Part shown: piece after piece, positions 1-64,000 of the stretch
Layout of the letters: each line of letters starts with the position of its first letter
Numbering within the stretch: position 1 is the first letter of the stretch
Origin: Brevibacillus humidisoli
Lineage (GTDB): Bacteria > Bacillota > Bacilli > Brevibacillales > Brevibacillaceae
Assembly: GCF_020923435.1 (NCBI RefSeq)
Contig: NZ_CP087263.1
Span: 3,615,970 to 3,679,969, forward strand
Reading direction: 5' to 3'
DNA: 64,000 bases
Program-made: the position numbers and the translations under genes
Notes under the pieces: generated by a model
Told to the model about the DNA's origin: nothing
Database searches by the model: none
What the model saw: only the letters and a program-made list of their open reading frames with translations

Positions 1-54
1 GAGCATTTCCATTCTTTTGTCCAGCAGATTTTGGAAAAAGTCTTTTTAAAGTAG
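1..54 (+). CDS. 3' end of an unidentified gene (partial)
   Basis: Frame 1 is open from the window edge and gives 17 residues, ending EKVFLK, before a TAG at 52-54. Nothing identifies the family. The gene sits just before CRISPR-like repeats, so a cas gene is conceivable, but that is only a guess. Such a short open stretch could also be chance. Confidence 0.22.
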   Translation, partial: EHFHSFVQQILEKVFLK

Positions 55-95
55 TTATACCCTCTTGAAGCGGTTCAAAAATATGAGTAGAATAA

Positions 96-166
96 ATAAG
101 TCCATTACCTATAAGGAATTGAAACATACAGACTAGGAGCGTCTATCTTACCTATGAGGGATTATC
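96..166 (+). repeat. Two degenerate CRISPR-type repeats
   Basis: Positions 96-125 end in TTACCTATAAGGAATTGAAAC-like sequence, and 137-166 carry TATCTTACCTATGAGG. Both resemble the reverse complement of the array repeat at 2882-3109 (core GTACCTATGAGGATTGAA) and the known type I-B/III repeat family ending in ATTGAAAC. The first copy is good at its 3' half, the second at its 5' half. The TTACCTAT cores lie 43 bp apart, too close for a normal repeat-spacer unit, so this is probably the decayed distal end of an array lying to the left. Its orientation is opposite to that of the array at 2.9 kb. Confidence 0.45.
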
Positions 167-172
167 ATTGCG

Positions 173-210
173 AAAAAGGGGGACTCACACAGATTGGGCC
201 CCCCTTTTTT
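173..210 (+). terminator. Bidirectional rho-independent terminator
   Basis: AAAAAGGGGG at about 173-182 pairs with CCCCCTTTTT at about 200-209, leaving a loop of roughly 17 nt and a terminal T run. It closes the decayed CRISPR-like segment and shields the IS21 element that follows. Confidence 0.65.
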
Positions 211-345
211 CTATAAAGTAGTAGAAGAGACGATCCCGATAACTTAAAAAGGTCAATAATGTGAACGGCACTGTTAAAATCCTCAATAACGGCACTTGAA
301 AATTCCCCACTTTCGGCAGAAAATCTCTCCCTGGAGGAGAGAAAT

Positions 346-1587
346 ATGCTAAAGAATGGGGAGTTTTACTTGATTAAAGACATGAAACAAAGAGGAATGA
401 GTACCACGCAAATTGCGAACGAATTAGGGAGGGATCGAAAAACAATCCGTAAGTGGCTGAAGAGAGATGAACCTTCGAAATACCAGCGAACCGTCAAAAA
501 AGCAAGCATCCTCGATCCATTTAAACCCTATATCAAAGCGAGAATGGAAGAAGGCTGCTTAAATGCTGTTGTCTTGTTTGATGAAATTAGAGCCCAGGGA
601 TACTCAGGACAAATTAGACTCCTTCGTTCCTTCATGGAACCATTGCGCCCCGTCGTTACCTCCAAGGCAACGATCCGTTATGAAACCACACCTGGTAAGC
701 AAGCGCAAGTAGACTGGGGACATTTCAAAGTGGAATGGAATGGTGGATATAAACGACTATACGCCTTTGTCATGGTTTTGGGATACTCGAGAATGTTGTA
801 TGTGGAATTTACGGAGAACGAACGGCTGGATACCCTCATCGGCTGTCACTTACGTGCCATGCAATACTTTGGAGGCAGACCGGATACATGCTTGTACGAC
901 AATATGAAAACCGTCATTGCAGGTTACGACGACCAAGGCCATGTATTGTGGAATGAACGTTTTTCTCAGTTTGCAAGTCATCACGGCTTTACCCTCCGGC
1001 GTTGTGCCCCCTACCGTGCACGAACAAAAGGGAAAGTAGAAAATGGTGTTGGCTATGTGCGAAAGAATTTTTGGCCTCGCGTACAGTCGTTTACCAGCCT
1101 GAGTGACTTGAATCAACAAGTACGCCATTGGTTGGATACGGTAGCCAATGTACGGATTCACGGCACCACACATGAAAAGCCGGTAGATCGATGGAAACAT
1201 GAACAGTTGAAGCCGCTTAACCCGGTTCCGTTCGAAGAAGTAGAACGGCATACTCGAAGAGTATCCAACGATTTGCTCGTTTCTTACGGAGGAAGCAGGT
1301 ATTCTGTACCCTATACCTATATTGGTCATACGGTACAGGTACAAGATCTCCAGAATGGTCATATCCGGATCTATCAGGGCAACACGATTATCGCTGAACA
1401 TCAAAAAGCAGTTCGTTCCAAACAAGTCGTAACCAATAAAAAACACTTCGAGGGGATTCAAACCCAAAGTCGCGTGAAGGCTCCCCAACCTATGCCGCGT
1501 CTGGTTTCAAATCCAAGCCCTGAAGTGGTGGAACGTGATTTATCAGTCTACGAGCAGTTTGCTGACGAGGAGGTGATCGTACAATGA
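346..1587 (+). CDS. istA: IS21-family transposase IstA
   Basis: This 413-residue protein catalyses strand transfer for the IS21 element. An N-terminal helix-turn-helix lies near residues 20-38 (TTQIANELGRDRKTIRKWL). An integrase-type catalytic core follows, with the DDE triad readable as D123 (QVDWGHF), D185 (LYDNMK) and E232 (KGKVENGVGY). The length is normal for short IstA proteins. ATG at 346 follows GGAGGAG. The stop overlaps the istB start as ATGA, so the two are translationally coupled. It works with the IstB ATPase, which selects the target. No disabling mutation is visible. Confidence 0.95.
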   Translation: MLKNGEFYLIKDMKQRGMSTTQIANELGRDRKTIRKWLKRDEPSKYQRTVKKASILDPFKPYIKARMEEGCLNAVVLFDEIRAQGYSGQIRLLRSFMEPLRPVVTSKATIRYETTPGKQAQVDWGHFKVEWNGGYKRLYAFVMVLGYSRMLYVEFTENERLDTLIGCHLRAMQYFGGRPDTCLYDNMKTVIAGYDDQGHVLWNERFSQFASHHGFTLRRCAPYRARTKGKVENGVGYVRKNFWPRVQSFTSLSDLNQQVRHWLDTVANVRIHGTTHEKPVDRWKHEQLKPLNPVPFEEVERHTRRVSNDLLVSYGGSRYSVPYTYIGHTVQVQDLQNGHIRIYQGNTIIAEHQKAVRSKQVVTNKKHFEGIQTQSRVKAPQPMPRLVSNPSPEVVERDLSVYEQFADEEVIVQ

Positions 1588-2363
1588 TGCTCCAGTCCCG
1601 TTTAGAAGAAGCCTTTTCGCAAATGGGATGGGTACGAATCCCGGAAATTATTCACCACCACGCAGAAGAAGCTGCTGCTCAGAATATATCGTATTTGGAG
1701 TTCTTGGACAAGCTTTTGCAAGAGGAAATCAAGGCCAAGAGGGATCGATTTATTCGAATGAAGACACGATTGGCTCATTTACCCTACCATAAAACATTAG
1801 AGCAATTCGATTTCAGTTTCCAGCCTTCCGTAGATGAAAGACGGATTCGTGATTTGGCAACCCTCCGGTTTGTGCACCAACAGGAGAATCTCATTTTGCT
1901 GGGTCCGCCAGGAGTCGGAAAGACCCACTTGTCTGTTGCATTGGCTCTGGAAGCCATTAAGCAAGGTTTGACAGTTTACTTTACAACTGCTCACGATTTG
2001 GTTCAGACACTTCAGATTGCCCATCAAAACAATAGTATCAAACAAAAAATGCGGGCTTTTATTAAGCCGAATGTACTGATCATTGATGAAATCGGCTATC
2101 GCAAGATGGATGAAACGGCAGCTCATTTTTTCTTTCAAATCGTTTCGGAGCGTTATGAATCTGGTTCGATTATTCTTACCTCGAACAAGTCTTATGGTTC
2201 GTGGGGAGAGATATTTGGAGATACGGTACTTGCCACCGCCATCCTTGATCGATTATTGCATCACTCCCACACCATCAACATTAAAGGAGAAAGTTATCGC
2301 ATAAAGGAGAAGAAAAAAGCTGGTTTCTTTCGACCAGAGACAATTGAAGATAAAACCGAATGA
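1584..2363 (+). CDS. istB: IS21-family helper ATPase IstB
   Basis: This 259-residue AAA+ protein of the DnaC/IstB family assembles on DNA and directs IstA to a target. Walker A is GPPGVGKT at about residues 107-114, and Walker B is VLIIDEIGY near 164-172. The N-terminal 90 residues are the helical IstA-interacting region. It overlaps istA by 4 bp (ATGA), the arrangement normal for the family. The C-terminus is basic (IKEKKKAGFF). After the stop comes GC-rich DNA and then the right-end repeats at about 2430-2477. Confidence 0.95.
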   Translation: MMLQSRLEEAFSQMGWVRIPEIIHHHAEEAAAQNISYLEFLDKLLQEEIKAKRDRFIRMKTRLAHLPYHKTLEQFDFSFQPSVDERRIRDLATLRFVHQQENLILLGPPGVGKTHLSVALALEAIKQGLTVYFTTAHDLVQTLQIAHQNNSIKQKMRAFIKPNVLIIDEIGYRKMDETAAHFFFQIVSERYESGSIILTSNKSYGSWGEIFGDTVLATAILDRLLHHSHTINIKGESYRIKEKKKAGFFRPETIEDKTE

Positions 2364-2540
2364 ACGGAATTTTCCCGCCGCCAGCCCCCCTCGGGGGGCA
2401 TTATTCAAACAAACCTATTGCCTAATATGGGGAAAATTCAAGTGCAGATAATGGGGAATTTTCATTTGCAGTTGACAATAAATCCTTTTATGACAGAATA
2501 CCCCTTAACTTCGCGAGCGAAATTATAGAAGGTGCATTGA

Positions 2541-2790
2541 TTAGCCCCAGTCCATTTCGATAAACTGAGAAATAATGGTAGCCCATTCATTCTTGCTTTC
2601 CACTTCGATAGTAACCCTTTTTTCAACCACCTAGCTTTTTTTCGAACGAGACAGCGTTTCCGAGTACTTCGTTTCTAATGTTGGGGTTTGCGCATTCAAC
2701 GTCGACAAATTCTGTCCGCGCCCCAGTATGCTTCCAATAGCTGGTCTATCCCCAAGCTAAAACTCCTTGATTTCTTACACGACAAAATAA
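2541..2790 (-). pseudogene. Decayed coding trace of unknown family
   Basis: Reading the minus strand, protein-like stretches occur in successive frames: DQLLEAYWGADRI, then FVDVECANPNIRNEVLG, then VTIEVESKNEWATIISQF ending in MDWG and a TAA at 2541-2543. The pieces suggest one gene broken by frameshifts. I do not recognise the family, and chance open frames cannot be excluded. The rest of 2478-2881, between the IS21 end and the CRISPR array, shows only a GGGGC...GCCCC hairpin near 2842-2860. Confidence 0.3.
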
Positions 2791-2881
2791 AAGAGAGGCT
2801 AGAGCCAAGGATAACCTTGCGAGGCCCCTCAAAAGTGCACTGGGGCAGCTACGGCGCCCCTTGACTAGTAACTCCTTTACT

Positions 2882-3109
2882 GTATTCAATCCTCATAGGT
2901 ACGATACAAACCCTTATCGAACATTTGTTCTCAATTCATTATCTACGTATTCAATCCTCATAGGTACGATACAAACGTTATACGTACCTTTGTCATCAAC
3001 CAACTTAATCCTGGTATTCAATCCTCATAGGTACGATACAAACACAATATAAGACACCAACGAGTTAGCCGTCATGCCGGTATTCAATCCTCATAGGTAC
3101 GATACAAAC
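2882..3109 (-). CRISPR. CRISPR array, 4 identical repeats, 3 spacers
   Basis: Four perfect 30-bp repeats lie at 2882-2911, 2947-2976, 3014-3043 and 3080-3109, separated by unique spacers of 35, 37 and 36 bp. On the minus strand the repeat begins GTTTGTATCGTACC and ends GAGGATTGAATAC, like repeats of type I-B and type III systems processed by Cas6 to an ATTGAA-type 5' handle. That predicts transcription from the minus strand with the leader on the right. Identical repeats argue the array is not old and decayed, yet no cas gene lies in the window. Confidence 0.93.
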
Positions 3110-3351
3110 CCCAAAATCCCCTACAAAAATAGCCTTTCTTAAAAAATACACCACGTTTCAAAACGATACCAGACTTTCCCTGCTACGTCACCTTTCCCTT
3201 ATCTCACTAAGCTCATCGCGAAAAAACGATTGTCGTCAATCCCCCAGGTTTTCTACCCTATTGGAGATCAACGACAATAACCACCATATTTTTGCTTTAC
3301 CCTCACCACAGCAACGTCGCTACCGCCATCCACCAACCATCCACAACACTA
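3110..3351 (-). other. Probable CRISPR leader region
   Basis: This gene-free stretch adjoins the right-hand repeat, the side expected to carry the leader if the array is read from the minus strand. The first 60 bp are A/T-rich, with TTTTTGTAGGGGATTTTGGG next to the repeat on the minus strand. Leader status is inferred from position, composition and repeat orientation. No open reading frame here looks real. Confidence 0.35.
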
Positions 3352-3999
3352 CTACTCCTTATTCACCCCATACCCCTTCATCTTCTCCATCACCAACTCA
3401 ATCTCCCCACGCGGCAAAATCACCGGTTCCCCCACACTTTTACTCCGATAATACACCTCCGCACAAAATTCCACTTCCTCCGCGATGTAAAACGCCCTCG
3501 CCAACGTATCCGCTCCAGCGATCAGCCCATGGTTGGCCAACAGCACCGCTTTCCGATCCCGCATCCCTTCCAGCACGTGTTCAGCCAACTCTTCCGTCCC
3601 GTAAGTAGCATACGGTGCACATCTCACATCTGGCCCGGCAAAGGCAACCAAGTAATGCACAGCAGGCAGCGTCCAGTTGAGACAGGCGATAGTCGTAGCA
3701 TAGACGGAGTGCGTATGCACAACCGCCTTGATATCAGAGCGGTGCCGATAAAAGATGCTGTGCATCGGATACTCGCTGGAGGGTTCCCGCTCACCGTCGA
3801 CCACATTACCCTGCAGATCGAGCACGACGACGTCTTCCGGTTTGGTCTCAAAATAGTCCACTCCGCTCGGACTGATTGCCATCAACTGCTGTTCGGGGTT
3901 GTAGATACTGAGATTGCCGCCTCTTCCTTTGGTCAATCCATGGGTGACCAGTTTTTTCCCGTACTCGACGATCTGTTCCCGTTCGTGTTGCAATAGCAT
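3352..3999 (-). CDS. fucA: Class II aldolase, L-fuculose-1-phosphate aldolase-like
   Basis: This 215-residue zinc aldolase of the AraD/FucA family should cleave a ketose 1-phosphate to DHAP and an aldehyde. Visible motifs are the phosphate-binding KGRGGNLS (24-30) and SPSG (43-46), the catalytic Glu in SSE (E76), and zinc ligands H95 and H97 (HTHS) and H157 (ANHG). Length is normal for the family. ATG follows AGGAGGGAAAGAC. It lies 279 bp downstream of gatC on the same strand and probably belongs to the gatABC operon. Behind a SAM riboswitch, the related 5-methylthioribulose-1-phosphate or 5-deoxyribulose-1-phosphate aldolases are serious alternatives to fuculose phosphate. Family certain, substrate not. 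Confidence 0.85.
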   Translation of the reverse strand: MLLQHEREQIVEYGKKLVTHGLTKGRGGNLSIYNPEQQLMAISPSGVDYFETKPEDVVVLDLQGNVVDGEREPSSEYPMHSIFYRHRSDIKAVVHTHSVYATTIACLNWTLPAVHYLVAFAGPDVRCAPYATYGTEELAEHVLEGMRDRKAVLLANHGLIAGADTLARAFYIAEEVEFCAEVYYRSKSVGEPVILPRGEIELVMEKMKGYGVNKE

Positions 4000-4130
4000 G
4001 TCTTTCCCTCCTATATAAAAAATGTTTCAGATAAAAATATCCCACAATGCCTCTGGCGATCCTTGTTTGGCCACCCGCGTTGCCATGCCCCGAGATGCCC
4101 CGCGAAACAGACTTCACCACAAACGGCAAA

Positions 4131-4151
4131 GACGGGGACCCAAGCCCCGTC
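4131..4151 (-). terminator. Hairpin between gatC and fucA
   Basis: GACGGGG at 4131-4137 pairs with CCCCGTC at 4145-4151 around a 7-nt loop. Only short U runs follow on either strand, so it may be a weak attenuator or RNA-stability element rather than a full terminator. Confidence 0.35.
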
Positions 4152-4181
4152 TCTTTACCCAATTCTTTCCTATTCATTATA

Positions 4182-4285
4182 ACACGCTTTCCATCCTACA
4201 CACGCTTTGCATCTTAACATGCCTTTACATCTTAACACGCTTTACAACCATCGCACGTTTCTCCACTCGCGACACGCTTTACGCC
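4182..4285. repeat. Degenerate ~18-bp tandem repeats
   Basis: Five to six decaying copies of a unit near ACACGCTTTRCATCYTA occur at about 4182, 4200, 4218, 4235, 4253 and 4272. They fill the DNA downstream of gatC and touch its last codons. The period and drift suggest slipped-strand expansion; no function is evident. Confidence 0.6.
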
Positions 4286-5670
4286 GCGCGAGAGTTCATA
4301 TTCTCCATATAGCTGTAGAACGCTTCTTTCTTCTTCTTGAACAAGAAGTACGAGACCGCGTAAATCGCAATCACCAAGCCGATCAGCAGCCACGACTGGG
4401 AGAGGAAGGCGAGGAAGATCAGGCCAGCGATCGGTTTGGTCAGGATACCAAAGCTGGTGATCAGCAGCACGCCGGTAGGGATGCTTACCCCTACCTCTGT
4501 CGCGACCTGGGTAAAGATCGGTGCGGTATAAGTAGCCAGATAGAGTCCCAGGCTGAACCAGATCGTCCCGGAGACCAGCACCTTAAAGATGTTTCCGTTC
4601 ATGATCGCAACCAATCCCTGTACCATGAATGGCAGCGCGATCAGGTCAACGACAGGCAGTACTTCGTTGCCAGGCAGGATCAGGGCCATCAGCACCATGA
4701 TCGGGATTAGCGTGATACCGGAGATCAGCGTAGCAGCCTCACCATAGCCGGCCGCGTCGTTAACCCCGAGGTACCACTCGCGGGACTTGCTGCCCTGCTT
4801 TCCTTTTTTCTTGGCTGCCTCTGTCAGCGGCAGGAAGGCTTGCGCAAAGATACCGGATACTTTCGGGAAAATCGCCATCACAGCAGCAGTAGCCACACCG
4901 ACAGTAGCGATTTCGCCCCAGGAGGCAAGCGTGCCCAGTTCTTTCAGGTTCCCCATGATGCCGAGGAACAAGCCGAGCAGCAGACCGAGCGCGATCGGTT
5001 CCCCGAGGAAGCCGAGCTTTTTCTGCAAATCGCTGGGGCTGAGGTTGATCTTGCCTGCACCCAGCTTGTCCAGAATCCAGTTCATCCCGATTCCGAACGG
5101 CACAGTCCCCACGTGGTGGAGCTGGACAATCGTACAGTTAGGATAATTGAAGTAAGTAGACCAGCGTCTGGCAATCATTTCAGAGAACAAAAGACTGTAT
5201 AAGTTCAATACGATCATGCAGCCAATCGCCAGTGCCATGCTGTCGGTGATCAGGTAGATCATCGAACCCCATACCATGTACGAATAGTTGTTCCACAGGT
5301 CCCCTGGTTGGAAGATGTTGGTCCAACGAGCGAGGAACAGCACGATTTGCAGCAGGATTCCCAGACCGAGGAAGATCATTCCCACTTCGGTTGAGTAGGC
5401 GACGACGGCGGTAGCCTGCCAGCCGATGTCAAAGACGGGCAGCTTCACGCCAGTGCTCTCTACCATCTGCTGAACAACCGGCATAATAACAGGGATAAAG
5501 GCATTCAACAGCAGGGTGAATCCTTGCAGACCGATCCCGGCGTAGAGCGCGGCGAAAAACGCTTTTTTCACCTGCACCTTCAAAAAGAGGGCGACGATGA
5601 AGATGATAAACGGCACGAAGATCTGTGCGCCAAACGTGTCAAAAATCTGCTTCAGTGTTTCCAAAAACAT
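4279..5670 (-). CDS. gatC: Galactitol-type PTS EIIC permease
   Basis: This 463-residue multi-spanning membrane protein of the GatC family is the sugar channel of a phosphotransferase system. It opens MFLETLKQIFDTFGAQIF and has about a dozen hydrophobic segments. Family landmarks are the conserved GDLWNNYSYMVWGSMIY stretch and LHHVGTVPFGIGMNW. ATG follows CAAGGAGGAACCACC. It is third in the order gatA-gatB-gatC, with EIIB and EIIA encoded separately upstream. True galactitol clusters usually also carry GatY/Z or GatD, which are absent here, so the real substrate is open. The whole operon follows a SAM-I riboswitch. Confidence 0.88.
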   Translation of the reverse strand: MFLETLKQIFDTFGAQIFVPFIIFIVALFLKVQVKKAFFAALYAGIGLQGFTLLLNAFIPVIMPVVQQMVESTGVKLPVFDIGWQATAVVAYSTEVGMIFLGLGILLQIVLFLARWTNIFQPGDLWNNYSYMVWGSMIYLITDSMALAIGCMIVLNLYSLLFSEMIARRWSTYFNYPNCTIVQLHHVGTVPFGIGMNWILDKLGAGKINLSPSDLQKKLGFLGEPIALGLLLGLFLGIMGNLKELGTLASWGEIATVGVATAAVMAIFPKVSGIFAQAFLPLTEAAKKKGKQGSKSREWYLGVNDAAGYGEAATLISGITLIPIMVLMALILPGNEVLPVVDLIALPFMVQGLVAIMNGNIFKVLVSGTIWFSLGLYLATYTAPIFTQVATEVGVSIPTGVLLITSFGILTKPIAGLIFLAFLSQSWLLIGLVIAIYAVSYFLFKKKKEAFYSYMENMNSRAA

Positions 5671-5698
5671 GGTGGTTCCTCCTTGGTGTATTCAACTG

Positions 5699-6001
5699 TT
5701 ATGCGTTGATTTGCTCAATCACTTTAAGTACTTCTTCCAAAAACCCTTCCTCGTCAAAACCGGTCAGGAATCCCACGGCGTTGATAGCGGGAATGCTTAG
5801 ATTCTCCGGTACAGGGGTGGTGTAGGCGATGAAGTCATAGCTGCCCATCTCGGCGTAACTTTCCACCTGCTGCGGTTTCACTTCCGTCGTGGTGATCTTG
5901 TAGCCCTTCTCGGCCAGCGCTTCTTTCAACTTCTCGGCCACCATCGTGGAGCTGACTGTCCCCGAGCCACACACCGTCAATACGTTAAACGTTGTTTTCA
6001 T
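5699..6001 (-). CDS. gatB: Galactitol-type PTS EIIB
   Basis: This 100-residue cytosolic phosphocarrier of the lactose/galactitol EIIB fold receives phosphate from EIIA and passes it to the substrate at EIIC. The active-site cysteine is C11 in the loop TVCGSGTVSS, close to the N-terminus as the family requires. It ends in the short acidic helix region EEVLKVIEQINA. ATG follows GGATGGAGGAACGAAG. The stop is 28 bp before gatC, so the two are co-translated. It lies between EIIA and EIIC in the usual order. Confidence 0.88.
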   Translation of the reverse strand: MKTTFNVLTVCGSGTVSSTMVAEKLKEALAEKGYKITTTEVKPQQVESYAEMGSYDFIAYTTPVPENLSIPAINAVGFLTGFDEEGFLEEVLKVIEQINA

Positions 6002-6051
6002 CTTCGTTCCTCCATCCTTATTGGTAATCTTCCTGCGTTTGGCAATGGTCC

Positions 6052-6531
6052 TTATTTGGTCACCGTCTGTGCGCTTACGACGCCGCCTAACAGCTCGTAC
6101 ACGCGTTGTCTGGTCGTGGCCTCGCTGATCCCCAGCAGCAGCTCTTTGTCCTGAAACAGCTTCATGAAGTTGCGCAACAGCTGCAGATGTTCCTCCGGCT
6201 TGTGGATCGCCAGCATGACGACGATCTTTACGCCTACGGTAACGTCAGGGCTGCCCATCATGGAAAAAGAGACTGGTTCCTTCAGGGTCGCAACCGCTAT
6301 CGCCGACTGGTTGACGTGAACCGGATCAGCGTGCGGGATGGCGACATAGACGCCTTCGCTGGGAAGTCCGGTCGGATGCAGCTTCTCCCGCTCCACGACT
6401 GCGTCCCGGAAGCTGTCCTTCACATACCCCCTGCTGTGCAGCAGAGCGGCCAATCGGCTCAGGATATCCTCCGCCTGCTCCGCTTCCGCCCCCAGCAGGA
6501 TCAAATCTTCATCAAACGTACTCACAACCAT
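6052..6531 (-). CDS. gatA: PTS EIIA, fructose/galactitol type
   Basis: This 159-residue EIIA of the fructose-mannitol fold takes phosphate from HPr. The phosphorylated histidine is H67 in VAIPHADP. ATG follows AAGGAGTGAA; a GTG six bases later is a weaker alternative. It is the first gene of the operon, about 95 bp behind the riboswitch terminator at 6627-6663. Expression of gatABC and probably fucA should therefore rise when S-adenosylmethionine is scarce. No PTS regulator gene accompanies it, in keeping with riboswitch control. Confidence 0.86.
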   Translation of the reverse strand: MVVSTFDEDLILLGAEAEQAEDILSRLAALLHSRGYVKDSFRDAVVEREKLHPTGLPSEGVYVAIPHADPVHVNQSAIAVATLKEPVSFSMMGSPDVTVGVKIVVMLAIHKPEEHLQLLRNFMKLFQDKELLLGISEATTRQRVYELLGGVVSAQTVTK

Positions 6532-6626
6532 TTCACTCCTTGTGCAACCCCTATTTTCTCGATGGGATAACTATGTTTTGTTTGTATACGAATGCCGCAG
6601 CCGCTGCCCTCCTCACCCCCGCGCAT

Positions 6627-6663
6627 CAAAAAAGCCCTTCACTCACAAAAGAGAGAAGGGCTG
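6627..6663 (-). terminator. Riboswitch expression-platform terminator
   Basis: On the minus strand AGCCCTTC (6655-6662) pairs with GAAGGGCT (6633-6640), followed directly by a TTTTTTG run. It lies between the SAM-I aptamer and gatA, the normal place for an S-box terminator. Confidence 0.88.
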
Positions 6664-6687
6664 TCATCCGGTTCAGGATTGATAGCA

Positions 6688-6800
6688 ATTCTTCTCATCT
6701 TCGGAATGATTACACATTCACTCTGAAGTTGGCACCGCTGGCGAAGCGCCCGGTTGCCGAGGTTTCATCGGGTCAGTCCCTCAACCTCTCTCGATAAGAA
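6688..6800 (-). promoter_or_regulatory. SAM-I (S-box) riboswitch
   Basis: The minus strand from 6800 reads TTCTTATCGAGAGAGG, then GAGGGACTGACCCGATGAAA, CCTCGGCAACC and GGTGCCAACTTC, and closes with GATGAGAAG near 6690. These match the SAM-I consensus in order: the CTTATC/GATGAG P1 stem, the GAGGGACTG and CCGATGAAACC core, GGCAACC and GGTGCCAA. A terminator follows, so S-adenosylmethionine should switch transcription off. What is unusual is the output: a PTS and an aldolase rather than methionine synthesis or uptake genes. Confidence 0.95.
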
Positions 6801-6911
6801 AAGATTGCAAACTATTTATACGGTTGTAACATTGAACTCATTCTAGCCTGCTTGTCGAATTGTGTCAACTGATTTTTTGTCGACCGGCATCAGCAGTTGC
6901 CGCAACGTCTG

Positions 6912-7120
6912 CTGGTCGGCAGCATCGGCACCTAGCTTGCCAGCAGTATCAGCACCTAGCTGGTCAGTAGTATCGGTACGTGGGTCAGTCAGTAGTGCCG
7001 GTATGTGAGCCAGTTCCCGGTATGTGAGCCAGTTCTCGGTCTGTGAACCAGTCGGTAGTTCCCGATCTGTGAACCAGTCGGTAGTTCCGATCCTTGAGCC
7101 AGTCGGTGAATCTGCTCAGC
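6912..7120. repeat. Degenerate 19-26-bp tandem repeats
   Basis: About nine drifting units can be laid end to end, such as CTGGTCGGCAGCATCGGCAC, CCAGTTCCCGGTATGTGAG and CCAGTCGGTAGTTCC plus GATCTGTGAA. Unit length moves from 24 to 19 to 26 bp. The block occupies the gap between the end of the SDR gene and the riboswitch promoter. It has the look of a minisatellite with no coding frame. Confidence 0.65.
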
Positions 7121-7129
7121 TGCCCCGCC

Positions 7130-8020
7130 CTACGAGCTGGTCATCGTGCCGCCATTTACGTGGATGATCTGCCCCGTCACGTAGGAGGAATCTTCAGAGG
7201 CCAGGTAGACATAGGCCGGAGCAAGCTCGTAAGGCTGTCCAGCACGCTTCATCGGCGTCTCCGTGCCAAAGGTCGCTACCTGCTGTGCGGAAAAACTGGA
7301 GGGGATCAGGGGCGTCCAGATCGGGCCCGGCGCCACGCCATTCACGCGAATCCCTTGTGATACGAGAGAGCCGGACAAGGAACGGGTAAACGTGACGACA
7401 GCCCCTTGCGTAGTAGAGTAGTCGAGCAATTGTGTATTTCCTTCATACGCGGTGACGGAAGCAGTATTGATGATCGTACTTCTCGGCTGCAGATAAGGAA
7501 GCACCGCCTTGGTCATGTAAAAGAATGAAAAGATGTTCACTTCAAATGTCGTTCGCAACTGCTCGGCGGAGATGTCCAGAATGCTCTCCTGAGGGTATTG
7601 GACCGCCACATTGTTGACGAGCGTGTCGATCTTTCCGAAGGTCTCCAGGGTCTGCTGTGCGGTGTACTGGGAGAGCCGCTCATCCCGGATGTCGCCGGCG
7701 ATCAATAAACAACGGCGGCCATACTGCTCCACCCGCTGCCTGGTCTCGGTGGCATCCACATGCTCATCGTAGTAGACCAGCACGGAGTCAGCCCCTTCTT
7801 TGGCAAACGCAATCGCCACCGCCCGCCCAATCCCGCTGTCCCCGCCGGTAATGATCGCCACTTTATCCTGCAGCTTCCCGCTTCCCTGATAACGCGGGTT
7901 GTCCGAGAGGGGTCTTGGCACCATGATGGCTTCGATGCCCGGATGACGGTCCTGATGCTGGGGAGGAAATGTGATCGGCACGTTTTCACATTGCCTGACC
8001 CAGCCTAGATACGGATACAT
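7130..8020 (-). CDS. Short-chain dehydrogenase/reductase with altered active site
   Basis: This 296-residue SDR belongs to the group with an N-terminal extension (FPPQHQDRHPGIE), like the YghA/GsiB-neighbour general-stress reductases. The NAD(P)-binding glycine motif is TGGDSGIG (58-65). The catalytic Ser is S188 and Tyr is Y201, but the Lys four residues later is Gln (YSTTQG instead of YSATKG). The NNAG-type motif is NNVAV. The C-terminal GQIIHVNGG is normal. ATG follows AAAGGGAGG. Family assignment is firm, but normal reductase chemistry is doubtful without the lysine. It could be a binding protein or an early-stage pseudogene. Confidence 0.85.
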   Translation of the reverse strand: MYPYLGWVRQCENVPITFPPQHQDRHPGIEAIMVPRPLSDNPRYQGSGKLQDKVAIITGGDSGIGRAVAIAFAKEGADSVLVYYDEHVDATETRQRVEQYGRRCLLIAGDIRDERLSQYTAQQTLETFGKIDTLVNNVAVQYPQESILDISAEQLRTTFEVNIFSFFYMTKAVLPYLQPRSTIINTASVTAYEGNTQLLDYSTTQGAVVTFTRSLSGSLVSQGIRVNGVAPGPIWTPLIPSSFSAQQVATFGTETPMKRAGQPYELAPAYVYLASEDSSYVTGQIIHVNGGTMTSS

Positions 8021-8059
8021 AACCGGTTAAGCCTCCCTTTTGGGTATTTTCCCTGTACT

Positions 8060-8749
8060 CTATTCCGGCATCCGTTGATCTGTGCTACCTCCCGAGGCAG
8101 GCTTGGCAAACTGCTCAATCTCATCCTTAAACTCCTCCAGCAAAGCAGGCGTGTACCGCTTCTCTCCTTTTCGATCCCGTACCTTCCGCCAGAGGAAGGC
8201 GGCGATTTCCAGCTTGTTTTTCCACTGCTTCGACTGCGGATCGGCGTGGAACTCTTTTACGAAGCCGTTCCACTGATAGGTCTTGTCCTCAGCAGTAGGC
8301 GGATTGGCCTTGGTGTGATTCTTCTGGCGGCTGCTATCGTACACCGCAATCAGATCAGCCACCGTCATCTCTTGGTCATTCCGCTTCTCTGCGTCCCGCA
8401 GAGCGGCAGCCATCTCCTTGGTGAACGAGAACTTGTTTACCCCGTAATATTCTTGAAAAAAAGCCCTCGCTTCTTGATTAAACCGAAACCCTTCCGGAAT
8501 CAGCCGGGTCTGTAATGTAATCGGGCCGGATCGCTGCTTCCGCCGCTGCTGGGTTGTCTTTGCCCGCTGGTTGTGGACGGTTTCTCCTATTAGCAGATGG
8601 ACAATTCTCTCCTCCAGCTCCGCTTTGGTGCCGGACGAGGAGAGCCCGTTCTGCCTGCAGATGGCAGCCAGTTCATCCTTGTACCAATAGTGAGCGCGAA
8701 ACTCTTCCCCCGACATGTCGGGGGCAAATGGGGGACGCTGTATGCTCAT
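8060..8749 (-). CDS. SAP-domain protein
   Basis: This 229-residue soluble, basic protein carries a SAP-type helix-extension-helix near residues 12-55 (YKDELAAICRQNG, GTKAELEERIVHLL), a fold that binds nucleic acid. A basic linker (TTQQRRKQRSG) and a conserved C-terminal helical region follow, resembling bacterial SAP/DUF6434-type proteins. The true start is ATG 8749 or the adjacent 8752, behind GGAGGGAAG. Starting farther upstream would overlap the proline dehydrogenase. Function unknown; DNA or RNA binding is inferred from the domain only. Confidence 0.7.
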   Translation of the reverse strand: MSIQRPPFAPDMSGEEFRAHYWYKDELAAICRQNGLSSSGTKAELEERIVHLLIGETVHNQRAKTTQQRRKQRSGPITLQTRLIPEGFRFNQEARAFFQEYYGVNKFSFTKEMAAALRDAEKRNDQEMTVADLIAVYDSSRQKNHTKANPPTAEDKTYQWNGFVKEFHADPQSKQWKNKLEIAAFLWRKVRDRKGEKRYTPALLEEFKDEIEQFAKPASGGSTDQRMPE

Positions 8750-8832
8750 CATCTTCCCTCCGTTTTCTCTTTTGTCCCCATTATATCCCGGCAGCGGGCA
8801 GGCCGGACAAGCCTCTTCTCCCCTGTCCTGTT

Positions 8833-9798
8833 TCAATAGGGAATCTCTGCTGTCCGAGTCGGATCCTGCATGTCTGCCAAGGCCACAAACAGATTGGGGG
8901 GGTGCTCCGCCAAGCGATGGCACAGATACAGATACCACTCGGTGCCGTACGTGAGATAAATTCGCAGCTTCACGCCCTTTTCTCGCAGCTGCTTGCTCAA
9001 CTCCGGCTGAATGCCGTACAGCATCTCCATTTCCACGAACGGCAGGTGAGCATATCCCTTTTGCTCAATCACCTGGATCAGGTGCGCATCATGGGTGGCG
9101 ATCGAGATGGGATGGCGAGCCGCTGTACACCGTTCCACCAGTTCGAGATACCGTTGATTGACACCCTCGCCCCGCGGCAGTGCAACCTCAGGTGGTTCCT
9201 TGTACGCCCCTTTGACGATGCGAATTCTGCCCGGCAAAGAGAGCAGGTGTGTCAGATCCTCCTGGGAACGGTGGAGATGGGCCTGTATCGTAATGCCGAT
9301 GTTGGTGTATAGGAAAGCCATTTTTTGATAGAGCCGCAGGATCTGTTCTGTCTTGGTCGACTCCTCCATACTGATCATCAAGGTTACGCCCTGTTTGTTT
9401 GCTGCTTCCGCCATCTCCAGCAGGTGGGACTCGGCCAATCCAGGATCAATGGACAAACCGATATGAGACAGATCGAACGATACAGTGGCATCCGCTTGTC
9501 GACGGCCCACCTCCTCTATCAGCCGCAAAAACGTCGTCTTCGCTTCTCTGCAGGCGGCGATGTCGGTCGTGTTTTCACCGATGTACTCCAGTGAGACCCG
9601 GTACCCGCCGGCAGATAGGTAGTCGGCTGCCCTCAATGCATCCTCGACTGTCTCGCCTGTCACGAAGCGGCGAGCTGCGGCAAATAGCAATGGATAGAGA
9701 TTAGGCGACTGTTGGACGTATTCCTTTACCGCCTGGCTGCGGGCGATCGTCTTCAACACATCGGCCGCCAGTCTCTCCTCGTCGTTGTAGTAGCTCAT
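8833..9798 (-). CDS. Proline dehydrogenase
   Basis: This 321-residue FAD enzyme oxidises L-proline to pyrroline-5-carboxylate. It is a monofunctional (beta/alpha)8 barrel of the short Bacillota type, not fused to P5C dehydrogenase. Recognisable parts are SFDLSHIGLSID, the RIRIVKGAYKEP strand with its catalytic-site Lys, IATHDAHLI and VEMEMLYGIQPEL. ATG follows AGGAGGAGAGCAAG. No P5C dehydrogenase lies next to it. A MocR regulator is divergent 136 bp away and is a plausible controller. Confidence 0.9.
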   Translation of the reverse strand: MSYYNDEERLAADVLKTIARSQAVKEYVQQSPNLYPLLFAAARRFVTGETVEDALRAADYLSAGGYRVSLEYIGENTTDIAACREAKTTFLRLIEEVGRRQADATVSFDLSHIGLSIDPGLAESHLLEMAEAANKQGVTLMISMEESTKTEQILRLYQKMAFLYTNIGITIQAHLHRSQEDLTHLLSLPGRIRIVKGAYKEPPEVALPRGEGVNQRYLELVERCTAARHPISIATHDAHLIQVIEQKGYAHLPFVEMEMLYGIQPELSKQLREKGVKLRIYLTYGTEWYLYLCHRLAEHPPNLFVALADMQDPTRTAEIPY

Positions 9799-9934
9799 CT
9801 TGCTCTCCTCCTCATCCTTTGTCCTATCATCGTTTGTGGACTATATGCATCTACCGTAGCATGCTAAACTGAGAAATATCAGATCCACTTCACGTGAAAA
9901 GTAGTAGTACCAATTGACCGAGGAGGACTCCGCC

Positions 9935-11335
9935 TTGCTCTGGATCACGATCGATCGAACACAGCCAGTGCCGCTCATCCGACAAATCTATCAACAGATT
10001 CGCAGCAGAATCTTGCAGGGAGAGCTGTCCGCAGGGTTTCGTCTCCCTTCCACCCGCCGCTTGGCAGGAGAGTTAGAGGTTTCCCGCAATGTGGTGATTG
10101 AAGCGTATGAGCTGTTGTTGGCGGAAGGGTACGTGACAAGCGTCAGAGGGGCCGGGCATTATGTGGCAGGGGATGTGCTGCTGCCGTCAACCGCCGAACT
10201 GGCTGCTCCCTACCAGCCTGCCCCAGCGGCAGAAGCCGGGCAGATGGGTGACGTGATCGACTTTCGATCCGGAATCCCGGCACTCGATCAGTTTCCCCGC
10301 AGGATATGGGCTCAGATCGTACAGCAGATCTGCCGCGACGAATCGTCTCTGGCACTGGGCTATGACCGGCCAGAGGGACGCTGGGAACTGAGACAGGCTG
10401 TCTGCACGTACCTGCTGAGAACCAGGGGGATTCGCTGCCAGCCTCATCAGATCATAATTACCTCGGGGGCGACGCAAGCTCTCACCCTGATCGGCAAAGT
10501 ACTGCTGTCACCCGGCAGCGAGGTGCTAATCGAAGATCCGATCACTTGCGACATCCAGACGATCTTTACAGAAGCGGGCGGGACACTCATACCGATCTCG
10601 GTGGACGAATCAGGTATGCAAACGGCTGATCTGCCCGCCGACGGTTCCCCCCGCTTTCTCTTTGTCACGCCGTCCCATCAGTTTCCACTCGGTGGTACAA
10701 TGCCGATTCAGCGGCGCATCCAACTGATCCAGTACGCCCGCAGCCATGACTGTTACATCGTCGAAGATGACTACGACAGTGAGTTCCGTTATGAAGGTGC
10801 TCCGGTTAGTGCGATAAAAGAGCTGGACAGCGAACGAGTCATCTATATCGGCACCTATAGCAAGACGCTGTCGCCGATGCTTCGCCTGGGATACCTGGTC
10901 CTGCCGGAAAAGCTGGTCACACGCTACAAGCAGGCCAAGTGGTTCACCGACCTGCACACTCCATCGCTCGATCAGCTCACGCTCGCCCGCTTCATCGAAC
11001 AGGGGCATCTGGACAGGCACATCGCGCGGATGAAAAAGCTGTACCGACGGCGTAGAACATGTCTGATCTCGGCCCTGCAGGACGCCTTTTCCGATCAGGT
11101 TCGCATCTTGGGCGAATCGACCGGACTGCACCTGGTCGCTCAGTTTCCCGGATTCAACTTTACCCTGGAGCAGGTCGAACAGATTCTCTCCGTCGGCGTT
11201 CGCATCTATCCCGTCGAACAACATGCCATCGTCCGCGGCAAGCACCCCGATAAACTGATCATCGGTTACGCCAATCTGACAGAGGAGCAGATCAGAGAAG
11301 GGGTGCAGAGGTTGAAAACGGCGCTTGCTCCATGA
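9935..11335 (+). CDS. MocR/PdxR-family regulator (GntR HTH plus aminotransferase fold)
   Basis: This 466-residue regulator has a winged-helix GntR domain (about 1-75, RLPSTRRLAGELEVSRNVV) joined to a fold-type I aminotransferase domain. The PLP-binding Lys lies in GTYSKTLSPMLRLGY. YIVEDDYDSEFRYEG is the usual family stretch. TTG 9935 is preferred over TTG 9914 because AGGAGG sits 8 bp before it and the protein then begins MLWITIDRTQ as relatives do. It diverges from the proline dehydrogenase and may sense an amino acid or a PLP adduct. The target is inferred from position only. Confidence 0.85.
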   Translation: MLWITIDRTQPVPLIRQIYQQIRSRILQGELSAGFRLPSTRRLAGELEVSRNVVIEAYELLLAEGYVTSVRGAGHYVAGDVLLPSTAELAAPYQPAPAAEAGQMGDVIDFRSGIPALDQFPRRIWAQIVQQICRDESSLALGYDRPEGRWELRQAVCTYLLRTRGIRCQPHQIIITSGATQALTLIGKVLLSPGSEVLIEDPITCDIQTIFTEAGGTLIPISVDESGMQTADLPADGSPRFLFVTPSHQFPLGGTMPIQRRIQLIQYARSHDCYIVEDDYDSEFRYEGAPVSAIKELDSERVIYIGTYSKTLSPMLRLGYLVLPEKLVTRYKQAKWFTDLHTPSLDQLTLARFIEQGHLDRHIARMKKLYRRRRTCLISALQDAFSDQVRILGESTGLHLVAQFPGFNFTLEQVEQILSVGVRIYPVEQHAIVRGKHPDKLIIGYANLTEEQIREGVQRLKTALAP

Positions 11336-11368
11336 GGATATATGTCGCTGCGTGTACCGAGGCATCTG

Positions 11369-11415
11369 CGTAATATTGCCGTGTCACGCGTAATACTTTT
11401 GTAACCTTTTCGTAA
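11369..11415 (+). promoter_or_regulatory. 11-bp-spaced direct repeats, probable response-regulator box
   Basis: CGTAA, TGTAA and CGTAA occur at 11389, 11400 and 11411, exactly 11 bp apart, with further copies CGTAA at 11369 and CGTGT at 11380. OmpR/PhoB-type regulators bind direct repeats of this period. The same triplet pattern recurs at 14711-14737 before the methionine-rich gene, so the pair probably marks one regulon with autoregulation. Confidence 0.6.
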
Positions 11416-11594
11416 GGCTCAGCTAAGTTTTTCGACGTATACTTGATCCCGACATCAACTTAATCCAGCATCTACTAGATCCAACATCAATCTTTTTCCT
11501 CGTGGGGACTTGTAGGGTGCGGGCTCTTCTCCCCTGTTGCAAAACGGCGCCCCCCTGCAGCCAAGCCAGATGATGTTAAAAAACGGAGGAAAGC

Positions 11595-12296
11595 ATGATG
11601 TTCACCGTATTAGTGGCTGATGACGAAGTGAATATTACCGATGTTTGTACCCGTTATCTGGAGCGCGAATGCTATCGCGTAGTGACCGCGCACGATGGGG
11701 AGGCTGCGCTGCGGCTCTGGAGAACGGAACAGCCGGATCTGATCATCCTGGATGTGATGATGCCCAAACGTGACGGCTGGCAGGTTTGCGAAGAAATTCG
11801 CAATGAGCAGGACATCCCGATTATCATGCTGACCGCTCGCGGCGAGGAGATTGACCGGGTGATGGGACTGACGATGGGCGCGGATGACTACGTCACCAAA
11901 CCGTTCAGCACGAGAGAGTTGGTGCTGCGGGTCAAAGCGATCCTGCGCAGAGTGCAGAAACGGCATACTGCTGGCAGTGCTTCCGTTGACCGCTTGTCGT
12001 TCGACGGGCTGACCATCTATCCGACAACCCGCGGGGTGATCGCCCATGGCCGCGAGATCGAACTGACGGTCAAGGAGTTTGACTTACTGCTGCTGTTTGC
12101 CAACCATCCTGGTCAGGTGTTTAGCCGCAATCAACTGCTAAGCAAGGTCTGGGATATCGACTACTTCGGCGACACAACCACGGTAACTGTGCACATCCGC
12201 CGACTGCGTGAAAAAATCGAGCAGACGCCTTCCGATTCCCAATTGATTAAAACGGTTTGGGGCATCGGCTACAAGTTTGAGGGAAGAGAGAGCTAA
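11595..12296 (+). CDS. OmpR-family response regulator
   Basis: This 233-residue two-component regulator has a receiver domain (about 1-118) with the acidic pair D9/D10, phospho-acceptor D53 (ILDVMMP) and K102 (YVTKPF). A C-terminal winged helix follows (about 135-230; VKEFDLLLLFANHPGQVFSR, VTVHIRRLREKIE). ATG 11595 or 11598 follows CGGAGGAAAGC. It heads a run regulator - oxidoreductase - kinase, which splits the two-component pair around its likely target gene. 11-bp direct repeats upstream suggest autoregulation. Confidence 0.92.
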   Translation: MMFTVLVADDEVNITDVCTRYLERECYRVVTAHDGEAALRLWRTEQPDLIILDVMMPKRDGWQVCEEIRNEQDIPIIMLTARGEEIDRVMGLTMGADDYVTKPFSTRELVLRVKAILRRVQKRHTAGSASVDRLSFDGLTIYPTTRGVIAHGREIELTVKEFDLLLLFANHPGQVFSRNQLLSKVWDIDYFGDTTTVTVHIRRLREKIEQTPSDSQLIKTVWGIGYKFEGRES

Positions 12297-12354
12297 GCGA
12301 AACCATCCATTGGAGGGGAAGTCAGGATGCAGAGATGGTGGGAAAACGTGTACC

Positions 12355-13626
12355 GTGGATACGGCAAAAAAGCTGAAAACCCTGCATTACTGGAATGCCT
12401 GGACCATCCTGCTGCTCGCCGTGACCGGCATCTTGCTGTATCTGCCTTCGCTTCGCGGCAGTACCGCCCTCGTTCGGGTCAGTTTGAAACAACTTCATAT
12501 CGGACTGGGTATCGTGTCTCTGCTGCTCTTGCTTGCTTATCTGCCTCTCTTTTGGAAACACGTAAAACAAATCGCCGGCAGCCTGAATCAGGTGATCAAT
12601 CTGGCCGCCGTTCTGTTGTTTGTGCTCGGATGGGGGATCTCCGGGATCGTCTTGTGGCAGATCGAGTGGTTTCCCGGCGCCAATGCGGCGGCCTTGATCT
12701 GGCATGACGTACTCACCTGGATCGGGGTGCCCTGGGCCGTATATCACTCTATCTCACGCAGCCGTTGGGTGAAAAGGGCGGATCGCGGACGCCTCTCCGT
12801 ACCTGTCGTTCCCACGCCCGCCGCTGCCACTCCGCTCGTCGGTTCCTCGCAGGAGAGGAATCGCCCTGTGCCTTGGTACCGCAAGCCGCCAGTTTCCAGA
12901 CGCTCTTTTGTCCGAATGTCCATCGGGTCGCTTCTGGTTCTGCTGATCGGCCCTGCCTTTTACCGTTGGCTGAAGACCGTCACCGATGACGGGGGCGCTT
13001 CTCTTGACGCAATCGCCGAGGGCGAAGCGGGAAAAGCGGCTCGATCCATCCAACCACTGCCCCAATCCAATCCGCCGATCGGCGGCGGCGCCCAAGGCCA
13101 TTTTCGCGTCTATACCGTAACCGACATCCCCTCCTTCGCTCCCAACCAGTGGTCTTTTTCCGTCTCCGGACTGGTCGACAAACCGTTTACGCTCACTTGG
13201 GACCAGTTTTTACAGCTTCCTCGCACCGTACAGGTAAGCGACTTCCACTGTGTAACCGGCTGGTCGGTATATCAGATCACATGGGAAGGCATTCCGCTTC
13301 GACAGTTGCTGGAGCCATCGGGCGTACGTGTGCAGGCCAAGTACGTCAAACTGTACTCAGGAGACGGTATCTACACCGACTGCCTCAGCTTGGAGCAGGC
13401 CAGACTGGACGATGTGATGGCAGCTGTTCTGCTGGACGGCAAGCCAATCCCGGAGAAGTTGGGCGGTCCCGTTCGCCTGGTCGTGCCGCAGATGTATGCC
13501 TACAAATCAGTCAAATGGCTGCAGGCGGTGGAATTGATCGACACAGAGCATCTCGGCTACTGGGAAGTACGCGGCTACGATACAGACGCCTGGCTGCCCA
13601 ATCTGCACCAGAAACGAGGAAGCTAA
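12355..13626 (+). CDS. Membrane cytochrome b / molybdopterin oxidoreductase fusion (MsrPQ-like)
   Basis: The N-terminal third has four membrane spans with histidines in LHYW, LHIGLG, WHDVL and VYHSIS, apt ligands for b-haems. A basic linker with RRSFVRM leads into a further span. The C-terminal half is an exported sulfite-oxidase-fold domain with the molybdenum-ligating Cys in FHCVTGW and the conserved VRLVVPQMYAYKSVKW. E. coli MsrP and MsrQ, which repair periplasmic methionine sulfoxide, are separate proteins; here haem and Mo parts share one chain. In-frame GTG 12355 has a weak site. A perfect GGAGGGG lies before ATG 12327 one frame away, and dropping one A from AAAAAA at 12366-12371 would join that start to this frame. 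Confidence 0.85.
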   Translation: MDTAKKLKTLHYWNAWTILLLAVTGILLYLPSLRGSTALVRVSLKQLHIGLGIVSLLLLLAYLPLFWKHVKQIAGSLNQVINLAAVLLFVLGWGISGIVLWQIEWFPGANAAALIWHDVLTWIGVPWAVYHSISRSRWVKRADRGRLSVPVVPTPAAATPLVGSSQERNRPVPWYRKPPVSRRSFVRMSIGSLLVLLIGPAFYRWLKTVTDDGGASLDAIAEGEAGKAARSIQPLPQSNPPIGGGAQGHFRVYTVTDIPSFAPNQWSFSVSGLVDKPFTLTWDQFLQLPRTVQVSDFHCVTGWSVYQITWEGIPLRQLLEPSGVRVQAKYVKLYSGDGIYTDCLSLEQARLDDVMAAVLLDGKPIPEKLGGPVRLVVPQMYAYKSVKWLQAVELIDTEHLGYWEVRGYDTDAWLPNLHQKRGS

Positions 13627-14715
13627 ATGAAGGTACGTACTTACCTGGTGATCGCAAACGGATCAAGCATACTGTTTATCCTGCTCTGTCTGCTGGTCAG
13701 CTATATCAAGATGTTTCTGTCGTTGGAGGCGACCATCTGGCTGGGCAGCATCACCGTGATCGCAGGCATCCTCTCCTTCCTGCTGCACTTCTTTCTGACC
13801 CGTCCACTGGAAAACGCGCTGCTGCGGATCACGGAGGAGTCGAAGCGATTGGCCGAAGGCAGCTTCCAGACAGCGGTGCCGGAGATCGGGCCTTGCGAAT
13901 TCCAGATGCTGGCCAGCCAATTTAACGAGATGTCGCGCAGACTGGAACAAAGCTTCACCCAACTGCAGGCATCGGAGGCTTCCCGGCGGGAGTTGGTTGC
14001 CAATGTGTCGCACGATTTGCGCACGCCGTTAGCTTCGATTCAGACGTTTGTGGAAGCGCTGCAGGACGACGTGATCAAGGACGAAGAGACATTTCAGCGC
14101 TATCTCAAGACGATCAAGCTGGAAACGAAGCGGCTCAGCAGCCTGATCGACGACCTGTTTCATCTCTCCCGCTTGGAATCGGGAACAGAGGAATTCAGCC
14201 CCCAGCCCTATCACGCAGATAGCTTGATCCTGGAAACCTTGCAAGGTCTGACCATTCAACTGGAGGAAAAACAGGTCCAGCTATCGGTAGAGATGCCGGA
14301 ACGCTTGCCGCCCGTATTGGTGATGCCGGAGAAAATCAAACGAGCGATCGCCAACCTGCTGGAGAACGCCATCCGTCACTCTCCTATTGGCGGTGTGATT
14401 ACCCTATCTGTAGAAGAGTCAGAGGAGTCCTTCGTGAAAGTATCGGTGGCAGACAACGGAGACGGCCTCCCGGAGGCAGAGCGGGACCGCATTTTTGAAC
14501 GGTTTTACCGTACCGACAAATCACGCAGCCGGGAAAAAGGCGGATCCGGGCTTGGACTGGCCATCGTCAAGGCGATTGTGGCGGAGCATCAGGGGCAGCT
14601 AGGGGTTGATAGTGCGGTAGGACATGGGAGCCGCTTCTGGTTTACCATCCCGAAAACCTCTCTCTCCTCCCTGCCTGCAGGCCATCGGGGTTACAAAGAT
14701 GAAACAGATTCGTAA
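13627..14715 (+). CDS. Sensor histidine kinase
   Basis: This 362-residue membrane kinase has two spans (about 5-28 and 37-58) separated by a loop of only some ten residues. It therefore has no external sensor domain and may sense within the membrane or through a partner. HAMP is near 60-110. HisKA has H129 in NVSHDLRTPLAS. The HATPase domain has the N box (NLLENAIRHS), DNGDGLP and GGSGLGLAIVK. ATG directly follows the oxidoreductase stop, with GAGG in that gene's last codons. It is the evident partner of the regulator at 11595. Confidence 0.92.
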   Translation: MKVRTYLVIANGSSILFILLCLLVSYIKMFLSLEATIWLGSITVIAGILSFLLHFFLTRPLENALLRITEESKRLAEGSFQTAVPEIGPCEFQMLASQFNEMSRRLEQSFTQLQASEASRRELVANVSHDLRTPLASIQTFVEALQDDVIKDEETFQRYLKTIKLETKRLSSLIDDLFHLSRLESGTEEFSPQPYHADSLILETLQGLTIQLEEKQVQLSVEMPERLPPVLVMPEKIKRAIANLLENAIRHSPIGGVITLSVEESEESFVKVSVADNGDGLPEAERDRIFERFYRTDKSRSREKGGSGLGLAIVKAIVAEHQGQLGVDSAVGHGSRFWFTIPKTSLSSLPAGHRGYKDETDS

Positions 14716-14737
14716 TCATTCCGTAAGATTTTCGTTA
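14711..14737 (+). promoter_or_regulatory. 11-bp-spaced direct repeats before the Met-rich gene
   Basis: CGTAA at 14711, CGTAA at 14722 and CGTTA at 14733 keep the same 11-bp step, and much of the same flanking T-rich sequence, as the block at 11389-11415. The site overlaps the last codons of the kinase gene and lies about 75 bp before the methionine-rich CDS. It is a probable binding site for the neighbouring response regulator. Confidence 0.6.
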
Positions 14738-14807
14738 TGGGATGGTAAGAAGTCCTCGGTACTGTATGGAGGAAGTGAAAAACTTACAGATCGAGGAGGA
14801 ATTGAAC

Positions 14808-15329
14808 ATGAGCAAACAGAAACATGCTGCTCTAGCCGCCCTGCTGGCACTCGGGCTTACGCTGCCTGCCGCATTGGTGGGCGCCACGGAAATGAACACA
14901 GACCAAGCGATGACGGAGGTGAGTGAGATGAATGAGATGACTGACATGACCAAGATGAACGACATGACCAAGATGAACGACGTGACCAAGATGAACGACA
15001 TGACCAAGATGAACGACATGCAGATGCTCGTCCCCTTGCGCCCAGCAGCAGAGTCGCTTGGTTATGAAGTGATGTGGAACCAAGCGGACCGTTCCATAAC
15101 CCTTACCTACAAAGGAAAGATGATGGATATGGCCGCAGATGACATGCAGGATGACATGGCGGCCCCGGAGCTGATGAAAGAGAGGCACCAGGTAAAACTG
15201 ATGATCGGCAGCACGACGATCAATGACAAGTCAACAGACATCATGTACGCTCCTGTCCTGCAAAACGACATGACCTACATCAGCAAAGCATTTGTCGAGA
15301 TGTATCTGAAACAACCGATGATGAATTGA
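14808..15329 (+). CDS. Exported methionine-rich protein with copper-amine-oxidase-like stalk domain
   Basis: This 173-residue protein starts with a signal peptide (MSKQKHAALAALLALG, cleavage likely after ALVGA). The next segment is tandem six-residue units of the type MTKMND/MTEVSE, placing Met at every third residue. A short stalk-like domain follows (VPLRPAAESLGYEVMW, ITLTYKG). About 26 Met occur in the ~147-residue mature chain. The Met ladder could bind Cu(I) or act as an oxidisable sink whose sulfoxides the neighbouring MsrP-like enzyme reduces, as MrpX and YedY1 do in Azospira. ATG follows GAGGAGGAATTGAAC. Function is inferred from composition and context. Confidence 0.8.
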   Translation: MSKQKHAALAALLALGLTLPAALVGATEMNTDQAMTEVSEMNEMTDMTKMNDMTKMNDVTKMNDMTKMNDMQMLVPLRPAAESLGYEVMWNQADRSITLTYKGKMMDMAADDMQDDMAAPELMKERHQVKLMIGSTTINDKSTDIMYAPVLQNDMTYISKAFVEMYLKQPMMN

Positions 15330-15371
15330 CACACCTACGAAGCGAGTCGTTTGCCGCTCTCGCAATATAAG

Positions 15372-15399
15372 AAAAAGCCACCCTCTGGAGTGGCTTTTT
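15372..15399 (+). terminator. Terminator after the Met-rich gene
   Basis: AAAAAGCCAC pairs with GTGGCTTTTT around CCTCTGGA, a strong stem with T and A runs on both sides. It ends the 11.6-15.3 kb gene run. Confidence 0.88.
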
Positions 15400-15428
15400 A
15401 TGCTCGCAGACAAAGCCTCGGTACAGGC

Positions 15429-15631
15429 GGAGAGTAGCTCTTTTCCGGAAGGAGCGACTTTTACCAGCCAGCCTTGCGGAGCCGGTCCGAAGCGGGGGCT
15501 TTCGGGCGCAACCCTGAAACACCTCGTAGCGATACCCCTTTTGCGACCGCCCGCTTCGGACTGGCGCAGCGGACAGTCCCGCTTCCTCGCAGGTTGGCAA
15601 CCGAGCGACTGGAGGTAAAGAGCTACTCTCC
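15429..15631. repeat. ~200-bp nested palindromic element
   Basis: GGAGAGTAGCTCTTT at 15429-15443 is matched by its exact reverse complement at 15617-15631. Inside, GCCGGTCCGAAGCGGG (15481-15496) faces CCCGCTTCGGACTGGC (15550-15565). The element would fold into a long two-tier hairpin. It is GC-rich, has no convincing frame, and lies between two outward-facing terminators. A non-autonomous mobile repeat or structured RNA is possible. Confidence 0.6.
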
Positions 15632-15656
15632 CCCGCGCTACTCCCCATGGACAGAC

Positions 15657-15683
15657 TAAAAGCTACCGCCAGAGTGGCTTTTC
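15657..15683 (-). terminator. Terminator after the HD-GYP gene
   Basis: AAAAGCTAC pairs with GTGGCTTTT (G-T allowed) around CGCCAGA, with A and T runs on either side. It closes the minus-strand HD-GYP gene and resembles the terminator at 15372-15399. Confidence 0.7.
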
Positions 15684-15703
15684 TTAGATTGACACTGCAT
15701 GGA

Positions 15704-16840
15704 TCACAGCGCATTCACAATCACAACATCCACATTTTTCTTCAAATCAATCTCATACGGACTGTCGATCGGGGTGCCGTCGGGCTCCCGGATCACTTTT
15801 ACCACCGGACGATGAAGCGTATCCAGATCCATGGAGGCGACCACTCCGATCTTTCCATTGCTGAGCAGAACCTTGCATTCCACCGGATAGACACAAATAT
15901 GCTTAAGGAACGTTTTAATCAGTGTGACGTCAAAGTATTTATTGCCCGCTGCATACAAATACTCAATCGCTTCGTGATGAGTATAGGCGCTGCGGTAATG
16001 ACGTGGAGAGGTTAGCGCATTATACACATCGCAGATGGCAACGATCTGAGCGTAGGGGTGGATCTGTGATTCTTTCAGCTGATAAGGATAACCCGTTCCA
16101 TCAAAGCGTTCATGGTGCTGCAAAGCGCATAAGGCGGCTGCCTTTGGAACCTCTCTGTGGCTGGTCAGAATCTGGTATCCATAAATCGTATGAACCTCCA
16201 ACTCCGTCCGCTCCCATTGAGTCAACGGGCCCGTGCTTTTGACCAGATGCTCCGACAGCTTGGTCATACCGATATCGTACAGCAAGGCCCCAATCGTCAG
16301 CTCCAGCAGCTGCTGATAGTCGTACTTCTGGGCGAGACCGACGATGCCGCTCGTAACCGCCACTTTCAGCGAATGATGAAACACAAAGAGATCCTTTTTG
16401 TAAAGGGCTACCAGTTGATCTAGGATGAACGGACTGGATACAATCTCTCTAAAAATTTTCCGATAGGACTGACGGAATGTATCTTCAATGTGGGAAAAGG
16501 CGATCAACCCTTTTACATGGTGCGAATCAAGAAATCCGGTTACCGTATCGCTAACCAACTTGTGGTCAATCGTCTGCTCGGTATCCGTATAGATCCGTTC
16601 GGCATCGGCATACGTCCGCTCCGGACCGTGCTTCAAGGATCCAGGTGTGTTCGGTTGGACTACCTTCTCCGGTTCTAATTCCTTAATATAAGCGGTTTTA
16701 ATATTCAGTTTTTTGAGCCGTTTAATCTGCTGCTCTGTAATGATTTTACCCTCTCCCAGCAATATATTCCCCGTCGGAGAATAGATCGGCTTAGCGAGGA
16801 CGTCACCACTGCACAAGCTCCAGACGCTGACTTCTTTCAC
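15704..16840 (-). CDS. HD-GYP-domain protein with atypical HD motif
   Basis: This 378-residue protein has an N-terminal region usual for Bacillota HD-GYP proteins (VLAKPIYSPTG, ITEQQIKRLKKLNI) and a C-terminal HD-GYP domain that normally hydrolyses cyclic di-GMP. The GYP signature HHERFDGTGYP and VAICDVYNALT are intact. The metal-binding HD pair, usually LLHDIGK, reads LLYDIGM: Tyr replaces His and Met replaces Lys. Start chosen: GTG 16840 (MKEVSVWSLCSGD), because farther starts overlap a small gene upstream. Activity may be lost or altered, leaving a possible c-di-GMP sensor. Confidence 0.85.
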   Translation of the reverse strand: MKEVSVWSLCSGDVLAKPIYSPTGNILLGEGKIITEQQIKRLKKLNIKTAYIKELEPEKVVQPNTPGSLKHGPERTYADAERIYTDTEQTIDHKLVSDTVTGFLDSHHVKGLIAFSHIEDTFRQSYRKIFREIVSSPFILDQLVALYKKDLFVFHHSLKVAVTSGIVGLAQKYDYQQLLELTIGALLYDIGMTKLSEHLVKSTGPLTQWERTELEVHTIYGYQILTSHREVPKAAALCALQHHERFDGTGYPYQLKESQIHPYAQIVAICDVYNALTSPRHYRSAYTHHEAIEYLYAAGNKYFDVTLIKTFLKHICVYPVECKVLLSNGKIGVVASMDLDTLHRPVVKVIREPDGTPIDSPYEIDLKKNVDVVIVNAL

Positions 16841-16872
16841 CTGAAACCCTACTTTCTGTTCACATTTACCGA

Positions 16873-17049
16873 CTACCCGATATGTGTCACTTTCCGCACA
16901 TGCTCCTCCTGCAATTCTTTTCCGTAAGGTCGATTCGCTGGCGGCCACTTCCCTCTCCTTTTGAGATCAGACAAGATGAGAGGCAGAACTTCCTCCACCA
17001 ACTTTTGACTCATTTTTTGACTCACCCGTATCGGTTCATCTTTGGACAA
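16873..17049 (-). CDS. Small protein, unknown
   Basis: This 58-residue protein opens MSKDEPIRVSQKMSQKLVEE and is rich in charged residues. TTG 17049 is placed 10 bp after GAGGAG; GTG 17058 is too close to that site. One amphipathic helix (QKLVEEVLPLILSDLKRRG) dominates, and no membrane segment is present. It ends 32 bp before the HD-GYP start and is probably co-transcribed. I do not recognise a family. Composition and spacing make it a credible gene. Confidence 0.5.
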   Translation of the reverse strand: MSKDEPIRVSQKMSQKLVEEVLPLILSDLKRRGKWPPANRPYGKELQEEHVRKVTHIG

Positions 17050-17274
17050 ACTGCTCACGCTCCTCTTCCATCATGCGAGAATGAACCGTGTTAACTCTAG
17101 TTTGAATGATAATTATTTATCAAACATCTGTCAACACGGGATCATGTTTCTTTACCTTTTTCATAGTTCTTTTGACCTCTGTCTTTTGATAGATATTTAT
17201 CAAAAATTGTATAGTTCTTTATGCTAGATATACAGATAAACTTGACTATAATGATGGTACGGAGGCGATAAGGG

Positions 17275-18252
17275 ATGAACTATTATCAACTGCTAAAGCA
17301 TTACATCGAACAGAGTGGTTTATCGCATCGAGAAATATCGAGGCAGTGCAAAGCGCGAGGAACACCCGTATCTCAGGCGTATATCAGCCAGATCGTCAAA
17401 CGGGATGTACCTCCCGCCTCTGATGAAGTAAACCGCGTGATAGCGACGGTGACCGGAGGTGATCCGGAAGCCTTGATCATTGCGGCCTACAAAGAGAAAG
17501 CCCCTGTACAGATTCGAGAACTGTTGGATCAAGCAGACAGTATCACGTCCCTGATCAACAAGTGTATTGACTCCCTGGTGGATGCGATGGTAGACGAGTC
17601 TGGCTATGTGGACAACCTCTACCGGGATCTATTGATCAGCGGTTTGATTGAGAACGGTATGGTGATTGAAGATGAGGAACAGTTTATGAAGTACGGCTAC
17701 CAAGCGAAATCATTTCTCAAATCACTCGATATTGAAGCAAAGTTGAAAATCTTTACGATGGTGGTCGACTCCTCTCTGGGAACCAGTCCCAAACAGGGAG
17801 AACCAGCGATCAGAAAAGCGGATAGGCCAAAAGCCACCCACAGACGGTCTCACGCCATCCTGCGAGTCCCGGTGCTGCGACGAATTCATGCCAAACAGCC
17901 CAACCCGCTCATGGAGGAACGAAATATCGTCACCTGGATCGAACTGGCCAACTATGGCGATTATCAGGACGGAGAGTTGTTTTTTCTAACGGTGCAGGAT
18001 GATTCCATGGCGGGCAGTCGCATATGCAACGGTGACAAGGTACTGGTCAAGATTCAGCCAACCGTTGAAAACGGAGAAATTGCAGTGGTCAATATCGACG
18101 AACAAGATGCGCTGCTGAGAAGAATCAAGAAAGTGGACAGCGACCTCGTGCTGCTCTATCCGGACAACCCTCACTATAAACCGCTTGTCACCCATCACCG
18201 CAACGTTCGCATTTGCGGCAAGGTAATCCAAGTACGCTTCAATCCGTCGTAA
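17275..18252 (+). CDS. HTH regulator with S24 (LexA-like) C-terminal domain
   Basis: This 325-residue protein has an N-terminal XRE-type helix-turn-helix (about 5-60, SHREISRQCKARGTPVSQAY), a helical middle, and a C-terminal S24 peptidase fold. Ser244 lies in VQDDSMAGS, the position of the LexA nucleophile. The partner Lys is missing: the expected T-x-K stretch reads DALLRRIKK. No Ala-Gly cleavage site is obvious in the linker. It is probably a phage-repressor-derived regulator that does not self-cleave. ATG follows a GGAGGCGATAAGG site. Confidence 0.82.
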   Translation: MNYYQLLKHYIEQSGLSHREISRQCKARGTPVSQAYISQIVKRDVPPASDEVNRVIATVTGGDPEALIIAAYKEKAPVQIRELLDQADSITSLINKCIDSLVDAMVDESGYVDNLYRDLLISGLIENGMVIEDEEQFMKYGYQAKSFLKSLDIEAKLKIFTMVVDSSLGTSPKQGEPAIRKADRPKATHRRSHAILRVPVLRRIHAKQPNPLMEERNIVTWIELANYGDYQDGELFFLTVQDDSMAGSRICNGDKVLVKIQPTVENGEIAVVNIDEQDALLRRIKKVDSDLVLLYPDNPHYKPLVTHHRNVRICGKVIQVRFNPS

Positions 18253-18371
18253 ATAATACTGAACAGGGAACTAGTCCAGACAGGGGACCCGTTCAAACAG
18301 GAAAAAACACCAGTCTTTCCATCTATCGATACCTATACCCGATATTCGCCAGATATAACCATCACATCCGA

Positions 18372-18395
18372 AAAGCCCGGCGAGCCGGGCTTTCC
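18372..18395. terminator. Bidirectional terminator
   Basis: AAAGCCCGGC and GCCGGGCTTT flank a GA loop at 18372-18393. It ends the S24-regulator transcript. The rest of 18253-18530 shows only the promoter and AAAGGAGGAGCG site of the next gene. Confidence 0.8.
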
Positions 18396-18530
18396 CTACC
18401 CAAACCACGCTTGTTTCAACCGTTTGACCCCCTGTTCCTCCAGCGGGATGGGCAGCACGTCAAAACTGTACATACTCATATCTACAGTTGTCCGCTATAG
18501 TGAGTATAAAAGAAAAGGAGGAGCGAAACC

Positions 18531-19115
18531 ATGTGTGCTCATTTTCAAACCGACAGGCCCGTACGATTTCTGGAAGGGAACCAGGTCTATTTGCGCCCGA
18601 TCGGCCTGGACGACACAGAACTCTACTTCCGGATGTTGTTTCACGACGAAACCAGGCGGTTGACGGGGACGCAGAAATCTTTTACGAAAGAACAGATCTA
18701 CCGATATATTGAGGGAAAGGGACACGATACGTCCAGCTTGTTGCTGCTGATCGCACTCCGGGAGACAGACGAGGTGATCGGCGACATCGCCCTGCAAAGC
18801 ATCGATCCAGCCAACCGCAGCGCCAACATCCGGATCGCGATCAACGACGATCGCCACCAGGGCAAAGGCTATGGCAGAGAGGCACTGCTGCTGCTATTAG
18901 ACTACGGGTTTGGCATCCTGAACCTGCACCGAATCGAGCTAAACGTCTTTTCCTACAACAAGCGAGCCGCTCATGTCTATGAAAAACTCGGCTTTCAACG
19001 AGAAGGCGTGCAGCGGGATGCACTCTACTACAACCACGAGTACCACGATTCGATCTTGATGAGCATTCTGGAGGATGAATACCGGGCGCTGCACGGCAAA
19101 AAGACGCCTTCGTAA
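18531..19115 (+). CDS. GNAT acetyltransferase, RimJ/RimL type
   Basis: This 194-residue GNAT protein transfers acetyl from acetyl-CoA to an amine, possibly a protein N-terminus or small molecule. Visible parts are VYLRPIGLDDTELYFRML, the IGDIALQSID strand, and the CoA-binding loop RHQGKGYGREAL with LNLHRIELNVFSYNKRAAHVYEKLGF. ATG follows AAAGGAGGAGCGAAACC. Its terminator hairpin immediately downstream was the target of the IS1182-type insertion. Substrate unknown. Confidence 0.88.
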   Translation: MCAHFQTDRPVRFLEGNQVYLRPIGLDDTELYFRMLFHDETRRLTGTQKSFTKEQIYRYIEGKGHDTSSLLLLIALRETDEVIGDIALQSIDPANRSANIRIAINDDRHQGKGYGREALLLLLDYGFGILNLHRIELNVFSYNKRAAHVYEKLGFQREGVQRDALYYNHEYHDSILMSILEDEYRALHGKKTPS

Positions 19116-19122
19116 GGCGTCT
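19102..19122. terminator. GNAT terminator hairpin, duplicated by IS insertion
   Basis: A 9-bp stem AGACGCCTT / AAGGCGTCT with loop CGT stands here and again, identically, at 20669-20689. Before insertion it would have been a bidirectional terminator with flanking A and T runs. The 21-bp direct repeat is the target duplication of the element between. Confidence 0.85.
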
Positions 19123-20567
19123 CAGATTGCAGACAAACTCCCTCGCTGAACGAACAGCAGAGGGCGTTTGTTTAATAATTTGATGAAAATACCGAAGGTG
19201 TTTTGATCCTTCACCTTTTGGCGACCTGATTTCCATAGCCAGGTCGCCATTTTTTTTAAGTTCATGGCAGCGAAAACAAGCATCGCCTGCATCGTGACCT
19301 TCTCCAGTCCTCGTAAGGTCGTCCAACGCATGCCATGCTTTTCCTTCATATCAGCGAATACACGTTCAATCGTTTCTTTCCGTTGGCTATAGATCTGTTT
19401 GTTTTCCTCGGTATGCCGGAGGTGGTCTACCTCTTCGAGGTAATCAGCCCAGATGTGGCGACTCACTCTCTTTGTGTAGTCTTTACTTTCCGTGCATTGT
19501 TTCAAAAACGGACAACTTCGGCAAACTTGAGAATTTGATCGATAGATACGGTACCCATCCTTGTTTGTTGTCTCATATGTTAAGATTTGCTCGTTCGGGC
19601 AGATGTAGCAGTCGAAATATTCATCATACACATATTCGTACTTTTTAAAAAAACCTTCTTTGGTGCGTGGTCTTGTGTAGGGCATAACGGGGCGAATCTG
19701 GTCATCAATCAGTGTTTTACTGATGTAAGGCGTCTTGTATCCGGAGTCCACCGCCACAGCCTGAGGTTGTTCGAACGTCTGTCGCACTTGATTCAAAACA
19801 TCCTCAAAAACCTGACTGTCATGCACATTGCCTGGCGTTACCTTTGCGCCAAGCACAAATCCATTTCGATCACATGCCGTATGAAAACTATAGGCAAATA
19901 CACGTTCCTTTTCCCCCTTTACAAACAATCCGCAATCCGGGTCAGTTGTGCTGACCTTCACCTCCTTCTTCGAAGTTTCTGTCTTTTTTTCAAGGGGCTT
20001 CTTTCCATGTGCAATACGATCCTGATTGATTTCTTCGTCCAGTAGCTCTTGATATTTCTTGGCTTGTTCTTCAACGATTTCTTTCACGTATTTATGCTTA
20101 TTCGCACTGGCTTTTACATGCGTAGCATCGATGAAAAGCACGTCAGGCTTCACGAATCCATGATGTACCGCCTCTTCCAATATTCGAAGGAAGATCGACT
20201 CGAAGAGTTGAGTATTCCGAAAACGGCGAACATAGTTCTTGCCTAGGGTCGTGAAATGGGGAATGGGCTGACTGAAGTCATAGCCAATGAACCACCGATA
20301 GGCAACATTGGTTTCGATCTCTTTAATCGTTTGCCGCATGGAACGAATACCAAAAAGATATTGGATGAGAGCAATTTTGACTAAGACTACAGGGTCAACA
20401 CTGGGTCTGCCGTTGTCATGACAGTAGAGGCTTTCCACTAAGTCATAGATGAATGAAAAGTCGATTGCATTTTCGATTTTTCGTACGAGATGATCTTTTG
20501 GCACCAACTCATCTAACGAGAATGCAGATATCTGATAACGGCCTTCGGCCTGTTGCTTATTAAGCAT
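19122..20567 (-). CDS. IS1182-family transposase
   Basis: This 481-residue DDE transposase starts MLNKQQAEGRYQISAFSLDE. An N-terminal IS1182-type DNA-binding region (VDPVVLVKIALIQYLFGIRS) is followed by the catalytic core (VLFIDATHVKASAN, AVAVDSGYKT), an inserted Cys-rich zinc-like segment (CYICPNEQI, CRSCPFLKQC) and TIERVFADMKEKHGMRWT with the catalytic Glu. ATG 20567 follows GGAGGTGGCATT. The last base of its TGA stop comes from the flanking target, not from the element. The frame is intact. Confidence 0.93.
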   Translation of the reverse strand: MLNKQQAEGRYQISAFSLDELVPKDHLVRKIENAIDFSFIYDLVESLYCHDNGRPSVDPVVLVKIALIQYLFGIRSMRQTIKEIETNVAYRWFIGYDFSQPIPHFTTLGKNYVRRFRNTQLFESIFLRILEEAVHHGFVKPDVLFIDATHVKASANKHKYVKEIVEEQAKKYQELLDEEINQDRIAHGKKPLEKKTETSKKEVKVSTTDPDCGLFVKGEKERVFAYSFHTACDRNGFVLGAKVTPGNVHDSQVFEDVLNQVRQTFEQPQAVAVDSGYKTPYISKTLIDDQIRPVMPYTRPRTKEGFFKKYEYVYDEYFDCYICPNEQILTYETTNKDGYRIYRSNSQVCRSCPFLKQCTESKDYTKRVSRHIWADYLEEVDHLRHTEENKQIYSQRKETIERVFADMKEKHGMRWTTLRGLEKVTMQAMLVFAAMNLKKMATWLWKSGRQKVKDQNTFGIFIKLLNKRPLLFVQRGSLSAI

Positions 20568-20668
20568 AATGCCACCTCCAAAAATAACTATTGAAAACGT
20601 AACATGTTCTATATTCAACAAAAAAGCCTGCAGACCCTGTTCCTTACGGAACTTTGTCTACAGGCTGA
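19123..20668 (-). mobile_element. IS1182-family insertion sequence, complete
   Basis: The ends, read inward, are CAGATTGCAGACAAACTCC (left) and CAGCCTGTAGACAAAGTTCC (right), an imperfect inverted repeat. The element is about 1546 bp and is flanked by a 21-bp duplication of a complete terminator hairpin. IS1182 relatives are known to favour palindromic targets. It carries one intact transposase. Confidence 0.92.
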
Positions 20669-20742
20669 GACGCCTTCGTAAGGCGTCTTTTGCGTCTAGT
20701 CGATATCATGGTATGGGCGGGGAGAGATATCGGAAGGAACCA

Positions 20743-21001
20743 TTAACAGCTGATTTCCTCCAGTTCCTCCGTCGTCAATCCCACGTTAAACGCTGCTTGC
20801 AGATGAACCCGTAGCTGCGGCTCTCTGCCGAGGACTGTCAGCATCGCAACCGTCGCAATCTCCCTCTCGCTGTACCATCGATAACCGGAGGATGAACGCC
20901 CAACGCGGTTGATCAGACCGATGCGCTCGTAATAACACAAGCGTATGCGCAGTAAGCCCGGTAATCGCGGCCGCTTCTTGAATAGAATACTTCTTATCCA
21001 T
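20743..21001 (-). pseudogene. MerR-type regulator fused to a carboxymuconolactone decarboxylase tail, frameshifted
   Basis: The minus strand starts MDKKYSIQEAAAITGLTAHTL, a MerR helix-turn-helix. After a one-base shift it continues CYYERIGLINRVGRSSSG and YRWYSEREI. The next residues, ATVAMLTVLGREPQLRVHL and NVGLTTEELEEI, are the C-terminal half of a carboxymuconolactone decarboxylase-type protein, not MerR. So a deletion joined two neighbouring genes, and a frameshift then broke the hybrid. It lies just beside the IS1182-type element. Confidence 0.7.
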
Positions 21002-21068
21002 AGCCACATGATACACCTTAGAGTGCACGCAAAGGCAAGCGAGCAGATTCGCCAACCCGTTGTGCTCC

Positions 21069-22151
21069 TCAGCGAGTAAGGTAAAAATCGCTTTGCGTCA
21101 GTTCTTTTCCATTTATAATAATAGAAAGCCGATGCTTGCCTGGATAATGCTTCCGGGTTGTCAGATCCTTGAAGTGGTGGATTCGTTCGTATCGCCGCTC
21201 GGCCGAGTCATATGTGTTCTCCGTCACCTTAAACAGCTTTCGCGACGTAGTGCCGTTTGCCTTGACAAAATCAATCCCGTACTCGACCCGCAGCCGCTGA
21301 GGCAAAGCAGTATTGGCACGGACCGCAAACGAAAAGCTGAGCGAATCGCCAATCGACAGCCTCTCCCTAGCCAGTCTCAAGCCGCTTACTGTCACGTCCG
21401 GTGAAAGCGCAAAGCCAAACAGGGAGAGCACCTCTGGATCACCCTTGCGCAGCAGACCGCGGCAGCCGTGTTTGACGATCCAATCGGTATGTGGATTCTC
21501 TCCATACCACTCGCGGGCCAGTTGTTTCACCCTCTCAGGGTGATCCTTGGACAGATCATTCAGGTTGTTAGCCACACTTTTTTGCACATACGCAGACGAA
21601 TCCCGCTTCAGCCGCTCCAAGATGGGGACGATGGGCGCGGGATCAGCTTTAAACATGTCCAGGGCCATCGCCCACGGCAGCCGAGGACGGCAGCCCTCGC
21701 TGGCCAGTCGTCTGACGTGATGATCCGGGTGGCTGGCCCAATCCATCATCTGCGCCATCATTCTTTCAGGATCTTGTACGATATATGGGCGCACGGCAAA
21801 CTCAGCACTGGAAAACGGCGTAAACCGCTCCAATGCGGGAATGGAAACCGCCCAATCGTCAAGCCCATACGCCTCGACGAAATCGGGGAAAAACAGGTAT
21901 TCCACTCCTCTGCAGTGGGGGGCAATCGCAGACAAGATCGATACAGCATCGCGGTAGGAAGCCGGCAGCGTCTGTCGCAGCGCCGTACTGATGTGGCGGA
22001 TGCGTTGTTTCAGTTGTTCCTGCTCCCAGCGCTCGTCGTAGATCAACACCAGAAAGCGCGCTGTATCAAATGCCGGATATTCTTGTCGGACCACGGAAGC
22101 AAACTGCTCCAAAAACGGCCGATTGTACTTATCCTTAAAAGTGTCAGCCAT
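21069..22151 (-). CDS. DNA alkylation repair protein (AlkD/AlkC-like HEAT glycosylase)
   Basis: This 360-residue protein belongs to the HEAT-repeat DNA glycosylases that remove alkylated bases without flipping them. Typical segments are FVEAYGLDDWAVSIPALERFT, the HPDHHVRRLASEGCRPRLPW repeat, YVQKSVANNLNDLSKDHPE and the catalytic-region HTDWIVKHGCRGLLRKGDPE. The last ~115 residues form a beta-rich Ig-like tail (GLRLARERLSIGDSLSF), a feature of the AlkC-type longer members. ATG follows AAAGGTGATGGCAG. Nothing in the context shows control by an Ada-type regulator. Confidence 0.88.
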   Translation of the reverse strand: MADTFKDKYNRPFLEQFASVVRQEYPAFDTARFLVLIYDERWEQEQLKQRIRHISTALRQTLPASYRDAVSILSAIAPHCRGVEYLFFPDFVEAYGLDDWAVSIPALERFTPFSSAEFAVRPYIVQDPERMMAQMMDWASHPDHHVRRLASEGCRPRLPWAMALDMFKADPAPIVPILERLKRDSSAYVQKSVANNLNDLSKDHPERVKQLAREWYGENPHTDWIVKHGCRGLLRKGDPEVLSLFGFALSPDVTVSGLRLARERLSIGDSLSFSFAVRANTALPQRLRVEYGIDFVKANGTTSRKLFKVTENTYDSAERRYERIHHFKDLTTRKHYPGKHRLSIIINGKELTQSDFYLTR

Positions 22152-22229
22152 CTGCCATCACCTTTCGGAGAGAGATAGATATCGGGAAACGAGCATGGAA
22201 GAGCTAGCAGATTCAGACAAGCACTCGCT

Positions 22230-22327
22230 TGCCTCTCCTGCCTACTTGCTGAGATCACTTTGTCCGTTCCCTCCTTCAACTTGAATAATACCAGTTCTAT
22301 TACGGTTTGGTGGTTGTCCTGCTTCAT
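22230..22327 (-). pseudogene. N-terminal remnant of a small monooxygenase-like protein
   Basis: ATG 22327 opens MKQDNHQTVIELVLFKLKEG followed by TDKV, like the first strand of small ABM/DUF-type proteins (IELVLFKLKEGTD). After about 32 residues the sequence loses all resemblance and runs into the alkylation-repair gene. A deletion seems to have removed the body. The rest of 22152-22453 holds nothing else I can support. Confidence 0.4.
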
Positions 22328-22453
22328 CTCTTTCCAATCCCCTTTCTTCCGCGTGTATGGAGATGTCATCCACCTCACACCACCACCGTATCACGGAATG
22401 GTGTCAGGGCTTGTCACCGTTTCATGCTCTTGTAAAAGAAGAGGTGATCGTGT

Positions 22454-23404
22454 ATGTCAAAAGCGAGACGTTTGATCGAACTGATGATAACCGTCAATAC
22501 AAAACGAAAGTTTACAGTCAAGGAATTGGCTGATGAATTCGGCGTGTCCAAACGAACGATCCTCCGCGATTTGCAGGAGCTCTCAGAAGCAGGCATTCCG
22601 TTGTACTCCGAGGTTGGCGCAAGCGGCGGCTACCAAATACTGAAAGAAAAAATGCTTCCGCCCATCTCCTTCTCCGAAGAGGAAGCGGTGGCCATGTTCT
22701 TTGCTTATCAATCGTTGCAGTATTATTCCTCCCTCCCCTTTGAATCGGAGTCCATCTCAGCGCTAAAAAAGTTTTTTCACTATTTGCCCAGCCAGGTGAA
22801 ACAGCGGATAAACGAACTGCAAGGGCGGATTACCTTCTGGACCCCTGCCCGCAACCTGCCCGTCCCTCATTTGAACGAGTTGCTGAACCACGCGATCGAA
22901 CAACAGATCGTCATGATCCGCTACCACTCCGCCACGGAAACCAGGGAGCGGGACATCCAACCGATCGGCGTATACGCGATGAACGGTCTCTGGTACTCTC
23001 CCGCTCACTGCTTTTCAGCCGGGGAGATACGGGTGTTTCGGGTAGACCGCATCGAACAACTCTCACTAGCTGCCGACCAATCGCGAAAAGTAGATTTTTC
23101 TGCTGACACCATCCAAAAGTACCTGGAGGCAGAAGAGACCGCTGGTACCTTGCCGCTGGTAGTGAAACTGAACCGGCAAGGCGTAAAGCGATGCGAGTCT
23201 GAACCCTGGCTCTCCCAGTCGCTTGTCGTTTACCCGGATGGTACTGGTCTGTTGCAAATGAAGATGCGGCCCGATTATCTGCCATGGGCGGCCCGCTTCT
23301 TCCTGAGCTGCGGTACGGATGCGATCGTGGAAGAACAGGAACCGCTGCGTAACCAGATGAGAGAGATGATCACTGCGCTGCACGCGAGCTACAACCAGTC
23401 CTAA
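22454..23404 (+). CDS. YafY-type HTH-WYL transcriptional regulator
   Basis: This 316-residue protein has an N-terminal HTH_11 winged helix (MSKARRLIELMI, TVKELADEFGVSKRTILRDL) and a WYL domain (about 140-230; IEQQIVMIRYHSATETRERD, ALWYSPAHCF-type strand, FRVDRIEQL). A C-terminal WCX-like extension follows. WYL proteins usually bind a nucleic acid or small ligand and regulate neighbours. The gene ends convergently against lctP, overlapping it by 4 bp. ATG follows AAGAGGTGATCGTGT. Confidence 0.88.
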   Translation: MSKARRLIELMITVNTKRKFTVKELADEFGVSKRTILRDLQELSEAGIPLYSEVGASGGYQILKEKMLPPISFSEEEAVAMFFAYQSLQYYSSLPFESESISALKKFFHYLPSQVKQRINELQGRITFWTPARNLPVPHLNELLNHAIEQQIVMIRYHSATETRERDIQPIGVYAMNGLWYSPAHCFSAGEIRVFRVDRIEQLSLAADQSRKVDFSADTIQKYLEAEETAGTLPLVVKLNRQGVKRCESEPWLSQSLVVYPDGTGLLQMKMRPDYLPWAARFFLSCGTDAIVEEQEPLRNQMREMITALHASYNQS

Positions 23405-24921
23405 CGGCAGCACATCACGTACAGCGAGAGCACGCCGATGATGACGATACTGATCGTGCCCGCTCCAATCCATGTGGTCGTTCGCAGCAATTCGCTCTCC
23501 CTGTTCTGTACATGACCCACGGTTGCCCCCAACAGTACGCGTGACGGGGAAGCCATGATCAGATGGGAGGAACTGGTGTTTTGCCCATACGCGATCACGT
23601 CCGGCGGTATGCCCAGCTTTTGCGCGGTCAACACCTGCAGGTTGATCAGCATCGCATTAGACCCGGTGTTGCTGCCGGTCAAAAATCCCCCCAGGCCCCC
23701 GATCACGGGTGATAAAATCAGAAAAGATGTACCCAATGCAGCAGCCGTCGTATTGGCGATCAGTTCGGTCATCCCGGCGGCTGTCATGATTTCGGCCATG
23801 TCGATGAAGAACAGGGTGGACAAGATTACAGGAAGTGCCTGCTTTCCTGTCTGCAAGGCGCACTTTCGCACCAACGGCTTGCCTATTTTGAACACCACGA
23901 TGCAAAAGAGGCAGGTAAGCGCCAGGTACAGGCCCGGTGAGTGAAGCACGGCAAAGGAAAAGCGATAGGCAGGCAGTTCCACCACCCAAACCGACTGCAG
24001 CCATGCCTCTATCGGCGGAACGATCCGCGTCAACAGCAGCAGCCCGATCAGAAACAGGTACGGACTAAAGGTTCGTACCGTACTATATCGCTCATCATCG
24101 ATCGTCACGGAGACTTCAGATGGCCCGACGCTTCCAACTGCAGTCAAGACATCAGGTTTCAAGCGAATCCTGACAAACTCAACGGCTAGCGCAGCCAGGG
24201 AACCAAACACCCCGGCCAGTTCCACACTGACGTAGCGATTGATCAGCCAGACAGACAGGCCAAATGTGCCGCTGACAACCAACGTCTCGCCCCACTTGCT
24301 CTTCACCCCTGACCATCCCCCGGCAATCCACACCGCCAGAAAGGCAAAGTAGAGAAACGTCGGGATCGACAGCAGCGCGCTGCCCGTACCTAATTGCTGC
24401 GCCGGCATATCGACCAGGTTGGCGCCAATCACCGTTCCCATCGCCAACGTCCCCCATGGCACCGCACTCAAACTGACCAAGGAGATCAGCACGGCCTTGA
24501 ACCGATCGAAACCGAGTGCGATCAGAATCGGAGCAACAACCACCATCGCAATGCCGAAGCCGCTGGACGATTCCACTAACGGCGAAAAGGCAACGGCCAG
24601 GATTAGCACCTGCCGCAGCGGGTCCCGCGTCGATTGGGAAATCAGCGAGGCAATCGATTGGATCACACCTGCTTCACTCATCAGATGAAAGAGGAAAATG
24701 CCAAACAGAATCACATATGCTACAATCGTGGAAGTTAGCGCACCTTTCACAACGGGTACGGTCAACTGCTGCGGATCAAGATGAAACACCGGCACAAACA
24801 AGCTGACAGCAATCGTCAGCAGACAGCCAATCATTCCCGCCCTCCAGGCTGACTGCTTGAGCACAAACAGCACAAACAACACGCATCCAATCGGCAGTAA
24901 AGCCAGACAAAACAGAAGCAT
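23401..24921 (-). CDS. lctP: L-lactate permease
   Basis: This 506-residue polytopic symporter of the LctP family takes up L-lactate (and glycolate) with protons. Family signatures are the loop AFSPLVESSSGFGIAMVVVA, LIALGFDRFKAVLISL and GGLGGFLTGSNTGSNAM. About a dozen membrane segments are visible. ATG follows GGGGATCAACGG. A divergent XRE-cupin regulator begins about 140 bp away, and two matching CACTATAGT motifs lie between them, so the pair is likely a regulator-target unit. No lactate dehydrogenase gene is adjacent. Confidence 0.92.
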   Translation of the reverse strand: MLLFCLALLPIGCVLFVLFVLKQSAWRAGMIGCLLTIAVSLFVPVFHLDPQQLTVPVVKGALTSTIVAYVILFGIFLFHLMSEAGVIQSIASLISQSTRDPLRQVLILAVAFSPLVESSSGFGIAMVVVAPILIALGFDRFKAVLISLVSLSAVPWGTLAMGTVIGANLVDMPAQQLGTGSALLSIPTFLYFAFLAVWIAGGWSGVKSKWGETLVVSGTFGLSVWLINRYVSVELAGVFGSLAALAVEFVRIRLKPDVLTAVGSVGPSEVSVTIDDERYSTVRTFSPYLFLIGLLLLTRIVPPIEAWLQSVWVVELPAYRFSFAVLHSPGLYLALTCLFCIVVFKIGKPLVRKCALQTGKQALPVILSTLFFIDMAEIMTAAGMTELIANTTAAALGTSFLILSPVIGGLGGFLTGSNTGSNAMLINLQVLTAQKLGIPPDVIAYGQNTSSSHLIMASPSRVLLGATVGHVQNRESELLRTTTWIGAGTISIVIIGVLSLYVMCCR

Positions 24922-24946
24922 CCGTTGATCCCCGCCTCATTAAGTT

Positions 24947-24960
24947 CACTATAGTACACT
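24947..24960. promoter_or_regulatory. Operator-like motif upstream of lctP
   Basis: CACTATAGTACACT lies 26 bp before lctP and recurs as CACTATAGTATACAC at 25032-25046. ACTATAGT is a perfect palindrome. Placed between lctP and the XRE-cupin gene, it is a likely binding site for that regulator. Confidence 0.5.
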
Positions 24961-25031
24961 AAATCGATTATAATAGGTGAACTTTACCCAAATCAATCAC
25001 AAAATATCTAATGAGACCCATCATTTTAATA

Positions 25032-25046
25032 CACTATAGTATACAC
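25032..25046. promoter_or_regulatory. Operator-like motif before the XRE-cupin gene
   Basis: CACTATAGTATACAC sits just before the ribosome site of the XRE-cupin gene and copies the motif at 24947-24960. This position suits autorepression. Confidence 0.5.
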
Positions 25047-25059
25047 AGAGGTGGTTTCT

Positions 25060-25620
25060 TTGTCCTTAGGCAAGCGATTGAAACAGATTCGAACAGAGAA
25101 AGGGTATACCCTCCAGGACCTGGCCGAACGTTCCCAGGTAAGCCGTTCCATGCTGTCGCAGATTGAGCGGGATCAAAAAAACCCGACGGTCAATGTGCTG
25201 TGTCAGATCGCGGAAGCACTGGACGTCACCGTATCACAGATGCTGGGGCAAGACGAAGTGAGAGATGTTATCTTGATTCGAAATCAGGAAAAACCGTATG
25301 TGAAGGATGAGGAGACAGGCTTTCAGCGAGTCCTGCTCTCTCCCGCTTTTCCCTCCAAGGGCATTGAGTTTGTGCTGAATATCCTGCCTGAGGGCGCGAG
25401 CACCGGTAGCTTTCCGCCCCACAAACAAAACGTCAAAGAATATATCTATCTAGCCGAAGGAAAGCTGCAAGTGACGCTGGGCGAGCGGCAAACCTATGTA
25501 TTGGAACCAGGGGATACGCTTTACTTCGAGGCAGACGTAGCTCATCGCATGGACAATATCGGGGCTGGCGACTGCAAGTATTTTCTGGTGATAGATTCGT
25601 ATAGGCAAGATAACAAGTAG
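25060..25620 (+). CDS. XRE-family regulator with C-terminal cupin
   Basis: This 186-residue protein has an HTH_XRE domain (about 4-60; LKQIRTEKGYTLQDLAERSQ, MLSQIERDQKNPTV) and a cupin_2 barrel (about 105-180; LPEGASTGSFPPH, YIYLAEGKLQVTLG, GDTLYFEADVAHRMDN). Such regulators sense small molecules through the cupin. TTG 25060 is preferred over GTG 25051 because AGAGGTGG lies just before it and the protein then begins MSLGKRLKQIR. It likely controls the divergent lctP and itself. Confidence 0.88.
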   Translation: MSLGKRLKQIRTEKGYTLQDLAERSQVSRSMLSQIERDQKNPTVNVLCQIAEALDVTVSQMLGQDEVRDVILIRNQEKPYVKDEETGFQRVLLSPAFPSKGIEFVLNILPEGASTGSFPPHKQNVKEYIYLAEGKLQVTLGERQTYVLEPGDTLYFEADVAHRMDNIGAGDCKYFLVIDSYRQDNK

Positions 25621-25713
25621 GGACAAGTGCTGTTCATCCTCCACAGAAGACCTGTTGCACCTCTTGGCACAGTCGGCTCACTCTCTATCCCAAAAAGGGA
25701 GGGGATGAGACCG

Positions 25714-25797
25714 ATGACAGTATACGAAGCTCTTAGTCTCATGCACGTATTCGGCATACTAGTCGTCGCCATACTGTCCATTCATAAAAAGAAGTAG
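25714..25797 (+). CDS. 27-residue holin-like type I toxin peptide
   Basis: ATG after GGGAGGGGATGAGACCG encodes MTVYEALSLMHVFGILVVAI, LSIHKKK: one hydrophobic helix and a lysine-rich tail. The MTVYEALxLM start is the hallmark of Bacillota putative holin-like toxin peptides, several of which are type I toxins controlled by antisense RNA. The stop lies inside an 11-bp-stem hairpin. An antisense RNA is not visible by eye but should be looked for on the opposite strand. Confidence 0.7.
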   Translation: MTVYEALSLMHVFGILVVAILSIHKKK

Positions 25798-25831
25798 ATC
25801 ACTCTTGAGCTACCAACTCTGTGATCTACTT
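25792..25831. terminator. Hairpin at the end of the toxin-like peptide gene
   Basis: AAGTAGATCAC (25792-25802) pairs with GTGATCTACTT (25821-25831). The stem contains the stop codon. The U run is short on both strands, so terminator strength is uncertain. It separates two convergent genes. Confidence 0.55.
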
Positions 25832-25848
25832 CACCTGATCAGGGGCGC

Positions 25849-26745
25849 TCATCCCCCATTTGTAATGCTGTAGGTAAGTGTGTAAGAGGCGTCCGGGATG
25901 TTCCATTTGCCGTTTTTATAGTCCCAGGTGGAGTTTACCGTTGCAAAGGTGAACACGTGGATCGGTCCCCATATATTTTGCTTGCCCTGCAGTTCGTACA
26001 CGCCGTCGTTGTCTGTGTCAACCGGAACCAGCGAGTAGAACGGATCGGAGAAGATGTCGTACTCGCTTTGCTGACCGTTGCGCGGACTCTCGTAGATATA
26101 CTTCCCGTTTCTATCGTAGATCCCGGCTTCGATGTACTGCTGCTTATATCCGCTGACATCGACGATAAAGGTCTTGTTCAAAACCTCGCTGTGCAATTCC
26201 GCTTTGAAACCGTCCAGGTACTTCCCTTTGATCCTCAGTCCCTGATTTTGCTGTTCGCCAAAAATCACCACCGGGTTGTTGTTTCGCCAACTGGCAATCA
26301 AATGATTAGATGTACCGCCGCTGCCGCCTGTCGCTACAGTTACCATCACGTCGCTTGCCTTGTCGCCGGTAAAATCACCGAGAAACAGGCTCGGCTGATA
26401 CCCACTCAAATAGTTCTTGATCTGTCTTTGAGGCAGAGCGGAGTATTTGCCTGTCTTCCCGTCTCGTACCACCACATTGAGCTGGGAGTAGAAGGAGGGA
26501 TTGTCCGGCAGAGTTTGCCCGACCAGCAGCACGGTGTCCTCTGTCCGATCGCCGGTCACGTCCGCTCGCTTTACCTGGACGATTTTCGTATCATCGGGCA
26601 GCGGCAGCCCGGGTACCCGCAGGGTTTGTCCAACCTCGAATTCCGGTTGCTGCGGTTCTGCCCCAACAACACCCTGCACGATCCATGACAAACAAAACAG
26701 ACAGGCCAATGCAAACAAACGGATTGGAGACAGCCTGAAACTCAC
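25849..26745 (-). CDS. Exported FG-GAP/VCBS-like repeat protein
   Basis: This 298-residue protein has a signal peptide (MSFRLSPIRLFALACLFCLS, cleavage near VVGA). Acidic calcium-type loops recur: ADVTGDRTED, GDFTGDKASD and VDTDNDGVYE, typical of FG-GAP/VCBS beta-propeller blades. The body is beta-rich, with no catalytic motif. Start GTG 26745 follows GGAAGG by 10 bp; earlier starts add a charged stretch that would spoil the signal peptide. It is probably a wall- or surface-associated protein of unknown role. Confidence 0.65.
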   Translation of the reverse strand: MSFRLSPIRLFALACLFCLSWIVQGVVGAEPQQPEFEVGQTLRVPGLPLPDDTKIVQVKRADVTGDRTEDTVLLVGQTLPDNPSFYSQLNVVVRDGKTGKYSALPQRQIKNYLSGYQPSLFLGDFTGDKASDVMVTVATGGSGGTSNHLIASWRNNNPVVIFGEQQNQGLRIKGKYLDGFKAELHSEVLNKTFIVDVSGYKQQYIEAGIYDRNGKYIYESPRNGQQSEYDIFSDPFYSLVPVDTDNDGVYELQGKQNIWGPIHVFTFATVNSTWDYKNGKWNIPDASYTLTYSITNGG

Positions 26746-26908
26746 GACGCATGCACCTTCCTTTGCCTTTTCTTTTGCAAGTTCCCCTATGATGTTCTGG
26801 ATCGCCCATCTTTCCAGAATCATAGATTAGATTGCTCCAATCAGTCCTATTCTATAAGGAAAATTTTGCAACTCCCGGAAGATAGATATGCTATACAAAC
26901 AGGCGAGC

Positions 26909-27052
26909 TCAGCGGAGGTAACAGCCGTTGTTGAGATCAAACGTCGCTCCCGTATAGTTCCTCGCTTTGTCCGAAAGCAGAAACAGAACCGTATGAGCCA
27001 CATCAATCGGAAGCACCGGCTGGCGGATCAGTTCATGCTCCCGGTACTCCTC
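26909..27052 (-). pseudogene. C-terminal remnant of a short-chain dehydrogenase
   Basis: The minus strand between a TAA at 27053-27055 and a TGA at 26909-26911 reads REHELIRQPVLPIDVAHTVL, then FLLSDKARNYTGATFDLNNG and CYLR. This is the last 45 or so residues of an SDR (DVAxxVLFLxSD...TGxxxxxxNG). The glycine motif and active site are absent, so it is a fragment. Confidence 0.7.
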
Positions 27053-27095
27053 TTATCTCCCTGGCCCAAGTTCTATTGAAGCAACAATCTTCTGG

Positions 27096-27827
27096 TCAGT
27101 TTTTGAGGACACCCAGCACGGTAACCGGTTGACCCAACACATCTCTCCACTGTTGCACGTCCGCCCTCGCCGTGACGATCACGCAGGTACCCGGCCCTCC
27201 GCTTTTCTCCAGCGGCAGATCCACCTGCTCACCCAACAGGGTGAGTTGATTCCGTTTGAGCAGCTCCTCCAGTTCATAGCGGATACCCTTGGAACCAACC
27301 GGCACGATCTCATGAATCCCGTCCATCTCCCGCAATCGTTTGATGGCAAGCAAATCACAAATATCCGGATCCTCCAGTCCAACTTCCTGTCCCACTTTCG
27401 GGTACCCGATGCAGCAAAGCACGTCACCAGCCATGCTTTTGTCCATAAGGCGGTCGGCCTCGCCAATCACGGTGACGCCGGCTCCGGTCTGCACAGTCGG
27501 GATATTATCCTCCGTACTGCCGTTTAGGGCTGCCTCTGGCTCCATCCCGATCTGCCTCATCTCGTCGAAGATTCCTGCGATAATGCTGCGTCCCGTCGGC
27601 TCCATCTCAACGCTTAGTGTGTTGCACACAGTCAACGGCACCGCTCCAACAGAGAGCAGCTCCATCAGCGGGACACGGACCAGAAATCTGCCGAGTATGT
27701 ATGGATCAACTTTGACCACGTCATGCTGCTTGTCCCCGATGGCTCCGCTCGAGTCACAGGCGATCACCAGCCGTTTCTCCAGGTAGTCGATGACCGTCAA
27801 ATCACGAAATCGAGTCCGTTTACGCAT
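27096..27827 (-). CDS. cblS: alpha-Ribazole kinase CblS
   Basis: This 243-residue AIR-synthase-fold kinase converts alpha-ribazole to its 5'-phosphate for cobalamin lower-ligand salvage. Visible parts are RDLTVIDYLEKRLVIACDSS, GAIGDKQHDVV, the PLTVCNTLSVEMEPTGR helix, GSTEDNIPTVQTGAGVTVIG and MAGDVLCCIGYPKVG. It overlaps the upstream cblT by 8 bp, the conserved cblTS pairing. The pair lets a cell lacking CobT use imported alpha-ribazole, as described in Geobacillus and Listeria. ATG start, minus strand. Confidence 0.9.
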   Translation of the reverse strand: MRKRTRFRDLTVIDYLEKRLVIACDSSGAIGDKQHDVVKVDPYILGRFLVRVPLMELLSVGAVPLTVCNTLSVEMEPTGRSIIAGIFDEMRQIGMEPEAALNGSTEDNIPTVQTGAGVTVIGEADRLMDKSMAGDVLCCIGYPKVGQEVGLEDPDICDLLAIKRLREMDGIHEIVPVGSKGIRYELEELLKRNQLTLLGEQVDLPLEKSGGPGTCVIVTARADVQQWRDVLGQPVTVLGVLKN

Positions 27828-28311
27828 TCCACTTTCTCCCGATGGCTTTCACGATCAATCCGGTCAGCGAGAGATTAATCACCGCTCCTGCGGCCAGAGG
27901 AAGCAGCATAGCCAGGAAGAAAGCTTGTCCAAAACCGTCAAATGGGATGAGCAGCGCAGGAGCGGCTACTCCGTTCAACAGCGAGCCCAGAATCAGCGCA
28001 GCCAGCAGCTTCCCCCTGCTGCCCAGATACCCGATCACCCAACTGATCCCCGCCATTTGCACAGCGATATACAGATGGATGAGTATGGACAGCGGAAACC
28101 CCATGTTCATTGAAGTTGCCAGGTGACCGAAAAACCCGACGACGGCTCCAGAAGCAGGTGAGATCAATAACGCGGCGACAAAGGCCGGAGCTGAATCCAA
28201 CGCTACCGTTCCAAAAGGGGATGGCAGCTTGATCATGCTGCCAATCACAGAGAGTCCTATAAACAAAGCAAGCATGGAGATCGTCTTGATACGCGGCTGA
28301 GCGATGTTCAT
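27820..28311 (-). CDS. cblT: alpha-Ribazole transporter CblT (ECF S-component-like)
   Basis: This 163-residue membrane protein has five to six hydrophobic segments in the ECF S-component pattern (ISMLALFIGLSVIG, DSAPAFVAALLI, GAVVGFFGHLATSMNMGFP). It imports alpha-ribazole and is coupled to the kinase cblS, whose start overlaps its end. No A or T energising subunits are adjacent; these are usually shared. ATG 28311 follows GGGAGGGATATTG. The leader upstream has some resemblance to a cobalamin riboswitch core. Confidence 0.88.
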   Translation of the reverse strand: MNIAQPRIKTISMLALFIGLSVIGSMIKLPSPFGTVALDSAPAFVAALLISPASGAVVGFFGHLATSMNMGFPLSILIHLYIAVQMAGISWVIGYLGSRGKLLAALILGSLLNGVAAPALLIPFDGFGQAFFLAMLLPLAAGAVINLSLTGLIVKAIGRKWNA

Positions 28312-28344
28312 CAATATCCCTCCCGTTCACTAGTCATGCAAAAA

Positions 28345-28435
28345 CTACGTTTAGCAAATCAGCATTCGGCGCTGGATACGCCGCCTCCCAATTGGGTGAA
28401 GTCGCCAGTCGAGTGGCATCTGCCTCCTATTGTAC
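28345..28435 (-). promoter_or_regulatory. Possible cobalamin-riboswitch-like leader
   Basis: In the cblT leader the minus strand shows GATGCCACTCG, then GGGAGGCGGCG and CCGAATGCTGA. These recall, in order, the GCCACTG, GGGAAGGCG and CCGAAG(T/C)CAGGAG blocks of B12 riboswitches. Several invariant positions differ and no upstream GGTGCC-GTGAAA portion is clear, so the call is weak. Confidence 0.2.
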
Positions 28436-28493
28436 CTTTTTTCCAAAGCGATAAGGATCATTTCTTTCACCCATGCCTGATGTTGACACACGC

Positions 28494-28541
28494 GAAAAAG
28501 GGCCGTCCCAACCGTCTGCCTTAGACAGCGGGTACGGCCCT
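28494..28541 (-). terminator. Terminator of the mannitol operon
   Basis: On the minus strand GGGCCGT (28540-28534) pairs with ACGGCCC (28506-28500), with extra pairing inside (GTCT...AGAC), then TTTTTC. It lies 46 bp after mtlD. Confidence 0.88.
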
Positions 28542-28586
28542 ATTATCCTTTCCGACATTTCATCTGCCGAAAGGCTCGAATGGTTC

Positions 28587-29759
28587 TCACATGTCTTTTT
28601 TTGCAGCTTGCAGACGATCCAGATGATCCATGACAATCGCAACAAGCGGGTGATCTTCAGGGATTTGCGTATAGGTATGCAGGGCCTGCCGCAACCCGGA
28701 CCGCTTGATCTCCGTCTGGAGTGCGACGGCTTCCGGGTCCTCCGGGTAGTCAAACAGCATCGCTGCCGCAATCGCCAAGCCGAGATAGTCTGGCACAATC
28801 CCATGCTGTACACACTGCATGGCTGGACCAACCAGCCGGTCGGTCGCGGATAACTTACGGATCGGTGATCGCCCCACCCTGGTCACCTCGTCCGTAATGA
28901 ATGGGTTGGCATATCTGTTGAGGATCTGGTTGACATATTGCTGATGCTTGGTTTTGTCGAACTGGTACTTGGCGACCAGCAGATCGCCCGTTTCCCGCAA
29001 GGCTTGTTGTGTCGCCTCGAGAATCTGTTCATCCGCAATCGCTTGATCAATGGTCGGATAGCCCATTTGATACCCGAGGTAGGCAATTACCGCGTGCCCC
29101 GTGTTGACGGTATACAGCTTTCGTTCGATATACGGCTTCAAATCCGGTACATAGGTGACCCCTTCGATCAGAGGTAGATCGCCGACGATTTGCGACTGAT
29201 CGATTACCCACTCGTAGAACGGTTCCACGGTCACCAGCAGGTTGTCTTCATGCTTCTGCAGCGGGACGATTCGGTCTACGGCAGCATTGGGAAAACCGGT
29301 CGTATCCGCTGCCTTGGCTTGATCGGCTTCACTGAGCAGGGCGAATACGTGGGTTTTTAGCTGTGCACTGCCGCCAATCATGTTTTCACAGGCGATCAGG
29401 TTTAAAGGGCGACTGCCACTGCGACTGCCACTGCGATTGCGTCTGGCAATCCCTTCGGCGATCGCCGGGGCGAGGTGGGGAAGCACATGAGGTCCTACTG
29501 CGGTGGTGACGAGGTCGGCGGCCGCAATCGCCTCGGCAACCGCCTCCGTATCCTGGCCATGGATCGCTCGCACGCCTTTGACGACTGTGACCGGGGTTCC
29601 TTCCATCGCCAATTGAACCGAGTATGCTTGCCGTTCGTTTATCGTGTCGACCAATTCCTGATTTACATCGACAAAGCAAACCTCATAACCCGCCTGATGA
29701 AGCAGTAGTCCGATAAATCCCCTACCGATGTTCCCCGCTCCAAAGTGTACGGCCAGCAT
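28587..29759 (-). CDS. mtlD: Mannitol-1-phosphate 5-dehydrogenase
   Basis: This 390-residue cytosolic enzyme oxidises mannitol 1-phosphate to fructose 6-phosphate with NAD. The N-terminal dinucleotide motif is VHFGAGNIGRGFIG. The polyol dehydrogenase signature includes the catalytic Lys region KLYTVNTGHAVIAYLG. ATG 29759 lies 2 bp from the mtlF stop, so translation is coupled. It is the last gene of mtlA-mtlR-mtlF-mtlD and is followed by a terminator. Length is normal. Confidence 0.95.
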   Translation of the reverse strand: MLAVHFGAGNIGRGFIGLLLHQAGYEVCFVDVNQELVDTINERQAYSVQLAMEGTPVTVVKGVRAIHGQDTEAVAEAIAAADLVTTAVGPHVLPHLAPAIAEGIARRNRSGSRSGSRPLNLIACENMIGGSAQLKTHVFALLSEADQAKAADTTGFPNAAVDRIVPLQKHEDNLLVTVEPFYEWVIDQSQIVGDLPLIEGVTYVPDLKPYIERKLYTVNTGHAVIAYLGYQMGYPTIDQAIADEQILEATQQALRETGDLLVAKYQFDKTKHQQYVNQILNRYANPFITDEVTRVGRSPIRKLSATDRLVGPAMQCVQHGIVPDYLGLAIAAAMLFDYPEDPEAVALQTEIKRSGLRQALHTYTQIPEDHPLVAIVMDHLDRLQAAKKDM

Positions 29760-29760
29760 G

Positions 29761-30204
29761 TTACAACCCCTTTTCAAATAACGTGATGATCTCTTCTTTT
29801 GTCTTCGCTTGGAGGATCTGTTTCACATTCTCCTCTTCCGAACAAATCACAGCGATATTGGACAGCATCTCCAAGTGTTCGTCCCCCACCGCTGCGATGC
29901 CAATCAGCAGATAGGCCGTATTCCCCTCTCCAAAGTCTACGCCACTCGGTATTTGCACGACGGAAATGCCGGTCGAGTTGATCTCCTGCTTCGATTCGTT
30001 AGTCCCATGGGGAATGGCTACCCCGCTGCCGATATAGGTTGTCAGCATCGCCTCGCGTTCCAGCATCTTATCCACGTAGGCGGGAGTTACATGCCCTGCT
30101 TTTTGCAGCAGCTCTCCTGCCAGGCGGATCGCTTCTGTCTTGTCGGACACACTTGCATTCAGTATGATTTTTTCTGCTGATAACACACTGGCACCCTTAT
30201 TCAT
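29761..30204 (-). CDS. mtlF: Mannitol PTS EIIA
   Basis: This 147-residue EIIA passes phosphate from HPr to the EIIB part of MtlA. The phosphorylated histidine is H66 in [12 protein letters not shown]. The EIIA is separate from MtlA, as in most Bacillota. Its ATG overlaps the mtlR stop (ATGA), with GGAGAGAGTGCA before it. Confidence 0.94.
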
Positions 30205-32324
30205 TGCACTCTCTCCATTCCTATCTGTTTCTGACAGAACTCATACAGTCTCTCTTGCAGATAACCGGCTGCCACCTGCTCGTCTGCCGATTCCAATGCG
30301 GCAATCATCTCTTCTTCGATCAACAACGAACTGATCTTGCTCAACACTTCCAGTCCTTCTTTCGACATCTCCTTTGGCCCCAGCAGCAGCAATACGATGT
30401 GGATTGCCATCTGCTGATCGTCCATCGACCGCAGGTAGATCGGCTGTTGCAGCCGATGGGCGGTAAACGAAGGGCGGACAACCTGTACATGTCTGCCGTG
30501 AAACAGGGCCATTCTCGTCCCTGTGATCCCCAACCCGCTCACTTTTTCCCGCTCCAACAGCAGTTGGACCACAGCCTCTTTATCCCGTACCGTTCCTTTT
30601 TGCGATAACGATTTACAGATTGCACTCAGCAGTTCTTCAAGCTCCCATCCCTGGTTATTCAGCGATTGCAGTTGGAATCCTTCTACCAGTTGGATGGCAT
30701 AACCCGTATACTGGTGGACCGACTTTAACTGATTGATAGGCTGTTTCACCTGTCGGGCCCGTTCTGCCATGTGCCAAACAGCAGCCTCTGTCGGTGACGA
30801 GCTGGAGATGCTGCTCTTTTGCAAAAACGATCTTACTTTACGGATTTCATCCTCTGGCAGCAAAGGACTGACCACGATGTATGGCTGATCGTCGAGCGGC
30901 AGGGGGACCGTGGAGATGATCACCTCGTATTCGCTTTTGGGGATCCGTCCGATGTCAAAAAGAGAGACATTTCTCAAACTGACGAGCTCGGGAATCTCTT
31001 TTTGGAGCCGGGTCGCCAGTATCTTGGATGATCCGATCCCGCTGGAGCAGACGACCAGCGCCCGATATCGCTGGTGGACCTGTGCTGCCCGCTCCACTGC
31101 CGCACCGATATGCAAGACCAGAAAGCCAATCTCTTCATCCGGTACGTCCATGTCGGCGAACACGTCGGCTGCCGCTTTCTTCACCACCCGAAACAGCTCG
31201 GGATAATTGTTCCGGATTTGCTCCAGGATGGGATTGCGGATTTCCATCTGGCGATTCAGCCGGTAGACAGCCGGTTCCATATGCTTGAGCAATTCGTGGA
31301 ACAAGGACGGGTCATCCTGCAGCGGCAGCCGCATCCTCTCCGCACATGCCTGGATGAACCGGTTTGTCTTTGCGACCAAATCCAGATTCTCCGGCCAATC
31401 TGCCCCCGCTTGAAAGCTTCGCAGTTTGGCGCCTCGCAGGTGCATCGTAATATATCCGATTTCCGCCACAGGGATCTCCGTTAGGAAGATGTCTGCCAAC
31501 CGCCTCACGATCTCCTGCGCTACCCGATACTCTTGTGTTTCCTTCAGTTCGGCAAGCGTATGCTCATCGAAGTAGATGTTCTCTCCCTTTTGAATCCTCT
31601 CCACCGCCAGCGCGAGATGAATCATCAGGCCGATATAAGCGCTGTCTGCCAGCGGATAAGGCAAATCATCCTGCAGATGCTCTAGTGCTGCTTCTACTTT
31701 GCGCAGCTTTTCCTTGTCAATCAGCCCCAACAGGCGCTCCGAGACGGCGTCGACATCGCGCTGGTTTTTGTTGCGGATATTTTCCCTCAGCAGCCCGATC
31801 AATTCATACTCACTGAAGTGGTGCGAGATCAGGTGGCTGATCGCTCTCCGTTTGTCTGATTCACTCCCTTGAATCTCCACCCCGTAGCCCCGTTTGCGGA
31901 TGAGCGTCAGCTTGAATTTGCTGAGCATATCGGCCAAGTCCTCCAGATCGTGGCTAATCGTTGCAGTGGTCACTTTCAAGTCAAGTGCCAGCGCGATCAG
32001 CTTGATCGGTTCGGTCGCCTCCAGCAAGGCCGCCAGGATCAGCATTTTCCGTTCTTCTGGGGTGTATTCGATCGTCGTCAGGTGCAGCAGCCGCTCGTGC
32101 AATGCTTCTTTTTGCTCCGGCGAGCCATGCAATTCTATCCCCAATCCCGATTTTTTGGCCAATTCCAAACGGAATGGACGCAGCACTTCTTCTATCGCAT
32201 CCAGTTCCCGGTGAATCGTCCTGGCGCTGACGCCAACCTGCTCGGCGATCACACCCACGGTCAACCCTTGCTGTTCCCTCAGCAAGATATCGAGGATGGT
32301 ACGTTGTCTGGCAGTAACGTTCAT
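30201..32324 (-). CDS. mtlR: Mannitol operon activator MtlR (PRD regulator)
   Basis: This 707-residue DNA-binding activator has N-terminal HTH domains (TARQRTILDILLREQQ, IAEQVGVSARTIHRELDAIE), two PTS-regulation domains with conserved His (LMIHLALAVERI, GYITMHLRGAKL; FLVLHIGAAVERAAQ), an EIIB-like domain (VVCSSGIGSSKIL) and a C-terminal EIIA-like domain. Phosphorylation by HPr and by the mannitol enzymes sets its activity. ATG 32324 follows AAAGGGG; GTG 32345 is possible. It lies inside the operon it controls. Confidence 0.94.
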   Translation of the reverse strand: MNVTARQRTILDILLREQQGLTVGVIAEQVGVSARTIHRELDAIEEVLRPFRLELAKKSGLGIELHGSPEQKEALHERLLHLTTIEYTPEERKMLILAALLEATEPIKLIALALDLKVTTATISHDLEDLADMLSKFKLTLIRKRGYGVEIQGSESDKRRAISHLISHHFSEYELIGLLRENIRNKNQRDVDAVSERLLGLIDKEKLRKVEAALEHLQDDLPYPLADSAYIGLMIHLALAVERIQKGENIYFDEHTLAELKETQEYRVAQEIVRRLADIFLTEIPVAEIGYITMHLRGAKLRSFQAGADWPENLDLVAKTNRFIQACAERMRLPLQDDPSLFHELLKHMEPAVYRLNRQMEIRNPILEQIRNNYPELFRVVKKAAADVFADMDVPDEEIGFLVLHIGAAVERAAQVHQRYRALVVCSSGIGSSKILATRLQKEIPELVSLRNVSLFDIGRIPKSEYEVIISTVPLPLDDQPYIVVSPLLPEDEIRKVRSFLQKSSISSSSPTEAAVWHMAERARQVKQPINQLKSVHQYTGYAIQLVEGFQLQSLNNQGWELEELLSAICKSLSQKGTVRDKEAVVQLLLEREKVSGLGITGTRMALFHGRHVQVVRPSFTAHRLQQPIYLRSMDDQQMAIHIVLLLLGPKEMSKEGLEVLSKISSLLIEEEMIAALESADEQVAAGYLQERLYEFCQKQIGMERVQ

Positions 32325-32386
32325 CGCTTTTATCCCCTTTGCCACAAAGAGAGAGAACGCTAGTATGCACTAGCGTTGTGATCTCT

Positions 32387-33826
32387 TTAGCTTAAACGGC
32401 GGACCAGTTTGTCATACTCCGGGCTGTTCAGGAAGTTGTCAATGGAAATATGCTCGGCATCCGGTGCCTTGATTCGCGCCCGTTCTGTCAGCGACTGGTG
32501 CGTGATCACAATGTCGGCGTCGTCCGGAATGTCATTAATCGCCGTGTTGATGACGGTAATATCAAGCCCTGCATCCTTTATTTTTTTGCGGAACGAGGCT
32601 GCCCCCATCGCACTGGAGCCCATCCCGGCGTCACATGAGAAGACGATTTTGCTTACCTCTTTTGCGGGTACTTCCGCCGCCTCCGTCTCGGTTTCTGTTG
32701 GTGCCGGCTCTACTGCCTGCTGATGTTTCCCCTTCATTTGCTTCATTTTTTCTGTTGCCTTATCCAGATCATCTTCTTCTGCTGCTTGCCCGCCCATCTT
32801 CAGCAGGAACGAGGCGATGAAGAAAGATACTGCCGTAGCCGTCACTACACCGGCCAGTACCGGGAACAACCCTCCCTTTGGCGCCATCGCACTCAGGGCG
32901 AAGATGCTTCCCGGAGAAGGCGGAGCAACCAGCCCCGCACCTAGCAGACTGAAGGTAAAGACACCTGCCATTCCACCACCGATGACCGCCAATATTAAAC
33001 GCGGATTCATCAGGATATACGGGAAGTAAATCTCATGGATCCCGCCCAAGAAGTGAATGATGGTAGCCCCAGGAGCCGACTGTTTGGCCATCCCTTTTCC
33101 TACCAGCCAATAGGCCAAGAGGATTCCCAAACCGGGACCTGGATTGGTTTCAAGCAGGAAAAAGATTGACTTGCCCGCTTCGGCCGCCTCGTCCAATCCG
33201 ATTGGACTTAATATCCCATGGTTGATCGCATTGTTCAAGAATAAGACTTTGGCCGGTTCGATGAAGATGCTGGCCAGCGGCAGCAGCCCGGCATTCACAA
33301 TCGCATCAACACCGGCAGCAAGCGCTTTGCTGAGACCAACCACAACCGGACCAATGGCGTTTAACGCCAGCAGGGCCAGCAGAGCGCCGATGATCCCGGC
33401 CGAAAAGTTGTTGACCAGCATCTCAAACCCGGCGCGGATTTTTCCTTCAAACAACTGATCCACTTTTTTCATGATCCAGCCGGCAAACGGCCCCATGATC
33501 ATCGCACCTAAAAACATCGGGATGTCTGATCCCACGATCATCCCCATGGTGGCTACCGCACCCACGACACCACCACGGACGTCATGAACCATCTTGCCGC
33601 CCGTATACCCAATCAAAAGCGGCAGCAGATAGGTAATCGTCGGGCCGACCAACGTTGCCATCTTTTCGTTGGGAAACCAACCCGTCGGTATAAACAGCGC
33701 CGTAATCAAGCCCCACGCAATAAATGCGCCGATATTGGGCATCACCATCGCACTTAAAAATCTGCCAAACTTTTGGACCGACACTCGCAGTCCGCTGTCC
33801 TGGTTGCTTGCGGTCGTACTGCTCAT
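32387..33826 (-). CDS. mtlA: Mannitol PTS EIICB permease
   Basis: This 479-residue protein has an N-terminal EIIC membrane domain (about 1-340; FLSAMVMPNIGAFIAWGLIT, GGIHEIYFPYILMNPRLI) and a C-terminal EIIB domain with active-site Cys in IVFSCDAGMGSSAMG. A charged, Glu-rich linker joins them. It imports mannitol as mannitol 1-phosphate. ATG 33826 follows GGGGGAGATGGG. A cre-like site lies in the leader. It is the first gene of the mtl operon. Confidence 0.95.
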   Translation of the reverse strand: MSSTTASNQDSGLRVSVQKFGRFLSAMVMPNIGAFIAWGLITALFIPTGWFPNEKMATLVGPTITYLLPLLIGYTGGKMVHDVRGGVVGAVATMGMIVGSDIPMFLGAMIMGPFAGWIMKKVDQLFEGKIRAGFEMLVNNFSAGIIGALLALLALNAIGPVVVGLSKALAAGVDAIVNAGLLPLASIFIEPAKVLFLNNAINHGILSPIGLDEAAEAGKSIFFLLETNPGPGLGILLAYWLVGKGMAKQSAPGATIIHFLGGIHEIYFPYILMNPRLILAVIGGGMAGVFTFSLLGAGLVAPPSPGSIFALSAMAPKGGLFPVLAGVVTATAVSFFIASFLLKMGGQAAEEDDLDKATEKMKQMKGKHQQAVEPAPTETETEAAEVPAKEVSKIVFSCDAGMGSSAMGAASFRKKIKDAGLDITVINTAINDIPDDADIVITHQSLTERARIKAPDAEHISIDNFLNSPEYDKLVRRLS

Positions 33827-33888
33827 CCCATCTCCCCCTTGTCTGAGCAATTTTTCGTATTGATAAATCAGTCCTATCTGACTCAAAT

Positions 33889-33902
33889 ATAAAGCGTTTA
33901 CA
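33889..33902 (-). promoter_or_regulatory. Candidate CcpA cre site before mtlA
   Basis: The minus strand reads TGTAAACGCTTTAT, matching TGWAARCGYTWNCW except at the last conserved C. It lies about 65 bp before the mtlA start, where CcpA would repress in glucose. Confidence 0.55.
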
Positions 33903-33992
33903 TACAGCTCTCAATCAAATGAAAATGTCGATTTGTCTTGATCTATGTTGACAAAAGTTAATTGCCTCACGATTTCATTGCAAAATAAAGAA

Positions 33993-34028
33993 CAGTTACC
34001 CCAGGTCTTTGACAACCTGTGATAACTG
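33993..34028 (-). terminator. Terminator after the MATE gene
   Basis: On the minus strand CAGTTA..CAGGT pairs with ACCTG..TAACTG, followed by TTCTTTATTTT. It lies 86 bp beyond the MATE stop. The TTGTCA inside could also contribute to MtlR control. Confidence 0.6.
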
Positions 34029-34113
34029 CACTCTCTGCTATTTCATGATGTTCTTTCGTCAACATGGGACATCTGCCTCAAAACGAACATCGACTTCATC
34101 CTTTTTTGACTGC

Positions 34114-35484
34114 TTACACATGCAACTGGGTTTTCGCCGTCCGTCCCATCCCCATCATTTCTCTGCCGTCTTTGAAGAAGATCACTAACGACAGCAGGAA
34201 AGCAAGCAGGTCGGCACTGGGGAAAGCCACCCAGATCCCGGTCAGGCCGAGAAATTGCGGCAGAATCAACAAGATCGGGATGAGAAACAGAATCTGTCTG
34301 GCGAGGGAGAGGACAAACGATATCTTCGCTTTTCCCAGCGCTTGGTAGAATCCCCCGGTGACCATTTGAAACCCGACGAAGGGCACCATCAGAAAGATCC
34401 AGCGTAGCGCATCTGTCCCTCCGGAGATGACCTGCTGGTCGGCGGTAAAAATGCTGAACAGAAACTCGGGAAAGAGCATGACGAGGACCCAGATCGTCAC
34501 CGCAATCACGCTGGATACCCGAATGCCCAGTTTGACCGTATCACTGACCCGCTCCGGCCTTCCAGCGCCGTAATTGTAACCGATGATCGGCTGCATCCCC
34601 TGAACGATCCCGAACATCGGCATGACCGAGAAGGCAATCAATCGATTGATAATCCCAAAAATCGCCACCTGCAAGCTTCCACCGTAGATGACAAGCATCC
34701 AGTTTACCACGACGAACATCAGACTGAAGGAAACTTGTCGCACAAATGTAGAGATCCCAATCGCGATAATCTCCTTGACCACGTTCAGGTCCGGCTTCCA
34801 GCCGATCCAGGTTAGTCGCAGCGAACTTTTGCCGCTGGTAAAGTAGCGGAGAAGCCAGACCGCTGCACAGAACTGGGCAATCACAGTGGCCAGAGCTGCC
34901 CCCTGAATCCCCATATCCAAGCCAAAAATAAAAATGGGGTCCAGAATCGTGTTGATGATCGCCGAAACCATCATCGTATTCATCGCCGTCTTGGCGTTCC
35001 CCTCTGAACGAACCACGTTATTGGTGCCCATCGCAAAGGAGAAGAACACGGAGCCGCACAAGATAGTCAGCAAGTAATCTCTGGCATACGGGAGAATATC
35101 GGCCGTTGCCCCAAATGCCTGCAGCAGAGGATCGAGGAAAAATAAAGCCATCCCCACCACCAATAAGCTGAACCAGACGATCAGCCAGACGATATGCCCA
35201 AACACCCGATTGGCTTCCTCCAGTGAACCGGCTCCTAAACGACGCGAGATAATCGAAGCACCGCCAATCCCAAATGTGGCGGCGAACGCGACGATCATCA
35301 TCTGAATCGGAAAGGCAATCGATAATCCGGCGATTCCTTCTGTGCCGACACCCCTCGCGATAAAGATCGTGTCGACTACATTGTAAAGCGAACTCACAAA
35401 CATTCCGGCAGCAGCCGGCAGTGAAAGATTGAGCAGCAGTTTGGGGATCGATTCCGTACCCAATCTGGTACTTTGTTCTCTCAT
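34114..35484 (-). CDS. MATE-family efflux transporter
   Basis: This 456-residue protein with twelve predicted spans belongs to the NorM/MepA-like MATE family, which exports cationic drugs or metabolites using sodium or protons. Typical stretches are SLYNVVDTIFIARGVGTEGI, GIGGASIISRRLGAG, the second-half counterpart IIGYNYGAGRPERV, and MGTNNVVRSEGNAK. ATG follows AAAAGGAGGGGTAAG. It directly follows the MarR gene (1-bp gap), so it is the likely target of that repressor. Confidence 0.92.
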   Translation of the reverse strand: MREQSTRLGTESIPKLLLNLSLPAAAGMFVSSLYNVVDTIFIARGVGTEGIAGLSIAFPIQMMIVAFAATFGIGGASIISRRLGAGSLEEANRVFGHIVWLIVWFSLLVVGMALFFLDPLLQAFGATADILPYARDYLLTILCGSVFFSFAMGTNNVVRSEGNAKTAMNTMMVSAIINTILDPIFIFGLDMGIQGAALATVIAQFCAAVWLLRYFTSGKSSLRLTWIGWKPDLNVVKEIIAIGISTFVRQVSFSLMFVVVNWMLVIYGGSLQVAIFGIINRLIAFSVMPMFGIVQGMQPIIGYNYGAGRPERVSDTVKLGIRVSSVIAVTIWVLVMLFPEFLFSIFTADQQVISGGTDALRWIFLMVPFVGFQMVTGGFYQALGKAKISFVLSLARQILFLIPILLILPQFLGLTGIWVAFPSADLLAFLLSLVIFFKDGREMMGMGRTAKTQLHV

Positions 35485-35485
35485 C

Positions 35486-35938
35486 TTACCCCTCCTTTTC
35501 TATGTCGTTCATGTATTGAACTGCGTTTCCCGCCACTCTTTGCAGCAGTTGGAACAGTACATCCTTTTCTTGCTCGGTAAAACCTTCTGTTAGGATATCT
35601 GTCCACTTGTACATGGTTGCTCTTACCTCTGGGAGGATCTGTCTCGCCTGTTCTGTCAGGTAAACCAGCTTGACACGTCGATCTTCCTGACCTTCTTCTC
35701 GTCTCACCAATCCTGCCTCTTCCAGTTTGGTCACCGCCCGGGCTACGGTTGCCTTATCCATCCGAAGCTGGTTGGCCAGATGGTCCTGAGAAACCCCGTC
35801 CCTCTGATAAAGCAACACCAAGAACCCCAATTGCCCTGCTCCAATTCCATATTTATGAAAATGACGCGCAATATACATCTGGGCATACCGATCGATGATG
35901 GAGACATACTTTCCAACCGATCTGATTGGCTTTTCCAT
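35486..35938 (-). CDS. MarR-family transcriptional regulator
   Basis: This 150-residue winged-helix regulator has LRMDKATVARAVTKLEEAGL as recognition helix and REEGQEDRRVKLVYLTEQ as wing. ATG 35938 follows GAAGGAGTGATTCGG. It is co-transcribed with the MATE pump. Two near-perfect palindromes with GTTGC/GCAAC arms lie upstream and should be its operators, so ligand binding would relieve repression of pump and regulator together. Confidence 0.93.
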   Translation of the reverse strand: MEKPIRSVGKYVSIIDRYAQMYIARHFHKYGIGAGQLGFLVLLYQRDGVSQDHLANQLRMDKATVARAVTKLEEAGLVRREEGQEDRRVKLVYLTEQARQILPEVRATMYKWTDILTEGFTEQEKDVLFQLLQRVAGNAVQYMNDIEKEG

Positions 35939-35959
35939 CCGAATCACTCCTTCACGATA

Positions 35960-35975
35960 AGTTGCGTTTGCAACT
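35960..35975. promoter_or_regulatory. MarR operator 1
   Basis: AGTTGCGTTTGCAACT has AGTTGC/GCAACT arms and lies 22 bp before the MarR start. Its arms match those of operator 2 at 35997-36012. Confidence 0.65.
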
Positions 35976-35996
35976 AATGCAATTATAAAACAAAAC

Positions 35997-36012
35997 GGTT
36001 GCCAACGCAACC
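35997..36012. promoter_or_regulatory. MarR operator 2
   Basis: GGTTGCCAACGCAACC has GGTTGC/GCAACC arms and sits 37 bp upstream of operator 1. Together they span the likely promoter of the MarR-MATE pair. Confidence 0.65.
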
Positions 36013-36104
36013 ATTTTTGTTTTCGATTTCACCTCTTTATTTTCACCTATTCTATTATCTTGCAGGTTTTTCCCCTAGCGGTACACAGAAGTCGCTCTAG
36101 GCTG

Positions 36105-37229
36105 TCACCCTGCCCTGTCCTGCGATGCCTTCATCTCAAACTCCAGAAAAAACGTAGTCTCCTGTTCAGAGGATTGGCACCACAGCCTCCCGCCATGTGC
36201 CTCCACAATTTCTTTGCAGACAAATAGACCGATGCCTGTTCCCAACTCCTTGGTGGAAAAAAAAGGTTCGAAAATAACAGGCAGCACATCATCTGGAATG
36301 GGTTTTCCGTTGTTGACAATCGCAATTCGCAGCTTGCCCTGATCGGTCTGGAAGGCGACAATCCTGATTTTTTTCTGTTCCTGACGGTTGTGAAGAGCCT
36401 CTATCGCATTGGAGATGATATTGACAAGCACTTGCTTTATTTCTTCCCTATATCCGGTAAGGTGTAGCGTTGGATCAACATCCGTATCGATCTGCACATT
36501 GACATCCACGATGGTGGGGTACAAAAAAGCCAGGATTTCCTCAATCAGTCCATCGAGGGCAAAATGTTCTTGCCTCTTGGACAACACATCCTTCTTTGAA
36601 ACCAGCAAGAACTGTGATATCCGGTAGTTTAATTGACTCAGTTCATTTTCAATGATATCTACGTATGGTAGACTGGGGTTTTCTCGTTTCAACAGCTTGG
36701 CAAATCCGATGATCGATGTTAACGGATTGCGAAACTCATGCACGAAACTGGAGGCCATCTGGCCTAACAGCGTTAACCTGTCCTTGTGAGAGCGCTCAAT
36801 GAACAACTGTTTTTCTGCTAGGTAACCATTCTTTAGTTCCGTATATCGAGAGACCGCATGAACCAGAAAATGGTCAAAACACTCATCCATCTTAAGAATC
36901 GCGGAAAGAAGCACAGAAGAAGGGAGTTCGGATTTGAGGAGATACTTCAAGATCAGGTTTCTGCCTGAGCATACATTATGAACAAAATCTCCGATGTTCA
37001 CATCCGCCTGAATCCGCTCCATGGCCACTTTGTACGCGAGCTGCTTCACCTCCTCCAAGGATACCTCGGAACGAAAAAATCCCACTACCAGTTGGTACAT
37101 GGCTTGTCCATTCAAGTGAATCCTCTCTTTATATGGATCTTCTCCCGACACAATCACACTCTTTTTGAATTCTTCCACCACAATCATTTCATGTCGCTCA
37201 AGGAAAGAAATCACTTCGGACAGAGGCAA
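36105..37229 (-). CDS. Soluble sensor histidine kinase with RsbR-type N-terminus
   Basis: This 374-residue kinase has no membrane segment. The N-terminal ~150 residues look like the RsbRD_N helical sensor (LERHEMIVVEEFKKSV, VGFFRSEVSLEEVKQLA). HisKA carries the phospho-histidine in SFVHEFRNPLTSIIGF. The HATPase domain has NIISNAIEALHN, NNGKPIP and GTGIGLFVCKE, resembling sporulation kinases. TTG 37229 follows GGAGTGAACAAAA. No response regulator is adjacent, so it may feed a phosphorelay elsewhere. Confidence 0.85.
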   Translation of the reverse strand: MPLSEVISFLERHEMIVVEEFKKSVIVSGEDPYKERIHLNGQAMYQLVVGFFRSEVSLEEVKQLAYKVAMERIQADVNIGDFVHNVCSGRNLILKYLLKSELPSSVLLSAILKMDECFDHFLVHAVSRYTELKNGYLAEKQLFIERSHKDRLTLLGQMASSFVHEFRNPLTSIIGFAKLLKRENPSLPYVDIIENELSQLNYRISQFLLVSKKDVLSKRQEHFALDGLIEEILAFLYPTIVDVNVQIDTDVDPTLHLTGYREEIKQVLVNIISNAIEALHNRQEQKKIRIVAFQTDQGKLRIAIVNNGKPIPDDVLPVIFEPFFSTKELGTGIGLFVCKEIVEAHGGRLWCQSSEQETTFFLEFEMKASQDRAG

Positions 37230-37316
37230 TTTTGTTCACTCCAGATTCTTTTCAGAATTGTCAAAAACAACAAAGCATGCGGATTCTCTAAAAAGCGGAT
37301 TGTCCCAAAAAATAGT

Positions 37317-37370
37317 AAAAACCTCGTATTTTCTTTTAGTATACTTGATCTAAAAGGAAATACGAGGTTC
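37317..37370 (-). terminator. Terminator after the gab genes
   Basis: A 19-bp stem with one mismatch lies at 37321-37339 against 37350-37368 (ACCTCGTATTT...AAATACGAGGT). On the minus strand TTTTTACTATTTTTT follows. It lies 26 bp after the aldehyde dehydrogenase stop. Confidence 0.88.
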
Positions 37371-37395
37371 AATTTTGAAATATGTGCACATGCAC

Positions 37396-38823
37396 TTAGG
37401 AATGGGTGTGGAAAACGACCAGTTTCAACTCCGTCATTTCTTCTACCGCATACTTCAATCCTTCACGCCCAACACCGCTTTCTTTCACACCACCGTACGG
37501 CATGTGGTCAACCCGGAAGGTAGGGATATCGTTGATCATGACGCCGCCCACCTCAAGCTGCTCCGCTGCCTTCAGTGCGGTATGCACATCATTTGTATAG
37601 ATGCCTGCCTGAAGTCCATATCTGGAATCATTCACATGTGCAATGCCCTCTGCCACCGAAGAGATTTTGTTGATCAGCACAATCGGGGCGAATACCTCCT
37701 GGCACGATACCTTGGCCCCGGGATCTACATCCAGCAGTACGGTCGGATAGAGACAGTTTCCGTCCCGGATTCCCCCGGCTGCCACGACAGCTCCTTGCTG
37801 CTTTGCTTCCTCAATCCAAGCTAGTGAACGTTCCACATCCTTCGGACTGATCAAAGCGGATAGATCGCTGTCCTCTTCCAGCGGACTCCCCACTTTCAAG
37901 CTCTTCGCCTTCTCCACGAACTTCTCGACAAACTGATCGTACACCTGTTCATGTACATAGACCCGCTGCAGCGAGATGCAGACCTGACCGGCAAAGGCAA
38001 ACGCTCCCGACACCGCGCGGGGGATGATCGTATCCAGATCGACGCCCTGATCGACAATCAGCGCCGAATTAGATCCAAGCTCCAGGGTGACGCGCTTCAA
38101 TCCCGCTTTATTGCGGATGGCGATACCCACGGCAGGACTTCCTGTAAAGGTAATCATCTTTACTCGCTCATCCTGGATCAGTCTCTCCCCGACAATCCCC
38201 CCGCTGCCTGTTACCACATTGAACGCACCTGGCGGCATACCTGCTTGTTGCAGCAATTCAGCCAAAAACAGGGAGGAGAGCGGCGTTTGAGTAGCTGGTT
38301 TCAACACGATCGGATTGCCGGCGGCGATCGCAGGCCCCACTTTGTGTGCGACCAGGTTCATCGGAAAGTTAAACGGGGTGATCGCCGCTACAACACCCAA
38401 AGGCCGACGAACCGTGTAGGCGACCCGGTTCTCCCCACCTGCTGCTGCATCCATCGGGATCGTCTCGCCATGGATCCGCTTCGCTTCCTCCGCCGCAAAC
38501 TTGTAGGTCATGACCGTTCTGCTTACTTCTCCTCTTGCTGTCGCAATCGGCTTGGCGGCTTCCAGCGCGATCAGGCGAGCACACTCTTCTGCATTCTGCT
38601 CCAGCAGCAGGACCAGCTTCTCCAGGATGGAGGCCCGTTGGTGAGCGGGCATCTGTGCCATCACGGGCCGAGCCTGTTCTGCAGCGGCAACCGCCTTGTC
38701 CACATCCGCCTCATCAGCAAAAGCCACCTCCGCCAGCAGCTCACCGCTAAACGGACTGTACAAAGGTCGGTATTCTCTGGCTTCCACCCATGTTCCATTG
38801 ATAAATAAATGCTTTTTCACCAC
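37396..38823 (-). CDS. NAD(P)-dependent aldehyde dehydrogenase, likely succinate-semialdehyde type
   Basis: This 475-residue ALDH has catalytic Glu in VTLELGSNSALI, catalytic Cys in FAGQVCISLQR and the cofactor loop TFTGSPAVG. It follows gabT by 13 bp on the same transcript, so succinate semialdehyde is the natural substrate. It is more like the ALDH at 55222-56658 (shared GVVAAITPFNFP, ELGSNSA) than classic GabD, so the exact specificity is open. ATG start. Confidence 0.88.
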   Translation of the reverse strand: MVKKHLFINGTWVEAREYRPLYSPFSGELLAEVAFADEADVDKAVAAAEQARPVMAQMPAHQRASILEKLVLLLEQNAEECARLIALEAAKPIATARGEVSRTVMTYKFAAEEAKRIHGETIPMDAAAGGENRVAYTVRRPLGVVAAITPFNFPMNLVAHKVGPAIAAGNPIVLKPATQTPLSSLFLAELLQQAGMPPGAFNVVTGSGGIVGERLIQDERVKMITFTGSPAVGIAIRNKAGLKRVTLELGSNSALIVDQGVDLDTIIPRAVSGAFAFAGQVCISLQRVYVHEQVYDQFVEKFVEKAKSLKVGSPLEEDSDLSALISPKDVERSLAWIEEAKQQGAVVAAGGIRDGNCLYPTVLLDVDPGAKVSCQEVFAPIVLINKISSVAEGIAHVNDSRYGLQAGIYTNDVHTALKAAEQLEVGGVMINDIPTFRVDHMPYGGVKESGVGREGLKYAVEEMTELKLVVFHTHS

Positions 38824-38836
38824 AACTTCCTCCTCT

Positions 38837-40189
38837 CTACCGACATTTTTCGCGAATTACCTGTTCGATCACATCCAACGCCTCATCCAACTGCTCATCC
38901 TCAATCACAAGCGGGGTTAAAAAGCGCATCACATTGCCGTACAATCCGGCACTCATCAGAATCACACCCCGTCGATGCACTTCCTGGATGATGCTGGCGG
39001 TCAGTTCCTTATCCGGCTCTTTTGTTTGTGGATCTTTTACCCATTCCACCGCCGTCATCGCACCCAGTGTGCGGACATCGCCAATCGCCGGGATCTCTTC
39101 TTGCAGCTGGCGGAAGCGGCTGGTGATCCGCTCTCCAATCTTCATCGCTCTATCCGGGAGCTGCTCCTCTTCCATCATCTCAATCACTTTAAGCGCAGCG
39201 ACGCAGCCTAACGGACTTCCGCCATACGTTCCCCCGATCTCACCCGGATTGGCCGCGTCCATCACTTCCGCCCGGCCCGTGACGGCACTGATCGGCAAAC
39301 CGGCCGCAATCGATTTGGACATAGTCATCAAGTCTGGCACAACCCCGTAATGCTCCATGGCAAACAACTTGCCGGTGCGTCCGAAGCCGGTCTGCACTTC
39401 ATCCGCGATGAACAGAATGCCGTATTTTTCACAAATCTCCTTGACGCCTCGTACAAAACGCGCAGACGGCGCGATAAATCCGCCTTCTCCCTGTACCGGC
39501 TCCATGATGATCGCGGCTACTTCATCTGCCGGCACTTCTGCGAGGAAAAAATCCTCCATTTTACGCAGAAGCTGATCGTCCACTTGATCTGCTGTCATGC
39601 CGTAAGGGGCACGGTAATAGTACGGGTACGGCATTTTATACGTGTCTGGAGCAAACGGACCAAATCCGTATTTATACGGCTTCACTTTGCTGGTTAAGGA
39701 CATCGCCATATAGGTTCTGCCGTGAAAACCGCGTTCAAAAGAAATGATAGCTTTGCGTCCTGTGTACTTGCGAGCAATCTTGATCGCATTCTCGACCGCT
39801 TCCGCCCCGCTGTTCAAAAAGAAGCTCTTCTTTTCATGCTGACCCGGAGTGATCTGATTCAACTTTTGCGCCAAAGCTACATAAGGCTCGTACATCACGA
39901 CATGGAAGCAGGGATGGATATACTGGTCCAACTGCTCTTTCAACGCTTCCACCACCTTGGGCGGACAGTGGCCTGCATTGAGCGTTCCGATCGCCCCAGC
40001 CAAATCGATAAAGGTATTGCCGTCTACATCAGTGAGGAGCGCCCCCTCCGCTTTAGCCGCAAAGGTGGACATCGTATGAAACGGCCCGCGCGGCACATGC
40101 TGCTCTTTCAGTGCCATCAGGGATGATGCCTTGGGTCCTGGAATCGGTGTTTGCAAGCGAATGTATTTTCGGTTTTGCGTCGTGGTCAT
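38837..40189 (-). CDS. gabT: 4-Aminobutyrate aminotransferase
   Basis: This 450-residue class III aminotransferase uses PLP to convert GABA and 2-oxoglutarate to succinate semialdehyde and glutamate. Visible parts are NSGAEAVENAIKIARKYTGR, SFERGFHGRTYMAMSLT, LFIADEVQTGFGRTGKLFA and the PLP lysine in TMSKSIAAGLP. ATG 40189 follows GGGAGTTTATCTC. A sigma-54-type promoter precedes it, and the PAS-sigma-54 activator is divergent. Confidence 0.93.
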   Translation of the reverse strand: MTTTQNRKYIRLQTPIPGPKASSLMALKEQHVPRGPFHTMSTFAAKAEGALLTDVDGNTFIDLAGAIGTLNAGHCPPKVVEALKEQLDQYIHPCFHVVMYEPYVALAQKLNQITPGQHEKKSFFLNSGAEAVENAIKIARKYTGRKAIISFERGFHGRTYMAMSLTSKVKPYKYGFGPFAPDTYKMPYPYYYRAPYGMTADQVDDQLLRKMEDFFLAEVPADEVAAIIMEPVQGEGGFIAPSARFVRGVKEICEKYGILFIADEVQTGFGRTGKLFAMEHYGVVPDLMTMSKSIAAGLPISAVTGRAEVMDAANPGEIGGTYGGSPLGCVAALKVIEMMEEEQLPDRAMKIGERITSRFRQLQEEIPAIGDVRTLGAMTAVEWVKDPQTKEPDKELTASIIQEVHRRGVILMSAGLYGNVMRFLTPLVIEDEQLDEALDVIEQVIREKCR

Positions 40190-40228
40190 GAGATAAACTC
40201 CCTTCTCAACGTGGTTGCCCGTACATCT

Positions 40229-40245
40229 AGCAATAAGCATGCCAA
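40229..40245 (-). promoter_or_regulatory. Sigma-54 (SigL) promoter for gabT
   Basis: The minus strand reads TTGGCATGCTTATTGCT. The GG and GC pairs are 12 bp apart, as required for -24/-12 elements (consensus TGGCAC-N5-TTGC). It lies about 40 bp before gabT. The same architecture recurs at 41844. Confidence 0.8.
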
Positions 40246-40329
40246 CTCTCCGTTTCCTTTTATAGACATACCGATTCAGGGCCGAATCACGTAAAATGGT
40301 TCATAACAATTGATCGAAGGGTGATCATG

Positions 40330-41766
40330 ATGGAAGATTCGGCAAAGTGGTTGAAGATGGAACTGGAGGCCATCATCCGCACATCAAAAGAAAACATTGT
40401 CGTAACCGACGGACAAGGCCGTGTGCTGAAAGTAAGCCCTAATATTCTCTCTATTTACGGGAGACAAGCTCAGGACGTGATCGGAAAAACCGTGTTTGAC
40501 CTGGAACAGGAAGGTGTTTTCTCTCCTTCCATTACCGCCAAAGTGCTGCGTGAGAAAAAAGAGCTGCAAACGATCCAACGAACCAATACGGGCAGAACTG
40601 TTATGGCCACCGGCTCCCCTGTTTTCGATGAGGATGGGCAGATTGTGCGGGTGATTAGCTTCTCCCATGACTTGACTGAAATCGAGAGTTTGCGGAGCGA
40701 TTATGAACAACTGCTGGCCCAGATGGAGCGGTATGAGACAGAAATCGAAGAACTGCGGGAACGAGATATTCGGACCGAAGAATGGATTGCCAGCAGCAAG
40801 TCGATGCGCCGCGTGTGGGAACTGATCCAGCGGGTGGCCCGCTCTGACGCCACGGTGGTCTTCCTCGGCGAATCGGGCGTTGGCAAAACGATGCTGGCCC
40901 GTGCCCTGCACAAAGGCAGCGATCGCAGGCAGGCCAGCTTTATCGAAGTCAATTGCAGCGCGATCCCGGAAAGCTTGTTTGAATCGGAGATGTTCGGTTA
41001 CGAAGCAGGCTCCTTTACCGGAGCGGATAAGAAAGGGAAGCCAGGTTTGATTGAACTGGCCGACAAAGGCACCCTGTTTCTGGACGAGTTGGGTGAATTG
41101 CCACTAGCCATGCAGGCGAAACTGCTAAAAGTGATTCAGGAAAAACAGGTGACCCGGGTAGGTGGAGTAAAACCCCGCTCGATCGATTTCCGTCTGATTG
41201 CTTCCACCAACCAGGACCTCGAAACCATGGTCAAACAGGGAAGGTTTCGCCAGGATTTGTACTATCGGCTGCATGTGATCCCGATCCAGATCCCAGCACT
41301 GCGCGAGCGACCGGAAGATATCCCGCTGCTCATGCACTACTACCTGAAAAAGTTTAATGAAAAGTACGGAACGGATAAATGGTATCATTCGGCTACCATC
41401 GAAGCGCTCATGCAGTATGATTGGCCGGGCAATGTACGCGAGTTGGAAAACTTGATCGAGAGGCTCATCATCATCGCCGATTCACAGATCATCCTGCCAT
41501 CCCATCTTCCAAGCCATATCGTGCAGGAAGGCCAGGGGACAGCAGAGAAGCAACCCGTCGCTCATGTTCGGGAAAGCCATCCGCTCGCCGGCCATCACAC
41601 TCTGAAAGAAGCACTGGAAGAAGTGGAGAAAGAATGGCTGCTGCAGGCTGCCCGGATGTACCGAAGCACGTATGAAATCGCCAGAGCAATCGGTTTAAGC
41701 CAGCCTACTACCGTGCGGAGACTAAAGAAGTACGGGATTAATTCAAATTTGAATCATAATTCATAA
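40330..41766 (+). CDS. PAS-domain sigma-54-dependent activator of the gab region
   Basis: This 478-residue enhancer-binding protein has an N-terminal PAS domain (NIVVTDGQGRVLKVSPNILS), an AAA+ domain with Walker A GESGVGKT, the sigma-54-contacting loop GSFTGA and LFLDELGELPL, and a Fis-type HTH (STYEIARAIGLSQPTTVRRL). The start is ATG 40330 (or 40327) after GAAGGG. It diverges from gabT and precedes the ureohydrolase operon; both have -24/-12 promoters. Bacillus GabR is the known analogue. The PAS ligand may be GABA or a semialdehyde (inference). Confidence 0.9.
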   Translation: MEDSAKWLKMELEAIIRTSKENIVVTDGQGRVLKVSPNILSIYGRQAQDVIGKTVFDLEQEGVFSPSITAKVLREKKELQTIQRTNTGRTVMATGSPVFDEDGQIVRVISFSHDLTEIESLRSDYEQLLAQMERYETEIEELRERDIRTEEWIASSKSMRRVWELIQRVARSDATVVFLGESGVGKTMLARALHKGSDRRQASFIEVNCSAIPESLFESEMFGYEAGSFTGADKKGKPGLIELADKGTLFLDELGELPLAMQAKLLKVIQEKQVTRVGGVKPRSIDFRLIASTNQDLETMVKQGRFRQDLYYRLHVIPIQIPALRERPEDIPLLMHYYLKKFNEKYGTDKWYHSATIEALMQYDWPGNVRELENLIERLIIIADSQIILPSHLPSHIVQEGQGTAEKQPVAHVRESHPLAGHHTLKEALEEVEKEWLLQAARMYRSTYEIARAIGLSQPTTVRRLKKYGINSNLNHNS

Positions 41767-41788
41767 ACGAATCGATTCTGCGCCTGCT

Positions 41789-41810
41789 TTGATTCATTAT
41801 TGAATCAAAT
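41789..41810. promoter_or_regulatory. Palindromic upstream activator site
   Basis: TTTGATTCA-TTAT-TGAATCAAA is a 22-bp near-perfect palindrome lying about 35 bp before the -24/-12 promoter. ATTCAAATTTGAAT at about 41741-41754, in the end of the activator gene, shares the TTGAAT half. Both are plausible enhancer sites for the activator. Confidence 0.6.
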
Positions 41811-41843
41811 CGCCTTGTTTTCGCATTTTTTCAACTGTTCTTT

Positions 41844-41860
41844 TTGGCATGGATTTTGCT
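41844..41860 (+). promoter_or_regulatory. Sigma-54 (SigL) promoter for the ureohydrolase operon
   Basis: TTGGCATGGATTTTGCT has GG and GC 12 bp apart. It lies 38 bp before the ureohydrolase start and mirrors the gabT promoter. Confidence 0.82.
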
Positions 41861-41897
41861 TCTCTTGTCTAGGCAACAAAATGCGAGGGAGGCTATT

Positions 41898-42866
41898 ATG
41901 TACCAACCGAAAGACTCAGCCAAATCTCCGCGTTTTTGCGGAGTGAGAACGTTTATGAGATTGGAGCAGCTGCAGACTACGGACGACATTGATTTTGCCG
42001 TACTGGGCGTGCCGTTTGATACAGCCGTATCCAACCGCACCGGACAGCGCTATGGCCCTCAGCATATCCGCGATTTCTCCGTGCTGCTGCGACCCTATAA
42101 CCCCGATCAAGACATTCAGATATTTGAGTACTGCTCCGGGGTAGATTACGGCGACATCGACGTCGTGCCGGGAAATATTCACCGCACCTACGACAACATG
42201 GTGGAAGGGATCTCCCCGCTGCTGGAAAAATCAGTTGTTCCGATTATCCTGGGTGGGGACCATTCGATCAGTCTGGGCAACCTGCGGGCCTTTGCCAAAC
42301 ATTATGGACCGGTAGCTTTGGTCCACTTTGACTCCCATTCTGACACGTGGGACAACTACTACGGAGAAAAATACATGCACGGAACACCTTTTCGGCGGGC
42401 CGTCGAGGAAGGCTTGCTGGATGTGGAACACTCCATCCAGATCGGCATGCGCGGTCCACTGTACGGTCCTGAAGATATCGAGGATGCCCGCCAGTTGGGC
42501 TTTGAGGTGATCACGATGCGGGAGTGCCGCGATATCGGCTACAGCCAGGTCTTGAAGCGGATTCATGCCCGTGCGGCTGATCGCCCGGTCTTTGTTTCGT
42601 TTGACGTCGATTTTGTCGATCCGGCATATGCTCCGGGCACAGGAACGCCGGAGGTCGGCGGACCGACGAGCCATGAAGCATTGGAATTGGTGAGGGGGTT
42701 GCATGGATTGGACCTGGTCGGTTTCGACGTGGTTGAAGTGCTCCCCTCCATGGACCCCAGTGAAATAACAGCGATGCTAGCTTCCTCTGTAGCCTACGAA
42801 ATGATCAGTCTGGTTGCAATGAAGAAGCGAAGCCGACAACAGGCCCAACTGGAGCAACATCGCTAG
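41898..42866 (+). CDS. Ureohydrolase, agmatinase/guanidinobutyrase family
   Basis: This 322-residue binuclear manganese hydrolase releases urea from a guanidino substrate. Metal-site motifs are complete: GGDHSIS, HFDSHSDTWD and SFDVDFVDPAYAPGTGTPE. HGTPFRRA is typical of guanidinobutyrase and guanidinopropionase members. With GABA transaminase under the same activator, 4-guanidinobutyrate (giving GABA and urea) is the best substrate guess; agmatine is an alternative. ATG 41898 follows GAGGGAGGCTATT. First gene of a sigma-54 operon. Confidence 0.88.
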   Translation: MYQPKDSAKSPRFCGVRTFMRLEQLQTTDDIDFAVLGVPFDTAVSNRTGQRYGPQHIRDFSVLLRPYNPDQDIQIFEYCSGVDYGDIDVVPGNIHRTYDNMVEGISPLLEKSVVPIILGGDHSISLGNLRAFAKHYGPVALVHFDSHSDTWDNYYGEKYMHGTPFRRAVEEGLLDVEHSIQIGMRGPLYGPEDIEDARQLGFEVITMRECRDIGYSQVLKRIHARAADRPVFVSFDVDFVDPAYAPGTGTPEVGGPTSHEALELVRGLHGLDLVGFDVVEVLPSMDPSEITAMLASSVAYEMISLVAMKKRSRQQAQLEQHR

Positions 42867-42876
42867 AAAGGAGACC

Positions 42877-44325
42877 ATGATGCAGAATTTCATCGGTGGC
42901 AGATGGATAGAGGGAGCTGGTTCCACCCGGAAAATCATCGATCCTTCCAACGAACAGATCCTTGAAGAATTCCGCGAAGCTTCCCAAGAACAGACGCAGG
43001 AAGCGATTCAAGCTGCCCGAACAGCATTTGATCATGGAGAATGGGCCCAAGACCGATCGCTGCGGGTTCGTGCCCTGCATGAATTGGCTGACCGTTTGGA
43101 AGCCGCCTCAGAGGAATTCGCCAGACTGGAGACGCTCAATACGGGCAAGCCGATTCGCGAATCGCGCTTGGACATCAGCGACTCGGTTGCCTGCCTGCGA
43201 TATTATGCAGAGCTCGCAAAGGAGAGTCAGCCACAAGTGATTGCCCGGGAGGAAGAGACGGAGAGTCTGATCATTGAAGAGCCGATTGGCGTTTGTGGAC
43301 TGATCGTCCCGTGGAACTTCCCCCTGCTGCTCGGTCTTTGGAAGCTAGCTCCGGCGTTGGCTGCGGGAAACACCGTTATCTTTAAACCGTCGGAGCTCAC
43401 CCCGCTCACGATCGTAAAGCTGATGGAACTGGTTGAGCAATGCCCGTTTCCCTCGGGAGTGGTCAATCTGGTATTGGGCGCCGGCGATCCGGTAGGCGCA
43501 ACCATCGTAAACAGCCCCGAGGTAGACAAGATTTCTTTTACCGGCGGAACCGTTACCGGCCGATCCATCTATGAAGCCTGTGCCGCTCAGATCAAGCGAG
43601 TCTCCCTCGAATTGGGAGGAAAGTCGCCGCTGATTGTGCTCAATGACGCTGACCTCGCACTGGCTGTAGAATGGGCTGTATTTGGTTCGTTCTTTAACCA
43701 GGGGCAAGTATGCGTCGCTTCATCCCGACTCCTCGTCCATCAGGATCTGGCTGACCCGTTTCTTCAGCGGTTGAGCGAGAAGCTGCAGCAGATCCGCTTC
43801 GGTCCTCCCCTCGCTGAAGAGACCGAGATCGGTCCGTTGATCAGCGCAGCGCATCGTGACCGGGTGAAGTCATATATCCAAGCCGGATTGAAAGAGGGGG
43901 CAACACTCCTCTGTGGCGGCGAGCCGGTTGGCGAACAGGGCTACTATCTGTCACCTGCCGTCTTTGTTGACGTTCACCAGGAGATGAGAATTGTACAGGA
44001 AGAAATCTTCGGACCTGTGATTACCGTGCAGACCTTTGAAACGGATGAAGAAGCGGTTGCCTTGGCCAATGGCACGCCATACGGACTGGCTGCAGGCGTA
44101 CTGGCTGGAGATGTCGAGCGGGCCAGACGGATTGCTGCCCGGCTGAAGGCGGGTACGATCTGGATCAACAGCTATCACACCCCCTTTGTCGATGCCCCTT
44201 GGGGCGGATTCAAGCAGAGCGGCATCGGTCGGGAATTGGGACCGCACGGAATGAATGGCTTTACGGAAACCAAACACCTGCATGTAACACCCACCTTGGT
44301 GAGACTGGACTGGTATGGTTTCTGA
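42877..44325 (+). CDS. Aldehyde dehydrogenase of the guanidino/GABA operon
   Basis: This 482-residue ALDH of the betaine/aminobutyraldehyde group has VNLVLGAGDPVG, SLELGGKSPLIV with catalytic Glu, and FNQGQVCVASSR with catalytic Cys. By context it could oxidise 4-guanidinobutyraldehyde or 4-aminobutyraldehyde, feeding the ureohydrolase or GABA pool. It starts 10 bp after the ureohydrolase gene, behind AAAGGAGACC. Family firm, substrate inferred. Confidence 0.88.
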   Translation: MMQNFIGGRWIEGAGSTRKIIDPSNEQILEEFREASQEQTQEAIQAARTAFDHGEWAQDRSLRVRALHELADRLEAASEEFARLETLNTGKPIRESRLDISDSVACLRYYAELAKESQPQVIAREEETESLIIEEPIGVCGLIVPWNFPLLLGLWKLAPALAAGNTVIFKPSELTPLTIVKLMELVEQCPFPSGVVNLVLGAGDPVGATIVNSPEVDKISFTGGTVTGRSIYEACAAQIKRVSLELGGKSPLIVLNDADLALAVEWAVFGSFFNQGQVCVASSRLLVHQDLADPFLQRLSEKLQQIRFGPPLAEETEIGPLISAAHRDRVKSYIQAGLKEGATLLCGGEPVGEQGYYLSPAVFVDVHQEMRIVQEEIFGPVITVQTFETDEEAVALANGTPYGLAAGVLAGDVERARRIAARLKAGTIWINSYHTPFVDAPWGGFKQSGIGRELGPHGMNGFTETKHLHVTPTLVRLDWYGF

Positions 44326-44398
44326 GGAAGGATTCCCCTTCCTTGCCTGTATATGATTGAAAATTTCTAATTTATGAGCAAAAAGGAGATGAGACGAC

Positions 44399-45772
44399 AT
44401 GGCAAACTGGACTCAGCAGCTGGGCCGTGACAACATTACACCGACACCAAAGAACGAGCGATCGATGAACTTTTTTGCCACCTTTGCCCTCTGGTTGGCG
44501 GCCAACGTCGTGATCACCACGGTCATGACGGGAATGATGTTCGTCCCAGATATTTCATTTACCGATGCGTTGTGGGCAATCTTGATCGGCTCCGTGCTAG
44601 GGGCGATTCCACTGGCACTCACAGGCAACATCGGCACCCGTACCGGTCTGCCCACGATGGTGATTACCCGCGCATCCTTTGGACAAAAAGGAGCGATACT
44701 GCCTGCCCTCGTCAACACGATTATTCTGATCGGCTGGAGTTGGATTCAAGCTTATATGGCCGGACTGAGTCTCAATTACGCGATCGAATATGCAACCGGT
44801 TACAGCAATGTGGAACTGTTTGTCATTTTGACAGAGGTGTTGGTTGTAGCGATTACCATCTATGGACACCGCGGCGTTGAAAGAATGGAAAAATGGGTGT
44901 CTGTGGCAATGCTGCTCTTGTCTGCCGCTGTGTTTATCAAGTTGTTTACGGCCTATGATGCCGGCAGCCTTTTCACGATGCAGCTGAGCGAAAATCCGGC
45001 GATTACCGGAATCATTGCCTTTGACCTTGTCGTCGCTACCGCCTTTTCCTGGATGTCAACCGTGTGCGACTTCAACCGCAACTGCCAAGGAGAGAAAGCA
45101 GGGATGCTGGGCACGTATCTAGGCTATATTACGGCTACCGTGATCGCGATGGGATTAGGGGCGACGGTCAGCGGCTTCAGTATCCTCGCCGGAATGGAAC
45201 AAACCTATGACCCAACTATCCTGCTGAATGCGCACGGATTCGGGCTGATCGCTTCCGTCGTTGTCTTTTTCTCTGTGTTGTCCACAAACGTGATGGCCTT
45301 ATACAGCGCAACCATGTCTTTCATGAACGTATTTCCTAAGCTCGGGTTCTGGAAACCTACCCTGCTCATGGGAATCCTTTGTACGATTGGTGCCTTGCTG
45401 AAAGAAGCCCTGATGACAAATTTCTTCAACTTTATCCTGCTGATTGCCACGATGTTTATCCCGGTGTTTGCGATCGTACTCGTCGATTATTTCATGCTCA
45501 AGAAACGAGATTATGATGCCGAAGAGATTGCCTCTGGCAAGAAGGGGCTGTATCATTATCAAAACGGGATCAACTATGCGGCCTATGCGGCTTACGTAAT
45601 CGGCGCCGTGTTTGCTTACTATTTCACCTATGTACAGCCTCTCAGCATCGGCTCTACGGTCCTGACGTTCTTCATCTCCGGAGTCGGATACTGGGTTCTG
45701 ATGAAAGTGAGCGGCCAGACTACCGTACAATCCCAGCCGGATCTCGATGAAGAACAGGCCGTGGAGGCGTAA
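44399..45772 (+). CDS. NCS1-family permease (CodB-like)
   Basis: This 457-residue transporter of the nucleobase-cation-symport-1 family has twelve spans. Signatures include NIGTRTGLPTMVITRASFGQ and GWSWIQAYMAGLSLNYA. In this operon it most likely imports the guanidino or amide substrate rather than cytosine. ATG follows AAAAGGAGATGAGACGAC. The stop is 1 bp before the next start, so coupling is tight. Confidence 0.88.
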   Translation: MANWTQQLGRDNITPTPKNERSMNFFATFALWLAANVVITTVMTGMMFVPDISFTDALWAILIGSVLGAIPLALTGNIGTRTGLPTMVITRASFGQKGAILPALVNTIILIGWSWIQAYMAGLSLNYAIEYATGYSNVELFVILTEVLVVAITIYGHRGVERMEKWVSVAMLLLSAAVFIKLFTAYDAGSLFTMQLSENPAITGIIAFDLVVATAFSWMSTVCDFNRNCQGEKAGMLGTYLGYITATVIAMGLGATVSGFSILAGMEQTYDPTILLNAHGFGLIASVVVFFSVLSTNVMALYSATMSFMNVFPKLGFWKPTLLMGILCTIGALLKEALMTNFFNFILLIATMFIPVFAIVLVDYFMLKKRDYDAEEIASGKKGLYHYQNGINYAAYAAYVIGAVFAYYFTYVQPLSIGSTVLTFFISGVGYWVLMKVSGQTTVQSQPDLDEEQAVEA

Positions 45773-45773
45773 G

Positions 45774-46574
45774 ATGAGCCAACCTGTACAGATCGCCATC
45801 GTCCAGTCATCTTTTGAGAGTGGACGGGTGACGCAAAACATCGACAAGATGATCGACAACGTGAAGTACGGCCATCAGGCCTATCCGAATGCCCGCCTGT
45901 TTCTGTTCCCGGAGCTGGCAGTAACCGGCTACGATCTTTCTCCTGCTGTGCGAAACAATGCCATAGACCGGGAATCCCCGGTCTTTTCTCCATTGCAGGA
46001 AGCAGCTCGCTCCCACTCGCTGTACCTCGGATTCGGCTATCCGGAACGGGGGGATGGTGGCGCGGTCTACAATTCTTTTATCCTGCTCGGACCGGACGGC
46101 ACGATTGCCGCCCACTACCGCAAGATCCACCTGACTCCACTGGAAAAAGGCCTGTTCACCCCTGGAGATGAACCGGTGGTGGCCGAGACGAAGCTGGGCA
46201 AAATCGGAATCATGATCTGCTGGGATCTCGCCTTTCCCGAGCTGGCCCGAAAGCTTGCCCTGAGTGGAGCAGAGCTGATTCTGGCCCCGAGTGCCTGGGA
46301 GGTGCCTCACCACCTCCCGTTCCAGCGGTTTGCCATGGCCAGAGCGATCGACAACACGGTGTATGTAGCGTCCTGCAATCATGTGGGCCGTTCCGCTGAG
46401 CTGGAGTTCTTCGGTCTCTCCGCGGTGCACGGCCCAGATGGCAATCCAGTTGCCCAGGCCAAAAACGGGACAGAAGATTTGCTCGTCGTCACCATCGACC
46501 TCGACTATCCCCAGCAGTTGAGAGGGGCATTCTTTACGATGCGGGAAGAGCGCAGAACCGACCTTTACAAATGA
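45774..46574 (+). CDS. Nitrilase-superfamily amidohydrolase
   Basis: This 266-residue carbon-nitrogen hydrolase shows the Glu-Lys-Cys triad in LFPELAVTGYD, HYRKIHLTPLEKGLF and GIMICWDLAFPE. Length and motifs fit the omega-amidase and N-carbamoylputrescine-amidase groups. In context it may cleave 4-guanidinobutyramide, a carbamoyl-amine or another omega-amide to feed the pathway. ATG follows GGAGGCGTAAG, the end of the permease gene. Substrate not determinable from sequence. Confidence 0.85.
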   Translation: MSQPVQIAIVQSSFESGRVTQNIDKMIDNVKYGHQAYPNARLFLFPELAVTGYDLSPAVRNNAIDRESPVFSPLQEAARSHSLYLGFGYPERGDGGAVYNSFILLGPDGTIAAHYRKIHLTPLEKGLFTPGDEPVVAETKLGKIGIMICWDLAFPELARKLALSGAELILAPSAWEVPHHLPFQRFAMARAIDNTVYVASCNHVGRSAELEFFGLSAVHGPDGNPVAQAKNGTEDLLVVTIDLDYPQQLRGAFFTMREERRTDLYK

Positions 46575-46584
46575 GGTGAATTAC

Positions 46585-47253
46585 GTGCACAAAGTTGAAA
46601 AGATAGTCGATTTGTCGATCCCGATCTCGGCAGCAACACCGATCTACCCCGGAGATCCACAACCAACCATAACGCCGGCCGCTTCCATCGATCCGGACGG
46701 TTATAACGTCAGCAGCCTCCACCTCGGGTCCCATACCGGGACCCATGTGGATGCTCCTCTTCATTTCCGTGCGGAAGGGCCCTCGATCGACAGCCTCCCC
46801 TTGCAGGCTTTTATTGGCGAAGGAGTGGTGATCGATGTGACAGGCAAAGCTCCTGCAGAACCGATTGGCATCGAAGATATTCAACCCTATCTGGAGCAGC
46901 TCGGTCCCGGCAAAATCGCCCTCATCTACACCGGATGGTCCGATTATCTGGGAGATCCACTCTACTTTCGTCATCCCTACGTCGACTCGGCAGCGATCGA
47001 CGCGATGCTGGACCGTGGGATACGAACGTTTTTGATCGATGCATTAAACATCGACCCACCCGATGGAGACCGCTTTCCGGCCCATGAGAAAATCACGCGG
47101 TTGAACGGTGTGATCGGCGAAAACTTCAGCCAATTCGGAGCGATTGATTTTCCACATCCTTGGATCATGGCCTTCCCGTTGAAGATTGAGCAGGGAGACG
47201 GTTCCCCTGTGCGGGCCGTAGCTGTTAAATTTTCGAGCGGGGAGGAAGTTTGA
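46585..47253 (+). CDS. Cyclase-family metal hydrolase (kynurenine formamidase-like)
   Basis: This 222-residue protein of the cyclase superfamily has the metal motif SHTGTHVDAPLHF near residues 53-65 and GIRTFLIDALNIDPPD. Members hydrolyse formamides, isatin or similar cyclic amides. GTG 46585 follows GAGGTGAATTAC; an in-frame GTG 46576 sits on the same ribosome site. Last gene of the sigma-54 operon. Its role with guanidino or amide catabolism is unknown; ring opening of a lactam or hydantoin is one possibility. Confidence 0.8.
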   Translation: MHKVEKIVDLSIPISAATPIYPGDPQPTITPAASIDPDGYNVSSLHLGSHTGTHVDAPLHFRAEGPSIDSLPLQAFIGEGVVIDVTGKAPAEPIGIEDIQPYLEQLGPGKIALIYTGWSDYLGDPLYFRHPYVDSAAIDAMLDRGIRTFLIDALNIDPPDGDRFPAHEKITRLNGVIGENFSQFGAIDFPHPWIMAFPLKIEQGDGSPVRAVAVKFSSGEEV

Positions 47254-47297
47254 AGCACGGAAAGGAAGCGTATCGAGCCAATTGGAGTCCATATGAA

Positions 47298-48242
47298 CTA
47301 GATTTCTAGTCTATATTCCTCGCGTGTGGCAAACGGCATATATCCAGCCTTTTTAAAAGCGTTTGCCATTGGTATGTTGTTCACATCCGTATCAGTACGG
47401 ATCAGAGTGACCCCATTGCTAAGCAAAATGTTGGTTCCCCGGTTCAGCAACAAATGAATATACCCGCGTCCCCGGTATCGCGGCACGACCCCAATGTAGC
47501 CAATCGTCGCAAAGGTTGGACTTTCCGTCGGCATCACCAGTCCGACCAAGTCACCTTGTCGGGTGTAAGCAAGCTGCCACCAACTGGGGTCATACTTCAT
47601 CTGTTGAAGGTCCTCAAGCAAACTCTTTGCTTGTTCCCAGTCCCCGCGGGCTTGGCAGTCTGAGCGAATGCGGGAGTCCAATGTACCCCGGGATACCAAC
47701 CGGATTGCATCAAGAAACACAGGGGTTCCAACCTCGGGAAACGAACGGAAAACGAGCTCATCAGACTCCCGAAGAGGAGCCCCCCTCATCTTCCATTCGA
47801 ACCGATGGGTTACCCGCTCCTGTTTAAACCCCATTGCCTGGAGCAGTGCCTTCCGTTTTGCAGGGTGCTTCTGCCACTGCGGCGCGAGCGGTGGATCGTC
47901 CAGCACATACCCAATGCTCGTAACTCCTCTGCTGCGCATCTGATCGAGTACGAGTTGCAGCATGGCTGTGCCAAATGAAAGGTATTCCGGACTCTCCCAT
48001 GGCAATTCGAGCAACACCATATCAAGCGGTTTGTCTAATGTAGGAAGGGTCCAGAAAGCCACACGCCCTCGTAGTTGAGCGGCCTGCTCAGCATAAAAAC
48101 ACCATTCAGGGCGCATCGAACCGATAGAGAACATCTGCTCCAGATAGTGCTGCACATCATCTGCGTAGGATGAATCCACACCTATGGAAACAAAGCGATG
48201 CGTCTCTTCTGACGTGATCGGGCGAACGGTTACCGATGTCAT
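47298..48242 (-). CDS. GNAT acetyltransferase, two-domain type
   Basis: This 314-residue protein has a GNAT domain at its C-terminus (FATIGYIGVVPRYRGRGYIH, with the acetyl-CoA loop RYRGRGY, and MANAFKKAGYMPF). The N-terminal ~150 residues look like a degenerate GNAT half. ATG follows GAGGGAGAAAA. It converges with the sigma-54 operon. Substrate unknown. Confidence 0.82.
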   Translation of the reverse strand: MTSVTVRPITSEETHRFVSIGVDSSYADDVQHYLEQMFSIGSMRPEWCFYAEQAAQLRGRVAFWTLPTLDKPLDMVLLELPWESPEYLSFGTAMLQLVLDQMRSRGVTSIGYVLDDPPLAPQWQKHPAKRKALLQAMGFKQERVTHRFEWKMRGAPLRESDELVFRSFPEVGTPVFLDAIRLVSRGTLDSRIRSDCQARGDWEQAKSLLEDLQQMKYDPSWWQLAYTRQGDLVGLVMPTESPTFATIGYIGVVPRYRGRGYIHLLLNRGTNILLSNGVTLIRTDTDVNNIPMANAFKKAGYMPFATREEYRLEI

Positions 48243-48536
48243 TTTTCTCCCTCTTTCTTTGTAGAATTGGAGATTGGTTTTGCGTTGTGAACACCATGAT
48301 TGCTCCCCCTTTCTTTCGTTTTTTGTAACGATCTATATCATTTTTGATTGTTACATAGTCAGCATAACATGTTGCTTGTTGTTCGTAAAGGAAACTCTTT
48401 CCCATTAATATCCATACAAAATCAACAATTGGTCAGGGTGGTACTCGCTTCTTCATACCGGTTTGTTGCTGGCGGCTCTGTTCGTGGTATCAAAGTGGTT
48501 CAGGCGGGCTTTGCCACAAGAGGAGCGTCCATTGTA

Positions 48537-49042
48537 ATGTATCCATTCCCCGAAAAATTTGATGCCAGTGAATGGATGGTCATCTGTGGAGTGCTGATTC
48601 TTGGCAGCTTGTTTCTTGTTCTTCCCAAGCGATTTCCGACCACCGCTACGATTGTTATGCTTATCCTTAGTGCTTTTACGGCGAGGCTGGCAGACAGCAT
48701 CTTTTTGCCTTACGATTTGTGCGATGCAATGGATACAGCTACCCACAGCCTATTTGACCTGATTCTGTACACGGTGGGGTACCCTTTGTATGGGTACTTT
48801 GCCTTTTATCTATACGATTAGTGGCGATTACAAGGTTGGCACAGAGCCGTCTATGTATTCGGCTGGGCGCTAGTACACCTGTATCGAAGCGATTGGAGTG
48901 AAAGTGGGAGTTTTTACCTTTAAAGGGTGGACATCTCTCTACTCGGGGTCTGTCTATCTGGTGGTCTTTACATCTTATTTGCTGTTGTACCATCGGATCG
49001 TAGCGGAGTATCGAAAGGGGGACGCCAGCAAAACGCGAATCT
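48537..49042 (+). pseudogene. CBO0543-type membrane protein, disrupted
   Basis: The frame from ATG 48537 encodes MYPFPEKFDASEWMVICGVL and further hydrophobic helices, ending YPLYGYFAFYLYD at a TAG (48819-48821). In the same frame after the stop, GWHRAVYVFGWALVHLY continues the family. A one-base shift near 48885 then gives GVKVGVFTFKGWTSLYSG and VYLVVFTSYLLLYHRIV. A premature stop plus a frameshift make it a pseudogene unless these are sequencing errors. Confidence 0.72.
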
Positions 49043-49065
49043 ACAACGGTAAGGGTTTTGGAACA

Positions 49066-49112
49066 AAAAAAATAGCCGATTTTCACCACGCTCAGGGGGT
49101 AACCGGCTTTAT
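49066..49112 (+). repeat. Left copy of an inverted hairpin element
   Basis: AATAGCCGATTTTCACCACG followed by CTCAGGGGGTAACCGGCTTTATT can fold (AGCCG...CGGCT) and has A and T runs at its ends. Read in reverse it matches 52816-52860 at about 42 of 47 positions. It also serves as terminator for the minus-strand gene ending at 49139. Confidence 0.75.
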
Positions 49113-49138
49113 TGCTATCCTTGATGTAACGGCAGACC

Positions 49139-49849
49139 TTAACCGAAGATTGTAATCTCCCTATTATTACTATCTAACACTTCAATCTTCACAGTACTAC
49201 CAAGATGATGTGACACTAGATCAGACAATTCTTTAAGCGCCATATGAAACTCATCGCTTCTTGTTTCATCTATTAATTCCATACAGAGGAATGCATTTTT
49301 CGTATTTTCGGTTAGCATCGTCCTCTTAGCTTCACGCCAATTCCAACATCTGCATATTGCACCTTCATCATCTTTATAAACAATTTCACCTTCATATGGC
49401 GAAGCATTTTCATCATTTCCCAATGGGATAAACGGTTCGTTGCCATTTGCCCGCGTTAGCCGAATATCGCCTACAAACGTGTCAATATCTTCTCCACCAC
49501 ACGGAAGCCCATAACGCAATGAAATTGAATTATAAATGTCAACAAGCGGGTTTATTGTTCCAATATGATTGCCATTTTTCACTCTTTTTAATAAAGCTTC
49601 AATGGAACACCTTGCCCCTTTCTTTGTCTTGAATTTCTGAAAAGCTTCTCGCCAAACGAATATGACTGGATTACTACTCAATTCCTCCAGGCGTAAGAAT
49701 TTATGTGCTTCTTTCTCTGCCTCCTGCAGCAGCTTCTCGTATACTTCAACGTCCCTTATTGCATTATCAATCCCCTCGCAAATAACGGTGCCTATTTTTG
49801 CATGAGGGAATAACGACCAAAAATCATCCTCAATGATAAATCTGGGCAT
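49139..49849 (-). CDS. B3/B4 tRNA-binding-domain protein
   Basis: This 236-residue protein resembles the B3/B4 editing-like domain of phenylalanyl-tRNA synthetase beta, found alone in many bacteria. Typical parts are ISLRYGLPCGGEDIDTFVGD, IRLTRANGNEPFIPLG and GAICRCWNWREAKRTMLTEN. Free-standing members may clear mischarged tRNA. ATG 49849 follows GGAGAGATATGTT. The gene is clearly more AT-rich than DNA to either side and belongs to the 49.1-52.8 kb insert. Confidence 0.85.
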   Translation of the reverse strand: MPRFIIEDDFWSLFPHAKIGTVICEGIDNAIRDVEVYEKLLQEAEKEAHKFLRLEELSSNPVIFVWREAFQKFKTKKGARCSIEALLKRVKNGNHIGTINPLVDIYNSISLRYGLPCGGEDIDTFVGDIRLTRANGNEPFIPLGNDENASPYEGEIVYKDDEGAICRCWNWREAKRTMLTENTKNAFLCMELIDETRSDEFHMALKELSDLVSHHLGSTVKIEVLDSNNREITIFG

Positions 49850-49938
49850 AACATATCTCTCCATTTCATTTTACTTATAGTCTTGGTCAAATCGCTATTG
49901 TTGTGTCACAACACGATAAACTTCATCAGTAATCACTC

Positions 49939-50577
49939 TTATGTTTTGGAGGGGCTCGCAAAGGCGGAGAATACCCCTAGAACAATATAAAAATAGCCAG
50001 TTATCCGATTCTGTACCTTTGAACTCACTTTACTACCCAGCATCCGCTTTCCAATACTTGCTGCAAGAACTGCATACAGACCATCACAAATAATTGCCAG
50101 GGTAACAAAGATGGTTCCTAAAAGCAAAAATTGTACTGTGACTGATCCGACAGAAGGGGATATGAATTGCGGAAAGAAGGCTAAAAAAAAGAGTGCTGTC
50201 TTAGGATTCATTACTTCTACGAGCGCTGATTGGTAAAAAATCTTTCCTAATTTTTTGCGAGGGGCTTGTGTATTTTCTGGAGTCTTACGATCAGATGTAG
50301 AAAATAAAGTCTTGCAACCCAGATAGATTAGATAAGCAGCACCCAGATATTTTACGATAGTAAAGGCTGTTGCTGATGTCATTAGGATCGCAGATACTCC
50401 AATTGCTCCAGCTAAAACGTGAACAGAACCACCAAGAGATACACCAAGAGCTGATACCAAGCCCGCTTTCTTCCCTTGCTCAATACTTCTTGCCATAATA
50501 TAGAATACAGCTGGTCCAGGTATGATGATCAATGCAGCAGCAGAAATGACAAAGAGCCAAATCGTTGAAAACTCCAT
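49939..50577 (-). CDS. LysE/RhtB-family amino-acid exporter
   Basis: This 212-residue membrane protein has five to six spans and the family signature ALIIIPGPAVFYIMARSIEQ and KKAGLVSALGVSLGG. LysE/RhtB proteins export amino acids or their analogues. ATG 50577 follows AAGGAGTTGCCTCTT. It lies downstream of the PaiB-like gene and is AT-rich like its neighbours. A MocR regulator nearby may control it. Confidence 0.9.
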   Translation of the reverse strand: MEFSTIWLFVISAAALIIIPGPAVFYIMARSIEQGKKAGLVSALGVSLGGSVHVLAGAIGVSAILMTSATAFTIVKYLGAAYLIYLGCKTLFSTSDRKTPENTQAPRKKLGKIFYQSALVEVMNPKTALFFLAFFPQFISPSVGSVTVQFLLLGTIFVTLAIICDGLYAVLAASIGKRMLGSKVSSKVQNRITGYFYIVLGVFSAFASPSKT

Positions 50578-50647
50578 AAGAGGCAACTCCTTGTTGTATT
50601 TTTGCACATGATAGAATTGAGATCCTTCTTGGTTGGTAGAAGCAAGG

Positions 50648-51265
50648 TTACACTTTATTTTTAAGGTTCGCTTTCATCAAGGAGGCAATTTGTTGCTCGT
50701 TTGGAAACGGAATCTGTTCCAACTGTTTTACAATGAGCTCTTGTCTGTGTACGGAATGGTTTTGACTTACCTTTGCTTTCCCTTCCATCCTATCGATTTT
50801 TATCTTGAATCCTTGAACGCCTTTGTTCATACCAGCGAGAAACTCAGCATCTACATCCTGCAATCTGTAAGAACTGTCAGGAGCTTCATACTTCAATACC
50901 ATATCATTCAAGGAACTCATTAACTCTTGTTCATCCTCGATTAGCTCAACTTCACCGTAAACATGAACAGTTACATAATTCCACGTTGGCACTGCTTGAT
51001 TGGTCTCATACCAGGAGGGAGAGATATAACAATGAGGACCATGGAAAACAGCTAAGACTGTCTGATTTTGAATATCCCTCCACTGTGGGTTCGGACGGGC
51101 AAAATGACCGTACAAATAGGTTTTCTCCTTATTCAACACCAGAGGCAGATGGGTAGCGAAGGGCGTTCCGTTATGAATGGAAAACAATGTTGCAAAACTG
51201 TTCTCCTGTATGACGTGGTAGGCAGCAGTTGCTTCTTTCATCGCAAAATGCTTTGGGATATACAT
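50648..51265 (-). CDS. FMN-binding PaiB-like protein
   Basis: This 205-residue flavin-binding split-barrel protein is related to PaiB, a repressor of sporulation and protease genes, and to PPOX-type oxidases. Visible parts are [39 protein letters not shown] and [12 protein letters not shown]. The C-terminus [19 protein letters not shown] is typical of PaiB. ATG 51265 follows GAGGAGGCTTCAA. It is divergent from the MocR gene at 51390, the usual layout for a MocR target. Confidence 0.87.
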
Positions 51266-51389
51266 TTGAAGCCTCCTCGCAATCCTATTTTTGACACACA
51301 ACAGATATCCTTTACACGGTATGATATAATTCAAACTGACATTAAAAAAGGTACAATACTAAAAAAATGAGCATGTCAGGGAGATGCAA

Positions 51390-52769
51390 ATGAAAAATAC
51401 CATTTTTACCTTCAAAGATAACTCTCCTAAATACAAACAAATCTACGAGAAATTTAAATCATTTATTGAGCAAGGTGACATAAAGGCGGATGAGCCACTA
51501 CCCTCGATTCGTCAACTTGCAGATTCCTTACACGTAAGCCGTAATACAACATTAATGGCATATGAACAACTTGTTGCTGAAGGGTACATTCGTGGCGAGG
51601 GCCGAAAAGGTTATTTTGTAAATGAGTTAGAGCCCCTTCTATTTCAAGAGGCTCGCAGCTCTTCTACTCACAAGCAAACAGAGTCGGTACCACCTGTTCG
51701 CATTGATTTCCGCGCAGACGTCGTCGATCAATCGCATTTCCCTTTAAAAACGTGGAGGAGGATCTCGAATCAAGTATTAACGGAAAAGGACAGCTTTCGA
51801 TACGGGGAACCTTTTGGCGAATTGTGCCTACGCGAACAAATCGCAGCATATATACTCCAGTCTCGTGGGGTGAGAACAGACCCCAATGCAGTCATTATCG
51901 GAAGTAGTACCCAACAAATGCTTTTGTATCTCGGTCTTGTCCTGAAACATGATTTTTCTAGCATGATCGTGGAGGATCCTGGTTATGATGGCGCTAGGGA
52001 AGCTTTTCGATTAAATGGTTTTACGCTTGAAACGTTACCCGTTTATGAGACAGGCGCGGATTTATCACACTTAGAACATATGAAATCACGATTAATTTAT
52101 GTGACGCCGTCCCATCACAGTCCATACGGAGTAAGCATGCCCATTCAACAAAGGCATGCGCTTATCCGTTGGGCAAACAAGATGCAAGGATATATTATCG
52201 AAGACGATTATGATAGTGAATTTCGCTATTCACAAAAACCATTTCCTGCTCTTGCCTCCATTGATTCAGCAAGAGTCATTTATTTAGGGAATTTCTCAAA
52301 ATCATTTCTTCCGGGAATCCGTTTAACTTATATGGTGTTGCCAGAGTTAGTTTTACATCGTTATAAAAAGCATTTTACTCATTTTGAGAGTCCCACATCG
52401 CTTTTCAGCCAACTCACAATGGCAAAATTTATGCAATTGGGAGAATGGAATCGCCACGTTAAACGAATGCGTCTTGTTTATAAGAGGAAAATGCTGCACT
52501 TAGTTTCTGAATTAAAAAAGCAATTTGGCCAAAATATTTCTATCATCGGCGAGCAGTCTGGTTTGTACGTATTAATCAAATTACACCTGAACCGTTCAGA
52601 AGAATGGTTCATCCAACGCGCTTTTTCTTATGGTGTAAACGTGTGTCCCACCTCACTCTACTTTATTAAAAATAAAACCGATCACCCAATCATTAAACTT
52701 GGATTTAGTCATCTTTCTTGTGAAGAAATTGGGCTTGGTGTTGGGCTCTTAAAAAAGGCATGGATGTGA
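51390..52769 (+). CDS. MocR-family regulator (GntR HTH plus aminotransferase fold)
   Basis: This 459-residue protein has a GntR winged helix (PLPSIRQLADSLHVSRNTTL) and an aminotransferase-like domain with the PLP Lys in YLGNFSKSFLPGIRLTYM and IIEDDYDSEFRYSQKP. ATG 51390 is preferred over 51384 because AGGGAG lies 6 bp before it. It is only distantly like the MocR at 9935 and far more AT-rich. It probably controls the divergent PaiB and LysE genes. Its terminator is the right inverted hairpin. Confidence 0.88.
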   Translation: MKNTIFTFKDNSPKYKQIYEKFKSFIEQGDIKADEPLPSIRQLADSLHVSRNTTLMAYEQLVAEGYIRGEGRKGYFVNELEPLLFQEARSSSTHKQTESVPPVRIDFRADVVDQSHFPLKTWRRISNQVLTEKDSFRYGEPFGELCLREQIAAYILQSRGVRTDPNAVIIGSSTQQMLLYLGLVLKHDFSSMIVEDPGYDGAREAFRLNGFTLETLPVYETGADLSHLEHMKSRLIYVTPSHHSPYGVSMPIQQRHALIRWANKMQGYIIEDDYDSEFRYSQKPFPALASIDSARVIYLGNFSKSFLPGIRLTYMVLPELVLHRYKKHFTHFESPTSLFSQLTMAKFMQLGEWNRHVKRMRLVYKRKMLHLVSELKKQFGQNISIIGEQSGLYVLIKLHLNRSEEWFIQRAFSYGVNVCPTSLYFIKNKTDHPIIKLGFSHLSCEEIGLGVGLLKKAWM

Positions 52770-52815
52770 ATCGAAAGGAGTTACCACTTCGCATTACGGC
52801 CGCTCAATCAAAGAT

Positions 52816-52860
52816 AATATAAAGCCGGTTACACCCTTAACGTGGTGAAAACCGGCTATT
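52816..52860 (-). repeat. Right copy of the inverted hairpin element
   Basis: AAAGCCGGTTACACCCTTAA followed by CGTGGTGAAAACCGGCTATTTTTG folds as GCCGGTT/AACCGGC and ends in a T run, so it terminates the MocR gene. In reverse orientation it nearly repeats 49066-49112. Confidence 0.78.
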
Positions 52861-52885
52861 TTTGTGTCCATACAAGGTCGAAGCC

Positions 52886-53968
52886 TTATCCCAATGCATC
52901 TGCCGAACCCAACCGCTCCAATACGGCGCTGCCCACTTGTTGTGTGGAGGCGTGTCCTCCCATGTCAGGAGTGAGCGAATGTCCGTCCACCAGTACTTGT
53001 TCGACGGAACGGAGTACTTGCCGACCCCACTCTTCATGCCCCAGGAAATCAAGCAGTTGGCTGGCTGACCAAATCGCTGCCAGTGGATTGGCGATCCCTT
53101 TGCCAGCAATATCGGGAGCCGATCCGTGGATCGGTTCAAACATGGACGGATAGGTGCGCTCCGGGTTGATGTTGGCGCCCGCCGCCAGCCCCAGTCCGCC
53201 CGCAATCGCTGCTCCCAGGTCAGTCAGGATATCGCCAAACAGATTGGAGGTCACGACCACCTCAAATCGCTCCGGCTGTTTCACAAAAAACATGCTGGCC
53301 GCATCGACGAGATAAGAATAGGTCTGTACGTCAGGATACTCTGCCCCTATTTCGTCAAACAGCTGATCCCAGAATACCATCGAATACTGCAGGGCGTTCC
53401 CTTTGCTGATGCTGGTCAATGTTTTTCCCGTCTGTCTGGCCACCTCGTAGGCGTAGCGGATGATCCGTTCCGTACCTTTACGCGAAAACACACCTGTCTG
53501 CAAGACAACCTCTTCTGGCTTGCCCTTAAACAGCCAATCGCCCGCTCCTGCGTATTCACCTTCGCTGTTTTCCCGGATCACCAGCATGTCTACCTGCTCC
53601 TGTGTTACATCCTTGAGCGGGCATGGCGCGCCTTGCAGCAGTTTGATCGGACGCAGGTTGACGTATTGGTCAAAGCCTTTTCGTATTTTCAAGAGCAGGC
53701 CCCATAGAGAGAGGTGGTCTGGCACCCCCGGATAACCGACAGCTCCCAGGTAGATGGCATCAAATGCCTGCAGCTGCTCCAATCCATCGTCATCCATCAT
53801 CTTCCCGTGTTTGACGTAATACTCGCATCCCCAAGGAAAATAGGCGAACTCGAACTCAAATCTGCCGTCCAGTTCCGCCGTTTTTTGCAGTACGCGGATT
53901 CCCTCCGCGATCACCTCCGGACCGATCCCATCGCCCGCAATGACAGCGATCTTGTAACGTTTGCGCAA
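52886..53968 (-). CDS. Tartrate/D-malate-type beta-decarboxylating dehydrogenase
   Basis: This 360-residue enzyme of the isocitrate/isopropylmalate dehydrogenase family shows GDGIGPEVIAEGIRVLQ, GAVGYPGVPDHLSLWGLLLK, the substrate region NLRPIKLL, IRENSEGEYAGAG and DILTDLGAAIAGGLGLA. The DHLSLWG loop is the mark of tartrate dehydrogenase/D-malate dehydrogenase rather than LeuB. Products would be oxaloglycolate, glycerate or pyruvate plus CO2. TTG 53968 follows AAGGAGGAGCGGCT; GTG 53992 lacks spacing. Last gene of the 53-58.6 kb operon. Confidence 0.88.
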   Translation of the reverse strand: MRKRYKIAVIAGDGIGPEVIAEGIRVLQKTAELDGRFEFEFAYFPWGCEYYVKHGKMMDDDGLEQLQAFDAIYLGAVGYPGVPDHLSLWGLLLKIRKGFDQYVNLRPIKLLQGAPCPLKDVTQEQVDMLVIRENSEGEYAGAGDWLFKGKPEEVVLQTGVFSRKGTERIIRYAYEVARQTGKTLTSISKGNALQYSMVFWDQLFDEIGAEYPDVQTYSYLVDAASMFFVKQPERFEVVVTSNLFGDILTDLGAAIAGGLGLAAGANINPERTYPSMFEPIHGSAPDIAGKGIANPLAAIWSASQLLDFLGHEEWGRQVLRSVEQVLVDGHSLTPDMGGHASTQQVGSAVLERLGSADALG

Positions 53969-53991
53969 AAGCCGCTCCTCCTTTTTCTCCA

Positions 53992-55206
53992 CTAGTACTG
54001 GTTTACTGGCAACAAATGACGATACGCCGGCAGACCGTTGATCGTCGGAATGGTTACTTCTCCTTGAATCAATGGAAGCACATAGTCAATAAATGCCTCC
54101 GTCATCGTACAGTTCTGAGCATCATACCAAGTGGTTGGCACTACTTTTTCCCGGCTGGCCACAGCCTCCAAAGGTATAGATCCGTAAACAACATCATACG
54201 CTGTCCCACCGCAGCGTTCAATGGTAACCATGGTGCCGGACAGCCCCTCCTCCGCGTGTTCCACCGCCTGTTTGCCCACCCGGTAGGCTTCTTCGGCGTC
54301 CACTTTCGAACAGAGCGCAATGCTGCTCCGCTGCCAGACGCTTGGCAATACGTAGCGGGCTGTCAGTTTGGTACGCTCCTCAATAACCTGTGTCAGATAG
54401 GAAGATACTCCCCCCAAGCGCGGTCGCCCCAACGGATCAAGCTTTGCATGCTCATCGCCTACCAGTCTGCCCTGTTCATCGCGGATCCCTTCCGATACGA
54501 CGACAAGACAGTAACCGTACTGGCTATGGGTCTCTATCACCTTGGCCAAAAACTGTTCGATGGAAAAAGCGGACTCGGGGATGTAGATGAGCAAGGGGAT
54601 GTCGGAGCTTACCTGTTGGACCAGCGCACAGGCGGCAGCGAGCCAGCCCGTGTTCCGCCCCATAGCTTCTACGATGGTCACACGATTGCTCTTGGCCAGG
54701 CTTTTCACATCCATCTCGATGTCGAGAATACAGGTTGCAAGAAATTTTGCCGCGCTGCCAAAACCCGGCGAATGATCGGTGTTGAGCAGATCGTTGTCAA
54801 TTGACTTCGGCACGCCGATGACAGCCAATGGGTAGCCACGCCGTTTAGCTTCCTGATCGATGAGGCTGGCTGCTTTCATCGAGCCGTTGCCGCCGATGTA
54901 AAAAAAGTAGCGAATCTCCCGGCTGACGATGTAATCAACGATGCGCTCCAGATCGTGTGCGGTCAGCTTGTAACGCCAGGTGCCAAGGGCGGCACCCGGC
55001 GTATTCCTCACCTGCAGCAGTTTGTCGTGGGAAAGCTCGTCGAGATGAATGTATTCGTTGTGGAGCAGTCCGTATATGCCGTTGATTCCCCCGTAGATAC
55101 GCTCAATCTTTTGCGATTGGAGCGCTCTCTCCACGATACCGATCAACGATTGATTGATCACGGCGGTCGGTCCGCCCGATTGGGCAATTAAGCAATTCCC
55201 CTTCAT
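53992..55206 (-). CDS. Phosphofructokinase-family kinase
   Basis: This 404-residue PFK-A superfamily protein begins MKGNCLIAQSGGPTAVINQS. The phosphodonor site mixes types: YIGGNGSMK carries the small residue of ATP enzymes, whereas GVPKSIDNDL has the Lys of PPi-dependent enzymes, and Asn replaces the usual Asp of GGDGS. The catalytic MGRNTGWLAAA is present. ATG 55206 is chosen from spacing to AGGTGAAGG. It could act on fructose 6-phosphate from transketolase flux or on another ketose. It lies between the decarboxylating dehydrogenase and the ALDH. Confidence 0.82.
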   Translation of the reverse strand: MKGNCLIAQSGGPTAVINQSLIGIVERALQSQKIERIYGGINGIYGLLHNEYIHLDELSHDKLLQVRNTPGAALGTWRYKLTAHDLERIVDYIVSREIRYFFYIGGNGSMKAASLIDQEAKRRGYPLAVIGVPKSIDNDLLNTDHSPGFGSAAKFLATCILDIEMDVKSLAKSNRVTIVEAMGRNTGWLAAACALVQQVSSDIPLLIYIPESAFSIEQFLAKVIETHSQYGYCLVVVSEGIRDEQGRLVGDEHAKLDPLGRPRLGGVSSYLTQVIEERTKLTARYVLPSVWQRSSIALCSKVDAEEAYRVGKQAVEHAEEGLSGTMVTIERCGGTAYDVVYGSIPLEAVASREKVVPTTWYDAQNCTMTEAFIDYVLPLIQGEVTIPTINGLPAYRHLLPVNQY

Positions 55207-55221
55207 CGCCTTCACCTGTAG

Positions 55222-56658
55222 CTACTCTTCCAGATTGACCACGACCGTGACCGTCTCCAGCATCTCCTCGATCGCATAAGCGGGGCCCTCTCTGCCAATC
55301 CCGCTTTCTTTTACTCCGCCGTAGGGCATCTGATCCGCACGGAAGCAACACGTGTCGTTTACGATCACCCCGCCAACCTCCAGTTGGTACGGGATTTTAT
55401 AAGACAAGTTTAAGGATTTGGTGTAAATCCCTGCCTGCAGTCCGTATTTCGAATCATTGACGAGTTGGATGGCTTCCTCGATTGTTTGGTACGAGGCCAC
55501 CGTCACGACCGGTGCAAATACCTCTTCGTCCACTACCTTCATCCCTTTGCCTGCATTGACGATCACAGTCGGGTAAAACAGGCTGCCTTCGCGCTTCCCG
55601 CCCGTCACGATCTGCGCTCCGGCCGCAGCCGATTCCTGTACCCAGGATTCAATCCGCTTCGCTTCTTTTTCACTAATCATCGGACCTACAGTTGTTTCCG
55701 GATCAAGCGGATCCCCCACCTTGAGTTGGGCTACATGGGCGAGAAAGGCATCCATAAACTGTGCCTCTACTGCTTGATGGACATAGATGCGCTGAACAGA
55801 GATACAGATTTGCCCCGCGTGGGCAAAGGCCATTTTTGCCAGTTTGGCTGCGGCCTTCTCTACATCGGCATCTTCGTGAACAATAGTCGCCGAGTTTGAT
55901 CCCAGTTCGAGTGTCACCTTGCGCAAGCCAACGGTTTCTTTGATGTGCTTGCCGACCTCCGGTGAGCCGGTAAACGTGTAGTATGCGATGCGCGGATCTT
56001 TTAGCAGCTGCTCGCCAACGGTTGATCCACCGCCTACCACGCAGTGCACGTAGCCTTTGGGCACCCCCGCTTGCTCCAGCAGCCGGCACAGCTTTAGGGC
56101 AACCAAGGCTGTATCGGATGCCGGCTTGATGATGATCGGGTTTCCTGCCGCCAGCGCCGGCGCCACTTTGTGCGTCACCAGATTGAGCGGAAAGTTAAAC
56201 GGAGTGATCGCTGCAACCACGCCAACCGGCTTTTTTACGGTGTAAATAAAGCGTGACTCCAGGCCTGGCGCTGCTTGACTGGGAATCAGCTCACCTTTGA
56301 TTTTCTTCGCTTCCTCAGCCGCCATCAGGAACGTATTGGCGGAACGCCTCACCTCTACACGTGCGTCGGAGATCGGTTTGCCCCCTTCCCTTGCGATGGT
56401 TTCAGCAAAATCGTCTTCGTTTTCTTTTAACAATTGGGATAGTTTGGCCAAAACCGTGTAGCGGTATTCGAGCGGAAACGGGACTTGTTTGAAGGCGTAT
56501 TCCGCCGAGCTGACCGCCTGATCTACTTCTTTAACCCCTGCTTTGCAGACATGGGCAACCACGTCACCCGAGTATTTGTTGTAGATGGTATGTGTCTCGT
56601 CTGTTTCTATCCATTCGCCATCAATGAACAGCTTCTGTTTTTCAATGGACTTCTCCAT
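55222..56658 (-). CDS. Aldehyde dehydrogenase of the TRAP/transketolase cluster
   Basis: This 478-residue ALDH has catalytic Glu in VTLELGSNSATIV, Cys in AHAGQICISVQRIY and TFTGSPEVG. It is a close paralogue of the gab-region ALDH (37396-38823). The group includes lactaldehyde, sulfolactaldehyde and semialdehyde dehydrogenases. Beside a split transketolase and a tartrate-type dehydrogenase, tartrate semialdehyde is an attractive substrate (inference). ATG 56658 follows GGGGAGGAGAAAAA. Confidence 0.88.
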   Translation of the reverse strand: MEKSIEKQKLFIDGEWIETDETHTIYNKYSGDVVAHVCKAGVKEVDQAVSSAEYAFKQVPFPLEYRYTVLAKLSQLLKENEDDFAETIAREGGKPISDARVEVRRSANTFLMAAEEAKKIKGELIPSQAAPGLESRFIYTVKKPVGVVAAITPFNFPLNLVTHKVAPALAAGNPIIIKPASDTALVALKLCRLLEQAGVPKGYVHCVVGGGSTVGEQLLKDPRIAYYTFTGSPEVGKHIKETVGLRKVTLELGSNSATIVHEDADVEKAAAKLAKMAFAHAGQICISVQRIYVHQAVEAQFMDAFLAHVAQLKVGDPLDPETTVGPMISEKEAKRIESWVQESAAAGAQIVTGGKREGSLFYPTVIVNAGKGMKVVDEEVFAPVVTVASYQTIEEAIQLVNDSKYGLQAGIYTKSLNLSYKIPYQLEVGGVIVNDTCCFRADQMPYGGVKESGIGREGPAYAIEEMLETVTVVVNLEE

Positions 56659-56727
56659 TTTTTCTCCTCCCCAAACCATGTATGACTGTTGTCTGGTGTT
56701 AGACCGGCCTTTGGTCAATCCAGACGA

Positions 56728-57690
56728 CTATTTCCCCGCTTTGATCCGGAGTACTTCCTTTGCCCGCTTCACGATGTGTCCAGTCGAGATTTCGTACTTT
56801 TGCAGCAATGCATCGTTAGGCCCTGATTCCGAATTCTTGTCGTTTACGCCGACTCGCAGCATGGGTACCGGGCAGTGTTCTACCAAGACTTCCGCAACTG
56901 CGCTGCCGAGACCACCGTAGATACTGTGCTCCTCGCAAGTTACGAGTGCTCCCGTCTGCTTGGCGGCATCGATAATCGCATCACGGTCAATCGGCTTGAT
57001 CGAAGGCATGTGCAGCACAGCGGCGGAGATCCCTTCTTGTTCCAGCAGATCAGCCGCTTCCCATGCGCGCACTGTCTGCGTACCAGTGCCAATCAGCGTA
57101 ACATCGCTGCCCTGCTTCAATTCAACAGCCTTGCCTAATGTAAATGAATAATCCTGGGGCATCACAACCGGTAGTGGATCGCGTGCCAGCCGGATATATA
57201 CCGGCCCTGTATGCTCGTGGGCAAATCGCATCACATGCTGCACTTCGGACGCATCTGCCGGAGCCAGTACGACCATGTTGGCCAAACTGCGCATGATCGC
57301 GATATCTTCTAACGCTTGATGGGTTTTGCCTGTGCAGCCCGTCAACAGTCCGCTGTAGGCACCGATCAGTTTCACATCTAGTTTGGGCTGGGCCACCGTC
57401 ACCTGAATCTGATCAAGCGAGCGCTTGGCGATAAAAGCAGCGAACGAACAAGCCCAAGGCTGCAGTCCGACCGTAGCCAGCCCGGCGGCTGCGCCGATCA
57501 TGTTTTGCTCAGCGATGCCCATTTGCAAAAACTTGGACGCATTTTTCTCTGCCACCAGGTTCAGTTTCGTCGAGTTGGCCAGATCGCCGTCCAGGGCGTA
57601 TACGCGAGGATCGCTGATCGACAACTGCAGCAGTGTTTCACCAAATACATCCCGCATCGAGACCAAATTGCCGTTCTGTATCGTCTGCAT
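56728..57690 (-). CDS. Transketolase C-terminal subunit
   Basis: This 320-residue half carries the pyrimidine-binding and C-terminal domains. FLQMGIAEQNMIGAAAGLAT holds the Glu that activates thiamine diphosphate, and ALEDIAIMRSLANMVVLAPA follows. It pairs with the N-terminal half encoded 4 bp upstream. Split transketolases occur in dedicated catabolic clusters (apulose-4-phosphate, sulfofructose) as well as in archaea. ATG start; a separate housekeeping transketolase is presumed elsewhere. Confidence 0.92.
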   Translation of the reverse strand: MQTIQNGNLVSMRDVFGETLLQLSISDPRVYALDGDLANSTKLNLVAEKNASKFLQMGIAEQNMIGAAAGLATVGLQPWACSFAAFIAKRSLDQIQVTVAQPKLDVKLIGAYSGLLTGCTGKTHQALEDIAIMRSLANMVVLAPADASEVQHVMRFAHEHTGPVYIRLARDPLPVVMPQDYSFTLGKAVELKQGSDVTLIGTGTQTVRAWEAADLLEQEGISAAVLHMPSIKPIDRDAIIDAAKQTGALVTCEEHSIYGGLGSAVAEVLVEHCPVPMLRVGVNDKNSESGPNDALLQKYEISTGHIVKRAKEVLRIKAGK

Positions 57691-57693
57691 CTC

Positions 57694-58548
57694 TTACACC
57701 TCCACACCCAGTTCTTGCAGTGCGCTGTTCAGCTCATCATCGGTAGGTACCCTTGAATGCCACAGGTAGGCATTTTCCATAAAGCTGACACCCTTCCCCT
57801 TCACCGTGTGAGCGATCAGCACCGTGGGTTTTCCCTTTGTTGCTTTTGCCTGGCTGCAAGCAGTGAGAATCTGTCCAAAGTGATGACCGTCAATCTCCAT
57901 CACATTCCAGCCAAACGCTTCCCATTTCTTTTCCGGAGAGGGTACCGGTACGGCTCGTTCGCGTCCGTCGCTTCCTTCCCAGCCGTACTGCTGCAGCTTG
58001 TTGTAGTCCATGATCACGACCAAGTTGTCCAACCCGTATCGAACGGCAGCGTCGGCTGCTTCCCACACCTGCCCTTCCTGTGACTCCCCGTCGCCAATCA
58101 TGCAATAGGTGGTAAACGTCTTACCCGTCAGTTTAGCCCCCAGCGCCATGCCAACTGCAGTGGAGATCCCCTGACCCAGCGATCCTGTCGACATATCCAA
58201 TCCCGGCAGGATGTTCATGTCCGGATGGGCTTGCAGCCGAGAATCGATTGCATCAAACGTGTAGAGCTCTTCCAACGGATAGTAACCCTTTTGCGCGAGC
58301 ACCGCGTACAAGGCAATAGCCGAATGTCCCTTTGACAGCACGAAACGATCCCGATCTTCCCACTGCGGCTCTTCCGGTCTGACATTCATCACCTCGTAGT
58401 AGAGACTGATCAACAGATCAGTTGCAGACAGCGGCCCGCCGATATGACCTGCTCCGGCATGATGTACCGTTTTGATAATCAACGCTCTCGTTTCCGCTGC
58501 CTTTTGCTGCAAGAATGAAATCTTTTCCTGATCCAGTACGGTTTCCAT
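57694..58548 (-). CDS. Transketolase N-terminal subunit
   Basis: This 284-residue half carries the pyrophosphate-binding domain. The thiamine-diphosphate motif is MIGDGESQEGQVWEAADAA ending in DYNKLQQYG. Substrate-side histidines occur in KTVHHAGAGHIGGPLSATDL and LSKGHSAIALYAVL. ATG 58548 is chosen because AAAGGAGG stands 6 bp before it; ATG 58554 has no spacing. It is the first gene after the double operator at 58631-58707. Confidence 0.93.
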   Translation of the reverse strand: METVLDQEKISFLQQKAAETRALIIKTVHHAGAGHIGGPLSATDLLISLYYEVMNVRPEEPQWEDRDRFVLSKGHSAIALYAVLAQKGYYPLEELYTFDAIDSRLQAHPDMNILPGLDMSTGSLGQGISTAVGMALGAKLTGKTFTTYCMIGDGESQEGQVWEAADAAVRYGLDNLVVIMDYNKLQQYGWEGSDGRERAVPVPSPEKKWEAFGWNVMEIDGHHFGQILTACSQAKATKGKPTVLIAHTVKGKGVSFMENAYLWHSRVPTDDELNSALQELGVEV

Positions 58549-58630
58549 CTGCATCCTCCTTTTCACTTCTCTTCTCTTTCGTGCCCACATCTCACAACGG
58601 CTGTGTGAATGAATCCAGTTGACTGCACAC

Positions 58631-58650
58631 TAGGTTAAGCGCTTAACCTA
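58631..58650. promoter_or_regulatory. LacI-type operator O1 with overlapping promoter
   Basis: TAGGTTAAGCGCTTAACCTA is a perfect 20-bp palindrome. On the minus strand a TATAAT (58659-58654) lies just before it, so the start point would fall inside the operator and a bound repressor would block the tktN promoter. The centre is the AAGC|GCTT of LacI-family sites. Confidence 0.82.
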
Positions 58651-58691
58651 ACAATTATAAAAAACAGCGACTATTCCATATTTTTAATATA

Positions 58692-58707
58692 GGGTAATCG
58701 CTTAACC
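58692..58707. promoter_or_regulatory. LacI-type operator O2 with second promoter
   Basis: GGGTAATCGCTTAACC matches O1 except in one arm, and its centre is 59 bp from that of O1. Another minus-strand TATAAT lies just before it at 58720-58715. So tktN seems to have two promoters, each followed by an operator. The rest of 58708-58864 shows nothing further. Confidence 0.7.
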
Positions 58708-58864
58708 AAACCCTATTATAATATACATGTTTTCAGATGCAAAGACTCTTTCTGCTTTTCCCCGTTCACAATCCGGGAAGTCGGCGGCAGAAGCGCTTTG
58801 CTTTTGCCTGTGCTTGTGCCTCTACCGCCAACTGAATCACCCGGAAAGAAAATGTCCCGAATCA

Positions 58865-60142
58865 CTAGTCCTTTACTAATGACGGTATCCACGTGGATAA
58901 TTCCGGTACAAAAGAAATAATCAACACGTCAACGAAGAGTAGGATAATTAAAGGAACCGCTGCTTTGGCGACACGCCCGATGGACAACTTGGAGAGCTGC
59001 GACACCACAAACAAGTCGATCCCAACCGGTGGAGTCACCAATCCGATAGCCAGGTTGACGACCATGATTGTTCCGAAATGGACTGGGTCAATTCCAAGGT
59101 TGACGGCAGTGCTCAACAACAGCGGAACAAAAATCAGAATGGCCGCTCCCCCGTCCAGAAACATCCCGGCCAATAAAAGCAGGACGTTCATCATGATCAA
59201 GAACACGTATTTATTGGTGACCAATTCCGAGATAAATCCGTACACCATGTCCGGCACACCGGTAATATTGATAAAGAAACCAAACAAACCGGCTGCGCCG
59301 ATGACAATCATGATGACAGAGCTGGCAATTGCCGAGTCCCTCAAGGTCTCGACCAGTTTCTGTACGCTAATCTCCCGGTAGACGAGAAATCCGATCACAA
59401 ACGAGTAAACCACTGCAATAACGGATGCCTCGGTGGGCGTAAATATGCCTGTGTAGATTCCGCCCAGCACGATCACTGGCATCAACAGAGCCAGAATCGC
59501 TTCTTTGAACGCTTTTCCAACATCGCGAATGCTTTGACGCTCCACGCCATGATAGCCGCGTCGCTTGGAGATGATATAGGCGCTAATCAGCAGGGAAACC
59601 GTGATCAGCAATCCCGGCAAGATCCCCGCCAGAAACATATCGCCAATCGACACTTCCGCAGCAACACCATATAAGATCATGGGGATGCTGGGGGGAATAA
59701 TCACGCCTAGCGCACCCGAGATCGCCTGATTCGAGGCCGCATACTCGATGTGGTATCCCCTGGCCACCATCGCCGGTATCAGGATGGAACCAATCGCCGC
59801 TGTCGTCGCTGCTCCTGATCCGGAGATCGCGGCAAAAAACATGGACGTGATAATCGCTACCATGGCCAAACCACCCGTGCGATGTCCCACCAGCGCGCTT
59901 GCAAAGTTAACCAGTCGCTGCGAAAGACCGCCCGCGGTCATCAGGTTGCCAGCGAGAATAAAAAAAGGAATCGCCATCAGCGGAAAGGAATTCATCGCGA
60001 TAAAGATGCGCTGCGGGATAATCTCCAGCGGCAGTGTGTCGTGAAACCACACACCGACGATCGTCGCCAAGCTCAGCGAAGAGGCAATCGGGACGCTTAG
60101 GAAGAGGAGGACAGCCAGCGAGATAAAAAAGAGAGCAAGCAT
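58865..60142 (-). CDS. dctM: TRAP transporter large permease DctM
   Basis: This 425-residue protein with about twelve spans is the ion-coupled transport subunit. Typical stretches are SFPLMAIPFFILAGNLMTAG, AISGSGAATTAAIGSILIPA, ASNQAISGALGVIIPPSIPM and IVVNLAIGLVTPPVGIDLFV. It joins with DctQ (4 bp upstream) and the binding protein DctP. GTG or ATG start at 60142 in the line GCTTGCTCTC. Last gene of the upstream half-operon; operators follow it. Confidence 0.93.
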   Translation of the reverse strand: MLALFFISLAVLLFLSVPIASSLSLATIVGVWFHDTLPLEIIPQRIFIAMNSFPLMAIPFFILAGNLMTAGGLSQRLVNFASALVGHRTGGLAMVAIITSMFFAAISGSGAATTAAIGSILIPAMVARGYHIEYAASNQAISGALGVIIPPSIPMILYGVAAEVSIGDMFLAGILPGLLITVSLLISAYIISKRRGYHGVERQSIRDVGKAFKEAILALLMPVIVLGGIYTGIFTPTEASVIAVVYSFVIGFLVYREISVQKLVETLRDSAIASSVIMIVIGAAGLFGFFINITGVPDMVYGFISELVTNKYVFLIMMNVLLLLAGMFLDGGAAILIFVPLLLSTAVNLGIDPVHFGTIMVVNLAIGLVTPPVGIDLFVVSQLSKLSIGRVAKAAVPLIILLFVDVLIISFVPELSTWIPSLVKD

Positions 60143-60146
60143 GCTT

Positions 60147-60638
60147 TTACTCCTCCGTTCCTATGAACTCTTCCAGGATGCAGGAGAGAGAGTTCAGCAA
60201 GAGTAACAGTCCGCCGATCGGCAGTGACAAATAGATCCAAAACATGGAGAGCCCCGTTCCCGGAGCCTCTTGCATCGCAAAACTTTCTGCCAGTTTCCAG
60301 CCGTAGATCATCATAATCACGTAAAATACAAGGGAAATCAGATGGGTTGACACTTTGATCCACTTTTTTACCCTCGCAGGGGCTACCTCTGGAACGATTT
60401 CAACAGCCAGCAGGCTCCCTTTGCGCAGTGCCAGCGAAGAGCCGATCAAGACCATGAAAATCATTAAAAACCGAGCCAGTTCCTCAGACCAGGCCAGAGA
60501 TGACCCGAAGGCGTAACGGGCCATGACCTGCCAAAAAATCAGAATGGACATGACCGCAATGATCAGCGCCAAGCCCCAACCGAAGATTTTATTTACACGA
60601 TCCACTAGGTGAATATACGACTGTAGGACTCCTCTCAT
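60147..60638 (-). CDS. dctQ: TRAP transporter small permease DctQ
   Basis: This 163-residue protein has four spans (IFGWGLALIIAVMSILIFWQ, LARFLMIFMVLIGSSLAL, THLISLVFYVIMMIYGWKL, WIYLSLPIGGLLLLLNSL). It links DctP and DctM. SSLAWSEELARFLMIF is the usual DctQ signature. ATG follows AGGAGGGTAACG. A strong hairpin separates it from dctP. Confidence 0.92.
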   Translation of the reverse strand: MRGVLQSYIHLVDRVNKIFGWGLALIIAVMSILIFWQVMARYAFGSSLAWSEELARFLMIFMVLIGSSLALRKGSLLAVEIVPEVAPARVKKWIKVSTHLISLVFYVIMMIYGWKLAESFAMQEAPGTGLSMFWIYLSLPIGGLLLLLNSLSCILEEFIGTEE

Positions 60639-60660
60639 CGTTACCCTCCTATCTCGGAAG

Positions 60661-60689
60661 CGGGTGGCAATGAACCATTACCACCCGCT
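60661..60689 (-). other. dctP-dctQ intergenic hairpin
   Basis: GCGGGTGG (60661-60668) pairs with CCACCCGC (60682-60689), extended inside by AATG/CATT. There is no U run, so it probably protects the dctP message, giving more binding protein than permease. Confidence 0.6.
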
Positions 60690-60696
60690 CCGCTAT

Positions 60697-61737
60697 TTAA
60701 TATTTGAAATTCCGAACCTTGTCGATCAGTTCCTGGCCGATTTGCGGTGCCCATTTTTCATAGACGGCGTCTACCTTTGCCTTGAAGGACTCTTTGTCTG
60801 GCTGCGTAATCGTCAAACCCTGCTCTTCCAGGAACGCTTTTGCTTCGTCAATCTTGTCCTGGTTCGCCTGACGTCCCTTTGGTACCGCGTATTCAGCAGC
60901 CTTTAGCACCGCTTCTTGCTGCTCAGGGGTGAGCGACTCAAACAGCGCCTTGCTGATCGCAATCGGAGCTGGTGCATATCGGTCATCCAGCAGAGCTACA
61001 CTGGATTGCACTTCGTATATTTTCGAAGATTGGATTGTCGCTGGAGAATTGGAGTGTCCATCGATTACCCCTTGCTGGAGTGCCGTAAACACTTCCGGCC
61101 AAGCCATCGGTGTCGGGTCTGCTCCATACGCTTTCCAACTGTCAATCTGTACTTCGTTCTCTTGGACGCGGATCTTCATTCCCTTGACATCGTCTACCGT
61201 TTGAATCGGTTTGTTGGAAGTGGTGGCAACAAATCCGTTTTCCACCCATCCCAGAATCTTTACGTTGGCTGCCTGTTCAAACTTTTGGGCCAATTCGTCG
61301 CCAATCTCTCCGTCCAGAACAGCAAATGCATGTTCTCTGCTCTCAAACAAGAATGGCAAATCGAACATGTTAAACTCTTTTACCCAGTTCCCCATCGGAC
61401 CGGCCGAAATAATCCCCATATCGAGGGAATTGAGACCCATCATCTCAAATACTTCTCGTTCTCCGCCAAACGCGTTGTTATAGTAGATTTTTACCGACAT
61501 CTTGCCATCCGTTACACGTTCCAATTCTTCCTTGAACGCCTTGGCGGTGATGTCAAACTTTGCGCCTTCCGGTTCCGGAATGCTCAGGTCTAGAACGAGG
61601 GGAGATTCAGACCCCGTGTTCGTCTCCCCTCCGCTCGCTTCCGACGGAGCGGACGTGCCAGACTGGCCGCACGCCGCGATGGTAAAGGACAAGATAGCTG
61701 CCAACAGAACGGGTAACCACTTTTTATGTTTTTGCAC
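60697..61737 (-). CDS. dctP: TRAP solute-binding lipoprotein DctP
   Basis: This 346-residue binding protein has a lipoprotein signal (PVLLAAILSFTIAAC, lipid Cys at about residue 23) and a Ser/Gly/Thr-rich linker. The DctP fold shows YNNAFGGEREVFEMMGLNSL, GWVENGFVATTSNKPIQT and GMKIRVQENEVQID, with the Arg that normally binds a carboxylate. A monocarboxylic sugar acid is therefore a likely ligand, though polyol binders exist. ATG follows AAAGGGGTATGAATC. First of dctPQM. Confidence 0.92.
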   Translation of the reverse strand: MQKHKKWLPVLLAAILSFTIAACGQSGTSAPSEASGGETNTGSESPLVLDLSIPEPEGAKFDITAKAFKEELERVTDGKMSVKIYYNNAFGGEREVFEMMGLNSLDMGIISAGPMGNWVKEFNMFDLPFLFESREHAFAVLDGEIGDELAQKFEQAANVKILGWVENGFVATTSNKPIQTVDDVKGMKIRVQENEVQIDSWKAYGADPTPMAWPEVFTALQQGVIDGHSNSPATIQSSKIYEVQSSVALLDDRYAPAPIAISKALFESLTPEQQEAVLKAAEYAVPKGRQANQDKIDEAKAFLEEQGLTITQPDKESFKAKVDAVYEKWAPQIGQELIDKVRNFKY

Positions 61738-61773
61738 GATTCATACCCCTTTTCTTTTTTCATTGATGTTTGA

Positions 61774-62880
61774 TTACAAATGTGGATATACGATCACTTT
61801 CATGCTGCCGCTTTTGTTCGTCCTGGCCCGCTCCAGTGCCGCACCCGTCTGTACCAGCGGATACTGATCCGTAAGTAAAACGCTTACATCATTCTCACTG
61901 GATGCCATCAATTCCACCCCTAAGGGATAGGTGTTGGTATAGCGATAGGTGCTGTATAGGTCAATCTCTCTCTGAAGCATCAGCGTGAGATTGACCGGCA
62001 CTCTATCTTCCGCAGGGAAACCGATCAGCACCAGTTTTCCTCCGCGTTTTGCCGCCTCTACTCCACTGTCAATCGCTCTCGCGTTGCCCGACGTATCAAT
62101 TACCATGTCGACACCCAGGTTCTGGGTAAGCCTGCTCACTTCTTCCACCACGTTCTTTTCTCCCGCTTGAATCGTGGCAGTGGCCCCCAGCTTCTCTGCC
62201 AATCCCAGACGAAACGGCTCTACGTCACTGACGATGATCTGGCGGGCGCCATATGCTTTGGCAGCGATAATCGCGGTCAATCCGACAGGGCCCATCCCCA
62301 TGATCAGCACCGATGACCCAGGTTGCAACCCCGCCCGCTTTACGGCATGAATCCCCACCGAGAGAGGTTCAATCAAGGTCGCGCATTCAAATGAGAGGTG
62401 ATCGGGGATCGGAAACAGCAGATCTTCCGGATGACAGATATACTCCGCAAATGCCCCGTCGACCGGCGGTGAGGAGAGAAAGGCCACATGCGGGCACAAG
62501 TTGTACCTTCCCTCTTTACACCATTGGCACTTGCCGCAGGTGATGCCTGGCTCCACCGCCACTCTGTCCCCTAGTTGAAACCTGGTCACCTCACTGCCGA
62601 TTGCGACCACAATACCAGCACATTCGTGTCCCTGAACCAGCGGTTTCTCCACTTTGCGGGCACCAATTCTGCCGTGCTCATAGTAGTGCACATCTGATCC
62701 GCAGACCCCGACGGCCATCACTTTCACCAGTACATCATGCGGTCCAGGGTGAGGGACAAGTCTCTCTTCAATCGTTACCGTCAGAGGTTTCTGCAGGACA
62801 GCCACCTTCATCTTGTGAGGCAAATCCGGCAGCCTTCTAAGCGTATCTTCTTGTATGGCCGACACTGGTTTCTTCACCAC
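61774..62880 (-). CDS. Zinc-dependent MDR dehydrogenase, sorbitol/idonate type
   Basis: This 368-residue medium-chain dehydrogenase has catalytic-zinc residues in GVCGSDVHYYEHG and VQGHECAG, structural-zinc cysteines in CGKCQWCKEGRYNLC, the dinucleotide loop GMGPVGL and VSDVEPFRLGLAEKLGA. It is closest in look to sorbitol/xylitol and L-idonate dehydrogenases. GTG 62880 has only GATAGG before it; ATG 62811 (MKVAVLQKP) is possible. It likely oxidises a polyol or aldonate to a keto sugar. Confidence 0.88.
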   Translation of the reverse strand: MVKKPVSAIQEDTLRRLPDLPHKMKVAVLQKPLTVTIEERLVPHPGPHDVLVKVMAVGVCGSDVHYYEHGRIGARKVEKPLVQGHECAGIVVAIGSEVTRFQLGDRVAVEPGITCGKCQWCKEGRYNLCPHVAFLSSPPVDGAFAEYICHPEDLLFPIPDHLSFECATLIEPLSVGIHAVKRAGLQPGSSVLIMGMGPVGLTAIIAAKAYGARQIIVSDVEPFRLGLAEKLGATATIQAGEKNVVEEVSRLTQNLGVDMVIDTSGNARAIDSGVEAAKRGGKLVLIGFPAEDRVPVNLTLMLQREIDLYSTYRYTNTYPLGVELMASSENDVSVLLTDQYPLVQTGAALERARTNKSGSMKVIVYPHL

Positions 62881-62897
62881 CCTATCAAAATCTCTCT

Positions 62898-63935
62898 CTA
62901 ATCGTAATCGTAGTAGAGCAGCACTTTCCCGCCCTGTTTTTGCTCACAGATCTCAAAGGCTTTTTCCCAAGAGCTTAGCGGCAACGTGTGGGTAATGAGC
63001 GGTTTGAGGTTGAGTTTTCTCTGCTCCCAGATGCTCATCACCTTTTCCCAGGACGACATCGAGTGCGCCAGTGATCCGCAGAGTTCAATCTGCTTGTACA
63101 GAACGAGATCGAAATCAATTGTAATCTCCCGCCCCACAATGCCCACCTGCATATATTTCCCTCTAGGTTTAAGCGCTTTCAAACAACTGGCGATGGAGGC
63201 GCCTGCTCCTGCACATTCTACCGCGGCGTCAACTCCTCGACCGTTTGTTTCCCGCTTCAGCACATCATCCAGGTTCTCTGTCAGCACATCGACAACGACA
63301 TCTGCCCCCATCTGTTCCGCCAATCGCAACCTTCCTTTGTCAGCTGTGGTACCAGCGACAATCACCTTGCAGCCGCGGGCAATCAGCAGTGACAGACAGA
63401 GCAAGCCGATCGGTCCCGGACCGGACAACAGCACCTGATCCCCCACATGAAGCGAGGTCAGCTCCTCGATTGGCTGCACGGCACATGCGAGCGGTTCTGA
63501 CAGTGCAGCTTCTTCCAGCGTGAGGAAATCGGGAATCTTGCGGACCATATCTTCTCTGACCACGGCATACTTGGTAAAGCTTCCGTGTACTCCGTGCCCC
63601 ATGCCCCTTCTGCTGGGACAAAACATGTAGAATCCCTGCCGACAGTAGTCGCATTCCCCGCATGTGACAGCTGTTGAGGGAAGTACCGTTACTCTGTCTC
63701 CCTCTCTCACATGTCGGACGCCTCGGCCAACCTCGGCCACAATTCCGGAAAACTCATGTCCCATGATAACGGGCGGATAGCTTTTAAACGTATCGTGATA
63801 GATGTGTAGATCGGTACCACATATACCGGAAAATTTCACTTCGACTTTAACCTGCCCATCTTCACAAGATGGTTCAGGCAAATCGATGATCTGGACATTC
63901 CCAAAGCCCGGTCTTATTTTTGCAAGTGCTTTCAA
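62898..63935 (-). CDS. Zinc-dependent MDR dehydrogenase
   Basis: This 345-residue paralogue of the next gene has FSGICGTDLHIYHD, VIMGHEFSGIVAEVG, structural-zinc CGECDYCRQGFYMFC and the loop GPGPIGLLCL. Family members include sorbitol, threonine 3- and sugar-acid 5-dehydrogenases. TTG 63935 follows AAGGGGGGACCTGA. It is the first gene of the block, 40 bp downstream of a LacI-type operator. Two such enzymes could interconvert epimeric aldonates through a shared 5-keto acid. Confidence 0.88.
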   Translation of the reverse strand: MKALAKIRPGFGNVQIIDLPEPSCEDGQVKVEVKFSGICGTDLHIYHDTFKSYPPVIMGHEFSGIVAEVGRGVRHVREGDRVTVLPSTAVTCGECDYCRQGFYMFCPSRRGMGHGVHGSFTKYAVVREDMVRKIPDFLTLEEAALSEPLACAVQPIEELTSLHVGDQVLLSGPGPIGLLCLSLLIARGCKVIVAGTTADKGRLRLAEQMGADVVVDVLTENLDDVLKRETNGRGVDAAVECAGAGASIASCLKALKPRGKYMQVGIVGREITIDFDLVLYKQIELCGSLAHSMSSWEKVMSIWEQRKLNLKPLITHTLPLSSWEKAFEICEQKQGGKVLLYYDYD

Positions 63936-63974
63936 TCAGGTCCCCCCTTACCATCGTGAAAAATATCTCGAGAA

Positions 63975-63990
63975 AGGTAAGCGCTTAACT
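63975..63990. promoter_or_regulatory. LacI-type operator O3
   Basis: AGGTAAGCGCTTAACT shares the GGTAAGCGCTTAAC core of O1 and O2. It lies 40 bp before the first dehydrogenase gene, tying both halves of the block to one repressor, whose gene probably lies beyond the window. Confidence 0.72.
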
Positions 63991-64000
63991 CATTTCTTAA

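Follow-up and report, generated by a model that had tools for sequence, protein, structure and literature searches.

Split-transketolase operon of Brevibacillus humidisoli shares its core with inositol gene clusters and may degrade a sugar acid through D-malate

In the window (the whole 64,000-nucleotide stretch of Brevibacillus humidisoli DNA analysed here), we identified a cluster of ten genes that is not a chance neighbourhood, because it is kept as a unit in nine other genomes, representing nine other species. Its core, defined as a LacI-type regulator and a split transketolase plus an aldehyde dehydrogenase (ALDH), a phosphofructokinase (PFK), a tartrate/D-malate dehydrogenase family (TTC) enzyme, or FBA where present, is also found beside inositol genes (IolG, IolE, IolD, and IolB) in at least 13 genomes, which points to a hitherto unreported mode of inositol and sugar-acid degradation. 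For the window itself, we consider it an even call that the genes form a LacI-regulated operon in which a sugar acid would be converted to a 5-keto-hexonate, cleaved by transketolase to a C4 semialdehyde, and degraded through D-malate to pyruvate.

Gene Content and Conservation

Reading of the open reading frames showed ten tandem open genes, all on the minus strand (52886–63935). Gene identities were assigned by NCBIfam and Pfam profile matches against curated cut-offs; these confirmed the families given in the first-pass annotation, whose gene list was correct. The features are:

52886..53992, minus strand, TTC family dehydrogenase, beta-decarboxylating (TIGR02089, 497.4 bits, cut-off 470.4)
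53992..55215, minus strand, phosphofructokinase, PPi-PFK (PRK14072) subfamily (NF010675, 483 bits, cut-off 273)
55222..56718, minus strand, aldehyde dehydrogenase (Pfam Aldedh)
56728..57690, minus strand, transketolase C-terminal half (TKC), pyrimidine-binding and C domains (Pfam Transket_pyr and Transketolase_C)
57694..58590, minus strand, transketolase N-terminal half (TKN), ThDP-binding domain (Pfam Transketolase_N)
58591..58864, minus strand, internal promoter gap ahead of the transketolase genes, containing a pair of LacI-type operators
58865..60142, minus strand, TRAP large permease DctM (TIGR00786, 445.8 bits, above cut-off)
60147..60638, minus strand, TRAP small permease DctQ (Pfam DctQ)
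60697..61737, minus strand, TRAP solute-binding protein (SBP) DctP (NF037995, 241 bits)
61774..62880, minus strand, zinc MDR dehydrogenase 2 (MDR2), sorbitol/ketose-reductase type by closest solved structures
62898..63935, minus strand, zinc MDR dehydrogenase 1 (MDR1), threonine-dehydrogenase-like by closest solved structures
63975..63990, minus strand, LacI-type operator preceding MDR1, the first gene (3-mismatch match)

The first-pass annotation had proposed co-occurrence in other genomes as a check, and both the genes and the operators of the window do occur together in other genomes. The next genes outward of the cluster and its LacI gene, with open reading frames read by eye, resemble a separate fructoselysine (frl) operon; the linked isomerase or sulfoquinovosidase that had been named as refuting evidence is not among them, and a pathway linked to either enzyme was rejected because these flanking genes look like a unit of their own.

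LacI-Type Operators and Likely Regulator

A gene encoding a LacI protein, likely the regulator of the cluster, is located just past the end of the window (64215–65327 in window numbering). With up to three mismatches, GGTTAAGCGCTTAACC is present in three copies in the window, all in promoter gaps, as compared to 0.19 expected by shuffling (three copies were reached in 0 of 100 shuffles), in agreement with the earlier claim of shared operators. An exact copy (58633–58648) and a two-mismatch copy (58692–58707) lie in the gap ahead of TKN, and the third spans 63975–63990, with a further copy, GGTGAAGCGCTTACC, just outside the window. The gap before the transketolase genes also contains a promoter-like TTTGCA-17-TATAAT (positions 8713–8685 of locus L009). 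Most clusters, whether of the inositol or the TRAP type, have this operator immediately ahead of TKN, and it was absent from nine of nine control loci; in a scan of the window's genome, close matches occurred at the window cluster only, with weaker ones at background.

Exchange of the Core between Two Cluster Types

The clusters share the layout LacI-PFK-X-TKN-TKC-ALDH, where X is IolG-IolD-IolB-IolE-IolG in inositol-type clusters (type A) and MDR1-MDR2-DctPQM in TRAP/MDR-type clusters (type B). TKC is 61–74% identical across both types, and the ALDH of the window is 68–76% identical to those of inositol-type clusters. On the transketolase tree, a single clade of the ten TRAP/MDR rows is rejected (AU p = 6e-8), and uptake-type labels show no excess of clustering over shuffled ones; the two types are likewise intermixed in the TDH, ALDH, LacI, and PFK trees. 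The core has been exchanged between uptake types.

Inositol-type enzymes scored above their equivalog cut-offs (in brackets): IolD 983 (715), IolE 401 (290), IolB 371 (205), and IolG 360 (355). In the established pathway, these four enzymes yield 2-deoxy-5-keto-gluconate. Two genome searches found IolC missing from 6 of the 13 inositol-type genomes, and an IolC-like gene is absent from the window and from every inositol-type transketolase cluster, except at the end of one (L033).

Split Transketolase and Phosphofructokinase

The two adjacent transketolase genes together span the ThDP and pyrimidine/C domains, and TKN carries the ThDP motif GDG as well as conserved AGHxGGP/GHSA motifs. The sugar-phosphate pocket departs from that of full-length transketolase (SADL to DGDL and HDSI to YSGL), making donor and acceptor uncertain. 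Because split transketolases act in apulose-phosphate breakdown, it is conceivable that this one serves a ketose (of the apulose, sulfofructose, or pentose type) and that the ALDH and TTC enzymes serve a separate substrate; a further precedent is SqwGH, a split transketolase acting in sulfoquinovose breakdown (PMC9594981). However, the window cluster includes no sugar isomerase, mutarotase, sulfoquinovosidase, or sulfonate gene, most clusters of either type have the ALDH gene right next to transketolase, and the solute-binding protein resembles the sugar-acid type (see below), leaving such a division of labour improbable.

The closest solved structures to PFK are 3hno and 3k2q. Its motifs (GGNGS/PKSIDND) are conserved in nearly the whole set of clusters, giving a mixed nucleotide site with GGNGS and a PK-type second motif, whereas 3hno and 3k2q have GGGDS. 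PFK more likely handles transketolase products as an F6P/S7P kinase, a role previously allowed for, with FBA and RpiB adjoining in some clusters. FBA, RpiB, and malic enzyme are each neighbours in some clusters. Transaldolase is present in 22 of 22 genomes examined; the PFK/FBA route is therefore not required for pentose-phosphate flow, and an essential sedoheptulose-bisphosphate route for want of transaldolase was ruled out.

MDR Dehydrogenases and TRAP Transporter

MDR2 is closest to a ketose reductase (1e3j) and sorbitol dehydrogenase (3qe3/1pl6), matching the sorbitol-dehydrogenase relative that had been suggested for aldonate oxidation; surroundings of MDR2 relatives across 399 genomes of the class mostly resemble polyol-dehydrogenase loci and are not substrate-informative. 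MDR1, with 2dfv, 2d8a, and 3gfb as closest solved structures, is 53–68% identical in all type B clusters.

The transporter is probably of the sugar-acid type, with DctP, DctQ, and DctM all present along with a conserved arginine in the solute-binding protein; at the sequence level, this carboxylate-type arginine, reported previously, corresponds to R190, which is invariant across the DctP set. A first predicted structure of DctP had a pLDDT of 57; a second, built with more sequences, reached 95 and was used. This model matches TRAP solute-binding proteins including the sugar-acid binder DctPAm (7bbr, Z 38.9), with 4pdh, 4p9k, and 4pdd as the best Foldseek matches, suggesting that DctP may be a sugar-acid binder. 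Several of its structural neighbours (4p1l, 4p3l, 4xfe, and 4x8r) are probably uronate binders. A uronate could be the imported acid: MDR1 would reduce the hexuronate, MDR2 would oxidise the resulting L-gulonate to D-fructuronate, transketolase would release erythruronate, ALDH would form meso-tartrate, and the TTC enzyme would yield D-glycerate and CO2. This scheme needs exactly two dehydrogenases, and fructuronate also has the D-threo configuration, but no uronate isomerase or KDG gene lies nearby and the TTC clade arguments against tartrate, given below, apply equally; we regard it as quite unlikely.

D-Malate or Tartrate as the C4 Acid

The ALDH may oxidise a C4 semialdehyde, either malic or tartrate. 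The closest solved relative of the TTC enzyme is P. putida TDH (3flk), and its clade, with the same active-site motifs, is common to inositol-type, TRAP-type, and carnitine-monooxygenase-linked loci. TTC family enzymes adjoining a CntA-like Rieske oxygenase (L063, L065, and L068) are 70–79% identical to that of the window; the window ALDH is only 46–50% identical to carnitine-linked ALDHs, and the ALDH in TRAP-type clusters of Domibacillus groups with the carnitine-linked clade. A comparable ALDH and dehydrogenase of A. baumannii convert malic semialdehyde to D-malate and then pyruvate (PMC11353897). Since the core sits with inositol genes and the TTC clade adjoins carnitine-monooxygenase-like genes, malic semialdehyde and D-malate are favoured, and the C4 acid is most likely D-malate rather than tartrate. 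Known structures imply that 2-deoxy-5-keto-D-gluconate, once cleaved, gives (R)-malic semialdehyde and therefore D-malate. Four inositol-type clusters include malic enzymes, which normally use L-malate; although these would support malate, they are at odds with D-malate stereochemistry, and we count them on both sides rather than as proof.

The first-pass annotation had envisaged catabolism of an aldonate to tartrate. Its outline stands, namely acid import, oxidation to a keto-acid, split-transketolase cleavage, semialdehyde oxidation, and oxidative decarboxylation, with genes and operators co-occurring elsewhere; the tartrate end, in contrast, is possible but less likely. Here, L-idonate or D-gluconate would be oxidised to 5-keto-D-gluconate, giving tartrate semialdehyde, L-(+)-tartrate, and, through the TTC enzyme, glycerate or hydroxypyruvate. 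The chemistry is the same with one extra hydroxyl, hexonates are more common in nature than 2-deoxy-hexonates, the window enzyme exceeds the TTC cut-off, and one variant cluster (L035) also carries a gluconate-5-dehydrogenase-like SDR. In addition, E. coli DmlA takes both L-tartrate and D-malate (cited in PMC11353897), and a transketolase forming tartrate semialdehyde from 5-keto-gluconate, credited to Salusjarvi et al. 2004, has been proposed for grape (PMC7970118). Nevertheless, the TTC clade is shared with inositol- and carnitine-type loci, for which malate would be the C4 acid, the A. baumannii D-malate dehydrogenase does not act on L- or meso-tartrate (PMC11353897), and, as far as the surroundings of TRAP-type clusters were checked, neither a glycerate kinase nor a hydroxypyruvate reductase adjoined any of them; a tartrate end is thus rather unlikely, albeit a stronger contender than the uronate scheme.

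Proposed Route and Its Implications

In the D-malate route that we infer, the TRAP transporter would import a sugar acid, which MDR2 (by C5 oxidation), together with MDR1, would convert to a 5-keto-hexonate whose ketose end has the D-threo configuration accepted by transketolase. The split transketolase would transfer the CH2OH-CO unit to glyceraldehyde 3-phosphate, forming xylulose 5-phosphate and freeing a C4 semialdehyde; ALDH would oxidise the latter, most likely yielding D-malate as the C4 diacid, which the TTC family dehydrogenase would convert to pyruvate and CO2. PFK, with FBA inside or outside the cluster, may deal with C2-derived ketose phosphates (F6P or S7P). In the inositol version of other Bacilli, IolG, IolE, IolD, and IolB would make 2-deoxy-5-keto-D-gluconate, with transketolase acting in place of IolC, IolJ, and IolA.

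A wider formulation, for which our confidence falls a little short of even, is that inositol and sugar-acid catabolism has a transketolase branch, which replaces IolC-IolJ-IolA and takes 2-deoxy-5-keto-D-gluconate to (R)-malic semialdehyde and a xylulose 5-phosphate-borne C2 unit, then to D-malate and pyruvate, the window operon supplying this core with a hexonate imported by TRAP. Counter-points to the D-malate route in the window are that IolG, IolE, IolD, and IolB, present in the type A relatives, are absent from the window cluster, and that it is hard to see which natural acid two MDR enzymes could convert to 2-deoxy-5-keto-gluconate. If the transketolase branch exists, Bacilli have an overlooked alternative to the textbook inositol route to acetyl-CoA through IolC, IolJ, and IolA, one that gives pyruvate and pentose phosphate and would account for some genomes with iolB, iolD, and iolE but without iolC; a family of split transketolases would be assigned a function, and the window operon would represent a sugar-acid version of a core used for inositol.

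Comparison with Known Systems

As in the classical inositol pathway (IolG-E-D-B-C-J-A) of B. subtilis and Salmonella, the inositol-type relatives carry IolG, IolE, IolD, and IolB; in these relatives, however, a split transketolase, another ALDH, a TTC dehydrogenase or malic enzyme, PFK, and FBA would replace the IolC kinase, the IolJ aldolase, and IolA, and the window cluster holds no iol gene. A survey of 193,757 genomes treated iolC as essential, did not mention transketolase, and explained iolC-less genomes with iolB, iolD, and iolE by sequence gaps, misassembly, or frameshifts (PMC9430895). We found no description of an inositol pathway using transketolase in the open-licence PMC literature; a subscription paper could exist.

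In the sulfo-TK pathway, a dedicated split transketolase (SqwGH) likewise transfers C2 units to GAP from an acidic C6 ketose (PMC9594981), but the ten genes of the window include no SqvD/SqvB, SqwI, or sulfonate enzymes, and the proposed dehydrogenases would make the ketose and the C4 diacid would be decarboxylated. The A. baumannii L-carnitine pathway (MSA-DH and D-malate dehydrogenase) also has a semialdehyde dehydrogenase acting ahead of a beta-decarboxylating D-malate enzyme, and the dehydrogenase clade of the window adjoins CntA-like genes in Bacilli; in A. baumannii, however, the semialdehyde arises from carnitine C-N cleavage, whereas in the window transketolase would release it from a keto-acid. 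Finally, tartrate biosynthesis as proposed for grape and Gluconobacter similarly involves transketolase cutting a 5-keto-hexonate to a C4 semialdehyde, followed by an ALDH (PMC7970118), but that route is biosynthetic with unconfirmed genes, while the window contains a putative catabolic bacterial operon that probably ends in D-malate.

Organization and regulation of the operon

The ten genes lie in tandem and belong to the families that the first-pass annotation had named:

63935–62898, minus strand: MDR1, zinc MDR dehydrogenase, first gene in the direction of transcription
62880–61774, minus strand: MDR2, zinc MDR dehydrogenase, second gene
after MDR2, minus strand: DctP, DctQ, and DctM, in that order (TRAP transporter)
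between DctM and the transketolase N-terminal half: gap of 274 bases
after the gap, minus strand: transketolase N-terminal half (TKN), C-terminal half (TKC), ALDH, PFK, and TTC-family dehydrogenase (last gene, ending at 52886)
64215–65327 (window numbering): LacI-family regulator, beyond the window, next to the MDR1 side

The window ends immediately upstream of MDR1. The operators previously proposed as common to parts of the cluster are present; LacI-type operators (GGTTAAGCGCTTAACC) are found before MDR1 and, as an exact copy, in the DctM–TKN gap (three matches at ≤3 mismatches vs. 0.19 expected), and one more copy lies just past the window end. Close matches in the source genome (one contig, 4.9 Mb) were confined to this cluster; the operon thus looks like a private regulon. 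Genes past the LacI regulator, judged by their ORFs, read as a fructoselysine operon; this locus (L010, 2709–9699, just outside the window) has frl-like genes for a GntR regulator, PfkB kinase, ABC transporter, SIS-domain deglycase, and TIM-barrel epimerase.

Two cluster types around one core

PFK and transketolase co-occurred in the same four genomes in a search of the source organism's order. Scanning 84,980 genomes with a TKC alignment gave 34 loci (23/34 >60% identical and all in Bacilli), with gene maps of mainly two types. Type B, the arrangement in the window (MDR1, MDR2, and a transporter together with the transketolase pair), recurs in nine other loci (L031, L032, L035, L037, L041, L044, L045, L048, and L049), showing that the operon genes co-occur in other genomes; the transporter is TRAP, except for an ABC transporter in L035. 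Type A, which combines inositol (iol) genes with the transketolase pair, was found in the genomes of loci L019, L025, L028, L029, L030, L033, L036, L038, L042, L043, L046, and L061, and as a second cluster (L078/L079) in the L041 genome. Several species share the frame LacI-PFK-X-TKN-TKC-ALDH, X being iol genes or MDR1-MDR2-DctPQM. Brevibacillus fluminis presents a third arrangement (L026, 11209–19314), a transketolase pair with an SDR, a TIM-barrel protein, and a branched-chain-type ABC transporter; a separate locus (L020, 8716–12036) carries SDR, PFK, and LacI genes.

When the two transketolase halves were joined and a maximum-likelihood tree was built, type B was rejected as a single clade (AU p = 6e-8), and well-supported branches of the tree force at least three changes of type; types clustered no more strongly than with shuffled labels and were likewise intermixed in the TTC-family dehydrogenase, ALDH, LacI, and PFK trees. 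In most type A and most type B clusters, a GGTTAAGCGCTTAACC-type operator directly precedes the transketolase genes (0/9 control loci). Siminovitchia thermophila carries both a type A and a type B cluster, and their transketolases are near sisters. The simplest explanation for uptake parts that swap around a constant core with the same regulator family is that both would supply the core with an identical or almost identical intermediate.

Proposed role of the transketolase core in inositol catabolism

In the established pathway, IolG, IolE, IolD, and IolB yield 2-deoxy-5-keto-D-gluconate, and the IolC kinase performs the next classical step. Type A IolD, IolE, IolB, and IolG all scored above equivalog cut-offs and therefore should make this compound. 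IolC was not found in type A clusters, with the sole exception of one at the edge of L033, and was missing genome-wide in six of the 13 type A genomes (family model and direct protein search); in other genomes, IolC is encoded in a classical operon separate from the cluster (e.g., L072 and L073). In place of IolC, type A clusters contain the transketolase pair and varying sets of ALDH, PFK, class II FBA, and TTC-family dehydrogenase or malic enzyme, with RpiB additionally in L029 and L038. Judged from gene content, the same transketolase core appears to serve inositol catabolism, which we rank as the more important finding. In Bacillus sp. FJAT-50079 (L033 and L077), one IolD appears to feed an IolC gene as well as a transketolase core, making this step a possible branch point.

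Predicted cleavage products

Viewed as a ketose, 2-deoxy-5-keto-D-gluconate shares the D-threo configuration at C3–C4 with xylulose and fructose. Transketolase would cut it to leave (R)-3-hydroxy-4-oxobutanoate, which would be oxidized to D-malate; this stereochemistry was derived from known structures only, independently of the dehydrogenase, and the TTC-family dehydrogenase belongs to the family that handles D-malate. Relatives in the window dehydrogenase clade (70–79% identical, same active-site motifs) adjoin a Rieske oxygenase that, among solved structures, is best matched by the carnitine monooxygenase CntA (230 bits; next unrelated entry, 119); carnitine monooxygenase releases malic semialdehyde. 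A Domibacillus type B cluster has its own ALDH from the carnitine-linked clade (66–71% identical); because the window ALDH belongs to a second clade (46–50% identity to the first), it is mainly the dehydrogenase that points to D-malate. A D-malate product conflicts with the malic enzyme present in four type A clusters, and some phosphate-pocket residues of the split transketolase differ from a full-length transketolase.

The first-pass annotation had led the route through tartrate. The same cleavage fits a hexonate with a C2 hydroxyl, which would give L-tartrate or meso-tartrate; a hexonate without it would give D-malate and then pyruvate. Tartrate is less likely, given that the window dehydrogenase shares its clade with carnitine-linked loci and that the Acinetobacter baumannii dehydrogenase, which yields pyruvate after an ALDH has formed D-malate enantiospecifically, had no detectable activity with L-tartrate or meso-tartrate (PMC11353897). 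The best reading is a catabolic operon in which transketolase cleaves a keto-aldonate, with D-malate and pyruvate as the more likely end products.

Related loci include L063, L065, and L068, where a CntA-like Rieske oxygenase lies beside a TTC-family dehydrogenase and a sigma-54 activator (and ALDH in L063 and L068), representing probable breakdown of carnitine or a similar betaine in Bacilli. L062 (9256–18893) encodes a TTC-family dehydrogenase 81% identical to that of the window, with a ribose-type ABC transporter, ALDH, LamB/YcsF-like protein, and biotin carboxylase, suggesting another use of the dehydrogenase/ALDH pair. A second TTC-family dehydrogenase of the source genome (L011, 7804–12591, at 1.55 Mb; 57% identical), near ALDH, SDR, and sigma-54 activator genes, is not part of the transketolase/carnitine clade and could be the true tartrate enzyme. 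A four-carbon-acid cluster identified by eye (L012, 1756–14359; 462–474 kb of the source genome) encodes a sigma-54 activator, DUF1537-type kinase, TRAP transporter, LarA-like protein, ALDH, Fe-ADH, and PdxA2-like and GyaR-like dehydrogenases.

Substrate and kinase

DctP, modeled with very high confidence (pLDDT 95), resembles sugar-acid-binding TRAP proteins. MDR2 is most similar to ketose reductase and sorbitol dehydrogenase; these enzymes form D-threo 2-ketoses, which have the shape needed by transketolase. L035 has an extra SDR closest to gluconate 5-dehydrogenase, and L049 an added acid-sugar-dehydratase-like enolase-superfamily protein. On these grounds, the window substrate is likely a hexonate oxidized at C5, in line with the input proposed earlier.

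The window PFK is a PPi-PFK subfamily member with the motif GGNGS (vs. GGGDS in solved relatives). FBA or RpiB adjoining PFK in some clusters would fit disposal of C2 units as F6P/S7P; transaldolase is present in all genomes checked, and the PFK/FBA route, and with it PFK, is therefore a helper rather than a necessity.

Comparison with known systems

While the classical inositol pathway continues with the IolC kinase, type A clusters, apart from the L033 edge, have the transketolase pair without it. A large inositol survey treats iolC as essential (PMC9430895), and no such transketolase pathway was described in the open-licence papers searched. The A. baumannii carnitine pathway likewise uses an ALDH and a dehydrogenase, and Bacilli loci with the window-clade dehydrogenase adjoin a CntA-like oxygenase.

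Follow-up and report, generated by a model that had tools for sequence, protein, structure and literature searches.

What could bring ten genes in two half-operons under a common control, and what might that control reveal about their substrate? In the 64-kb window (the whole stretch of DNA that was analysed), the half-operons A and B comprise the following genes:

62898-63935, minus strand: zinc MDR dehydrogenase 1, first gene of half-operon A
61774-62880, minus strand: zinc MDR dehydrogenase 2, sorbitol/ketose-reductase-like, half-operon A
60697-61737, minus strand: TRAP solute-binding protein DctP, half-operon A
60147-60638, minus strand: TRAP small permease DctQ, from a weak YiaM match and its position between DctP and DctM
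58865-60142, minus strand: TRAP large permease DctM, last gene of half-operon A
57694-58590 (likely true start 58548), minus strand: transketolase N-terminal subunit (tktN), first gene of half-operon B
56728-57690, minus strand: transketolase C-terminal subunit, half-operon B
55222-56718, minus strand: aldehyde dehydrogenase (ALDH), half-operon B
53992-55215, minus strand: phosphofructokinase (PFK)-like kinase of the PPi-PFK type, above the curated cut-off of NF010675
52886-53992, minus strand: tartrate/D-malate dehydrogenase-like protein (TIGR02089, 497 against a cut-off of 470)

None of iolD, iolE and iolB is found among these ten genes. On that ground a canonical inositol regulon was rejected for the window, and a separate canonical iol cluster is present elsewhere in the genome. 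No substrate could be assigned from DctP, whose solved relatives are numerous and diverse.

The original prediction placed three copies of one palindrome, the first of them perfect, in front of the half-operons. All three are found at the positions given, O1 (indeed a perfect 20-bp inverted repeat) and O2 before tktN and O3 before the first dehydrogenase gene. The total of three does not hold, as there are at least four sites, O4 lying beyond the end of the window:

58631-58650, no strand: O1, TAGGTTAAGCGCTTAACCTA, perfect 20-bp LacI-type palindrome, putative operator
58692-58707, no strand: O2, GGGTAATCGCTTAACC, imperfect copy with 2 mismatches to GGTTAAGCGCTTAACC
63975-63990, no strand: O3, AGGTAAGCGCTTAACT, imperfect copy with 3 mismatches
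64127-64142 (window-equivalent, beyond the window): O4, AGGTAAGCGCTTCACC, fourth copy, not listed originally

O1 and O2, spaced 59 bp centre to centre, both fall within the 274-bp gap upstream of tktN; the centre of O4 is 152 bp upstream of that of O3, and O4 keeps 5 of 10 palindrome pairs. Throughout the 17 listed sites from this genome and its relatives, the palindrome is even, the central CG is present and AA.CG.TT is invariant.

With GGTTAAGCGCTTAACC as the search motif and up to three mismatches allowed (as in all searches below unless stated), the window contains only O1, O2 and O3, against a chance expectation of 0.19 in 64 kb from dinucleotide shuffles, none of which (0/100) reached three. 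Genome-wide there are 13 matches: O1-O4, all intergenic, and nine others inside open reading frames. The reversed-pattern control gave 23, and because the raw count is thus below the control, O1-O4 are distinguished by position only and not by number. The palindromes might instead be accidental, or structural elements such as terminator stems, with no regulator involved; as a perfect inverted repeat, O1 could form a small hairpin. But O1 lacks a loop and is not followed by a T run, and a terminator scan flagged none of the sites. Chance is excluded by the shuffles and by the Markov means and seven-genome count given below, and conservation in other genomes already contradicts both forms of this explanation, to which we attach almost no weight.

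TATAAT elements had been claimed just before O1 and O2, and both are present:

58715-58743, minus strand: promoter of the tkt half-operon, TTTGCA-17-TATAAT, the -10 element ending 7 nt before O2
58654-58659, minus strand: TATAAT 5 nt upstream of O1, with a best -35 element of only 2/6

The promoter at O3, which the original prediction did not mention, lies just beyond the window (TTGCCT-17-TATAAT, with its TATAAT at window-equivalent 64006-64011 and O3 15 nt downstream). Since -35 elements accompany only the O2 and O3 promoters, the proposed double promoter-operator before tktN is half supported: the O2 promoter stands, whereas the TATAAT at O1 has no -35 match above 2/6. An exact TATAAT occurs within 30 nt upstream in 10 of 15 sites (the unassigned L058:16256 and L059:1915 among the 17 being left out), compared with 4.6% of intergenic 30-nt windows, a background that includes the promoters themselves. 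A site just downstream of a TATAAT is the geometry of a repressor that would block RNA polymerase.

A LacI-family gene had been predicted to the right of position 64000, with the absence of any LacI/GalR-type gene nearby named as counter-evidence; one is found there, and that objection does not arise:

64215-65222 (window-equivalent; L004:415-1422), minus strand: LacI-family repressor gene, with LacI helix-turn-helix (HTH) and periplasmic-binding-protein domains

The gene encodes 335 aa on the same strand as the half-operons and lies 279 bp upstream of the first dehydrogenase gene. Its product scores 77 bits for PF00356 (cut-off 27) and 141.5 bits for PF13377, and it is the best-scoring of ten LacI-domain matches in the genome. 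An Rfam search of L004:1-10000 gave no match, and a scan of the genome contigs with the LacI protein was uninformative, returning only 12 loci at 29-35% identity. The nearest named relatives found (57.8% and 51% identity, plasmid matches) stand beside iol operons. The protein is very probably an IolQ-type local repressor acting on a new target set; a tree built without the IolQ sequences themselves places it in a 99/99 clade with own_L020, a paralogue from the same genome, and with the cluster LacIs of the genomes G022 and G034, apart from the likely CcpA.

That last protein raises another reading, in which the sites are cre elements of CcpA and serve glucose-type repression rather than substrate-specific control. 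O3 and the two IolD sites of relatives have three mismatches to the cre consensus, but 12 of 15 sites differ from it at 4-6 positions on the better strand, and none of the 30 half-sites has its outer T. Sites and cre do have the core AAGCGCTT in common, CcpA is the best solved-structure match of the LacI protein, and two papers (PMC5504672, PMC13130090) remark in the available text that IolQ sites resemble cre. Against the CcpA equivalog, however, the window LacI reaches 222 bits where the cut-off is 442; own_L022, which its HTH marks as the genome's probable CcpA, is a separate gene and falls on another branch; and a global regulator would not be expected to have its intergenic sites limited to one locus. 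Although the protein family is the same and the core similar, we rejected CcpA/cre as the main explanation and regard it as very unlikely, because the window sites lack the outer T/A, the LacI belongs to another branch and the control would be local, not global.

It is also unlikely that own_L020, encoded at the canonical inositol cluster, controls or co-controls the operators and so couples the pathway to inositol. This paralogue shares the 99/99 clade, and its recognition helix, SISTVSR, is close to the SIATVSK found identically in the window LacI, five relatives and the LacI of genome G483. Yet its neighbourhood holds no GGTTAAGCGCTTAACC site with fewer than four mismatches, an IolQ-like AGGAAAGCGCTTGCT precedes its gene instead, and the window sites adjoin a cognate LacI of their own.

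Homologous clusters in other genomes contain gene-associated sites (five in G022, five in G034 and one in G033) together with LacI relatives of 69 and 58% identity in both G022 and G034 and 64% in G033. Matches per 20-kb locus number four, five and one, respectively, against a Markov mean of 0.08. In the more distant G483, all ten genes have relatives and there is a LacI of 50% identity; sites with one and two mismatches precede the PFK and tktN genes. One G483 site, at L089:13872, is inside a coding frame, and no site with up to four mismatches lies just upstream of the ALDH-led operon. At up to two mismatches, 10 of 13 places in seven genomes are inside these clusters and none is in two genus mates; the sole such match in G033 sits on another contig. 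G022, G034 and Paenibacillus have genes for relatives of the window LacI together with inositol genes and such sites. The clusters of the relatives carry two or three LacI paralogues whose helix is the same or nearly so, and the assignment of sites to proteins there is therefore not one to one. Taken together, the paired sites and regulators support the prediction that one repressor would serve both half-operons.

Searches of the phylum with the PFK-like kinase gave matches at ~50% identity in six further genomes, which belong to a single genus; the 20-kb loci of three of these gave no transketolase, ALDH or LacI match at E 1e-10. At E 1e-180, the window ALDH was matched in 2 of 398 class genomes, its own and G022, and a TRAP-based search of the 398 yielded four matches: the genome itself, G483 with the whole module, and two in which the TRAP genes have different neighbours.

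We thus hold it to be highly probable, from sequence comparison, that the palindromes are operators of the local IolQ-type LacI-family repressor encoded directly upstream of half-operon A. The scheme below is inferred as regards the binding itself, co-transcription, looping, the ligand and the choice of repression over activation. A LacI dimer would occupy each GGTTAAGCGCTTAACC-like site, and at O2 and O3 it would cover the DNA immediately after the -10 element and block RNA polymerase, keeping both five-gene half-operons off when substrate is absent. O1 and O4 would be second sites that probably reinforce repression through cooperative binding, looping or a roadblock, and a small sugar-acid-like or inositol-like ligand would release the LacI. 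In the available text of a RegPrecise survey (PMC4052901), most LacI-family sites fall 30-140 bp ahead of the start, and the intersite peaks are at 13, 22 and 32 bp. O1 (~92 nt from the likely tktN start at 58548) and O3 (~47 nt) lie within the first range and O2 (~151 nt) and O4 (~199 nt) outside it; neither the O1-O2 nor the O3-O4 spacing matches a reported peak.

By joining the half-operons in one regulon, the pairing of operators with repressor is evidence that the ten genes form one pathway, and the same regulator lineage and sites on the relatives' inositol operons narrow the range of candidate substrates to sugar acids and compounds like inositol. In G022 and G034 inositol genes surround the module but no IolC kinase is recognised there, a hint of an as yet undescribed ending to inositol or keto-acid degradation. 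Tentatively, the repressor may control an undescribed module in which a 5-keto sugar acid, not phosphorylated, is split by a dedicated two-subunit transketolase that passes the two-carbon end to an aldose phosphate, ALDH oxidises the four-carbon semialdehyde to tartrate or D-malate, the tartrate/D-malate dehydrogenase finishes the route and the PFK-like kinase takes the resulting sugar phosphates. Such a route would stand in for IolC-IolJ-IolA in the inositol degradation of G022 and G034, one LacI lineage having moved with the module between substrates. It is conceivable, with the same reserve, that tartrate arises from 5-keto-gluconate- or fructuronate-type acids in the window and D-malate from the inositol intermediate 2-deoxy-5-keto-gluconate in the relatives. 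In grape, a route from 5-keto-gluconate to tartrate has been proposed; the module, if read correctly, would be its bacterial catabolic counterpart, and the transketolase step would give inositol breakdown a new ending. Ligand release from O1 offers a direct assay for finding the substrate.

Among known systems, the inositol and gluconate/idonate LacI regulators of the RegPrecise survey (Ravcheev 2014) resemble the window in their even palindrome, central CG and local sugar regulon, and a word search of the available survey text found neither transketolase nor TRAP transporter (PMC4052901). Open-licence PMC literature yielded no paper that combines inositol catabolism, transketolase and Brevibacillus, nor any other title of relevance. 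A close parallel is IolQ, in the available portions of its published accounts a LacI-family repressor of iolX in Bacillus subtilis, where a pair of sites lies close to the promoter and the site of high affinity spans +4 to +30 (PMC13130090). Its operators (AGAAARCGCTTKCK in B. subtilis; PMC5504672) have an AA(G/R)CGCTT core in common with the window sites; against that operator, AAGCGCTT is shared, whereas the outer bases are GGTT in the window and AGAA in IolQ, with half-sites of GGTTAAGC and AGAAAGC, respectively. The window operons also differ in lacking iolDEB. In Geobacillus kaustophilus, one IolQ repressor serves two iol operons (PMC13130090, available text), and the same arrangement is predicted for the window LacI.

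A motif scan confirmed the three palindromes originally noted and found no other match to GGTTAAGCGCTTAACC with up to three mismatches in the 64 kb; shuffled sequences gave a mean of 0.19, and none of 100 shuffles reached three. The window (G000:C1:3615970-3679969) lies within a single-contig 4.9-Mb genome, and locus L004 extends it to the right. The relevant features are the following.

58631-58650: O1, putative operator in the gap that separates tktN from the TRAP large permease gene
58692-58707: O2, putative operator in the same gap, 59 bp from O1 centre to centre
Ending 7 nt ahead of O2: promoter TTTGCA-17-TATAAT
63975-63990: O3, putative operator ahead of the first dehydrogenase gene of half-operon A
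15 nt ahead of O3, right of the window (L004): promoter TTGCCT-17-TATAAT
Window-equivalent 64127-64142, right of the window (L004): O4, fourth site, AGGTAAGCGCTTCACC
Window-equivalent 64215-65222, same (minus) strand as the half-operons: LacI-family gene

The original prediction had placed a LacI-family gene right of position 64000; one is indeed present there, so the proposed test of a nearby gene was passed, and its product (window LacI) is the highest-scoring of ten LacI-domain matches in the genome. The double promoter proposed ahead of tktN has sequence support at O2, but at O1, where TATAAT lies 5 nt ahead of the site, the second promoter is unproven because the best −35 element matches at only 2/6 positions. 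A cre-like sequence, TTGCAAGTGCTTTCAA (63920-63935, one mismatch to the consensus), overlies the start codon of the first dehydrogenase and may be a chance match, since similar ones are found elsewhere.

A MITE-like interspersed element of ~220 bp (L004:1525-1790; window-equivalent 65325-65590), bounded by 24-bp perfect terminal inverted repeats, precedes the start codon of lacI by ~110 bp; the genome contains 13 near-full copies, itself counted (at least 207 bp, 85-100% identity), and an Rfam search returned no match for it. Also upstream of lacI lies a fructoselysine (frl)-like operon (L004:1939-8929; window-equivalent 65739-72729) encoding FrlC-, FrlB- and FrlD-like enzymes, all under equivalog cut-offs, an ABC transporter and a GntR regulator. 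Frames at L004:14670-19244 resemble, by eye, insertion-sequence transposase genes (an IS21-like pair and others).

Across the whole genome, 13 places match the motif with up to three mismatches versus 23 for the reversed pattern, so the number of matches by itself does not rise above background. Four of the 13 are O1-O4, all intergenic and spanning 5.6 kb; the other nine all fall within reading frames. The predicted regulon in this genome is this locus alone.

Among 39 genomes of the order searched, the PFK-like gene is present in three further genomes. Genomes G022 and G034 carry genes for the tartrate/D-malate dehydrogenase-like protein (TDH), the aldehyde dehydrogenase (ALDH) and PFK, together with LacI copies that share 69% and 58% identity with window LacI; G033 carries PFK and a 64% identical LacI. 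The G022 locus retrieved includes both tktN and tktC; on a different contig of G034, a frame judged by eye to be tktN-like follows IolE. Motif sites lie as follows, with the number per 20 kb at up to three mismatches in brackets (expected, 0.08).

G022: ahead of TDH, an MFS gene, ALDH, IolD and IolE (4)
G034: ahead of TDH, a LacI, an MFS gene, ALDH and IolD (5)
G033: ahead of PFK (1)

In G483, from another family, all ten genes have relatives within ~12 kb, alongside a LacI 50% identical to window LacI, although its ALDH is only 37.5% identical and possibly not orthologous; sites precede PFK (one mismatch) and tktN (two), each downstream of a TATAAT, and a third lies inside the ALDH frame. At up to two mismatches, 10 of 13 places across seven genomes fall in module clusters (G483 3/3, G022 3/3, G034 2/3, the window's genome 2/3, G033 0/1); the reversed control gave 12 places. 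One of the ten, the G022 place at 2302255, belongs to the extended cluster without preceding an assigned gene. The G034 place outside the clusters is flanked by a Gfo/Idh-type gene and a gene for an ABC binding protein, both named by eye. None of the 13 places is in the two genus mates, where a search for the module's PFK gave no match.

An exact TATAAT lies within 30 nt upstream of 10 of the 15 assigned sites (nine at 2-9 nt); among intergenic windows the figure is 4.6%. A protein bound just past TATAAT would overlie the start region, as LacI-type repressors usually do; we infer repression rather than activation, with O1 and O4 perhaps assisting by cooperation or looping.

A tree built from 17 LacI proteins groups window LacI with the G022 and G034 cluster copies (support 99/98), inside a wider clade (99/99) that includes the LacI beside the canonical inositol cluster of the same genome and is separate from the likely CcpA. 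The recognition helix SIATVSK is common to window LacI, five relatives and the G483 LacI; the corresponding helix is SISTVSR in the canonical-cluster LacI and SMATVSR in the likely CcpA. That second same-clade LacI (L072:16805-17889; G000:C1 about 1906300-1907400) has an IolQ-like site, AGGAAAGCGCTTGCT, ahead of its gene, so one cell holds two paralogues with related but different putative operators. Three paralogues, 69%, 58% and 52% identical to window LacI, occur in one inositol cluster in G022 and G034 (L051:3640-13318, L052:3483-5763, L057:4668-5888).

Window LacI resembles the inositol repressor IolQ in that its nearest plasmid-borne named relatives adjoin iol operons (Paenibacillus, 57.8%; Priestia, 51%). 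The Paenibacillus locus has a two-mismatch site between iolG and iolD; the Priestia locus has no site with up to four mismatches. According to extracts of two papers (PMC5504672, PMC13130090), B. subtilis IolQ binds AGAAARCGCTTKCK near iolX promoters, and two iol operons of G. kaustophilus are repressed by IolQ and induced by myo-inositol. The same extracts remark on the resemblance of IolQ sites to cre, so CcpA may provide additional input, but the outer T of the cre consensus occurs in 0 of 30 half-sites.

Half-operon A encodes two zinc dehydrogenases and a TRAP transporter, and half-operon B a split transketolase, ALDH, a PFK-like kinase and a dehydrogenase above the tartrate dehydrogenase cut-off. 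The module and inositol-cluster loci are L052 in G022, where the module sits among IolG, IolD, IolE and IolB, each above cut-off, and L051 and L104 in G034. IolD is above cut-off in G000, G035, G036, G022 and G034, not in G033. IolC is above cut-off in G000, G035 and G036 and absent at that level from G022, G034 and G033 (best scores 216, 188 and 220; cut-off 300); the G022 and G034 clusters carry the transketolase module in its place. As a rival to the reading given next, the PFK-like and aldolase genes of the relatives might directly substitute for IolC and IolJ, but this would leave the transketolase and dehydrogenase without explanation. In our own reading, with stereochemistry worked out by hand, the transketolase is predicted to cleave 5-keto acids between C4 and C5, which would yield malic semialdehyde and then D-malate from 2-deoxy-5-keto-gluconate, and tartaric semialdehyde and then L-tartrate from 5-keto-gluconate. 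Transketolase cleavage of 5-keto-gluconate has been proposed in grape (PMC7970118, in extract) and reported for an engineered enzyme (PMC12016104, likewise).

Literature searches found no description of such a transketolase pathway. Catabolic transketolases dedicated to one pathway are already known, for example in sulfoquinovose degradation. Any novelty sits in the governed pathway rather than in the operators and their repressor, which by every available sequence test are real and belong to a known type of system.
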